From an uncultured Collinsella sp. (GTDB lineage Bacteria; Actinomycetota; Coriobacteriia; Coriobacteriales; Coriobacteriaceae), in contig CAKUFD010000014.1 of assembly GCA_934647195.1 (NCBI GenBank), forward strand, positions 1 through 34,327: 34,327 bases of DNA, read 5' to 3'. The first letter of the stretch is position 1; each line of letters starts with the position of its first letter. The notes under the pieces are model-generated. The model saw only the letters and a list, made by a program, of their open reading frames with translations, was not told the origin of the DNA and ran no database searches. A program made the position numbers and the translations under genes. Of this stretch, positions 1-34,327 are shown one piece after another.

Positions 1-2
1 TG

Positions 3-1922
3 GATTCGCAAGAGCTGAGCGATAGTCAATACGAGCAGTATGCCAAAAGCGACGCTTTTCCTACGCGTGCAGGGTCGGAGGAGCTCAATTATGGTCTCGA
101 CTATCCGGAGGCGTTTTGGGTCAATGATTACGCGACGCGTGACGGGCTGAGCACCTACCTCAAATCGTGGTATGACGCGAACGGGTACGGGGGCGGTAGC
201 GCTGGCCTCTCATATGGCGATTCGTGTCTCGTTGTTGCCTACTCGACCTCGATCACTAAGGGCGTGGAACAGCAGACGAGCGTCGGCGGCGAAAAGCTTG
301 CCTACGATATGGATGCGAACCAGCGGACTGCCGACTACATTCTTAGGCTCGCGATCCATCGCTCGGCGGGCGAATCGATAACCGAGGGTTCGTCATATAC
401 GACCAAGGTCTATGTCGAGGACACGCTTCCCGCAGGGCTTGCCTATGTTCCGGGATCTGCCTACTGGGGAGGTACCTATGTCCAGGCAGAGGAGGGGCGC
501 CAAGGAAGGATTGAGGGCGGTCAGTCGCTGGAGCCCACGGTTAGCGCTAACGTTGATGGCACTACGACGCTTTTGTGGACGCTCGATGGCATTAAGGTGG
601 GCACCGATGCTGTCACATCGCTCGATCCGATCCACTACGCCTGCGCTATCGGAACCCCGGGAGACGAGGGGACCGATGTCATCAATAACCAGCAGCTTTT
701 AAATGAGGCGAAGGTATGGGGCGCCGGCGAGCAAAAGCACGACTTTTCGCCCGAAAACGCTAACTTGGCAAGGCTCAGCATCCAGGTGAGCAAGAACAAC
801 GCGGTCAGCCTCTCCAAGATTTCCGAGAACCCGGTTGTCGAGATTGGCGATGCTATGGGTTTTCGGATTAACGTCGGCAACAACTCGGTCAATACGATCG
901 ACATGGTCGCCGTGGACAGCCTGCCCTTTGACGGTGACCAGGCCGGGTCCAAGTTCAACGGGACCGTGCAAGTGCGTGAAGTGAGGGTGGATAACACAGG
1001 GGCTTTACCGGGCGTACGTTATTACTACACGTGCGATGAGTCGCTTAGGGGAAAAACGAGCATCGACCTCAAAACGGTTGACTTCGAGTCCGACGATCGT
1101 TGGCACGAGCTTGTCGTTGGCACGGGTGGACTTCTTGAGATCCCTGACGCATTTGAGCCAGTGGCAATTGCCGCTGTGGGCGAGCTTCCCGCCACGACGA
1201 CGCTCAAGATGCATCTGACGCTGGTTGCCCCCGATGCGCAGCCGTCGGACCGTCTGGTCAACAGGCTGACGCGCGATGGCCTGGAAAGCGATGCCTCGTC
1301 GAGCGTGGTATCGCGCTCCCTTGAGGGCATCGTTTGGCACGACATAGACGAGGACGGCATCCGCGCCGATTCCGAGGTCGCGATAGATGGCGTTTCGGCG
1401 CATCTCATGGTGCTCAAGAGCGGGGGCGATCCCGCTTGCGCGTCTGACTATGAGCCGTATCTCGTCGATGGCAGAGAGGCTGTGGTCGAGACCGGTGAGC
1501 AGATGGATGTTCTGACGGGAGAGGCCGTTGCGTATGAGGGCGGTCGTTACCGCTTTTTCAACCTGCCTGCGGGGACCTTCGGCGTGCTCTTTGCCGACGG
1601 TAGCTTCTCGATGCTCGGATATAGCGCCTCGCCGGTTAATGTCGGCGATGACGATTCGGTCGATTCCGATGCGGCCGTTGTAGCCGAGCGTGCCGTTGAC
1701 GGGTCACTGGAGCAGGCGTTTATCGGAGGCATCGATATGCCCGAGGCGTGTTTGATGTCGACGGTCCATTTTGATTCGCCCTATCACGACCTGGGCATTT
1801 TCGAAGACGCGGTAGCGCCCGACACGGGTATTGGCGTGGGGTCCGCGAGGCTTCTCATCGCTGCCGTTGCCATTGCCGCTGTAGCGGGCGTTGTCGCATA
1901 CGTGCGCTGGAGGGTCCGATGA
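3..1922 (+). CDS. Pilus tip/adhesin-like surface protein, 5' truncated
   Basis: The reading frame is open from the first full codon of the window, so the gene starts upstream and at least 639 residues are present. The visible part has a DUF11/isopeptide-like stretch (VEDTLPAGLAYVPGSA), then an SdrD B-like/Cna-B-type segment around bases 1320-1420 (GIVWHDIDEDGI...E...GV), typical of Gram-positive adhesins. The C-terminus reads APDTG, then a hydrophobic helix (LLIAAVAIAAVAGVVAYV) and a basic tail, which is a variant LPxTG cell-wall sorting signal. Its stop overlaps the start of the SipA-like gene (ATGA). By analogy with FCT-type pilus islands it is probably the tip or minor pilin/adhesin. The domain reading is solid. 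The tip role is inferred from gene order, and the ligand is unknown. Confidence 0.85.
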   Translation, partial: DSQELSDSQYEQYAKSDAFPTRAGSEELNYGLDYPEAFWVNDYATRDGLSTYLKSWYDANGYGGGSAGLSYGDSCLVVAYSTSITKGVEQQTSVGGEKLAYDMDANQRTADYILRLAIHRSAGESITEGSSYTTKVYVEDTLPAGLAYVPGSAYWGGTYVQAEEGRQGRIEGGQSLEPTVSANVDGTTTLLWTLDGIKVGTDAVTSLDPIHYACAIGTPGDEGTDVINNQQLLNEAKVWGAGEQKHDFSPENANLARLSIQVSKNNAVSLSKISENPVVEIGDAMGFRINVGNNSVNTIDMVAVDSLPFDGDQAGSKFNGTVQVREVRVDNTGALPGVRYYYTCDESLRGKTSIDLKTVDFESDDRWHELVVGTGGLLEIPDAFEPVAIAAVGELPATTTLKMHLTLVAPDAQPSDRLVNRLTRDGLESDASSSVVSRSLEGIVWHDIDEDGIRADSEVAIDGVSAHLMVLKSGGDPACASDYEPYLVDGREAVVETGEQMDVLTGEAVAYEGGRYRFFNLPAGTFGVLFADGSFSMLGYSASPVNVGDDDSVDSDAAVVAERAVDGSLEQAFIGGIDMPEACLMSTVHFDSPYHDLGIFEDAVAPDTGIGVGSARLLIAAVAIAAVAGVVAYVRWRVR

Positions 1923-2443
1923 GAGCCGCCTCCCCATCCCGCGAGAAAGCAGGTCTAAAGGGCGCGCTTATCGACCTGTTGCTCAAGCTGATCGGCCTTG
2001 CGTTCGTGGCCGTCATCTTGTTTGGGCTGATTTTTGGCGTCGTGCGCGTCGAGGGCGCTGGGATGGTCCCTGCGTTTAAGGATGGGGACCTGGTGCTGTT
2101 CTTTAGGCTCGACACCGAATATACGGCGGGGGATGCCGTAGTGGTCGATGTCGGAGACGGCCCTTCCGTGCTTCGCGTAAGCGCGGGCCCTTTCGATGAT
2201 GTCGACATTACCGAGCAGGGCGTGGTGATTGATGGCTTTGTCCAACAGGAAGACGCCATCTACGAGAAGACGCTGCTCCCTTTGGATGCGAGCGTGCAAA
2301 TGCCGGTAAGGCTTACCGGCGACGAGTACTTTGTGCTTGGCGATGGGAGGGAGCACGCGCGCGATAGCCGTGCGTTTGGTCCGGTCTCATCGAAGCAGAT
2401 ACAGGGACGGGCTATTGCACTATTCAGGATTAGGGGTCTGTAG
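1919..2443 (+). CDS. SipA-like signal peptidase I homologue lacking the catalytic dyad
   Basis: This 174-residue protein has one N-terminal membrane helix (about 18-40) followed by an S26 signal-peptidase fold. The box normally reading SM-x-P around the nucleophile is EGAGMVPAF, so the catalytic Ser is Gly48. The box normally carrying the general-base Lys (KRV) is VLRV, so Lys is Leu85. The structural box GDxREHxxDSRxFGPV near the C-terminus is intact. Streptococcal pilus islands encode SipA/LepA, a signal-peptidase relative that also lacks the dyad and is needed for pilus polymerisation. The location here between adhesin and major pilin fits the same chaperone-like role. It starts by ATGA overlap with the upstream gene, implying translational coupling. 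An active peptidase is unlikely from these substitutions. Confidence 0.85.
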   Translation: MRAASPSREKAGLKGALIDLLLKLIGLAFVAVILFGLIFGVVRVEGAGMVPAFKDGDLVLFFRLDTEYTAGDAVVVDVGDGPSVLRVSAGPFDDVDITEQGVVIDGFVQQEDAIYEKTLLPLDASVQMPVRLTGDEYFVLGDGREHARDSRAFGPVSSKQIQGRAIALFRIRGL

Positions 2444-2495
2444 CGAGGCGCTCCGTCAACGGATAGAGGACATGATAAAGAGAAAGGAAGTCCTG

Positions 2496-3569
2496 ATGTT
2501 CAAAGTAATAAAGTCCAAGGCTATGCTGGCGGCTCTGCCTGCCGCGATGATCTGCACAATTGCCGCTCCGGCGTCTGCCGAGACCGTTCCGACGGTTATC
2601 GGCGGCAATGCGGGTTCGGAGGTTAACATCCCGATCACAAAGGTGCTCCAGCTTCCCGAAGGCGCCTCGGTGCCCACAGAGGCCTTTACATTTACGTTGG
2701 AGGCGATGACCGTAGGCGCGCCGACTGCATCGGTGTCGATGCCTGGGTTTTCTGGCGACGATTCGCCGGTGGAGTCCGAAAACGGCATCTGCCTGGTGGA
2801 GAAGTCGGCGCATATTGAGTTCGGTGGCGTTTTTCCGCATGCGGGCGTCTATGAATATAAAGTGGCCGAGAATCAGGGCGCCACGGAGGGCATGACCTAC
2901 TCTGCGGACAGCTACACGCTTCGCCTGTATGTTGCGAACGCCGCCGACGGTTCGCTTTACATCAAGAATGTTACGGCCGAGCATGATGGCGAGAAGGCCA
3001 AGGACGTCTCCTTCGTTAACACCTACACCAAGAACTCGAGGCTCGAAATTAGCAAGACGACGGTGGGCGACTATGCCGACAAGACGCGTAAGTTTGAGTT
3101 CTCCATTACGTTTGACCGTATCGGCATGGGAAATGAGGACGCTACGGTTACCGGCAACCTTGACAATGGCGGACAGCTGGTCTGCAAGGTGGACAAGGCC
3201 ATGACGTTTGAGCTTGCCGACGGCGAGAAGCTTGTGTTCGACAGTCTTCCGGTCGGTACGCGCTACACCGTGACCGAGACGGCGGCGGAGGATGGCTATG
3301 TCCCGAGCGTGCAGGTAGTTGAGAACGGCGTGCAGGGAGAAGAGGTGCGCGCGGCTGCCGACGCCGATGCGTTGGCGAGTGCTGAGGACGGCGCCACCAA
3401 CCTGGTGGGCGAGGGCACGAATAGCGTTGCCTTTACCAATACTCAGGATGATGTGCCCCTGACGGGCATCTTGCTCAAAAACGCCCCCTTTGTCGTGGCG
3501 ATTGTCGCCGGCGCACTGCTGCTGATCGGCTTTGTCGTCCGCTCGGTTCGCCGTGGCGCCCGCCGTTAG
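2496..3569 (+). CDS. Major pilin, FctA/Spy0128-like isopeptide domain protein
   Basis: The chosen ATG follows the ribosome-binding site AGAAAGGAAG and begins a clear signal peptide (MFKVIKSKAMLAALPAAM..., probable cleavage after ASA), giving 357 residues; upstream in-frame starts lack these. Two repeated beta-domains follow. The first runs from a TKVLQLPEG strand to FVNTYT, the second from EISKTTVGD to FTNTQ. These are the Lys and Asn ends expected for intramolecular isopeptide bonds in streptococcal-type pilins. The phrase GVYEYKVAE is typical of the FctA pilin domain. The C-terminus has VPLTG, a hydrophobic helix and a basic tail, i.e. a sorting signal. The sortase gene overlaps its 3' end. 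It is probably the polymerised shaft subunit. Which residues crosslink is inference. Confidence 0.9.
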   Translation: MFKVIKSKAMLAALPAAMICTIAAPASAETVPTVIGGNAGSEVNIPITKVLQLPEGASVPTEAFTFTLEAMTVGAPTASVSMPGFSGDDSPVESENGICLVEKSAHIEFGGVFPHAGVYEYKVAENQGATEGMTYSADSYTLRLYVANAADGSLYIKNVTAEHDGEKAKDVSFVNTYTKNSRLEISKTTVGDYADKTRKFEFSITFDRIGMGNEDATVTGNLDNGGQLVCKVDKAMTFELADGEKLVFDSLPVGTRYTVTETAAEDGYVPSVQVVENGVQGEEVRAAADADALASAEDGATNLVGEGTNSVAFTNTQDDVPLTGILLKNAPFVVAIVAGALLLIGFVVRSVRRGARR

Positions 3570-4293
3570 GCGTTTTGCCGTCACCTCTGTGGAAGCTTTA
3601 GATCGCGCGATTGATATCGCGATTGTGCTTGTGGCGCTCGTTGCGGTGGCGCTTGGCTCCTATGGGGTCTGGGACGCGACATTGTCGACGCAAGGGGGCG
3701 AGTCGGATGTCTGGGCGGAGTGGAAGCCCGCCCAGCAGGCTCCGTTGTCGTTTGAGGAGCTCTGCCAACGTAACCCCGATGTCGTGGGGTGGATTCAAAT
3801 CCCCGGCACCTCAATTGACTATCCCGTAGTCCAGGGGTGCGACAACACCACTTATATCGATCGGGACGCCATGGGTGAGTTCTCGCTTGCGGGCAGCATC
3901 TTTTTGGATTATCGGAACAGCCGCGGTTTTTCCGATTCGGTCAGTATCGTTTACGGGCACCACATGGAGCGGGGCTTGATGTTTGGGGACCTTGAGCGGT
4001 TTTCGGATGCGTCGTTTTTTGACGGGCATGCCACAGCTCGGCTCTATGATGGCAGTCGATGGCACGATGTCGAGCTGATTGCATACGCTCGGTGTAACGC
4101 ATATGACCGATCCGTATACCGGGCGGGCTCCGGTGCTCCTTTGGCAGATGCATACCTTGCGGCAATCGAGTGCCAGGCGCTGCATCGACGTGATGTGCCC
4201 GTTGCATGCACGGATCGGCTTTTGGTGTGTTCTACCTGCGCGTCCGGCGGAACCAACGATCGCCATGTGGTGATTGGCAAGATCTTGGAATAA
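3553..4293 (+). CDS. Class B sortase, pilus-associated
   Basis: The protein has an N-terminal membrane helix (AIDIAIVLVALVAVALGSYGVW) and an extracellular class B sortase domain. The GWIQIPGTSIDYPVVQ strand is followed by the YGHHM motif with the catalytic His, the STC motif near the C-terminus with the nucleophilic Cys, and an Arg 9 residues on (RHVVIGK). It would join pilin sorting signals (VPLTG, APDTG) to an acceptor amine. The gene overlaps the end of the major pilin gene. I chose GTG at 3553; TTG at 3532 and GTG near 3589 are also in frame and none has a clear ribosome-binding site, so the start is uncertain. Pilus polymerase versus wall-anchoring role cannot be told from sequence, but it is the only sortase in the visible locus. 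Confidence 0.88.
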   Translation: MAPAVRRFAVTSVEALDRAIDIAIVLVALVAVALGSYGVWDATLSTQGGESDVWAEWKPAQQAPLSFEELCQRNPDVVGWIQIPGTSIDYPVVQGCDNTTYIDRDAMGEFSLAGSIFLDYRNSRGFSDSVSIVYGHHMERGLMFGDLERFSDASFFDGHATARLYDGSRWHDVELIAYARCNAYDRSVYRAGSGAPLADAYLAAIECQALHRRDVPVACTDRLLVCSTCASGGTNDRHVVIGKILE

Positions 4294-4322
4294 CAAGTCG
4301 GCGCCCGTTCCGCTGGCTGTTG

Positions 4323-5675
4323 CTACGGAATGGGCAGCATGATTCTGAGCGTATAGACACCGTCGTGCTCCGAGCATTCCATAGCGCCATCGTAGCGAGC
4401 GACGACTTCGGCCATGTTGGATACGCCGTAGCCGTGGCTATCGCGTTGCGGCTTTGTCGTTTGGGGCAGTCCGTTTATAAATACAGGACTGCTGTCCGTA
4501 TAGTTGTCGATCTCCATAAACGCCAGTGAGCCGCTTGCTTTAAGCGAAAACGATATAAAGCGCCGATCGGGGTCGTCGATATGCTCGACGGCCTCGATTG
4601 CGTTATCCAGGGCGTTTCCAACCAGCACAAACAAGTCGAACGGGTCGATATGCGCAACGGCGGCTCCCTCGGCCAAGCTGGTCCAAGCAATTTGCTTCGC
4701 TTCACATTTCCCCCACGCTCGGTTGAGCACCGCATCGAGTTCGGCACAACCGGTGTTCTGTGTCATATCGAGGGTCGCGATCGACTGCTTGACGCTCGAT
4801 AGGGCTTTTGAGCGAGACACGCTGTCTCCGGCAACCTCGAGCGCGGAAATTAGCAGTTTGAGGTCGTGGCTTTTGCGCTTGATGGTGTCGGTTGCATCGA
4901 TAAGGTTCTCAAACTGCCGACGTTGGCTGGCGGCAACGGCGCGTTCGGTCGCAAGGCGACGCTGCGTGGCGGCTGTTGAGAAGATTAGCATTTGCGCCCC
5001 CGTGACGCTTACGCTCAATAGGAGGTCGTAGAGGACGGAAATGCGAAACAGGCCCGCTGCGTGGGCGGAGTAACTGATGGACATGATGGTGCCCAGGGCT
5101 TTGCTGATACCGAGTGTGGCCATCATGAGCGCAAGGGATAAAGGGCCTTCGGGTTTGCGCCCGCCGCCGACAAAGAGCTTGCGCGCGATGGGTCTAAAGG
5201 CAAGTATGGTGAGTACCAAGATTCCGAGCTCCACCGGCAGCGTCTGGGGTTGGAGGGGGCGTGTTCCACGATGCGAGGCCCAAGGCATAAGCAGGGTAAA
5301 AAGCGTATAGGCGACGTCCTGCGTAAGATAGGTGATGGCAGAGCAATACAGCGCCTGCCCGAGCTTGACGATAAAGCAGGCTAGGTACAGCCCCGCAAGC
5401 GAGACGATAAAAAGTGCAAGATGCGCCATCGACGTCAATGCGAGCAGAGCGCATTGCAGCGTCTCGGAAGCCATGGGATGGTGAATGAGCCGCGAGATGG
5501 TTGCCTCCTGATACGCATAGATGGGAGACGTCAGCAGCAAGAGCATTCCAAGCGATAGGACCAGGCGCACGCCAAAGCGCTCTCGCCGTTCGAGCGGCCC
5601 CATGAGCCCCAAGGTTGCGATGAGGCAGCATTGCATCGTTCCGAGCTCGACGATATGTTCCAGAAATGCAGGCAT
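4323..5675 (-). CDS. GHKL-family sensor histidine kinase (AgrC-like layout)
   Basis: The protein has 450 residues. The N-terminal half is strongly hydrophobic, with about six membrane helices. A phosphoacceptor region follows with KSHDLK as the probable His box, then a GHKL ATPase domain with N-box NALDNAIEA and G-box HGYGVSNM near the C-terminus. This is the layout of AgrC/ComD-type peptide-sensing kinases that pair with LytTR regulators, and the LytTR partner lies directly upstream with a 3-base gap. The start is supported by a GGGAGG site. The gene ends 29 bases from the convergent sortase gene. The signal is unknown, and I see no small peptide-precursor gene nearby. Control of the neighbouring pilus is possible but not shown. 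Confidence 0.88.
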   Translation of the reverse strand: MPAFLEHIVELGTMQCCLIATLGLMGPLERRERFGVRLVLSLGMLLLLTSPIYAYQEATISRLIHHPMASETLQCALLALTSMAHLALFIVSLAGLYLACFIVKLGQALYCSAITYLTQDVAYTLFTLLMPWASHRGTRPLQPQTLPVELGILVLTILAFRPIARKLFVGGGRKPEGPLSLALMMATLGISKALGTIMSISYSAHAAGLFRISVLYDLLLSVSVTGAQMLIFSTAATQRRLATERAVAASQRRQFENLIDATDTIKRKSHDLKLLISALEVAGDSVSRSKALSSVKQSIATLDMTQNTGCAELDAVLNRAWGKCEAKQIAWTSLAEGAAVAHIDPFDLFVLVGNALDNAIEAVEHIDDPDRRFISFSLKASGSLAFMEIDNYTDSSPVFINGLPQTTKPQRDSHGYGVSNMAEVVARYDGAMECSEHDGVYTLRIMLPIP

Positions 5676-5678
5676 GCC

Positions 5679-6398
5679 TTAGCCCTCCCAGCGGGTCAGG
5701 AGCGCTTTTAGAAAATCCGAACGAAATGATCGGCTGAGGGGCAAGCTGACTGATTCTGCTCCCGGGCAAGACAGGGTGACGGCATCCTTTTGGTATCCAT
5801 CGACATAGTGAAGATTAGCCAGATACTTTTTGTGGCAACGGGCAAACCCCTGTGGGGCCAGCTCATCTTGTGCAGCGGCAAGCGTCATGGCGGTTGTCGA
5901 GAGCGAGCCGCCACAGACCAGGTGAAAAGTGAGGCGATGATCCTCGCTTGCGATGTAGAGCGCGTCCGAACAGGCAATGCGATGCGAACCCGTTTGGTTG
6001 GTCACGGTTATCCGGGCATCGCGGTGCCGGTCGATCGCCTGGCAGACGCGATCGAGCTTAAGGGCGAACGGTGCATACGATACGGGCTTGAGGATGTAGT
6101 CAAATGCTCGGACCTCGTAGCCTTCGATTGCAAAGCCGGCAAGCTGGGTTATAAAGACAATCTCGACCTTTTGGTCGTTAGCACGGATGGCGCGGGCGAC
6201 ATCCATTCCGTTGGTGCCCGGCATCTCGATGTCGAGCAATATCAGATCCCATACGGGCTTGTACGCCTTGATGGCGTCATCCCCCGTGGTGAAGATGGTG
6301 TACGAGATCGGGCGCTCACGTTCTGAGGAGAAGCGGGAGAGAAAGGCTGCGGTGGTCTCTGCTTGGTGGGTATCGTCTTCTATGATGGCGACGCGCAT
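5679..6398 (-). CDS. LytTR-family response regulator
   Basis: A receiver domain fills residues 1 to about 120. It has the acidic pocket IEDD, phosphoacceptor Asp56 in LLDIEMPG and the conserved Lys in ILKPV. A LytTR DNA-binding domain follows (about 130-235), including FARCHKKYLANL. The ATG at 6398 follows GAGG and was preferred to the GTG four codons upstream. It forms an operon with the downstream GHKL kinase and is divergent from the M42 peptidase gene. LytTR regulators usually bind direct repeats upstream of target operons; I did not find a convincing pair in the short divergent gap. Family assignment is firm, the regulon is unknown. Confidence 0.9.
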   Translation of the reverse strand: MRVAIIEDDTHQAETTAAFLSRFSSERERPISYTIFTTGDDAIKAYKPVWDLILLDIEMPGTNGMDVARAIRANDQKVEIVFITQLAGFAIEGYEVRAFDYILKPVSYAPFALKLDRVCQAIDRHRDARITVTNQTGSHRIACSDALYIASEDHRLTFHLVCGGSLSTTAMTLAAAQDELAPQGFARCHKKYLANLHYVDGYQKDAVTLSCPGAESVSLPLSRSFRSDFLKALLTRWEG

Positions 6399-6510
6399 CG
6401 ATTCCTCCACGATTGATGGTTATACTGGGGCAGCGCGCTGCGATGGGCGTCTGCCGCATCGAGTTCGCGAATGACTATACCGCGTTTTGGCGCATCGACC
6501 GATAGGAGCG

Positions 6511-7533
6511 ATGATGAATTCTGAGCTAGATTATATAACCGAGCAGCTTAAGGCGCTGACTTCGATTGCTTCGCCTACGGGCTATACCCGTGCGGTGACC
6601 GACTACGTGATGGAGACCCTTGAGGGGATGGGCTTTGCACCCGAGCACTCGACGAAGGGCAATGTGCTCGTGTGCTTGGGCGGCGAGAGCGAGCCTCTCG
6701 TGCTGGCAAGTCACGTGGACACGCTCGGTGCCATGGTTCGCTCCATCAAGGACAACGGCCGCTTGCGCCCGACGACCCTCGGCGGCCATCAGTGGTCTAC
6801 GGCCGATGGCGAAAACTGCACCGTGCACACGCGCGATGGTCGCGTCTATACCGGCGTTGTGCTCAACACCGAGCCTTCGGCGCATGTGGCGGACGAGCCG
6901 GTCAAGACCGTCGAGAAGAACATGGAGATCTTGCTCGACGAGAACGTTGACACCAAGGATGGCGTGGCCGAGCTGGGCATCCAGACGGGCGATATCATCG
7001 CCTTGGATCCTCGCACGGTGATTACCGAGAGCGGCTACATCAAGAGCCGCTTTTTGGACGATAAGCTTTCTGCCGCCATCTTGCTGGGCCTGGCCCGCGC
7101 GGTCGCCGCGGGGGACATTAAGCTCTCGCGCAAGGTGTCCCTGCTCTTCACGGTGTATGAGGAGGTCGGTCACGGCGGTGCCTTTGTGCCTGCAGACACA
7201 TGCGAGATGATTAGCGTGGATATGGGCTGTGTGGGCGACGACTTGGGCTGCACCGAGCGCATGGTCTCCATCTGTGCCAAAGATTCCGGTGGCCCCTACA
7301 ACTACGAGCTGGTGAGCGCACTTGCCGATACAGCCAAACGCCTGGACCTCGGCTACGCCATCGACGTCTATCCGCATTACGGCTCGGACGTGGAGGCCAC
7401 GCTCCGTGCAGGTTACGACATTCGCCATGGCCTCATTGGCCCCGGCGTGTACGCGAGCCATAACTACGAGCGCTCGCACATGGACGGCGTGCGCAACACG
7501 TACGAGCTGCTGCGCGCATACGTAGGGGAGTAG
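6511..7533 (+). CDS. M42-family metallo-aminopeptidase
   Basis: The 340-residue protein has the family metal-binding layout: SHVDT (His68), a bridging Asp in FLDDKLSA, the catalytic glutamates in YEEVGHGG, an Asp in SVDMG and a C-terminal His in SHNYERSH. This order is typical of M42 glutamyl-aminopeptidase/endoglucanase-M-like cytosolic enzymes, which trim N-terminal residues from peptides using two metal ions. The start is the first ATG of an ATGATG pair after ATAGGAGCG; the TTG eight codons upstream lacks a ribosome-binding site. It appears to be monocistronic. Substrate preference cannot be read from the sequence. Confidence 0.9.
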   Translation: MMNSELDYITEQLKALTSIASPTGYTRAVTDYVMETLEGMGFAPEHSTKGNVLVCLGGESEPLVLASHVDTLGAMVRSIKDNGRLRPTTLGGHQWSTADGENCTVHTRDGRVYTGVVLNTEPSAHVADEPVKTVEKNMEILLDENVDTKDGVAELGIQTGDIIALDPRTVITESGYIKSRFLDDKLSAAILLGLARAVAAGDIKLSRKVSLLFTVYEEVGHGGAFVPADTCEMISVDMGCVGDDLGCTERMVSICAKDSGGPYNYELVSALADTAKRLDLGYAIDVYPHYGSDVEATLRAGYDIRHGLIGPGVYASHNYERSHMDGVRNTYELLRAYVGE

Positions 7534-7672
7534 CTTTTCTGCGGTCACTTTTGACAACCGCTCTTGAGGATGAACATGCCGAGATGACCCGCGATGGTCG
7601 TCTCGACATTGTGCGTTATGGATAGGGCAGGCCTGCTGCCGATTGCAGCCATACGATGCCTTTCGGCCTGCG

Positions 7673-8776
7673 CTATCCCTTGAGAGCGGCGGTTACGGTT
7701 CCACCGCCAAGAACAATGTCTCCCTGGTAAACGACGACGGCCTGACCTGCAGCGATAGCGCGCTGGGGTACGTCGAAGACGATCTTCAGGCAGCCGTCGT
7801 CCTGGCGTGTAAGTGTAGCCGACTGGTCTGCTTGTCGATACCGGAACTTCGCGCCAACGCGGATGCTGCCAGCGTCCAGCTCGGCCTCCATACGATCTGC
7901 CGGTGCGCTCCAGATCCAATCGTCTGCCAGCAGGGCGCCGGCCGTCAGGTCCTCGAGCTCTCCTAGATGCACGGTGTTGCTTGATGCGTCGATACCGGTG
8001 ACGTAGACAGGATGTGCCATGGCAACGCCCAGGCCCTTGCGCTGCCCGATGGTATAGCGCAGCGCACCGTTATGGCGACCGACTACGGTACCGTCGCGCC
8101 AGATGATATCGCCGGGTTCCGCTGCGCGCCCGCAGCGACGTTCGATGTAGCTTGCGTAGTCGCCGTCGGGAACGAAGCAGATGTCCTCGCTCTCCGCCTT
8201 CTTTGCGTTGGCAAACCCCTGTTCGGCGGCGATGCGGCGCACGTCACGCTCTTTGTCCAGGCCTGCCAGCGGGAAAATCGTGCGTGCTAGGCGCTTCTGG
8301 GTTAGGGAGTAGAGAAAATAGCTCTGATCTTTTTTGGAATCTTCCCCGCGATGCAGTTGCCAGGTGCCATCGGGCGCTTGGCTCGTTTTGGCGTAGTGCC
8401 CCGTAGCAAGGAGGTCGCATCCCATATCGAGTGCAGCGTCGAGTAACGCTCCAAATTTAATGTGGCGATTGCAGATAATGCATGGGTTGGGCGTGAGTCC
8501 TGCCTGATAGGCTGCGACAAACCGGTCGATAACGCTTTGCTCGAACGTTTGCTGAAGATCGAGCACGCGGTGGGGGATGCCGATGCGCGCGCAAACGGCT
8601 TTTGCATCGGCGATATCGCGATCAACTTTGCTGATTCCCGTTGTGGGGTCGGGCACAGGGCAGGTGAGGCGCATGGTGGCGCCCACGCAGTCATATCCCT
8701 GCTGTTTGAGAAGGAAAGCGGTTACGCTCGAATCGACGCCGCCACTCATGGCAACGAGTACGCGCCCCTTGGACAT
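7673..8776 (-). CDS. mnmA: tRNA-specific 2-thiouridylase MnmA
   Basis: The 367-residue protein begins with the PP-loop SGGVDSS used to adenylate tRNA. The two catalytic cysteines lie in CIICNRHIKFG and EDICFVPDGDY, and the C-terminal portion has the expected beta-barrel with GQRKGLG. It makes s2U at wobble position 34 of tRNAs for Lys, Glu and Gln, receiving sulfur from a cysteine-derived relay in the cytoplasm. A GGAGC site precedes the ATG. The gene lies downstream of cysK on the same strand with a 218-base gap, a loose sulfur-metabolism neighbourhood. Length and motifs match the family well. Confidence 0.95.
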   Translation of the reverse strand: MSKGRVLVAMSGGVDSSVTAFLLKQQGYDCVGATMRLTCPVPDPTTGISKVDRDIADAKAVCARIGIPHRVLDLQQTFEQSVIDRFVAAYQAGLTPNPCIICNRHIKFGALLDAALDMGCDLLATGHYAKTSQAPDGTWQLHRGEDSKKDQSYFLYSLTQKRLARTIFPLAGLDKERDVRRIAAEQGFANAKKAESEDICFVPDGDYASYIERRCGRAAEPGDIIWRDGTVVGRHNGALRYTIGQRKGLGVAMAHPVYVTGIDASSNTVHLGELEDLTAGALLADDWIWSAPADRMEAELDAGSIRVGAKFRYRQADQSATLTRQDDGCLKIVFDVPQRAIAAGQAVVVYQGDIVLGGGTVTAALKG

Positions 8777-8994
8777 CTATGCTCCTTACGCGATGCCGTG
8801 CATGCTAAAACGGCAGAAAACGGCACGGGGCTCATCGGTCCCGCGCCGCTCGTTTTCCTGATTGTACTGCATGGGCTGCGCGATATCGTCTGTGCGCGTC
8901 CATGTCTCATTCGTGTCGCTAACGCCGTTGAGGGGAAGGGCATCGAAAGCGACCGATGCCGGTGCTGGAAGCCGCGCCTCAACGCCTCAACGCT

Positions 8995-9930
8995 CTACGC
9001 GAACAGGGCTGTGGAGAGATAGCGCTCGCCGGTATCGGCAAGAAGCGCCACGATGGTCTTGCCCTCATTCTCGGGACGCTTGGCGAGCTGCAGCGCGGCC
9101 CACACGGCGGCACCGGACGAAATGCCCACGAGTACGCCCTCCTTGTGGCCTACGGCGCGACCGGTGGCAAAAGCGTCCTCATTCTCGACGGGGATGATCT
9201 CGTCGTAGACCTTGGTGTCGAGCACGTCGGGCACAAAGCCTGCACCGATGCCCTGGATCTTGTGCGGACCAGCATGACCCTCGGAAAGAACGGGGGAGGA
9301 GGCGGGCTCGACAGCGACGACCTTCACATCGGGGTTCTGCTCTTTGAGGTACTCGCCCACGCCGGTCACCGTGCCACCGGTGCCCACGCCCGCGACAAAG
9401 ATGTCAACCTGGCCATCGGTATCGGCCCAAATCTCCGGGCCGGTCGTGGCCTTGTGGACGGCGGGGTTCGCGGGGTTCACAAACTGGCCGGCAATGATGC
9501 TGTTGGGGGTCTCCTTCTGCAGTTCCTCGGCCTTGGCGATGGCGCCCTTCATGCCCTTGGCGCCATCGGTGAGGACAAGTTCGGCACCGTAGGCCTGCAT
9601 GAGCTTGCGGCGTTCGACGGACATGGTCTCGGGCATGGTGATGATCACCTTGTAGCCACGAGCGGCGGCCACGGAAGCAATGCCCACGCCGGTGTTGCCG
9701 GAGGTCGGCTCGATGATGGTGTAGTCGCCACCGCGCACAAGCTTGCCGGTGCGCTCGGCCTCGTCGATCATGTTCTTGGCCACGCGGTCCTTGACGGAGC
9801 CTGCGGGGTTGAAGTACTCGAGCTTGACAAGCACGCGGGCGTGCAGGTCTTCGTCCTGTTCAAAATGGGTGAGCTCGAGCAGGGGGGTGTGGCCGATAAG
9901 CTGGTCGATGGAAGTGTAGACGTTGGACAT
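8995..9930 (-). CDS. cysK: Cysteine synthase A (O-acetylserine sulfhydrylase)
   Basis: The 311-residue fold-type II PLP enzyme makes cysteine from O-acetylserine and sulfide. The PLP lysine is Lys47 in NPAGSVKDR. The substrate loop EPTSGNTG, the phosphate-binding [10 protein letters not shown] loop and the C-terminal GISSGAA motif are all present. AGGAG lies just before the ATG. Codon use is strongly biased, suggesting high expression. A good promoter and two operator-like repeats lie upstream, shared with a divergent Rrf2-family regulator gene, so repression by that regulator is likely but inferred. Cystathionine beta-synthase is excluded by length and motif details. Confidence 0.95.
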
Positions 9931-10084
9931 GATGTGCTCCTAGTTTGATCTCGGGTGAGATGCCCGAAAATTGAAATGGACTGAATCGTGCGGGTGGCAT
10001 GAGATGCAAAGAGGGCTCAAGCGCCGCTGCTACATCGCTTCTGCTCTTCCATATGCCGACCTCCGAATCGCGGTGAGGCAAATT

Positions 10085-10107
10085 ACCTATAAGTCAGCGG
10101 GAATATA
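10085..10107. repeat. Operator-like repeat copy A upstream of cysK
   Basis: ACCTAT-N9-GGAATATA, with GTCA inside the spacer. It is nearly identical to copy B at 10141-10164 (N10 spacer), 56 bases away, or about five helical turns. It lies just downstream of the predicted cysK transcription start. It is probably a binding site for the divergent Rrf2 regulator; this is inference from position and duplication. Confidence 0.55.
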
Positions 10108-10125
10108 TGGGTTCCCGTTGGCAGT

Positions 10126-10154
10126 ATTAAACGGGCTAATACCTATCATGTCAA
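10126..10154 (-). promoter_or_regulatory. Probable cysK promoter
   Basis: Read on the minus strand there is a perfect -35 TTGACA (10149-10154), a 17-base spacer, and a near-consensus -10 TTTAAT (10126-10131). This gives a leader of roughly 190 bases before cysK. One copy of the repeat ACCTAT...GGAATATA covers the -35 box, which suits a repressor site. Confidence 0.7.
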
Positions 10155-10164
10155 TAGGAATATA
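10141..10164. repeat. Operator-like repeat copy B over the cysK -35 box
   Basis: ACCTAT-N10-GGAATATA, again with GTCA inside. It contains the dyad CCTAT-N7-ATAGG and overlaps the TTGACA box of the cysK promoter. With copy A it forms a tandem arrangement typical of sites that load regulator dimers cooperatively. Confidence 0.6.
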
Positions 10165-10256
10165 GTTTTGTTTCGAGACGATGAAGCAGCCGGGGCTCCC
10201 TGGCGCTTTGGGAGACGATTTATCCAGCTTGCGTCATGTATTCAACCTAGTATTTT

Positions 10257-10267
10257 GGTATGATACC
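10257..10267 (+). promoter_or_regulatory. Palindromic -10/operator of the Rrf2 gene
   Basis: GGTAT-G-ATACC is a perfect 5+1+5 palindrome containing a TATGAT -10-like hexamer, 34 bases before the Rrf2 start codon. No good -35 is visible at 17 bases. A closely similar motif precedes the IscU-like gene (32011-32022). Autoregulation is a reasonable inference. Confidence 0.45.
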
Positions 10268-10300
10268 GTGGTTAAAGAGAAAGGAAAGAAGGCCAGCCTT

Positions 10301-10729
10301 ATGCTTGTTTCCACTAAGGGCCGCTATGCCTTGCGTGTCATGATCGACCTCGCGCAACACCAGGCTGCTGGTCGTACACCGCTCAAGGAGATTGCCGCGC
10401 GTCAGGGGATTTCCGAGAAGTATCTGGAGAACATCCTCGCCATTCTCGTACGAAACGGCATGCTTTCGGGCATGCGCGGCAAAGGAGGCGGCTACTGCCT
10501 AACGCGTCCGGCCGATCAATACACCGTGGGCGAAATCCTTCGCCTAACGGAGGGGAGCCTCGCACCGGTATCGTGTTTGGTCGAAGGCGCCGCGCCTTGC
10601 GACCACGAGGCCGCTTGCACTACGCTTGGCATGTGGACCAAGCTTCATACCATGATCAACGAATATCTGGATAGCGTGACTGTGGCCGATCTGGTTGCGG
10701 AGCCCCAGTCGTTTGATTACGTCATTTAA
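10301..10729 (+). CDS. Rrf2-family transcriptional regulator (IscR/CymR-like)
   Basis: The 142-residue protein starts at an ATG after AAGGAAAGAAGG; upstream in-frame codons belong to the leader. The Rrf2 winged helix is clear: KGRYALRVMIDLA, then EIAARQGISEKYLENIL, then the wing GMRGKGGGYCL. Three cysteines follow in the spacing C-x7-C-x5-C, close to the cluster-binding cysteines of IscR (C-x5-C-x5-C), so Fe-S or redox sensing is possible. CymR, the cysteine-metabolism repressor of Firmicutes, belongs to the same family. The position divergent from cysK suggests control of sulfur or Fe-S metabolism. Whether it is IscR-like or CymR-like cannot be settled from sequence. Confidence 0.88.
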   Translation: MLVSTKGRYALRVMIDLAQHQAAGRTPLKEIAARQGISEKYLENILAILVRNGMLSGMRGKGGGYCLTRPADQYTVGEILRLTEGSLAPVSCLVEGAAPCDHEAACTTLGMWTKLHTMINEYLDSVTVADLVAEPQSFDYVI

Positions 10730-10786
10730 AGCGAAGCACGTAGCGCGAGTGGACCTCGCGGACTCAAAGCATTCAGGCTACCCAAT

Positions 10787-10820
10787 CGGCGCCGGGCCAC
10801 TCCATAGCGGTCCGGCGCCG
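10787..10820. terminator. Hairpin between convergent genes
   Basis: A 12-base stem (CGGCGCCGGGCC paired with GGTCCGGCGCCG, one G-U pair) with a 10-base loop. It sits between the Rrf2 gene and the convergent small membrane-protein gene. The U-tract is poor on both sides, but the position suits a bidirectional terminator. Confidence 0.6.
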
Positions 10821-10824
10821 TTGT

Positions 10825-11190
10825 CTATTCTTCAACCACACTGTTTAATATCGCACACATGATGCTTACGATGATGGCACCCATAAAGGCAGAGCCAAAG
10901 CTTGCGATGGAGATGCCCGCGCCAAGGATATTGATGGAGAGCCAGCTTGCAAGTTCCAACATGAAGCTGTTGATGACCAGCTGGAAGATGCCGAGCGTGA
11001 TGATGGTCACGGGCAGCGAGATGGCGCTGACAAACGGCTTGACGAGGGAATTGACAAATCCCAAAAACAGACCGACAAACATAAAGCTCACCCACGCCTC
11101 GCCTGCGCCGAATGGCGCAATGCCGGGGACGATGAGCGTAGCGACCGCAATGGCGATCGAGGTGAGCAGCCAGTTAAGTAAAAAGCGCAT
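10825..11190 (-). CDS. Phage holin family 4-like membrane protein
   Basis: The 121-residue protein is almost entirely hydrophobic, with four membrane helices. The second loop contains GFVNSLVKPF and the next helix LPVTIITLGIFQLVINSFML. These are hallmarks of the widespread holin_4_2 family (YvlD-like) of bacterial membrane proteins. Despite the family name, most members sit in chromosomes far from prophages, and nothing phage-like is nearby. The ATG at 11190 follows AAGGAAC and was preferred to the upstream start at 11235. Function is unknown; a role in envelope homeostasis is often guessed. Confidence 0.85.
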   Translation of the reverse strand: MRFLLNWLLTSIAIAVATLIVPGIAPFGAGEAWVSFMFVGLFLGFVNSLVKPFVSAISLPVTIITLGIFQLVINSFMLELASWLSINILGAGISIASFGSAFMGAIIVSIMCAILNSVVEE

Positions 11191-11275
11191 GATGAGTTCC
11201 TTCGATCGACGATTCATTGACGTATGGATACCCATCCTCGCGCTCTATCTAACATCAAAGCATTTCTGGATAGTA

Positions 11276-11306
11276 AAAGCGGGCATGCGCAGCGCACACA
11301 CCCGCT
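11276..11306 (-). terminator. Terminator of the CarD-like gene
   Basis: On the minus strand AGCGGG...CCCGCT closes a hairpin with an inner GC-rich stem, followed by TTTTAC. It lies 25 bases past the stop of the CarD-like gene. Confidence 0.6.
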
Positions 11307-11330
11307 CGAACAGGACATATAAAACCGAAG

Positions 11331-11825
11331 CTAGTTTTGGTCAAAGCCCTCAAACGTTTGCGCCATACGCGCCTCGATATCGTCTTCGCTCACGCCAAGG
11401 GCCACGGCGAGCTCTTCGACAGAGCGGCGATGGGCTTCCTTGAGGATGCGCATATAGTAGCTGCTGGGCTTTCTTGCTTGAGACTCGGCGTCGTGAATGC
11501 GGCAGCGCATGGTTTTTGCAACCTGAACCGTGGTGGGGGCGCCCTGCTTGAGCAGCTGCTTGAAATAGCTTTCCTCAAGGGAGCTATTGCGCTCGGTAAA
11601 CGAGTCGCATGCTATCGAATCATAATCGGAGAGCAGTTTTTCGGCTTGGTCCCTGTCGATGCAGGCATGAAGGCGCCCGGCCTGCGACAGGGGATAGAGC
11701 AGCTTGGTCTTCGAGTGTCCGGAGTGGGCTTCGAGTTCGATCATGGGGGCGGGGGAGTCCTTGAATCCCGTCACCGTGCAGACGCCCTGGCCCGGATGTA
11801 TCACGTGCTCACCAATCTTAAACAT
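11331..11825 (-). CDS. CarD/CdnL-family transcription regulator
   Basis: The protein has 164 residues. Its N-terminus, MFKIGEHVIHPGQGVCTV, is the start of the Tudor-like RNA-polymerase-interacting domain shared by CarD, CdnL and Mfd. The rest is a helical domain of the sort that touches DNA at the promoter. CarD-like proteins bind the polymerase beta subunit and adjust open-complex stability, often at rRNA promoters. The ATG at 11825 follows GGAGGAAGC; the GTG ten codons upstream is less likely. It is divergent from argS. The family is clear from the N-terminal half; the C-terminal half is less conserved. Confidence 0.85.
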   Translation of the reverse strand: MFKIGEHVIHPGQGVCTVTGFKDSPAPMIELEAHSGHSKTKLLYPLSQAGRLHACIDRDQAEKLLSDYDSIACDSFTERNSSLEESYFKQLLKQGAPTTVQVAKTMRCRIHDAESQARKPSSYYMRILKEAHRRSVEELAVALGVSEDDIEARMAQTFEGFDQN

Positions 11826-12040
11826 GCTTCCTCCATCTTTTAGACGCTCAACCATTCAAGAATAGCATCTCTACGTGCGCTTTTGTTGAAAATGACCAGA
11901 AAAACCCCACATAATCGCATGCGCGGGCAAAAGCACGCAGACGGGCCGGTGTGCTAGAGTAATGCCTGCTTGTGCCGATAATTGGCATAGCGCTCGGCAG
12001 GCGATCAAGAGCCTGCGAGATTCGTTATAGAGGAGGACCC

Positions 12041-13894
12041 ATGTCCCAAAAGATCGAACAGCTTCTGCGCGATGCCCTCGCCGCTGCTATCGAGGCAGAT
12101 GAGCTGCCCGCATTTGAGCTCGATGATTATGCGCTCGAGCGTCCCGCCGACACGTCGCACGGCGAGTGGACCACCACGCTTGCCATGAAGTCCGCAAAGC
12201 TCGCGCACTGCGCGCCGCGTAAGATCGCCGAAGCGATTGTGGCGCATCTTCCCGAGGATGCTTCGGTCGAGAAGGTTGAGATCGCGGGCCCTGGCTTCAT
12301 CAACTTCTACCTTTCTCCCGCCGCTAAGAACGCCGTCTTTGGCGAGGCTCGCGCTCAGGGCATGGATTTTGCTCGCAGCAACGCCGGCCAGGGCGTTAAG
12401 ACCCAGGTTGAGTTTGTCTCTGCAAATCCTGTGGGCCCCATGCACATCGGCCATGGTCGCTGGGCAGCCCTTGGCGATTCGCTGTGCCGTGTGATGGAGC
12501 ACGCCGGTTACGATATCCAGCGCGAGTACTACATCAATGACCACGGCAATCAGATGAACACCTTCGGAAACTCCGTTTCCATGCGCTATATGCAGCTTGC
12601 GGATATCGTCCGCACTCGCGCAGTCGATATCGACGAGGCCCACAAGGTTCTCGTTGCCGATCGCGATGCCTTTGCTGCCGACGACGCAGACGAGCATCCC
12701 GAGACCCATCCGTATCAAAACGAGTTTGCCGAGAAGCTTGGCCGCGACTCTTACGGCGGCTCCTATATCATCGACGAGGCCGCCTACTTCTATCGTACCG
12801 ACGGTGACAAATGGGTGGATGCCGACGAGCACGACCGCATGATGGAGTTTCGCGAGCGCGGCTATCTGCGTATGCTTGAAGGAATCAAGCAGCTTTGCCA
12901 CGACGTGAACTGCGACTTCGACGTCTGGTTCTCCGAGCGCACGCTCTATGTCAAGGACGGCGAGGGAGAGTTTGCCGGCACTTCTGCCGTCGACCGCGCC
13001 TTCAAGAAGCTCGACGAGATGGGCTATCTCTACGAGAAGGAAGGCGCCCTGTGGTTCCGCTCCACCGATCTGGGCGACGACAAGGACCGCGTTCTCATCA
13101 AGTCCGATGGCGAGTACACCTACTTTGCTTCCGATGTTGCCTATCACTGGGATAAGTTCCAGCGCGTGGACCACGTGATCGATATCTGGGGCTGCGACCA
13201 CCACGGTTATATCAACCGCGTTCGCAGCGCCTGCGACGCCCTGGGCTACCCCGGACGCTTCGAAGTCCTGCTTGGCCAGCTCGTAAACCTGCTGCGCAAC
13301 GGCAAGCCCGTCAAGATGTCCAAGCGCCGCGGCACCATGATTACGTTCCGCGAGCTTGTGGACGAGGTTGGCGCCGACGCCGCGCGCTATACGCTCATCT
13401 CGCGTTCCAGCAACCAAGAGATCGATTTCGATATCGAGAAGGTTAAGGCCAAAACGCAGGATAACCCCGTCTATTACGTGCAGTACGCTCATGCACGCAT
13501 CTGCTCGATTCTCCGTCGTGCAGCCGACGTGACGCCCGAGGAGGCGGCAGAGCTCGGTATGGATGCCGTTGCTGCCCGTGCCATCGGTGAAGACGCGGAT
13601 TACGCCCTGCTCACCGATCCCACTGAGCTGGCGCTCTCCCGCAAGCTTTCCGAGCTTTCCGAGCTCATCGCAAGCTGCGCACGCGATCGTGCTCCCTTCC
13701 GTCTCACTCATTATGCGGAGGAACTTGCAGGCGACTTCCACAGCTTCTACGCCGCTTGCCAGGTTTTGCCTAGCGAGGGTCGCCCGGTCGATCCCGCGCT
13801 TTCGCGCGCTCGCTTGGCCGCCTGCGATGCCGTGCGCTCTGTTCTTGGGTTGGTTCTCTCCCTCGTGGGCGTCTCGGCACCCCAGCGTATGTAG
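12041..13894 (+). CDS. argS: Arginyl-tRNA synthetase
   Basis: The 617-residue class I synthetase has its HIGH motif at 135-138 (PMHIGHGRWAALGD) and KMSKR at 425-429, followed by GTMITFREL. The N-terminal additional domain and the C-terminal DALR anticodon-binding domain (YVQYAHARICSILR onward) are present. The enzyme charges tRNA-Arg using ATP in the cytoplasm. AGGAGGACCC precedes the ATG. Length is slightly above the family norm. The gene is followed by a strong terminator and appears monocistronic. Confidence 0.96.
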   Translation: MSQKIEQLLRDALAAAIEADELPAFELDDYALERPADTSHGEWTTTLAMKSAKLAHCAPRKIAEAIVAHLPEDASVEKVEIAGPGFINFYLSPAAKNAVFGEARAQGMDFARSNAGQGVKTQVEFVSANPVGPMHIGHGRWAALGDSLCRVMEHAGYDIQREYYINDHGNQMNTFGNSVSMRYMQLADIVRTRAVDIDEAHKVLVADRDAFAADDADEHPETHPYQNEFAEKLGRDSYGGSYIIDEAAYFYRTDGDKWVDADEHDRMMEFRERGYLRMLEGIKQLCHDVNCDFDVWFSERTLYVKDGEGEFAGTSAVDRAFKKLDEMGYLYEKEGALWFRSTDLGDDKDRVLIKSDGEYTYFASDVAYHWDKFQRVDHVIDIWGCDHHGYINRVRSACDALGYPGRFEVLLGQLVNLLRNGKPVKMSKRRGTMITFRELVDEVGADAARYTLISRSSNQEIDFDIEKVKAKTQDNPVYYVQYAHARICSILRRAADVTPEEAAELGMDAVAARAIGEDADYALLTDPTELALSRKLSELSELIASCARDRAPFRLTHYAEELAGDFHSFYAACQVLPSEGRPVDPALSRARLAACDAVRSVLGLVLSLVGVSAPQRM

Positions 13895-13961
13895 TAAATC
13901 GCTTTAGAGCGAGCTGTTTTTTATTAACCCCTGATACGGCGTTTTCCCAAGGGGAATTTGC

Positions 13962-13996
13962 AAGCCCGTCCGCAGTTCGCGGATGGGCTTTTTTGT
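13962..13996 (+). terminator. Rho-independent terminator after argS
   Basis: AAGCCCGTCCGC-loop-GCGGATGGGCTT forms a 12-base stem (one G-U pair) followed directly by a T run. Confidence 0.9.
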
Positions 13997-14103
13997 TCTC
14001 AAATGGCGCTTGCGATCGTCTAAAACCCTTTTCCACCAGGTATTTAGAGATTAAAAAAGCATTTTGGCTATGCAAAAAGGCATCTTCTTTATGCATTAAT
14101 ACG

Positions 14104-14117
14104 TTAACAATTGTGAA
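14104..14117. promoter_or_regulatory. FNR/CprK-type binding site upstream of hpdB
   Basis: TTAAC-AATT-GTGAA is a 14-base dyad with the 5+4+5 spacing of FNR and CprK sites (TTGAT-N4-ATCAA, TTAAT-N4-ATTAA), with 12 of 14 positions symmetric. It lies about 60 bases upstream of the start expected from the TATATA element at 14158. The Crp/Fnr gene at the far end of the hpd cluster is the obvious candidate regulator. This is inference. Confidence 0.5.
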
Positions 14118-14136
14118 ACATGCACAGGTAATGAGG

Positions 14137-14163
14137 TTGTTTTCTTGTACAGAGATTTATATA
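14137..14163 (+). promoter_or_regulatory. Possible hpd operon promoter
   Basis: TTGTTT (14137-14142) and TATATA (14158-14163) are separated by 15 bases, short of the optimum. The region from the argS terminator to here is AT-rich compared with the flanks. Transcription from here would leave a leader of about 240 bases before hpdB. Confidence 0.35.
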
Positions 14164-14289
14164 CAACGGACTTTATTCAAGTAGAGTTTTTTAGTTAGCC
14201 TAAGTGAACCTGCGCATCGTGCGCGCACCACATACCGAACACATCCCTTGAACGACCGTTCGTCTGCTCCTTGCGCAAAGTACACGTCA

Positions 14290-14305
14290 GTGAATGGTGG
14301 TTCAC
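14290..14305. repeat. Inverted repeat in the hpdB leader
   Basis: GTGAA-TGGTGG-TTCAC is a perfect 5-base dyad with a 6-base centre, about 100 bases before hpdB. It could be a regulator half-site pair or a small leader hairpin. No known riboswitch fold was recognised in this leader. Confidence 0.35.
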
Positions 14306-14407
14306 CACGTACTATCCCCCTAGCGATGCGGGAAGCCCGAAGGAGGGACACGAAGGCCAACCGCAACGAAGTTAGGGTCTGCACGTTTGCACACAAGGAG
14401 GTACACC

Positions 14408-17116
14408 GTGGACAAACAGACAAAGATCTTTGAGATTCTCGAGGCACGCAACAGGCAGGATAAGAGCTTGGACGTCTCTGTTGACGCCGGCTACACCGAG
14501 GAAGAGATTCCCGCTCCCAGCCCGCGTTTCGAGAAGCTCATCAACATCTACTACCAGATGAAGAACACGATCGATATGGAGATCCCGTATTGGTATAACC
14601 GTGTCTGGTGGGAGAACGAGGGCGACGTCCCTGAGATTCGTCGCGCTAAGGCTTATGGTGCTGCTCTCGCACACACCACCCCGACCATCTGGCCGGGCGA
14701 GCTGCTCGTTATGAACAAGACCAAGAACTGGCGTGGCGCCTTCCCGTTCCCGTGGGTCGACGCTTCGTTCTTCAACGCCCAGGCTGAGGCCCTCCTCGCC
14801 GAGGCTGAGGCTCCGGCTCTGGCCGAGGCCGACCGTATGTCCGTCGTCGGCGCTGGTGGCGGTAACGTCACCGAGAGCTTCGGCAACGTCGTTTCCATCG
14901 CCCAGAAGTTCGGTCTGCGCAAGGAAGAAGTCCCCATTCTGGTGAAGATCTCCAGGTACTGGGACAACTGCTCCATCGAGGTCATTACCCAGAACTACTC
15001 CGAGGCCATTCCTGACTACTATAAGTACAAGGCCTATCGCGACACCGTTCTCGTCATGTTCGACTCTTGGGCCATCCCTCAGGGCCGCGAGATCATCAAC
15101 TACTACATGCCTCTCGAGTACGGCTTCGACCGCATCATCGAGATGTGCGACGAGAAGATCGCCGAGATCCTCGGTCTCGCCGAGAACGGCGACGGTCTGC
15201 TGGGCATGAGCCGTGGTTACTACTACATGGCTATGAAGGAGATCACCAAGGGTCTCTCCGCTTGGGCAGATAACTACGGCAAGCGCGCCGAGTCCCTCGC
15301 TGAGTGCGAGCCTGATCCTCAGCAGAAGAAGGAGTACGAGGACATCGCTGTTGTCATGCACAACATCGCCCATAAGCAGCCCTCGACCTTCCGTGAGGCT
15401 CTCCAGCTCACCTTCCTGTGCCACCTCGCCGTGGTCAACGAGGACCCGCAGTCCGGCCAGTCCATCGGTCGTTTGGGCCAGGTCCTGCAGCCCTTCTACG
15501 AGAAGGACCTCGAGGACGGCACCATTACCGAGGAAGAGGCCATTGAGCTTCTCGAGCTCTATCGCATTAAGATCACCTCGATCGAGTGCTTCGCTTCCTC
15601 TGGCGTTACCGGCGGCGTTCTGTCCGGCAACACCTTCAACAACCTGTCCCTCGGCGGCCTCTCTCGCGATGGTCTGACCGCTGTCACCCCGCTCGAGTAC
15701 CTCATCGTCGAGGCCGGCACCCGCGCCCGTACCACGCAGCCGACGCTTTCCGTCCTCTATGACGAGAAGACGCCTGAGGAGTTCCTCATGAAGGCAGCCC
15801 GCTGCTGCAAGGGCGGTCAGGGCTACCCCGCATGGATGAACAACCAGTGCGGTATGAACTACATGCTGCGTCATTATCACGACGAGGGCATGACGGTCGA
15901 GGACGCCCGCGCATGGTGCCTCGGTGGCTGCCTCGAGTCTTCGCCCGGCTGCTTCCTGCCGCTGCACTACAACGGCAAGACCACCTGGATCCCCGGTGGC
16001 GCCGCTCCGACTGCTGGTACCGGTATCCACTTCACCGGTCTGCCCAAGCTGCTCGAGCTCGTCCTCACCAACGGTGTCGACAAGCGTACCGGCATCAAGG
16101 TCTTCGAGCCGCACAACCGTGAGCTCAAGACTATGGACGATGTCTGGGATGTCTGGATGGACTACATGACCGAGCTGTGCGACATCTCGCTCAAGGTCAA
16201 CAACATCCAGATGGACATCTGGCGTAAGAACAACCCGCCTGTGGTCGCTTCCCTCCTGAAGCCCGACTGCTTCACCAAGGGTCAGACCCTTTCCAACATG
16301 GGCTGCCGCTACAACGCCACCATCAACTTCGAGTCTTGCGGTACCGTTACCTTCATCAACGCGATGGCGTCTCTCAAGAAGAACGTCTTCGACGAGAAGA
16401 AGTACACGCTCGACGAGATGATGGATGCTCTGGAGCACAATTTCGGCTTCAAGACTGCATTCGAGACCGGCGTCTTCTCGCCCGACCGTCGCGAGGCTAC
16501 CGACGAGGCCGTGAAGTACGAGAAGATCTTCACCGACTGCGTCAACGCTCCTAAGTTCGGTAACGCCGATCCTTATGTCGACGACCTCATGGTGCACTAC
16601 GAGGACCTCATGACCGCGCTCATGCCGACCCTGAAGTCCTACTACGGCAAGCCGCTGTACATGTGCCAGATCTCCGTGTCCACCCACGGCCCGCAGGGCG
16701 CTATCACCCTCGCTTCCGCCGACGGCCGCCTCGCTGGCGTCACCTACGCCGACGGCTCCGTCTCGCCTGCCGCTAACACGGACAAGAACGGCATCTACGC
16801 GGTGTTCACCTCCGCTACCTGCTACGACCACTCCAGGAACCAGAACGCTCAGATGAACGTCAAGATTCACCCGAGCGCCGTGGCCGGCATCAACGGTACT
16901 CGCAAGCTGCTCGACGTCATCCGCGCCTACATGCGCAAGGGTGGCTTCCACGTCCAGTTCAACATCACGTCTTCCAAGACGCTGCGCGAGGCCCAGAAGA
17001 AGCCTGACGATTATCGTGACCTTATGGTTCGCGTCGCTGGCTTCACCCAGTATTGGTGCGAGATCGGTAAGCCTATCCAGGACGAGGTCATCTACCGTAC
17101 TGAGTACGAGATGTAG
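14408..17116 (+). CDS. hpdB: 4-hydroxyphenylacetate decarboxylase, glycyl radical subunit
   Basis: The 902-residue glycyl radical enzyme starts at GTG after AAGGAGG. The thiyl-radical Cys508 and catalytic Glu510 lie in GGCLESSPG, with His541 (GIHFTG), Glu642 (FESCG) and radical Gly878 (RVAGFTQYW). Known catalytic residues of the clostridial HPAD are, from memory, Cys503, Glu505, His536, Glu637 and Gly873; all five map here with a constant +5 offset. With the small subunit next door, this identifies HPAD rather than indoleacetate or phenylacetate decarboxylase. The enzyme turns 4-hydroxyphenylacetate, a tyrosine fermentation product, into p-cresol and CO2. It is strictly anaerobic, since oxygen cleaves the activated chain. 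Strong codon bias suggests high expression. Confidence 0.95.
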   Translation: MDKQTKIFEILEARNRQDKSLDVSVDAGYTEEEIPAPSPRFEKLINIYYQMKNTIDMEIPYWYNRVWWENEGDVPEIRRAKAYGAALAHTTPTIWPGELLVMNKTKNWRGAFPFPWVDASFFNAQAEALLAEAEAPALAEADRMSVVGAGGGNVTESFGNVVSIAQKFGLRKEEVPILVKISRYWDNCSIEVITQNYSEAIPDYYKYKAYRDTVLVMFDSWAIPQGREIINYYMPLEYGFDRIIEMCDEKIAEILGLAENGDGLLGMSRGYYYMAMKEITKGLSAWADNYGKRAESLAECEPDPQQKKEYEDIAVVMHNIAHKQPSTFREALQLTFLCHLAVVNEDPQSGQSIGRLGQVLQPFYEKDLEDGTITEEEAIELLELYRIKITSIECFASSGVTGGVLSGNTFNNLSLGGLSRDGLTAVTPLEYLIVEAGTRARTTQPTLSVLYDEKTPEEFLMKAARCCKGGQGYPAWMNNQCGMNYMLRHYHDEGMTVEDARAWCLGGCLESSPGCFLPLHYNGKTTWIPGGAAPTAGTGIHFTGLPKLLELVLTNGVDKRTGIKVFEPHNRELKTMDDVWDVWMDYMTELCDISLKVNNIQMDIWRKNNPPVVASLLKPDCFTKGQTLSNMGCRYNATINFESCGTVTFINAMASLKKNVFDEKKYTLDEMMDALEHNFGFKTAFETGVFSPDRREATDEAVKYEKIFTDCVNAPKFGNADPYVDDLMVHYEDLMTALMPTLKSYYGKPLYMCQISVSTHGPQGAITLASADGRLAGVTYADGSVSPAANTDKNGIYAVFTSATCYDHSRNQNAQMNVKIHPSAVAGINGTRKLLDVIRAYMRKGGFHVQFNITSSKTLREAQKKPDDYRDLMVRVAGFTQYWCEIGKPIQDEVIYRTEYEM

Positions 17117-17139
17117 AAAACTGAGGAGTTGTATTCGAT

Positions 17140-17400
17140 ATGAAGCATTACGAGTGCAAGCATTTCCTGGCGCTGGACTGCGAAAAGGGTATGTGCGCCG
17201 TCAGCAGGATGATCGTTCCTCTGGATGGCGAGGGCTCCGACGCCTGCCCCCACTTCGAGTGCGGCAAGCTGTGCAAGTTCTGCGCTAAGTTCCACGATGC
17301 CGATTCTCATGGCATTGGCACCTGCTCCGGCTTCGAGAAGGAGACCTGGGCATACGGTGACTGCGGCGCCTTCTGCTGCGAGAACTTCGAGAACGCGTAG
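17140..17400 (+). CDS. hpdC: 4-hydroxyphenylacetate decarboxylase, small Fe-S subunit
   Basis: The 86-residue protein is very rich in cysteine. His3, Cys6, Cys19 and Cys36 match the unusual His/Cys3 ligand set of the first [4Fe-4S] cluster in clostridial HpdC. Cys45, Cys48, Cys62 and Cys80 match the second set with a two-residue shift (numbers from memory). The subunit joins HpdB in a hetero-oligomer and is needed for regulation and activity. Arylacetate decarboxylases acting on phenylacetate lack it, so its presence supports the HPAD assignment. The gene starts 23 bases after hpdB and is followed by a strong hairpin. Confidence 0.95.
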   Translation: MKHYECKHFLALDCEKGMCAVSRMIVPLDGEGSDACPHFECGKLCKFCAKFHDADSHGIGTCSGFEKETWAYGDCGAFCCENFENA

Positions 17401-17432
17401 TAACGTTCTGACTTCCCTATAGCGGGATCTAG

Positions 17433-17472
17433 GTCCCGGCCGGTCTATCGCCTGGCCGGCCGGGACTTTTCT
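17433..17472 (+). terminator. Strong hairpin/terminator inside the hpd operon, between hpdC and hpdA
   Basis: GTCCCGGCCGG and CCGGCCGGGAC form a perfect 11-base stem followed by TTTTCT. It probably stops or stalls most transcripts after hpdBC, or protects the 3' end of a processed hpdBC message, so that the activase and later genes are made at lower levels. Confidence 0.85.
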
Positions 17473-17498
17473 ATTCCTACCACGTGATCGGAGGGGCC

Positions 17499-18443
17499 AT
17501 GAGCGCCGAGCCCACAGGCATGATTTTTGATATTCAGAGTTATTCGGTGCACGATGGTCCCGGCTGCCGCACTAACGTGTTCTTTACGGGATGCCCCTTG
17601 AAGTGCCGTTGGTGCGCCAATCCGGAGAGCTGGCGCCCCAAGCTCCAGTTCATGTTTGCTGACCGCGTGTGCAAGTGGGATCAAGGCTGCAAGGCGTGCA
17701 GGGACGCGTGCCCCAATGGGTCGATTCAGTTCGACGAGAACGGAAAGCCGAGCGTAGACTGGAAAATCTGCAACGACTGCGAGACCATCGAGTGCACCAC
17801 TTCGTGCGCTGCCGGTGCCCTCAAGCAGACCGTTCGCATCATGACGGTATCCGACCTTGTCAACACGCTGCGTCGCGACTACAACAACTGGGGCTCCGAC
17901 GGCGGTGTCACCTTTACCGGTGGCGAGCCGCTCCTGCATCATGAATATCTGGATGCAGTACTTAAGGAGTGCAAGAAGCTCTCGATGCACACCGCAATCG
18001 AGACCAGCGGATACGCAACCGAGGAAGTGTTCATGAAGATCTTCCGTCGTCTGGACTTCGCGTTCGTCGATGTCAAGAACATGGACCCCGAGGCTCACAA
18101 GTGGGGCACCGGCGTTTCCAATGAGCGCATTCTCGACAACATCCGCGCCCTTAAGTGCTCTGGATGGCCCGGCCGCCTGGTGCTGCGTCAGCCGACGATC
18201 CATGGCTTCAATGACAGCGATGAGAACGCCAAGCGTCTCATCGAGTTCATGAACGAGAACGGTCTCTACGAGATCAACCTGCTTAAGTTCCATCGTTTGG
18301 GTCAGACCAAGTGGGAGCAGCTCGGTAAGAAGTACGAGTACTCCGATCATGGTGATATGACTCCCGAGCGCATGAGCGAGCTGCAGGATTTGTACCTCGA
18401 TAACAACATCGCTTGCTATGTTGGCGATGACACTCCGTTCTAA
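17499..18443 (+). CDS. hpdA: 4-hydroxyphenylacetate decarboxylase activating enzyme (radical SAM)
   Basis: The 314-residue glycyl-radical activase has its radical SAM cluster motif CxxxCxxC at Cys32, Cys36 and Cys39 (GCPLKCRWC). A ferredoxin-like insert carries two further clusters (C-x5-C-x2-C-x3-CP, then C-x2-C-x4-C-x3-C). The TFTGGEPLLH stretch binds SAM. It removes a hydrogen from Gly878 of HpdB to make the glycyl radical. The start is the ATG after GGAGGGG; the GTG five codons earlier is less likely. The insert separates it from the shorter PflA. Its place after hpdBC gives the partner without ambiguity. Confidence 0.95.
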   Translation: MSAEPTGMIFDIQSYSVHDGPGCRTNVFFTGCPLKCRWCANPESWRPKLQFMFADRVCKWDQGCKACRDACPNGSIQFDENGKPSVDWKICNDCETIECTTSCAAGALKQTVRIMTVSDLVNTLRRDYNNWGSDGGVTFTGGEPLLHHEYLDAVLKECKKLSMHTAIETSGYATEEVFMKIFRRLDFAFVDVKNMDPEAHKWGTGVSNERILDNIRALKCSGWPGRLVLRQPTIHGFNDSDENAKRLIEFMNENGLYEINLLKFHRLGQTKWEQLGKKYEYSDHGDMTPERMSELQDLYLDNNIACYVGDDTPF

Positions 18444-18478
18444 TTAATCTCAATCGTGTAGTTGAGGAGGCGTTGAAC

Positions 18479-19414
18479 ATGGTTTTCGACGCTAACGCAT
18501 ATGAGGCGACGGTTCGTGATTACCATCGCCAGGGGGACATGACCGCACTCGAGGGTTATCTAACCCAAGAAATCGCGCGTTTGCGTGAATCGGGCACGAT
18601 TTGCGCCGGCGTCGCTTGCACTTGCGGCAAGGATGCCGATGCACTCGCCGAAGAAGATGCTGCTTGGCAGCATAATCGCGAGCAGGGCCTCATCGTTGCC
18701 CTCTCCGATTTGGCCGATCTCTATCGTTCCTCCGGCGCTTGGTACAAGTGCCTGGAGACGTACGAGGAGCTTCGTCAGTGCCTGATCGACGAAGGCCTTG
18801 AGAACACGCCTGCCTATGCAAGCGCTCTGGTCAATGCCGGGTATGCCTGCCTGGATGCAACCGATCCGGAGCGCGCTGCCCGTCTAATCGAGGAGGCCCT
18901 CAACGCTTTGGGCGACCCCGACCCCGAGGTTCCTACCGCCGTTCTGCGCGCTCGCGCCCACGATGCCCTGGCTGTTTCTTGGGCCATGCGTGGCTTTGCC
19001 GAGCAGGCCGAGCAGGCATCGGACGCCGCCGCCGAGGCGGTCTCCGTATGCTGCGCGACAGGGGAGGACTTCATTGGCGCCCTCTCCAATCACATCGCGA
19101 CTCTGGCGCAGATCGGGCGCGTCGATGAGGCTGTTTCCGCTGTGCGCGGCGCACTTGAATCCGGTGAGCAGACTCTAGCAGCGCAGGACCGCTACACCTT
19201 GATGAATCTTCACGCGATGGTGCTCTATCGCGCCAAGCGCTTCGCCGATGCCGGCGACGCCATGGCGGAGCTCATCGACCTCGCTCGCGCTTCGAACGAT
19301 TTGACGGCCCAGCTTCCGTCGATCGCCCGCAACGCGGCAACTATGTACAACCGTGCCGGCGATGCCGGGAAGGCTCAGTCCTTCACCGCATTGGCCGACC
19401 AATTGGAAAGCTGA
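18479..19414 (+). CDS. TPR-like helical-repeat protein of the hpd operon, function unknown
   Basis: The 311-residue soluble protein has no signal peptide or membrane helix. From about residue 75 on it is made of helical pairs rich in Ala, Leu and Glu resembling tetratricopeptide repeats, for example LSDLADLYRSSGAWYKCLETY and AGYACLDATDPERAARLIEEAL-like units. Before the repeats there is a small cysteine cluster (ICAGVACTCG). GAGGAGG lies 8 bases before the ATG; a TTG two codons earlier is less well placed. It starts 35 bases after hpdA and ends 10 bases before the transporter gene, so it is surely co-transcribed. TPR proteins are scaffolds, so a role in assembling or regulating the decarboxylase is a reasonable guess only. 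Confidence 0.8.
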   Translation: MVFDANAYEATVRDYHRQGDMTALEGYLTQEIARLRESGTICAGVACTCGKDADALAEEDAAWQHNREQGLIVALSDLADLYRSSGAWYKCLETYEELRQCLIDEGLENTPAYASALVNAGYACLDATDPERAARLIEEALNALGDPDPEVPTAVLRARAHDALAVSWAMRGFAEQAEQASDAAAEAVSVCCATGEDFIGALSNHIATLAQIGRVDEAVSAVRGALESGEQTLAAQDRYTLMNLHAMVLYRAKRFADAGDAMAELIDLARASNDLTAQLPSIARNAATMYNRAGDAGKAQSFTALADQLES

Positions 19415-19424
19415 GGTTACACTC

Positions 19425-20726
19425 ATGGCAATCTCCAAAGAGACGGCTAAAAAATATGGTACTTGTACCGTAATCGCTGCATGGCTTGCCGTTTTCTGCC
19501 TCTTTGGCTACAGGTCTTCGTTCTCCATCATGCAGACGTCGCTCGTCGACGGCATGGGCTGGACTTCGACCCAGGCCTCGCTCGGCTACTGCTTCATGAT
19601 GACGTTCTACGCCATCACGGCATTCTTCAGCGGCTCGCTGATCGACAAGCGCGGCACGAAGCCCACCTACATCATCGGTGCTATCTGCTGCTTCCTGGGC
19701 TTCTTCCTGACCTCCTTCATTCCTGAGGGCGTCTCCTGGTCCTTCCCGGTCTACCTGCTGAGCTACGGCGTCTTCGCCGGCGTCGGCACCGGTATGCTCT
19801 GGGTCTCTTCGACCATCTCCTGCCGCAAGTGGTACGTCGGTGCCTCCTATGGCTCCAAGTGGGGTCTTGCCTTCATGGGCGCCCCGATGGCCCAGCTGCT
19901 GCTCACCATCGTGGTTTCCCCGGTTCTTAAGAACGCCGGTTGGTCCATGGGCATGAAGCTCCTCTCCGTGATTATGGCCGTCATGCTGCTCATCGCCGCT
20001 GCTGTCGCCAAGCCCATGCCCGACAAGATCGGTGCTCAGCCCTTTGGCCTGGATTCCCTGCCCAAGAAGGACGAGAGTGCTAAGCCCGCTCGCACCTGGA
20101 CGGTTGGCGAGGCCTTCAAGACCCGCGCTCTGTGGTGCGATATCTTCGCCTTCATGTTCGCAGTCATGGGCGAGTTCCTCATCTGGTCTCAGGTCGTTCG
20201 CTTCTTCACCATCGACCTCGGCTGGACTCAGGAGTCCCTGTTCGGTATGCCTCTTGCTAACGTCGTCTACATGCTCATCGGTTTCGCTGGCATCTTCGCT
20301 ATGCCTATCACCGGTAAGATCTCTGACGCCCTCGTTGTCAAGATGGGCGTCGAGCGTCCCGCTCGTCGTCTCATGCTCGTCGTCTCCCCGCTGTTCGGCA
20401 TCGCTGGCGTCCTTTGCGCACTGACCGGTAACTTCCCGATCGTCTGCCTGGGCATGGTCCTGCTGTCCGTCTACTGGGGCATTGAGCCCGGTGGCGCTGC
20501 CGGCTACGCTGGCACCGTCTTTGGTGGCGCTTCCCTCGGCAAGATCTGGGGTCTCGCTACGCTCATCATCATGGGCATCGGTCCTTCGTTCGGCACCTTC
20601 ATGGGCGCCTTCCTGTTCGACATGACCGGCACCTACACGACGTCGCTCTACTTCGGTCTGGGCGCTTACATCGTGTCCGCCATCTTCGCCGTCCTGCTTC
20701 CCAAGAAGATGAAGGGCGAGGAGTAA
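19425..20726 (+). CDS. MFS transporter (OFA-like), probable aromatic acid/p-cresol transporter
   Basis: The 433-residue protein has twelve predicted membrane helices. The loop between helices 2 and 3 carries the MFS signature in variant form (GSLIDKRGTKP), repeated in part after helix 8 (GKISDALVVKMG). Overall layout resembles the oxalate/formate antiporter (OFA) branch of the major facilitators. The start ATG follows GAGG, 10 bases after the TPR gene. Position in the operon suggests uptake of 4-hydroxyphenylacetate, possibly exchanged for p-cresol or a proton, but substrate is inferred from context alone. Codon use is strongly biased like hpdB. Confidence 0.88.
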   Translation: MAISKETAKKYGTCTVIAAWLAVFCLFGYRSSFSIMQTSLVDGMGWTSTQASLGYCFMMTFYAITAFFSGSLIDKRGTKPTYIIGAICCFLGFFLTSFIPEGVSWSFPVYLLSYGVFAGVGTGMLWVSSTISCRKWYVGASYGSKWGLAFMGAPMAQLLLTIVVSPVLKNAGWSMGMKLLSVIMAVMLLIAAAVAKPMPDKIGAQPFGLDSLPKKDESAKPARTWTVGEAFKTRALWCDIFAFMFAVMGEFLIWSQVVRFFTIDLGWTQESLFGMPLANVVYMLIGFAGIFAMPITGKISDALVVKMGVERPARRLMLVVSPLFGIAGVLCALTGNFPIVCLGMVLLSVYWGIEPGGAAGYAGTVFGGASLGKIWGLATLIIMGIGPSFGTFMGAFLFDMTGTYTTSLYFGLGAYIVSAIFAVLLPKKMKGEE

Positions 20727-20771
20727 ACCAACTAGCCGTTGAAATAAGAGCTAACCCGTAAGGAGCTTACT

Positions 20772-21212
20772 ATGAAGACTGCCGAATTCCTTCCGAGCCT
20801 CTATACCCGCAATGAAGTTGTCGACGGCCAGCACAAAGAGCTCATCAAGCGTATCAACGATCTCTATGCTGCTCTCGCAAGCGAAGATGAGGCCGCTCGT
20901 GCCGCCAAGGCGGAGGAGACTCTGAGCTTCTTGGCCGAGTACACCGTGTTCCACTTTGCCAGCGAAGAAGAGCTTATGCAGAATGCAAAGTACCCCCTCT
21001 TCACTGAGCACAAGGCTAAGCACGACGCCTTTGTCGAGACCGTCAAGGGTCTCCATGCAGACCTCGTTGCCGGCGGTCCAACCGATGCTTTCGCCGAGAA
21101 GGTTGAAGAAGAGGTCACCAACTGGCTCATCAACCACATCAAGGGCACGGATATGCAGGCGATCGAGTGGATCAATAACAAGTCCGGCGACCAGATGCAG
21201 AATCTGCAGTAG
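20772..21212 (+). CDS. Bacteriohemerythrin
   Basis: The 146-residue four-helix protein has the full set of diiron ligands: His21 (DGQHKEL), His61 and Glu65 (FHFASEE), His80 and His84 (HKAKH), His122 and Asp127 (NHIKGTD). Bacteriohemerythrins bind O2 reversibly and serve as oxygen scavengers, carriers or sensors. The gene is 45 bases after the transporter, has its own AAGGAGC site, and is followed by the operon terminator. In an operon for an enzyme destroyed by oxygen, a protective or sensing role is attractive; this is inference. There is no attached signalling domain, so it acts as a free protein. Confidence 0.93.
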   Translation: MKTAEFLPSLYTRNEVVDGQHKELIKRINDLYAALASEDEAARAAKAEETLSFLAEYTVFHFASEEELMQNAKYPLFTEHKAKHDAFVETVKGLHADLVAGGPTDAFAEKVEEEVTNWLINHIKGTDMQAIEWINNKSGDQMQNLQ

Positions 21213-21235
21213 TCATATCTACTAGCCTCTCTCGG

Positions 21236-21267
21236 CGCCCTCGGCCTAGCGGTCGGGGGCGTTTTTT
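21236..21267 (+). terminator. Terminator of the hpd operon
   Basis: CGCCCTCGGCC-TAGC-GGTCGGGGGCG makes a GC-rich hairpin (one G-U pair) ending in six T residues. Confidence 0.9.
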
Positions 21268-21281
21268 CTTGCACGGCCGCG

Positions 21282-21327
21282 TTTTGGTAAAACAAATCCG
21301 GGCGCCCGCAGGTTTCGGACACCCGGA
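21282..21327 (-). terminator. Terminator of the Crp/Fnr-chaperone unit
   Basis: On the minus strand TCCGGG...CCCGGA closes a hairpin with an inner CCG/CGG stem, followed by a TTTGTTTT tract. It faces the hpd operon terminator, separating the convergent units. Confidence 0.65.
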
Positions 21328-21352
21328 TCGGAAAGAGGACTCTTTTGTTTTG

Positions 21353-21949
21353 TTAGTTGAGTACGAGCTGCTTCATGAAATCGGCCGCCTTGGATACGGA
21401 GATGTCCTGGCGCACACTCTCATTTTCGCCGCTGGTGGCGAAGAACCCCACAAGGCCCTCGGTTGGCATGCCGTAAGAGGAGGAGAGGCGCTCGACCTCG
21501 TTGGCGTAATCGGCGTCGGTTGCCTCGAGGCCTTCTGTTTTGGCGATCGCCAAAAGGACGATGCGCTGCCTGAGCTGCTGCTTCGCTTCAACTTCGAACT
21601 CGGCGATAAGCTGGTCCTTAGTGGTCTTCATTGCCTTGAGGTAATCGTCCAGCGAAAGCTGGTCGTTGTCCAGCTTTTGCTGGAGCGTACGGCCCATGGA
21701 GAGGGCGCGTTCGTGTGCGACCTGCTTGGGTACGCGCAAGGTGCTGTTGTTGGCGATTTTCTCGACAAAGGCAGCCTGCAAGAAGTAATCGGTCGTGAGA
21801 CTCTGCTGACTTTCGGGCACAGCGGCCGCCTGCTGCATGGCCTGCTTGCGCTCCTCGTCGGTGAGCGTGATCGCGCGGTAATCTGCGAGTTGTACCGGAA
21901 TGCGGAAAGACTCGTACGTTACTTCCACGGTGTTTGGTGCTTTGGTCAT
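21353..21949 (-). CDS. Trigger factor C-terminal-domain-like protein
   Basis: The 198-residue soluble protein is mostly helical and resembles the C-terminal chaperone module of trigger factor (SurA-like arms). Phrases such as YFLQAAFVEKIANNS, VAHERALSMGRTLQQ and RQRIVLLAIAKTEGLEATDAD fit that family. The ribosome-docking domain and the FKBP-type prolyl isomerase domain of normal trigger factor are absent, so this is not the housekeeping chaperone. It starts after AGGAACG, 11 bases past the Crp/Fnr gene, and is surely in the same operon. Its place next to the hpd genes suggests a dedicated chaperone for a product of that cluster. Family similarity is moderate; role is inferred. Confidence 0.75.
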   Translation of the reverse strand: MTKAPNTVEVTYESFRIPVQLADYRAITLTDEERKQAMQQAAAVPESQQSLTTDYFLQAAFVEKIANNSTLRVPKQVAHERALSMGRTLQQKLDNDQLSLDDYLKAMKTTKDQLIAEFEVEAKQQLRQRIVLLAIAKTEGLEATDADYANEVERLSSSYGMPTEGLVGFFATSGENESVRQDISVSKAADFMKQLVLN

Positions 21950-21960
21950 GATATTCGTTC

Positions 21961-22617
21961 CTAATCGCGGTTTTCGTTGAATTCGAGTGCGGGCTGGGCG
22001 ATATTTCGCAGTTGCTCGCGATCCCTGATGCATACGAGGCCGGTCTGCTCATACGAGATGATCTTGAGCGCCTCGAAGTCGGAGATGATGTTGTACAGAT
22101 TGCGGCGGCTGATTCCCAGTTCGTCACAGGTTTTGGAGACGTTTTCCATATAGCAATCGTTGTTCTCGGCATCGAGGATAAGATGCGCCGCAAAGCGCTG
22201 TCGCGGGGTGAACAGGTCGTAGGACAGCCTGCGGCGATACATGTCGTAAAGGCGTGAGCTCATCTTAAAGTAGAAGAAGAGCCTGAAATCCTTATCTTTG
22301 ATAAGGTTGTTGAAGATGGGATTTGGAATGCGGATGCAGGCGCAGGGTGTGACCGCGATGCAGTCGCAGTAAAGATTCTGCCCCCAGTACTTGCTTAAGT
22401 GTCCGGTCCACTCGTCTTCAACGTTGTCGTCTACATGGATGCGCCTGCCATTGTGCGAGGTCGCCACAACCTCGATTTGGCCTTCGATCACGTACCAGTA
22501 GTCTTCGTTGCGCGCGATGCAGCTACTGATGCATTCACCCTTTCCAAAACGATAGAGGATTTTGCATTCGGGAAAATCCTTGATGAAGGGGTAAATTCCA
22601 GAGTCCTCAAGCTTCAC
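21961..22617 (-). CDS. Cysteine-rich Crp/Fnr-family regulator
   Basis: The 218-residue protein has an N-terminal cyclic-nucleotide-like sensor domain (about 10-115, with YWYVIEGQIEVV), a long dimer helix, and a C-terminal winged helix (SKTCDELGISRRNLYNIISD). Seven cysteines fall in the sensor domain at 18, 29, 33, 84, 86, 92 and 94, the last four as CxC-x5-CxC. This is not the standard FNR pattern but could bind a metal or Fe-S cluster or act as a redox switch. CprK of Desulfitobacterium, another family member, senses chlorinated 4-hydroxyphenylacetate, so an hpd substrate sensor is plausible. It starts at GTG after GGGAGG. Control of hpdB is inferred from context. Confidence 0.88.
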   Translation of the reverse strand: MKLEDSGIYPFIKDFPECKILYRFGKGECISSCIARNEDYWYVIEGQIEVVATSHNGRRIHVDDNVEDEWTGHLSKYWGQNLYCDCIAVTPCACIRIPNPIFNNLIKDKDFRLFFYFKMSSRLYDMYRRRLSYDLFTPRQRFAAHLILDAENNDCYMENVSKTCDELGISRRNLYNIISDFEALKIISYEQTGLVCIRDREQLRNIAQPALEFNENRD

Positions 22618-23225
22618 GTGCTGCCTCCCTTGCAGTCGCGGCGGAATCTGTAATTTGCTGTATTATCGACACTTTGGTGGGCAACGTACACGCGCAAAAT
22701 GCGCATATGCCGGATGAACGGCCGTATATTTCGATTAGCGTTAAAGGTTGCGCATGGGGCTATTCAAATACCCAGACAGGTGCGTCTAAAAAGGGCCACG
22801 TATGCGGTTTTTGCAGACGAAGTGACGTGTTTGTGCGCAATAAACGAAGCCTATTAAATGCATTCCTACCGGTCTTATAGGTTTTATTTTTGACCCATGG
22901 TTTTGAATGACTGAACCGCCTTTACGCATTTATTGCGTAAAGGCATTTAGGCGCTTATTCCCGGGGGCGCTGCAATTTGGGGCCGTTTGGGTTTCGTGGC
23001 CCCATTCCGTCATGTTGCGTCTTGCGCGCTTGTGCTACACTTGGCAACAAGAGCGCAACACATCCATTTCTACAGTTCTATTACGTATTTGCTGATCGCA
23101 TCACATGAGCTTTACCTGCGTATTTGCGCTGTTTTGGACTCGCGTAAGAGGCGAGTTGAATTCTCTCATTTCATAGGAAGCATGCCACGGAAAGAGTGGC
23201 TGCATATAAGGAGGTAGTATTCCGC
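22618..23225. other. 608-base intergenic region between divergent genes
   Basis: Only short, unconvincing open frames are present. It must hold the promoters of the Crp/Fnr unit (leftward) and of the transaldolase-rho unit (rightward). TACACT near 23035 preceded by TTGCGT is a possible rightward promoter. AT-rich sequence alternates with GC-rich. The main visible structure is the perfect dyad at 22918-22944. Confidence 0.6.
22918..22944. repeat. Perfect 11-base inverted repeat
   Basis: GCCTTTACGCA-TTTAT-TGCGTAAAGGC. No T run follows on either strand, so it is either a regulator operator or a structured RNA element rather than an ordinary terminator. Confidence 0.7.
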
Positions 23226-23909
23226 ATGAAGTTCTTCATCGACACCGCTGATCTTGACGAGATTGCAGAGGCCAAAAGCTGGGGCTGTCTAGCCGGCGTC
23301 ACCACCAACCCGTCCCTGTACGCCCGTACGGGCGGCAAGCTTGCGGACTTCGAGCCCCACATGCTGAAGATCGCAGAGCTCTGCGAGGGCCTTCCCGTTT
23401 CCGCTGAGTCCACTGCTACGACCGCCGAGGGCATGATCGAGGAGGGCCGCCGCCTGGCCGCGCTCGCTCCCAACATCGTGGTTAAGCTCCCTGTGTGCGA
23501 GGCTGGTCTCGCCGCCACGCATGCACTCGCTGCCGAGGGCGTTCGCATCAACATGACGCTCGTCTTCTCCGCAACCCAGGCGCTTCTCGCTGCCAACGCG
23601 GGCGCTCGCTACATCTCGCCGTTCGTCGGCCGCTTTGACGATATTGCCGAGGACGGTATCGAGCAGCTGGCAAACGTCGTCACGTGCATCCAGAACTACG
23701 ACTGGACGGGCAAGAACGTCGACGACCAGGTCGAGATCATCACCGCCTCCGTGCGCACCCCCAACCACGTCACCCAGGCGGCTCTGCTGGGCGCCGATAT
23801 CGCGACCGTGCCGTTCGCCGCGCTCAAGAAGTGCCTCCAGCATCCCCTGACCGATCGCGGTCTCGCAAGCTTCGAGGCCGACTGGAAGAAAGTAGTTGAG
23901 CAGGCATAG
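23226..23909 (+). CDS. Transaldolase/fructose-6-phosphate aldolase-like protein (TalC/FSA type)
   Basis: The 227-residue single-domain TIM barrel begins MKFFIDTADLDEI and has GVTTNPSL early and the Schiff-base lysine in NIVVKLPV, as in the short transaldolase/FSA subfamily. Later motifs ISPFVGRFDDI and ASVRTPNHV also fit. Short family members either transfer dihydroxyacetone units in the pentose phosphate pathway or act as fructose-6-phosphate aldolases; motifs visible here do not separate these. The ATG follows AAGGAGG at a longish 11-base gap. Its stop codon overlaps the GTG of rho by one base, so translation is probably coupled. Confidence 0.9.
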   Translation: MKFFIDTADLDEIAEAKSWGCLAGVTTNPSLYARTGGKLADFEPHMLKIAELCEGLPVSAESTATTAEGMIEEGRRLAALAPNIVVKLPVCEAGLAATHALAAEGVRINMTLVFSATQALLAANAGARYISPFVGRFDDIAEDGIEQLANVVTCIQNYDWTGKNVDDQVEIITASVRTPNHVTQAALLGADIATVPFAALKKCLQHPLTDRGLASFEADWKKVVEQA

Positions 23910-26125
23910 TGGTGACTGAAGAAACTCAGATTCCCGAGAACCAAGCGCCTGTTGAAGCTGACGCTGCGCCGAAGGTCCCCGCGCGTCCTCGGCGCACGCG
24001 CAAGGCTGCGCCGAAAGCCGAGGATGAGGCCGCTCCGAAGCCCGTCCGCAAGCGTACGCGCGCTGTGAAGGAAGAGGCGGCAGAGGCTGTTTCTCCGGAG
24101 GTGGCGCAGGCTCGCGCCCTTGCGCAGGTCATGCAGGCGCAGGTCGTTCGAGATGAGCGCCAGCGCCAAGAGCGCGAGGCCGAGGCGCTTGCGGGTGATG
24201 CTCCCGCAGCGCCCAAGAAGACGACGCGTCGCCGCAAGGCAGCTGAGGCGGCGAAACCTGCCGATTCGGAGAAGCCGGCGGACGCGCCCGCTCCCGTCGA
24301 GGCTTCGACGCCCGATGCTGAGGAGCCCTCTCGTCCCGTTCGCCGCACGCGCAAGCCGAAGGCGGAAAAGGCCCCGGTAAGCAAAGAGGAGGGCGAGGGG
24401 TCTTCGAACGAGGCTTCTGCACCCGACGCTTCTGAGGGCAAGGACGTTCGTCCCGGTCGCGCTCGCCGTACGCGCAAGGCATCCGCGGCATCGCAGGAGG
24501 CTCAGCAAAGCGACTCTTCGTCTTCTTCCGAAAAGGCGAATGAACAAGATGCGCCCATTCTCAAAGAGGAAAAGGCGCCAAAGGAGCTAAAGGAGTTCGA
24601 AGAGCCAAAGCCGCTAAAGCAGGGTAAAGAGGACGAGCCGAAGGATGCATCCGACAAGAAGGATGCTCCGAGCTCTGATGGTGATGCTTCGGTTGCGGAT
24701 TCCTCGGATTCCGCTCGTGGCGACAAGCGCCGCAAGCATCAAAACAAGCGTGAGCACGCCGAGCGCAACGACCGCAACGGCGATCGCCGCAATGGGCGCC
24801 AGCAGAACCGCAAGCAGCGTGGAAACAATCGCTATGCCGCCCCTCTCGAGCCGAGTCTCTCGCGTGAGGACCTGACGGCTATGAAGGTCGCTGAGCTGCG
24901 CGAAAAGGGCAAAGAGCTCGATCTTGACGTGACTGGCAAGAAGAAGGCCGAGCTTGTCGAAGAAATTTACACCGCTGCCGCTCGTGCAGAGGGTTTCCGC
25001 GACATTCAGGGTATTCTCGATATCACCAATGAGGGTTTTGGCTATATTCGTGCCCACGGATACATGCCCAGCCGCGATGACGCTTTTGTGCCGCTGAATA
25101 TGATTCGCGCCGCGCGTTTGCGTCCCGGCGATGTGATCGAGGGGACGCTGCGTCCTTCTCGTGCAAACGATAAATTCCCGGGTTTGGCCAAGATCCGCAC
25201 CATCAACGGCAAAGATCCCGAGGAGATGCGTCATCGCCCCAAATTCTCCGAGCTCACGCCCATTTACCCCAACGAGCCGCTCAAGATGGAGCATGGTCGC
25301 GATTCCATCACCGGCCGCGCTATCGACATCGTTTCGCCGATCGGCAAGGGCCAGCGCGGCCTGATTGTCTCGCCCCCTAAGGCGGGCAAGACGACCATCC
25401 TGAAGAAGATTTGCCAGTCGATCGCTGCGAACAATCCCGAGGTCTATCTTATTTGTCTGCTGGTGGATGAGCGCCCCGAGGAAGTCACCGACATGGAGCG
25501 TTCCATCAAGGGCGATGTCGTTGCCTCGACGTTCGATATGCCTGCCGACAACCACACGCGCGTTTCCGAGCTCGTGATCGAGCGCGCGAAGCGTATCGTC
25601 GAGATGGGCGGTGACGTGGTGGTTGTGCTCGACTCCATTACACGTCTTGCCCGTGCGTACAATCTCGCCGCGCCGGCGTCGGGTCGCATCCTTTCCGGTG
25701 GCGTCGATTCGGCGGCGTTGTATCCGCCTAAGCGCTTCTTGGGCGCCGCGCGCAATATCGAGAACGGCGGATCGCTGACGATTCTCGCTTCGGCGCTTAT
25801 CGACACGGGCTCCAAGATGGATGAAGTCATCTTCGAGGAGTTCAAGGGCACCGGTAACATGGAGCTCAAGCTCGACCGCGATCTGGCTGATCGCCGTATT
25901 TTCCCGGCTATCGATCCGGTGGCGTCCGGTACTCGCAACGAGGACCTTCTTATCGACGAGAACATGCGTCCTTTTGTTTGGGGCATTCGCCGAATTCTCG
26001 CCAATATGAACAATACCGAGCGCAGCGCGGCTGCGTTCATCAAGGGTCTCAAGGGAACGAATTCCAACGAAGAGTTCTTGATTCGATCGGCGAAAAAAGC
26101 TGCTGATCATGAAGCTTCGCTCTAA
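23909..26125 (+). CDS. rho: Transcription termination factor Rho with long disordered N-terminus
   Basis: The 738-residue protein has a C-terminal canonical Rho. The Rho N-terminal helical domain starts near 317, the cold-shock-like RNA-binding domain near 368-430 (GFGYIRAHGY), Walker A near 488-496 (SPPKAGKTT), and Walker B in VVVLDSITRLARAY. The first about 310 residues are low-complexity, rich in Lys, Arg, Glu, Ala and Pro, and contain RRTRK three times (28-32, 145-149, 186-190) plus variants near 47 and 107. Actinobacterial Rho proteins often have such insertions, which add RNA contacts. Rho is a hexameric RNA helicase that ends untranslated transcripts. GTG at 23909 or 23912 may be the start. 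A strong terminator follows. Confidence 0.96.
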   Translation: MVTEETQIPENQAPVEADAAPKVPARPRRTRKAAPKAEDEAAPKPVRKRTRAVKEEAAEAVSPEVAQARALAQVMQAQVVRDERQRQEREAEALAGDAPAAPKKTTRRRKAAEAAKPADSEKPADAPAPVEASTPDAEEPSRPVRRTRKPKAEKAPVSKEEGEGSSNEASAPDASEGKDVRPGRARRTRKASAASQEAQQSDSSSSSEKANEQDAPILKEEKAPKELKEFEEPKPLKQGKEDEPKDASDKKDAPSSDGDASVADSSDSARGDKRRKHQNKREHAERNDRNGDRRNGRQQNRKQRGNNRYAAPLEPSLSREDLTAMKVAELREKGKELDLDVTGKKKAELVEEIYTAAARAEGFRDIQGILDITNEGFGYIRAHGYMPSRDDAFVPLNMIRAARLRPGDVIEGTLRPSRANDKFPGLAKIRTINGKDPEEMRHRPKFSELTPIYPNEPLKMEHGRDSITGRAIDIVSPIGKGQRGLIVSPPKAGKTTILKKICQSIAANNPEVYLICLLVDERPEEVTDMERSIKGDVVASTFDMPADNHTRVSELVIERAKRIVEMGGDVVVVLDSITRLARAYNLAAPASGRILSGGVDSAALYPPKRFLGAARNIENGGSLTILASALIDTGSKMDEVIFEEFKGTGNMELKLDRDLADRRIFPAIDPVASGTRNEDLLIDENMRPFVWGIRRILANMNNTERSAAAFIKGLKGTNSNEEFLIRSAKKAADHEASL

Positions 26126-26149
26126 CGCGTCTTCGAAAGAGGTTCTGGG

Positions 26150-26182
26150 AACCGGGAGGGATTGGCCTCCCGGTTCTTTTTT
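26150..26182 (+). terminator. Rho-independent terminator after rho
   Basis: AACCGGGAGG-loop-CCTCCCGGTT is a perfect 10-base stem followed by C and six T. The rest of the gap to 26436 shows no gene. Confidence 0.92.
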
Positions 26183-26436
26183 GCAACTGCCCCCGAATGC
26201 CGTTCAGTTGTTTATCCGAACATTTCTTGCAATTACCTTGGGTTTTGCGCATAATGGCCATAATACGCGACGGAAAACGCAGATGAGACGAACTACAATC
26301 CGTTGCTTGGGGCCAGAGTTTCCCAGCTACATGAAACTTCATCATTTTCCGCAGGCGCGCAGGCGTGGCTTTTGTTTACCGAAAGATGGCGAAAGCTGCT
26401 GTTGTTGGATTATGAGTAGTCGAAGGGGTTCTGGTC

Positions 26437-27405
26437 ATGGCTTCTAATGTTTGCGCACATCGCGCCCTTACGGCCGGACTGTCCGCTGGGGCGTGCCTGG
26501 CGATTCCCGCTGCTGCATTTGCGGCGACGATTCCGTTTGAAGACGTCCATGCGGTTGTTGGGACTGCGGCGATGCCGTTCGCCATCGGCTCTCTTGCCGG
26601 AATGGGTGTGCTTGCTGCTACCGCGCACCTGATTTCTTCGCATGAGGAACAGCTTGACCAGGCCGCCGAGCATGTTGAGGCTGCTGCGCGCCGGCGCTCG
26701 GAGAATGTGCGCGCGGTACGCCAAGAGGGGGTGCCTGTCATTTCTCGTGCTGTGGACGCGCTTTCGGAAGAGGAAGCGTGGGCAGAGATCGACTCGTTGC
26801 TTGATTCCGATCTTTCCGTGAGTTGCGACCCCATTCACTCAAAAGATATGTACCAGATTGCACTTGAAGAGATTGCGCGTGGCGCTGCTCCCAATCCTGC
26901 CTCCGAGTCCACCGATATGTTCATAGCGCTTTCCGACGCGGCGGTGGCGGGAACTTCTCGTCCGCAGGAACAGGTTGCTGAATCTTGTGTACCTGCGGCG
27001 GCTACCGCATCGGTTGACCTCGATACGGTGCATGAGCAGGTTGAGGAGCCAGAAGCAGTAGAAGTGCCCATGGTCGATTACAGCGGGCATGAGGACATGT
27101 GGGCGGCGGCTTTGCTGATCCTTTCCGAGGATGCGCAGGAGACGCGTTCTATTCCGGTTGCCGAGACGGTTCCGGCCCATGCCATTCATGAGGCGGAGAT
27201 GACAACGCCGGTTTCGCAAGAGCGCTGCAAGGCCATAGCGGAGGGGGCGCACTCGACGGGCCTGCATACGCATGTGAACGAGATTCTTGAAGAGGAATTC
27301 GATAAGGTTTCTTCGCAAAGCGTTCGCACGCGCAGCCATGAATATCTGCGTGTTATTCAAGGCGGAACCATGACGATGCCTCGTCTTGTCGCTCGGGAAG
27401 CATAA
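26437..27405 (+). CDS. Uncharacterised membrane-anchored protein
   Basis: I do not recognise a family in this 322-residue protein. It has an N-terminal hydrophobic stretch ending in AAAFA (signal peptide or first helix), a second helix (VVGTAAMPFAIGSLAGMGVLAATAHLI), then a basic coiled-coil-like segment (EEQLDQAAEHVEAAARRRSENVR in part) and a long acidic, Ala/Val/Glu-rich region that looks mostly disordered. The C-terminal about 70 residues are more ordered-looking, with several His and Arg. The start follows GAAGGGG at a slightly long gap. The VanZ-like gene starts 11 bases after its stop, so the two may be co-transcribed. Confidence 0.7.
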   Translation: MASNVCAHRALTAGLSAGACLAIPAAAFAATIPFEDVHAVVGTAAMPFAIGSLAGMGVLAATAHLISSHEEQLDQAAEHVEAAARRRSENVRAVRQEGVPVISRAVDALSEEEAWAEIDSLLDSDLSVSCDPIHSKDMYQIALEEIARGAAPNPASESTDMFIALSDAAVAGTSRPQEQVAESCVPAAATASVDLDTVHEQVEEPEAVEVPMVDYSGHEDMWAAALLILSEDAQETRSIPVAETVPAHAIHEAEMTTPVSQERCKAIAEGAHSTGLHTHVNEILEEEFDKVSSQSVRTRSHEYLRVIQGGTMTMPRLVAREA

Positions 27406-27416
27406 GGTATGTAACT

Positions 27417-27902
27417 ATGTTCTTTCCTTTGAGGAGGGGTAGCGCGGCGGGGCCTATTTCTTACGGATGGCTTACCGCGGCGGGCTGTATGACCCTCTTT
27501 ATTTGGGGAAATTCGCTTGTTCCTGGAACAGGCAGCTCTCATTTGAGCCTTTCCGCCGTGTCGATAATGCGGTCATGGTTATCGGGGATAGGTCTGCCTT
27601 CGTTCTGGCTCACTAACCTTTTAGTGAGAAAGGTGGCTCATTTTTCCGAATATGCGCTCTTGAGCATATTGCTTCAAAACGCTTTTCCGGGAGGTTTGAA
27701 GCTTCCAATGCGCCGTCTTACGGCGATCTGCGGCATTCCTGTTGTGGTTGCCTGCGTTGACGAGACAGTCCAGCGCTTCGTTCCCGGGCGCTGTGGGGCA
27801 CCGGTCGATGTGTTGATCGATTGCTGCGGTGCGGCTTTCGGCATTCTTGTATGCCTTGTGATGGAATATGTATCGCGCCAACGAAAAGCCGGTCGTGAAT
27901 AG
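27417..27902 (+). CDS. VanZ-like family membrane protein
   Basis: The 161-residue protein has about four membrane helices. The diagnostic VanZ motifs are present: RKVAHFSEYALLS after the second helix, and DETVQRFVPGRCGAPVDVLIDCCGAAFG toward the end (shown here as key parts: DE-x2-Q-x-FVPGR and D-x7-G). VanZ-like proteins are widespread; the founding member gives low-level teicoplanin resistance by an unknown mechanism, and most relatives have no tested role. The gene starts 11 bases after the preceding membrane-protein gene without a strong ribosome-binding site. It should not be read as evidence of glycopeptide resistance. Confidence 0.88.
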   Translation: MFFPLRRGSAAGPISYGWLTAAGCMTLFIWGNSLVPGTGSSHLSLSAVSIMRSWLSGIGLPSFWLTNLLVRKVAHFSEYALLSILLQNAFPGGLKLPMRRLTAICGIPVVVACVDETVQRFVPGRCGAPVDVLIDCCGAAFGILVCLVMEYVSRQRKAGRE

Positions 27903-27964
27903 GCCTTTTGTTAGCTCGCCGTGTTGGTAAATGGCAAATTGGTTAAAAAAGTTAAAAAAGGGGC

Positions 27965-27993
27965 TTGCGCGCTTTGCCGGGGGAGTGCATAAT
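27965..27993 (+). promoter_or_regulatory. tRNA cluster promoter
   Basis: TTGCGC (27965-27970), a 17-base spacer, and CATAAT (27988-27993), 27 bases before tRNA-His. No other good promoter is seen in the cluster. Confidence 0.75.
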
Positions 27994-28020
27994 AGTCAAG
28001 CGCTTTGAGAGAGGCACATG

Positions 28021-28097
28021 GTGGGTGTAGCTCAGTTGGCTAGAGCGACGGGTTGTGGTCCCGTAGGTCGAGGGTTCGAGTCCCTTTACCCACCCCA
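28021..28097 (+). tRNA. tRNA-His (GTG)
   Basis: A full cloverleaf is visible. Acceptor GTGGGTG pairs with TACCCAC (one G-U), the anticodon stem ACGGG/CCCGT encloses TTGTGGT with anticodon GTG, and the T-loop is GGTTCGAGTCC-like. The base before the 5' end (28020) is G, able to serve as the G-1 needed by histidyl-tRNA synthetase opposite discriminator C at 28094. CCA is encoded. Confidence 0.97.
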
Positions 28098-28117
28098 TCA
28101 CCTCTCATAGAGTAGTT

Positions 28118-28194
28118 GGACCGTTAGCTCAGCTGGCTAGAGCAGGGGACTCTTAATCCCAAGGTCCAGGGTTCGAATCCCTGACGGTCCACCA
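28118..28194 (+). tRNA. tRNA-Lys (CTT), copy 1
   Basis: Acceptor GGACCGT pairs with ACGGTCC; the anticodon loop CTCTTAA gives anticodon CTT; the T-arm is GGGTTCGAATCCC. CCA is encoded. It is identical to copy 2 over all 77 bases. Confidence 0.97.
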
Positions 28195-28208
28195 TCCTTA
28201 TAATCAAG

Positions 28209-28228
28209 CTCCAGTGATGGAGTTTTTT
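28209..28228 (+). terminator. Short terminator between the two tRNA-Lys copies
   Basis: CTCCA-GTGA-TGGAG is a 5-base stem followed by six T. The stem is weak, so read-through into the second tRNA-Lys is likely. Confidence 0.6.
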
Positions 28229-28231
28229 ATT

Positions 28232-28308
28232 GGACCGTTAGCTCAGCTGGCTAGAGCAGGGGACTCTTAATCCCAAGGTCCAGGGTTCGAATCCCTGACG
28301 GTCCACCA
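28232..28308 (+). tRNA. tRNA-Lys (CTT), copy 2
   Basis: It has the same sequence as the copy 114 bases upstream, including encoded CCA. There is no room for a separate consensus promoter in the 37-base gap between copies, so its expression probably depends on read-through. Confidence 0.97.
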
Positions 28309-28319
28309 TCTGATTTATC

Positions 28320-28340
28320 GCCCCGGCAAAGGGGCTTTTT
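28320..28340 (+). terminator. Terminator after the tRNA cluster
   Basis: GCCCC-GGCAAA-GGGGC hairpin followed by five T. Confidence 0.85.
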
Positions 28341-28367
28341 GTTATCGATTCAAGCCCGTGGCACAAT
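28339..28367 (+). promoter_or_regulatory. Possible aminotransferase promoter
   Basis: TTGTTA, 17-base spacer, CACAAT. It resembles the tRNA cluster promoter in layout. The spacer and early transcript form a dyad TTCAAGCC...GGCTTGAA (28349-28382). The resulting leader is about 240 bases; I recognised no riboswitch or T-box in it. Confidence 0.45.
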
Positions 28368-28614
28368 AGCTGCAGGCTTGAATTTGTCTGTATGGCCTCG
28401 ACTGCTTGAGGGGCGTCTCTTTATCCATCTGTTGGGATGTGGCGCCGTGCGTATCCTTACGGTGTCGTATACGTGGCGATAGCAAGCATGCGAGCTGCTT
28501 TTGGCATTGCCTTTGCATCGAAACGTTTCCGTATCATTCCAAGCTGCATTAAACACCTTTTGTCATTCCCTTTGGGAGTACACTCAGCCCGTTCGTACTA
28601 CCAAGGGGGCAACA

Positions 28615-29796
28615 ATGCAACCACTGTCTGACCGTACGGCCAGTTTTACCGATTCCGTTATCCGCCGAATGACGCGCATCTCGCTTCGATACGATGCCGT
28701 TAATCTTTCGCAGGGTTTTCCTGATTTCAATCCTCCTGCAAAGCTCCTTAAGAGCCTCGAAGAGATTTCGAAAAATCCTGCGCCGCGCTATCACCAGTAC
28801 TCCATTACTTGGGGCGCTCAGGCCATGCGTGAGGCGCTTGCCGACAAGCAGTCGCGGTATATGGGCATCCCTATCGATCCGGACGAGAATATCGTTGTTA
28901 CGTGCGGCTCGACAGAGGCCATGATGGCTGCAATGATGACCGTCACCAATCCGGGCGACAAGGTGGTCATCTTTAGCCCTTTCTATGAAAACTATGGGGC
29001 CGATACGATTCTTTCGGGTGCACAGCCTGTCTACGTTCCGCTCAACCCTCCGCAATTCGATTTTGATCGAGAGGTGCTGGAACAGGCGTTTCGTGAAAAC
29101 AAGCCAAAGGCTATCGTTCTTTGCAATCCTTCAAATCCGTGCGGAAAGGTGTTTACCCGCGAGGAGCTTGAGTTCATCGCGGACCTTTGCAAGAAATACG
29201 ATGCGTACTGCATTACCGACGAAGTGTATGAGCATATCGTCTACGCGCCTTATCGACATACGTATATGGCGAGCCTTCCGGGCATGTTTGAGCGCACTAT
29301 TAGCTGCTCTTCGCTGTCCAAGACGTATTCGATCACAGGGTGGCGCCTGGGTTACACCATCGCTACGCCGCAGATTACCGAGCGCATCAAGAAGGTGCAT
29401 GATTTCCTGACAGTTGGAGCTGCGGCTCCCTTGCAGGAGGCCGTGACCAGCGCTTTGAGATTTGACCAAAGCTACTACGATGAGGTTCTCGCACTCTACA
29501 CACGTAAGCGCGATCTCTTCTGCAAAGGGCTTGATGAGATTGGCCTGGTCCACAATACGCCCGAGGGTGCCTATTATGTGCTTATGGATATCAGTGAATT
29601 TGGCTATGAGAGCGATCTTGAGTTCTGCGAAGACCTGGCGCGTCTCGTGAAAGTTGGCGCCGTGCCGGGTTCGAGCTTCTTCCGTGAGCCCGTCAACCAT
29701 CTCATTCGTTTCCATTTTGCCAAAAAGGACGAGACGCTTTTGGCGGCGTTGGAGAATTTAAAGAGCTTGCGCGAAAAGATTTCTCCGCGCAGATGA
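28615..29796 (+). CDS. Class I/II PLP-dependent aminotransferase
   Basis: The 393-residue fold-type I enzyme has the PLP lysine at 236 in SSLSKTYSITGWRLGY, the conserved NPSNPCG loop and Tyr/Asp contacts (ITDEVYEHI). NLSQGFPDF near the N-terminus is common in aromatic/methionine/kynurenine-type aminotransferases. It transfers amino groups to 2-oxo acids in the cytoplasm. Start ATG follows AAGGGGG; the upstream in-frame stretch to 28501 is leader. Substrate is not determined. An aromatic aminotransferase could begin tyrosine conversion to 4-hydroxyphenylacetate, but the gene is 6 kb from the hpd cluster and the link is speculative. Confidence 0.9.
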   Translation: MQPLSDRTASFTDSVIRRMTRISLRYDAVNLSQGFPDFNPPAKLLKSLEEISKNPAPRYHQYSITWGAQAMREALADKQSRYMGIPIDPDENIVVTCGSTEAMMAAMMTVTNPGDKVVIFSPFYENYGADTILSGAQPVYVPLNPPQFDFDREVLEQAFRENKPKAIVLCNPSNPCGKVFTREELEFIADLCKKYDAYCITDEVYEHIVYAPYRHTYMASLPGMFERTISCSSLSKTYSITGWRLGYTIATPQITERIKKVHDFLTVGAAAPLQEAVTSALRFDQSYYDEVLALYTRKRDLFCKGLDEIGLVHNTPEGAYYVLMDISEFGYESDLEFCEDLARLVKVGAVPGSSFFREPVNHLIRFHFAKKDETLLAALENLKSLREKISPRR

Positions 29797-29853
29797 CTGA
29801 CGGGCAGCGGAGACGGCTGAATGCTGCGTACGGAGCGTCGTGCTGCGAGCGGC

Positions 29854-30000
29854 TTATTTGCGGCCGGTAATCGAGCGCGGGCTCAGAATGGAAATGGGCG
29901 CCTCGTCCTCTCGTAATCGTGCGCCTAAGGCGCGCGCGGAAAAAGGGGCGCCGCGCTCTACGGCAATGGTCGGAGCCGCAGATTTCTCGGATTGTTTCAT
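29854..30000 (-). CDS. Possible small basic protein (48 residues)
   Basis: A 48-residue frame begins MKQSEKSAAPTIAVERG and ends SITGRK, with codon use like neighbouring genes. It fills much of an otherwise empty 330-base gap between the aminotransferase and the next terminator. There is no clear ribosome-binding site, no known domain, and its length is short enough to arise by chance. It could also be a decayed fragment of a longer gene. Confidence 0.3.
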   Translation of the reverse strand: MKQSEKSAAPTIAVERGAPFSARALGARLREDEAPISILSPRSITGRK

Positions 30001-30057
30001 TGCGCTGTAAGAGTTGAAGCATACGGATGAAATGATTTAAAGCATCCGAGTGCTCTT

Positions 30058-30097
30058 AAAACAATAGGGTCGTCGCCTTGATAGGCGACGACCCTAT
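30058..30097 (-). terminator. Terminator of the GGGtGRT operon
   Basis: ATAGGGTCGTCGCC and GGCGACGACCCTAT form a perfect 14-base stem with a 6-base loop; on the minus strand it ends in TGTTTT. It lies 29 bases past the stop of the GGGtGRT gene. Confidence 0.85.
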
Positions 30098-30126
30098 AAG
30101 CCATTTTCGCAATTGCGAAGAGGGAG

Positions 30127-31131
30127 TTAAGCCTTCAGAGCTTCCTCAACAGCAACAGCGCAAGCAACGGTGGCACCGACCATGGGGTTGTTGCCCATGC
30201 CGATGAGGCCCATCATGTCGACGTGCGCAGGCACGGAGGAGGAGCCGGCAAACTGGGCGTCGGAGTGCATGCGGCCCATAGTGTCGGTCATGCCGTAGGA
30301 GGCAGGGCCGGCGCCCATGTTGTCCGGGTGCAGGGTACGACCAGTGCCGCCACCGGAAGCGACGGAGAAGTACTTCTTGCCAGCCTCGATGCGCTCCTTC
30401 TTGTAGGTGCCAGCAACGGGGTGCTGGAAGCGCGTCGGGTTGGTGGAGTTGCCGGTGATCGAGATGTCGACGTTCTCGTGCCACATGATGGCAACGCCCT
30501 CGCGGACATCGTCGGAGCCGTAGCAGTTAACGGCAGCGCGAGGACCATCGGAGTAGGGGATGGTCTCGACAACCTTGAGCTCGCCCGTGTAGTAGTCGAA
30601 CTGGGTCTTCACGTAGGTGAAGCCATTGATGCGGGCGATGATCTGGGCGGCGTCCTTGCCCAGGCCGTTGAGGATAACGCGCAGCGGCTTCTTGCGAGCC
30701 TTGTTGGCGTTCAGAGCCAGGCCGATAGCGCCCTCGGCAGCAGCGAAGGACTCGTGGCCAGCCAGGAAAGCGAAGCACTCGGTGTCGTCGGAGAGCAGCA
30801 TAGCGCCCAGATTGCCGTGGCCAAGACCGACCTTGCGGTCCTCGGCGACGGAGCCGGGAACGGTGAAGGCCTGGATGCCCTCGCCGATGATGGCGGCAGC
30901 CTCAGAAGCGGACTTGGCGCCACGCTTGACAGCGAGAGCGCAGCCGAGGGTGTAGGCCCACTCAGCGTTCTGGAAGGCGATGGACTGGGTGTTGTTGACG
31001 ATCTCACGCGGGTTGAAGCCCTTGTCGGTGCAGATCTGCAGAGCTTCCTCGAGGGAGGCGATGCCGTTGTCGGCGAGGCACTTGTTGATCTTGTCAGCGC
31101 GGCGCTCGTAACCTTCGAACGTAACAGTCAT
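30127..31131 (-). CDS. GGGtGRT protein, function unknown
   Basis: The 334-residue protein contains the family's namesake motif in GGGTGRTLHPDNM, followed by a Met- and Gly-rich C-terminus (DMMGLIGMGNNPMVGA). The GGGtGRT family is a conserved uncharacterised protein found in anaerobes, typically beside an IscU-like Fe-S scaffold, as here. It starts after GGGAGGG, 18 bases downstream of the scaffold gene. No catalytic motif of a known enzyme is recognised and it is soluble. Codon bias is strong, so it is likely abundant. A role in Fe-S or sulfur handling is inferred from the partner. Confidence 0.92.
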   Translation of the reverse strand: MTVTFEGYERRADKINKCLADNGIASLEEALQICTDKGFNPREIVNNTQSIAFQNAEWAYTLGCALAVKRGAKSASEAAAIIGEGIQAFTVPGSVAEDRKVGLGHGNLGAMLLSDDTECFAFLAGHESFAAAEGAIGLALNANKARKKPLRVILNGLGKDAAQIIARINGFTYVKTQFDYYTGELKVVETIPYSDGPRAAVNCYGSDDVREGVAIMWHENVDISITGNSTNPTRFQHPVAGTYKKERIEAGKKYFSVASGGGTGRTLHPDNMGAGPASYGMTDTMGRMHSDAQFAGSSSVPAHVDMMGLIGMGNNPMVGATVACAVAVEEALKA

Positions 31132-31149
31132 AGTTATTTCCCTCCCTTT

Positions 31150-31884
31150 CTACTCGTGAACCGGGAACACGCTGGCGACGGAGTGGGTCTCCTCGTCGGT
31201 GCGCGGGTCGATGTACTTGGCAGCGTTCTCCCACTGACCATAGTGGCCCATGGCGCCAGCGATGGCCTCCTCGGGGGTCTTACCGGCCTTGACGGCATCG
31301 GTGAACTTGCCGAGGTTCAGAAACTCGAATGCGATGATCTCGTTCTTGTCGTTGAGGGCCATGCGGGTCACGTAGCCCTGAGCGAGCTCGAGGTAACGAG
31401 CGCCCTTGGCCTTGGTGCCGAACATGGTGCCGACCTGGGAGCGAAGGCCCTTGCCCAGGTCGTCGAGGGAGGCGCCCACGGGCAGGCCGCCCTCGGAGAA
31501 CGCGGTCTGGCTGCGGCCGTAGACGATCTGCAGGAAGATCTCACGCATAGCGACATTGATGGCGTCGCAGACAAGGTCCGTGTTCAGGGCCTCGAGGATG
31601 GTCTTACCGGGAAGGATCTCGGAAGCCATGGCGGCGGAGTGGGTCATGCCCGAGCAGCCGATGGTCTCGACGAGTGCCTCCTCGATGATGCCCTCCTTGA
31701 CGTTGAGCGTGAGCTTGCAGGCGCCCTGCTGGGGTGCGCACCAGCCCACACCATGCGTAAGGCCGGAGATGTCGGAAATCTCCTTGGCCTGGACCCATTT
31801 GCCCTCCTCGGGGATGGGTGCGGGGCCGTGGTATGCGCCCTTAGCGACGGGGCACATGTTTTCCACTTCCTGTGAGTACTGCAT
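31150..31884 (-). CDS. IscU/NifU-like iron-sulfur scaffold family protein
   Basis: The 244-residue protein has an IscU-like core: GVGWCAPQQGACKLTL in the first strand pair, GCSGMTHSAAMASE with a Cys like the second scaffold Cys, and LVCDAINVAMRE further on. It is about 100 residues longer than classical IscU, with a distinct C-terminal part. The ATG at 31884 follows GAGGAGAGG; the longer upstream frame is leader. Classical IscU assembles [2Fe-2S]/[4Fe-4S] clusters with a cysteine desulfurase, but no desulfurase gene is nearby. This longer version paired with GGGtGRT is typical of gut anaerobes, and its exact job is not known. Confidence 0.88.
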   Translation of the reverse strand: MQYSQEVENMCPVAKGAYHGPAPIPEEGKWVQAKEISDISGLTHGVGWCAPQQGACKLTLNVKEGIIEEALVETIGCSGMTHSAAMASEILPGKTILEALNTDLVCDAINVAMREIFLQIVYGRSQTAFSEGGLPVGASLDDLGKGLRSQVGTMFGTKAKGARYLELAQGYVTRMALNDKNEIIAFEFLNLGKFTDAVKAGKTPEEAIAGAMGHYGQWENAAKYIDPRTDEETHSVASVFPVHE

Positions 31885-32010
31885 GCCTCTCCTCTCTTTC
31901 GTGTTTGGGGCCACGCAGGGCTGCCCGGGGCGAACGATCCCTGTGCGCGGTGTGCGCGCTTCGAGAGACGATTTCCGCGTTTGACCATGCGCAAGCCTTA
32001 TGACATGCAC

Positions 32011-32022
32011 GGTTATCATACC
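32011..32022 (-). promoter_or_regulatory. -10/operator-like motif upstream of the IscU-like gene
   Basis: On the minus strand GGTATGATAACC, containing TATGAT as a -10-like hexamer. It is almost the same as GGTATGATACC before the Rrf2 gene (10257-10267), both followed by GTG. No clear -35 is seen. It may be a shared regulator site. Confidence 0.4.
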
Positions 32023-32130
32023 GCGTTTTTCCTCTTGACTATTCGGCGAGTGGACGAGAATTCACTCCTGCACGATGTTTCAATTATTGATGCGTTTCAA
32101 TTCTTCTTTTCACCCTATTTTCCCTTTGAA

Positions 32131-32412
32131 TCATGCGTTAAAAGCCTCCTCGGTGTCCGTTTTGAAGCGCTCTTCCGCCTTCCATTCCTGTTCGCGGATG
32201 AGGTCGTAATAACCCGTGAGCGCGGCGAAGGGCATGAACTGTGCTGCACGTTTCGCGCGAGCTTTTCCGTTTGCGCAGCGCGAGGGTGCTGCTGTCGAAG
32301 CGCCCTCGGCGTGCCCGGCTCCGTGTTTTTCGCTCGGGGGCGCGCAGACGGCCTCGAACGTTAGCTCCCCCCAGGGCGAGGGGACGCTCTTGTTTGCAGT
32401 CGTGTCAGGCAC
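32131..32412 (-). CDS. YolD-like protein
   Basis: The 93-residue protein carries RAAQFMPFAALTGYYDLI, the core of the YolD-like family, whose members accompany UvrX/ImuB-like Y-family polymerases in Gram-positives. The GTG at 32412 follows GGAGG at a 6-base gap and overlaps the polymerase stop codon by 8 bases; a longer frame starting at 32475 would overlap the polymerase much more. It is therefore part of the SOS-controlled operon. The N-terminal half is low complexity. Function is unknown but likely assists or regulates the polymerase. Confidence 0.8.
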   Translation of the reverse strand: MPDTTANKSVPSPWGELTFEAVCAPPSEKHGAGHAEGASTAAPSRCANGKARAKRAAQFMPFAALTGYYDLIREQEWKAEERFKTDTEEAFNA

Positions 32413-33757
32413 GATGTCCTCCAACCTGTTTGTTTCGCTCTCGTCCCGTCGCTTCTTTTCGATAACTGGCGCCACGCATTAGTGCGTTTTTGCCGTACCG
32501 ATGCTTGACGTCCAGAATTGCATCTTGTAGGTTGCGCTCTTCCGTTTCGCCATCGCAGCTGCTGAAAAGCGTGCATGCGCGCAGCTCCTCGGGAACAAGA
32601 TTGCCGACGCCGATGTTGAGGCGTTTTATCGGGCGTCTCTCATCTGCGATTGTTCGGTAAAGGGCGTCAAAGTGCGAAAAGAGCAGGGAGAAGGAGTCTG
32701 TTTGCTCGGGAAGCTTCCGAGACCCCGTGACACAAAGGCTGGGGTCTCGGACCGTGCTCTGCGCGCCGTGCTCCCCGACAAAGATCGTGGGGCCGCGCGT
32801 TTCCATCTTGCTTTTTGACTTTGCGTATCCGATATAAAGTGAAATGCGGTCGCATACCGCGCGCTTTTCCAGGAGGCCAAAGGAGAGTGACTCGACCATT
32901 TCGCGCAAGATTGTGCGCCCCTCTTCAAAAGAGTAAGGGCGGCAGAGAACCTGGCCCTTGCTGAGCGAGGACGTCGAAGGGCGGTGCGCATGGATGTCGG
33001 CCATCGTGCAACTCTCTTGTCCCCAGGCATGGTCGACGAGGTATTCTGCATTGACACCGAACTCTCTATAGAGGGTCTCTTCGGGTAGCTGGGTGATTCC
33101 CTTAAGATCAGTGGCTCCCAGGCGCTCGAGGCGGCGCGCTATGCCCGGACCAATGCCCCAGATATCGGTTATGGGCCGATGATTCCACATATGTTCTCGA
33201 AAAAGCCCTTCATCAAGGAGGCCAACGCCATCTTCTGCATGCTTGGCCATGATGTCGAGTGCGACTTTTGCCAAGAAGAGATTCGTTCCTATTCCGGCTG
33301 TTGCGAGTATTCCAAAACGTTTCTTTACGGCGCCCATGAGCTCTAGGGCAAACGTGCGCGCATTGCAGTTATATAAAGAGAGGTAAGGCGTTGCGTCGAT
33401 GAAGCACTCGTCGATGGAGTACACGTGGATGTCTTCGGGTGAGACGTATTCGAGGTATGTGCCGTAAATCTGGGCAGATACCTCCATATAATGACGCATG
33501 CGCGGCTGCGCTACGGTGTAGCGGACGTTTGCGGGAATCTCGAAGATGCGACAGCGGTTGCGTATCCCCAGGCGCTTCATAGCTGCTGTGATGGCGAGGC
33601 AAATGGTTCCGCGGCCACGCGTCGTGTCGGCTACGACAAGGTTGTCTACAAGAGTGTCGAGGCCTCGGTCGACGCACTCCACGCTCGCATAGAACGTTTT
33701 CAAATCAATGCAGAGGTAGATGCGCTCCCCATCTCGCTGTGTCGCTCCCTGATTCAC
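32405..33757 (-). CDS. Y-family DNA polymerase (UmuC/DinB/UvrX-like)
   Basis: The 450-residue translesion polymerase has the first catalytic Asp in LCIDLKTFYASVE and the second acidic pair in YSIDECFID, with AMKRLGI and the thumb helix-hairpin-helix WGIGPGIARRLERLG. It copies damaged DNA with low fidelity. GTG at 33757 follows AGGAGG and was preferred to the ATG at 33778 or 33823, which lie inside or upstream of the promoter boxes. Two LexA-type boxes overlap the promoter, so it is an SOS gene. It resembles the UvrX/YqjW group of Gram-positives, usually with a YolD-like neighbour as here. Confidence 0.92.
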   Translation of the reverse strand: MNQGATQRDGERIYLCIDLKTFYASVECVDRGLDTLVDNLVVADTTRGRGTICLAITAAMKRLGIRNRCRIFEIPANVRYTVAQPRMRHYMEVSAQIYGTYLEYVSPEDIHVYSIDECFIDATPYLSLYNCNARTFALELMGAVKKRFGILATAGIGTNLFLAKVALDIMAKHAEDGVGLLDEGLFREHMWNHRPITDIWGIGPGIARRLERLGATDLKGITQLPEETLYREFGVNAEYLVDHAWGQESCTMADIHAHRPSTSSLSKGQVLCRPYSFEEGRTILREMVESLSFGLLEKRAVCDRISLYIGYAKSKSKMETRGPTIFVGEHGAQSTVRDPSLCVTGSRKLPEQTDSFSLLFSHFDALYRTIADERRPIKRLNIGVGNLVPEELRACTLFSSCDGETEERNLQDAILDVKHRYGKNALMRGASYRKEATGRERNKQVGGHRA

Positions 33758-33771
33758 AGTGCCTCCTAATA

Positions 33772-33800
33772 CAAACATATGTTCTAAGAACGTTTGTTCG
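33772..33800 (-). promoter_or_regulatory. Two tandem LexA (SOS) boxes
   Basis: On the minus strand CGAAC-AAAC-GTTCT (33787-33800) and AGAAC-ATAT-GTTTG (33772-33785) match the Gram-positive/actinobacterial LexA box CGAAC-N4-GTTYG at most positions. They are separated by one base and lie between the -10 and the polymerase start codon. Confidence 0.85.
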
Positions 33801-33830
33801 ATAGTATCGACTCGTGCGGACAAGAGTCAA
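33801..33830 (-). promoter_or_regulatory. SOS polymerase promoter
   Basis: On the minus strand TTGACT (33825-33830), an 18-base spacer and TACTAT (33801-33806). The LexA boxes begin directly after the -10. Confidence 0.75.
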
Positions 33831-34327
33831 GAAAGGGGAGCGGGTGCATATAGAGGTACATATAGATATGCAGGTAGGTGCTTGATGAATCAGAGATCCA
33901 AAGGGCCGCAACTTTAAAGGGTGCGAATTATATGGAGCCCGCTACAAGCATTTGAAACAAAGGGGAGAGGCTGCGGCGTGGGAGGCGATGCCGCGCTGCA
34001 GCGAATGGACCTAGCTTGGCGGGGTTCTCCACCGGCTACGATTCGTCTGGGGGCGATCCTTCGCGCAGTCATCTTATCTCGGTAGGTACTTTTCTAAAAA
34101 GGGGAGCGGAGGCTTGGGCGCAGCGTATTGCATCTTTGAATCTCCGACCGAGTATATAAATGGGATCGTCAGGGGGCCGCCCCCGCCCCCATATGTGTGC
34201 AAGATATGGAGACCGATATTCCCGCCCCCGGGGCCCGGGTGCTCTGGCACTATTAATCCCTGCGCGACGGCAGCCGCAAGGCGGGCCGGCGCGGGTACCT
34301 TGAGAACCGGATACCGCGGGTGGAGCG
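33831..34327. other. Gene-free region, possibly leading into an rRNA operon
   Basis: No credible coding frame is seen. The stretch is GC-rich with three related AAAGGGGAG segments (about 33832, 33960, 34099), an AT-rich TATATAAAT near 34152 and ACTATTAAT near 34249, either of which could be a -10 element. The end (about 34297-34315) reads ACCTTGAGAACCGGATA, like conserved motifs in rRNA leaders and spacers of Gram-positive and actinobacterial rRNA operons. The rRNA gene itself is not in the window. Confidence 0.35.

Follow-up and report, generated by a model that had tools for sequence, protein, structure and literature searches.

Genes at the decarboxylase locus

The window, namely the whole stretch of 34,327 nucleotides from an uncultured Collinsella sp. 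that was analyzed here and is assigned to Collinsella bouchesdurhonensis, contains eight neighbouring genes that an earlier note had correctly described, coordinates and strands included: hpdB, hpdC and hpdA are followed without a strand change by genes for a TPR protein, an MFS transporter and a bacteriohemerythrin, with a convergent unit formed by crp and a gene for a trigger-factor C domain (trigC). The large, glycyl radical subunit of 4-hydroxyphenylacetate (4-HPA) decarboxylase, hereafter abbreviated as HPAD, is encoded by hpdB (14408..17116, plus strand, GTG start after AAGGAGG; 1609 bits against NCBIfam NF033715, cut-off 1150), the small Fe-S subunit by hpdC (17140..17400, plus strand; NF033716, 101 bits, cut-off 50) and the radical-SAM activase by hpdA (17499..18443, plus strand; NF033717, 530 bits, cut-off 420). 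The HpdB reading frame contains CLESS (Cys-x-Glu) and the glycyl radical motif RVAGFTQYW. Judged by sequence, then, the window encodes HPAD, since both subunits and the cognate activase score above their cut-offs.

Downstream lie the genes for the TPR protein (18479..19414, plus strand; PF13424, TPR_12 with 39.3 bits against a Pfam cut-off of 30.1), the MFS transporter (19425..20726, plus strand; PF07690, MFS_1 with 83.6 bits, Pfam cut-off 33.4) and the bacteriohemerythrin (20772..21212, plus strand; TIGR02481, 108 bits, NCBIfam cut-off 51.75). On the minus strand, trigC (21353..21949; PF05698, Pfam Trigger_C with 75.4 bits, cut-off 22.7) is accompanied by crp (21961..22617), the product of which matches Pfam cNMP_binding with 30.3 bits (cut-off 27.5), its helix-turn-helix scoring 21.2 bits, below the Pfam cut-off of 27. 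Convergent terminator-like hairpins separate the two units (21234..21329), one 3' of the hemerythrin gene (21234-21263) and the other 3' of trigC on the minus strand (21329-21295); the region holds eight such hairpins vs. 7.0 in shuffles, i.e. no excess. A literature search for a hairpin between hpdC and hpdA found nothing.

The view, expressed in the earlier note, that well-known clostridial hpdBCA operons lack TPR, hemerythrin, TrigC and Crp genes is wrong in part: the fetched flanks of 77 mostly clostridial hpdB loci contain this Crp in 32 cases, TrigC in 13, the hemerythrin in 8 and the TPR protein in 7, while an MFS gene adjoins hpd in 23. The presence of HPAD in Coriobacteriia is already known from Olsenella scatoligenes and O. 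uli (PMC4767918). An MFS gene adjoins the HPAD/IAD clusters of O. scatoligenes, as in the window, and its product has been proposed as an arylacetate importer in the available portion of that study (PMC6181972); unlike the situation in the window, Crp, TrigC, TPR protein and operator go unmentioned in the available portions of the accounts of HPAD in these two species. The HPAD cluster of C. scatologenes includes HpdDEFG, HpdJ and HpdK and, unlike the window, makes 4-HPA from tyrosine; the same study, as far as its accessible text goes, surveys HPAD neighbourhoods across diverse bacteria, and the words 'regulator' and 'transporter' are absent from its main text (PMC13285125).

A Crp subfamily and its predicted operator

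The Crp subfamily of the window is present in 4/346 Coriobacteriia genomes, all four among the 15 with HPAD, and in 13/71 Peptostreptococcaceae genomes, all 13 among the 19 with HPAD, so that the decarboxylase is encoded in 17/17 genomes with this regulator. Profile searches did not find it in 331 HPAD-negative Coriobacteriia (E 1e-22) or in 52 HPAD-negative Peptostreptococcaceae (E 1e-24). Since the profiles used (A1 and A2) were built with the window, L094, L097, L010 and other hpd-linked rows, the matches in G001, G138, G009 and G006 arise by construction, and the informative results are the misses together with matches outside the training rows, for instance those in Clostridioides and G263. 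The TPR orthologue was found only in G001, G003 and G138 among 63 Coriobacteriia searched, and in none of 47 HPAD-negative Coriobacteriia. Occurrence of Crp, TrigC or TPR genes in relatives independently of hpdB, which the earlier note regarded as fatal to its proposal of a linked module, was not encountered in the genomes searched, which supports such a module.

A de novo search 5' of hpdB in Crp-positive loci produced the palindrome aGTGCAaatTGCACt. The 17-bp odd-centred model of this palindrome beat even-centred ones, and unconstrained models, which performed better still, have an identical core. Sites of at least 12 bits are present in 28/28 usable upstream regions of Crp-positive loci vs. 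2/42 of Crp-negative loci (1/30 plus 1/12), both of the latter lying on short contigs (L027, 7.1 kb; L031, 7.3 kb). (The 28 regions derive from 33 after removal of four near-copies and omission of L005, which has about 60 bp; L001 is a duplicate of the window, and L063, on which the assembly of L031 carries Crp, is without upstream DNA. The 45 loci in which the fetched DNA contains no Crp comprise 31 negatives (reduced to 30 by removal of a near-copy), 12 scanned later, L064 without upstream DNA, and L061, which was moved to the Crp-positive set because Crp lies on another contig of the same genome, G009.) The top-scoring site of the entire locus falls within the 300 bp before hpdB in 27/28 loci, with 0.41 expected. 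Single bases were permuted in the first three shuffle controls. Matches to TATAAT in at least five of six positions are most frequent 28-31 bp after the palindrome centre. Relative to the inferred transcription start, the palindrome sits some 41 bp upstream, a position typical of a class II activator. In relatives, the predicted operator is found not only before hpdB, but also before Crp or a Clp-TPR-DUF4037-DUF4125 unit. Residue 172 of the helix-turn-helix is R in 23/23 loci with C at the half-site and K in 10/10 loci with T there, a match that represents a single evolutionary change, the K rows forming one clade. No operator site was found in 13 further Coriobacteriia loci of other HPAD types (including L057, already counted), and the proposed control by Crp is not universal, because these types have neither Crp nor operator.

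In a leave-one-out scan, the two best sites of the window lie before hpdB: TTGTGAAACATGCACAG (14111..14127; 14.2 bits) and the second-best TTGCGCAAAGTACACGT (14271..14287; 13.4 bits), which is followed by a possible -10 element, TACTAT (14310-14315). These predicted operators are among the weakest in the set, and it is their position that supports them, since 13-14 bits falls inside the shuffled-locus range (mean 10.4, maximum 15.5). A scan with the promoter consensus gave two sites vs. 3.5 in shuffles. Two weak overlapping operator-like sites before crp (22677..22706; 8.4 and 7.3 bits) raise the possibility of autoregulation.

Comparison with CprK and the question of the ligand

The arrangement in the window resembles the cprTKZEBACD and pceABCT clusters, which, in the excerpts available on them, also place a trigger-factor-like chaperone beside an anaerobic metalloenzyme, together with a Crp/Fnr regulator in the case of cpr; these are organohalide respiration clusters, whereas the window enzyme is a glycyl radical decarboxylase. 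The effector of CprK is 3-chloro-4-hydroxyphenylacetate, with a weak response to 4-HPA according to the same kind of partial source. Fold comparison of the window Crp did not separate CRP, FNR and CprK, and membership of the CprK group was not adopted, CprK not being among the best 60 of 187 solved-structure profile matches. The operator predicted here, GTGCA-N3-TGCAC, differs from the dehalobox of CprK, TTAAT-N4-ATTAA. We retain CprK as a regulator that Crp may resemble in its way of working. Lys118 in the long helix of Crp, a possible counterpart of the conserved phenolate-binding K133 of CprK, is K in 31/43 rows and S in 8. In the register that we assume for the phosphate-binding cassette (Glu, Arg) of CRP, column 73 of Crp is mostly H/K/Q, column 81 N/S and column 82 F/L, Arg being absent among the residues inspected. 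In L127 and L141, a relative of Crp adjoins a glycyl radical enzyme of another kind, so that ligands may differ.

Glycyl radical enzymes as a class are sensitive to oxygen. Given the hemerythrin gene in operon direction and the ten Cys of the window Crp, the locus could be seen as an oxygen-defence module in which Crp senses oxygen in the manner of FNR and hemerythrin captures it for the benefit of the enzyme. The Cys-rich character of Crp noted earlier holds for the window protein but does not extend to a conserved FNR-type set: the most conserved Cys columns are C164 (33/43) and C84 (29/43), whereas N-terminal C29 is found in only 12/43, as compared with what we take to be the N-terminal Cys pattern for the 4Fe-4S cluster of FNR. 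This speaks against Crp being an FNR oxygen sensor. Close hemerythrin is present in 2/4 Coriobacteriia with window-type HPAD (G001 and G003, not G138 and G009) and in 8/77 hpdB loci, and on sequence evidence is an optional member of the locus; other genomes hold unrelated hemerythrins. These distributions make the oxygen-defence explanation very unlikely, and of the module proposed in the earlier note we retain control and transport, while oxygen defence is weakly supported and was rejected as a core function.

The TrigC protein shares with trigger factor the C-terminal substrate-binding domain, without its ribosome-binding N domain or PPIase; the window sequence matches Trigger_C only, Trigger_N and the PPIase domain being unmatched, and relatives in L002 and L005 retain Trigger_N. 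Its structure model (pLDDT 92) retrieved trigger factor first in Foldseek (best E 1.6e-3, probability 1.00, TM 0.52), though no match reached an E value of 0.001. (Of note, G001 encodes a full-length trigger factor elsewhere.) Among the matches listed for 346 Coriobacteriia, TrigC occurs only in three genomes with window-type HPAD, and no stand-alone TrigC above 86 bits is listed for the 343 without it; among those listed for 200 Lachnospiraceae, it occurs in one HPAD genome and in G622, rejected as an hpd-independent case because it is a decayed hpd relic. The other short-frame candidates for an hpd-independent TrigC, those in G535, G560 and G111, proved to be normal tig genes next to clpP, clpX or both. 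The sequence data hence tie TrigC to HPAD, even if it is present in just 12/32 Crp-positive loci. It is scarcely credible that chance alone placed the additional genes next to a standard hpdBCA operon: gene content and order do differ between lineages, but the restriction of Crp and TrigC to genomes with HPAD, among those searched, and the linked operator contradict it.

In L010, L011, L012 and L036, trigC and Clp genes are close neighbours, and the Clp proteins inspected carry a G[FL] tripeptide, presumably the ClpP docking site. It is then conceivable, though somewhat unlikely, that TrigC and the TPR protein, joined in relatives by the Clp-type ATPase, clear away HpdB that is misfolded or cut by oxygen. 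TrigC would then be an adaptor for the protease and not a folding aid, a function for which trigger factor offers a precedent with ClpXP (PMC7804408, in part). Yet neither the window locus nor the L001 flanks contain a Clp gene, and the PceT-type precedent is one of maturation in the available part of PMC8905343. TrigC may be comparable to RdhT/PceT-type chaperones, trigger-factor homologues that are encoded beside the one enzyme they bind; in the case of TrigC, linkage to HPAD is seen. No dedicated chaperone of a glycyl radical enzyme is reported in the titles and abstracts among the papers listed.

A candidate regulator of p-cresol production

Each presumed Clostridioides genome has one such Crp (8/8). 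According to the accessible part of PMC7925072, the hpdBCA promoter of C. difficile responds to 4-HPA by way of an indispensable inverted repeat that overlaps the -35 box, and induction is lost when this repeat is removed. All five Clostridioides promoters inspected show the published repeat, AAAAAG-N13-CTTTTT, exactly (L142, L143) or altered (L144-L146), at the position matching the palindrome; it scores 7-11 bits on the operator model, and in L142 and L143 another site scores higher. The three enzymes are common to C. difficile and the window, and the Crp subfamily to the window and the presumed Clostridioides genomes, while in the presumed Clostridioides loci the repeat reads GGGTA..TACCC and Crp is not adjacent to hpd, lying 7-22 kb from hpdC where the contig is shared (5/8) and on separate contigs in three. 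No TrigC, TPR, MFS or hemerythrin was matched in five Clostridioides regions of 11-14 kb. A 2023 review, in its available part, considers the regulator protein of hpdBCA and the 4-HPA transporter as yet to be identified (PMC9815643), the action of CodY is indirect (PMC8588808, in part), and the titles and abstracts among the papers listed name no hpdBCA-specific regulator. Having a predicted operator at the place of the published repeat in Clostridioides, Crp is therefore a candidate for this missing regulator; since its pairing with hpd and the matching site recur in many distant bacteria, the subfamily is a strong candidate for a regulator of p-cresol production.

With 4-HPA as the proposed ligand of Crp, with a Crp relative beside a different type of glycyl radical enzyme, and with Clp, TrigC and TPR counted as proteins of the stress type, Crp might control the locus yet respond to the product p-cresol, to a different aromatic acid or to stress in general, while TrigC and TPR (plus Clp in relatives) would guard the cell from phenol damage. 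We consider this unlikely, given the response of the C. difficile promoter to 4-HPA via a repeat at the matching place (PMC7925072, in part) and the lack of Clp in most Crp-positive loci.

Our preferred interpretation, to which we assign a probability of about 0.72, is that of a locally controlled p-cresol locus with Crp as dedicated activator of hpdBCA, accompanied by an importer, the activase and TrigC/TPR helpers. The sequence itself shows the gene identities, their linkage, and the operator motif with its placement. Beyond this, we infer that Crp most likely binds the substrate 4-HPA and would then occupy aGTGCAaatTGCACt, whose centre lies close to -41 in the hpdB promoter, and recruit RNA polymerase in the way of a class II activator of the CRP type. 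Uptake of 4-HPA would fall to the MFS protein and activation of HpdB-HpdC to HpdA; TrigC and the TPR protein would probably provide the large Fe-S/glycyl-radical complex, which is oxygen-sensitive, with a holdase or maturation factor of its own, a role modelled for TrigC on the PceT/RdhT chaperones of reductive dehalogenases, with hemerythrin as an optional oxygen buffer. More tentatively, and with less than even confidence, we propose that a hitherto undescribed group of Crp/Fnr proteins, with a separate operator, is the 4-HPA-responsive activator still lacking for p-cresol formation in Actinomycetota and Bacillota, including Clostridioides. In part of these bacteria it would also govern a proteostasis set that serves a single glycyl radical enzyme and consists of the stand-alone trigger-factor domain, the TPR protein, a Clp-type unfoldase, DUF4037 and DUF4125.

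If this proposal is true, the set would be the first example of proteostasis genes devoted to such an enzyme. The data also point to a possible dedicated chaperone for a glycyl radical enzyme. As p-cresol is a toxic gut metabolite, the Crp subfamily, its operator and the transporter family can now be named as testable candidates, and operator sites may offer a way to predict which species switch on p-cresol production with 4-HPA.

Gene neighbourhoods of hpdB

The window genes for 4-hydroxyphenylacetate decarboxylase (HPAD), the p-cresol-forming enzyme, are hpdB, hpdC and hpdA, all three of which pass curated NCBIfam cut-offs; they are followed on the plus strand by genes for a TPR protein, an MFS transporter and a bacteriohemerythrin. 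Convergent to this hpd unit lie the genes for a Crp-family regulator (hereafter Crp; 21961..22617, minus strand) and then for a stand-alone trigger-factor C-domain protein (TrigC; 21353..21949, minus strand). A terminator-like hairpin at the end of argS (13962-13990) lies upstream of the hpd unit, and convergent hairpins (21234-21329) divide it from the Crp-TrigC unit. The window HpdB shares 99% identity with its counterpart in Collinsella bouchesdurhonensis Marseille-P3296 (L001, Coriobacteriia).

A strong hairpin also lies between hpdC and hpdA (17431-17468). Hairpins of unrelated sequence recur there in loci L003, L006, L061, L071 and L094 and are absent in L002, L010, L011 and L036; perhaps they set a lower level of activase than of decarboxylase. 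Elsewhere, the window encodes Rho, with an N-terminal extension of ~318 residues preceding the Rho domain (23909-26125), and consecutive genes for tRNA-His and two tRNA-Lys(CTT) (28021-28308).

One scan of a species-genome collection returned 77 hpdB loci, in the fetched flanks of which neighbours were counted with purpose-built profiles: hpdC (76), hpdA (75), Crp (32), MFS (23), TrigC (13, 12 of them with Crp), DUF6198 (11), DUF4125 (10), Clp-type ATPase (9), hemerythrin (8), TPR (7) and DUF4037 (7). The fullest version occurs in the Atopobium MAG UBA2090 (L003, L109, L110), where hpdB-C-A-TPR-MFS-hemerythrin is convergent with TrigC-Crp and a Clp-TPR-DUF4037-DUF4125 unit is divergent from Crp. 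Since gene arrangement varies between lineages, the association exceeds inherited gene order.

TPR, DUF4037 and DUF4125 genes recur next to several HPAD types (L109:10654-13083, L011, L036, L057, L104-L106); DUF4037 shows, by eye, a nucleotidyltransferase-like motif, and DUF4125 and DUF4037 proteins have been reported from a limonene ring-cleavage operon (PMC12583861). In a Phascolarctobacterium MAG (L036:9938-22664), a TPR-DUF4037-DUF4125-TrigC-Clp block is bracketed by two copies of hpdB-hpdC that score equally against the profiles, with neither Crp nor operator in the fetched DNA.

Co-occurrence of the extra genes with HPAD

HPAD, previously described in Coriobacteriia (PMC4767918), is sporadic there: hpdC was found in 15 of 346 genomes, three of which (G001, G009, G138) have a window-like neighbourhood. 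These three match the TrigC profile at 236-256 bits and all others at no more than 86 bits, the latter being nearly always full trigger-factor-length frames among the matches listed. A 180-aa frame in G111 was rejected as stand-alone TrigC, being tig broken by a contig end. The same three genomes match the Crp profile at 281-289 bits, followed by G263 at 154 bits, with no further Crp at E 1e-22 in the 346; G263 is also HPAD-positive, its Crp lying elsewhere in the genome beside another glycyl radical enzyme. Four Crp genomes falling within the 15 HPAD-positive ones gives a hypergeometric p of ~2e-6, kinship ignored. Among Peptostreptococcaceae, Crp is present in 13 of 71 genomes (E 1e-24), all within the 19 HPAD-positive ones (p ~5e-10, kinship likewise ignored). 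Among 200 Lachnospiraceae, hpdC occurs only in G006, as does an intact stand-alone TrigC among the matches listed. The short TrigC match of G622 is a relic in which hpdA, Crp and TrigC fragments lie together, the hpdC profile having no match in that genome; this decayed locus (L154:8601-9986) adjoins an ORF that is transposase-like by eye.

TPR orthologues were found in three of 63 Coriobacteriia, each with window-type HPAD (G001, G003, G138), and close hemerythrins in G001 and G003 only, those of 11 further genomes scoring no more than 52 bits; G009 has neither. The earlier note had suggested that the hpd genes and their neighbours form a self-contained p-cresol module including oxygen defence. 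The association is real and conserved, and the expectation of a module was right, oxygen defence being its weakest part; transport by MFS had already been proposed in print (PMC6181972). The strongest part is the regulator subfamily with its predicted operator, which that note had not stressed.

The predicted operator and its candidate regulator

Expectation-maximisation on the 250 bp upstream of hpdB in 29 dereplicated Crp-positive loci yielded an odd-centred palindrome, aGTGCAaatTGCACt; no comparable motif was obtained from 30 Crp-negative HPAD loci or from single-base shuffles. With leave-one-out models, all 28 usable Crp-positive regions scored at least 12 bits, versus 1/30 negatives and 1/12 further negatives. 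Both of these high-scoring negatives (L027, L031) are short contigs, and the assembly of L031 has Crp on L063. In whole-locus scans the top site lies within 300 bp upstream of hpdB in 27 of 28 loci (0.41 expected); in the remaining one, L003, it precedes the Clp unit (17.7 bits) and the next two precede hpdB. TATAAT matches of at least 5/6 are most frequent 28-31 bp past the operator centre (eight loci at +30), which places the operator near -41. Relatives have further sites upstream of Crp (L097, 18.1 bits; L010, 12.9), between hpdB and a TPR gene (L094, 22.9) and, assigned by position, upstream of a TrigC-containing unit (L011, 16.3). The top two sites of the 34,327-bp window, at 14119 (14.2 bits) and 14279 (13.4), lie within the 513-bp argS-hpdB gap, though these scores alone are inside the range of shuffled loci; the third best, at 6822 (11.1), is outside the gap.

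Half-site bases were read position by position. In the recognition helix, a nearly invariant Ser-Arg precedes a residue (R172 in the window) that is either Arg (33 of 43 aligned rows) or Lys (10). Base 4 of the left half-site is C in every one of the 23 Arg loci whose site was scored (GTGCA) and T in each of the 10 Lys loci (GTGTA; GGGTA in Clostridioides). The Lys rows group in a single clade (support 100/99), and residue and base therefore count as one joint change, supporting but not decisive sequence evidence that this Crp subfamily reads the predicted operator.

The AlphaFold model of the window Crp has an ordinary Crp/Fnr fold (pLDDT 88), matching CRP, FNR and CprK about equally; on its long helix, R122 and Y124 are invariant in the 43 rows and M126 is conserved in 42. 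By analogy, CprK is the closest functional parallel: its effector is 3-chloro-4-hydroxyphenylacetate, it responds weakly to 4-hydroxyphenylacetate (4-HPA; apparent Kd 210 uM), and its response depends on K133 (PMC3638464). The long helix of the window Crp also bears K118, a Lys shared by 31 of 43 rows. The likely ligand of the Crp is 4-HPA, as inferred from the genes it would regulate and from the findings in C. difficile. In L127:7993-13775 (G263) and L141:8960-14140 (G364), a Crp relative is clustered with a glycyl radical enzyme other than HPAD (806-810 aa) and its activase, L127 also having an hpd-type MFS and L141 DUF6198; the L127 enzyme falls below every NCBIfam cut-off. These clusters form a second enzyme system.

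The trigger-factor-like protein and the Clostridioides link

The TrigC model (pLDDT 92) has the trigger-factor C domain (2nsa) as best structural match, followed by proteins including Mycoplasma MPN555; Foldseek E-values are modest and the Pfam match is clear. Because its relatives in L002 and L005 retain more of the N domain, sequence comparison suggests a stepwise loss of this domain. G001 also encodes a full-length trigger factor elsewhere. The cprTKZEBACD cluster likewise has a Crp and a trigger-factor-like protein adjoining an anaerobic metalloenzyme, and PceT is the dedicated chaperone of PceA (PMC8905343, PMC3306737). By analogy with PceT, TrigC would hold HpdB or HpdC while they mature; a role as protease adaptor remains a rival because trigger factor can serve as ClpXP adaptor (PMC7804408).

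Eight Crp-positive Peptostreptococcaceae genomes are presumably Clostridioides, judging from gene content and the inverted repeat published for the C. difficile hpdB promoter, removal of which abolishes 4-HPA induction (PMC7925072). Each has exactly one subfamily Crp, scoring 196-200 bits, and in five of them it shares a contig with hpdC, at a distance of 7-22 kb; G376 and G377, which have no hpdC, have no subfamily Crp. Five of their promoters were compared, with AAAAAGTGGGTAATATACCCTTTTT upstream of hpdB in L142 and L143 and variants in L144, L145 and L146. In the four of these promoters that were scanned, the published repeat reaches 7-11 bits and is aligned with the predicted operator; in L142 and L143 another site within the locus outscores it. 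The one Clostridioides Crp included in the tree, that of L143, clusters with the hpd-adjacent Crps of relatives. A 2023 review describes the hpdBCA regulator and the 4-HPA transporter as yet to be identified (PMC9815643); the Crp subfamily with its predicted operator is a candidate for that regulator.
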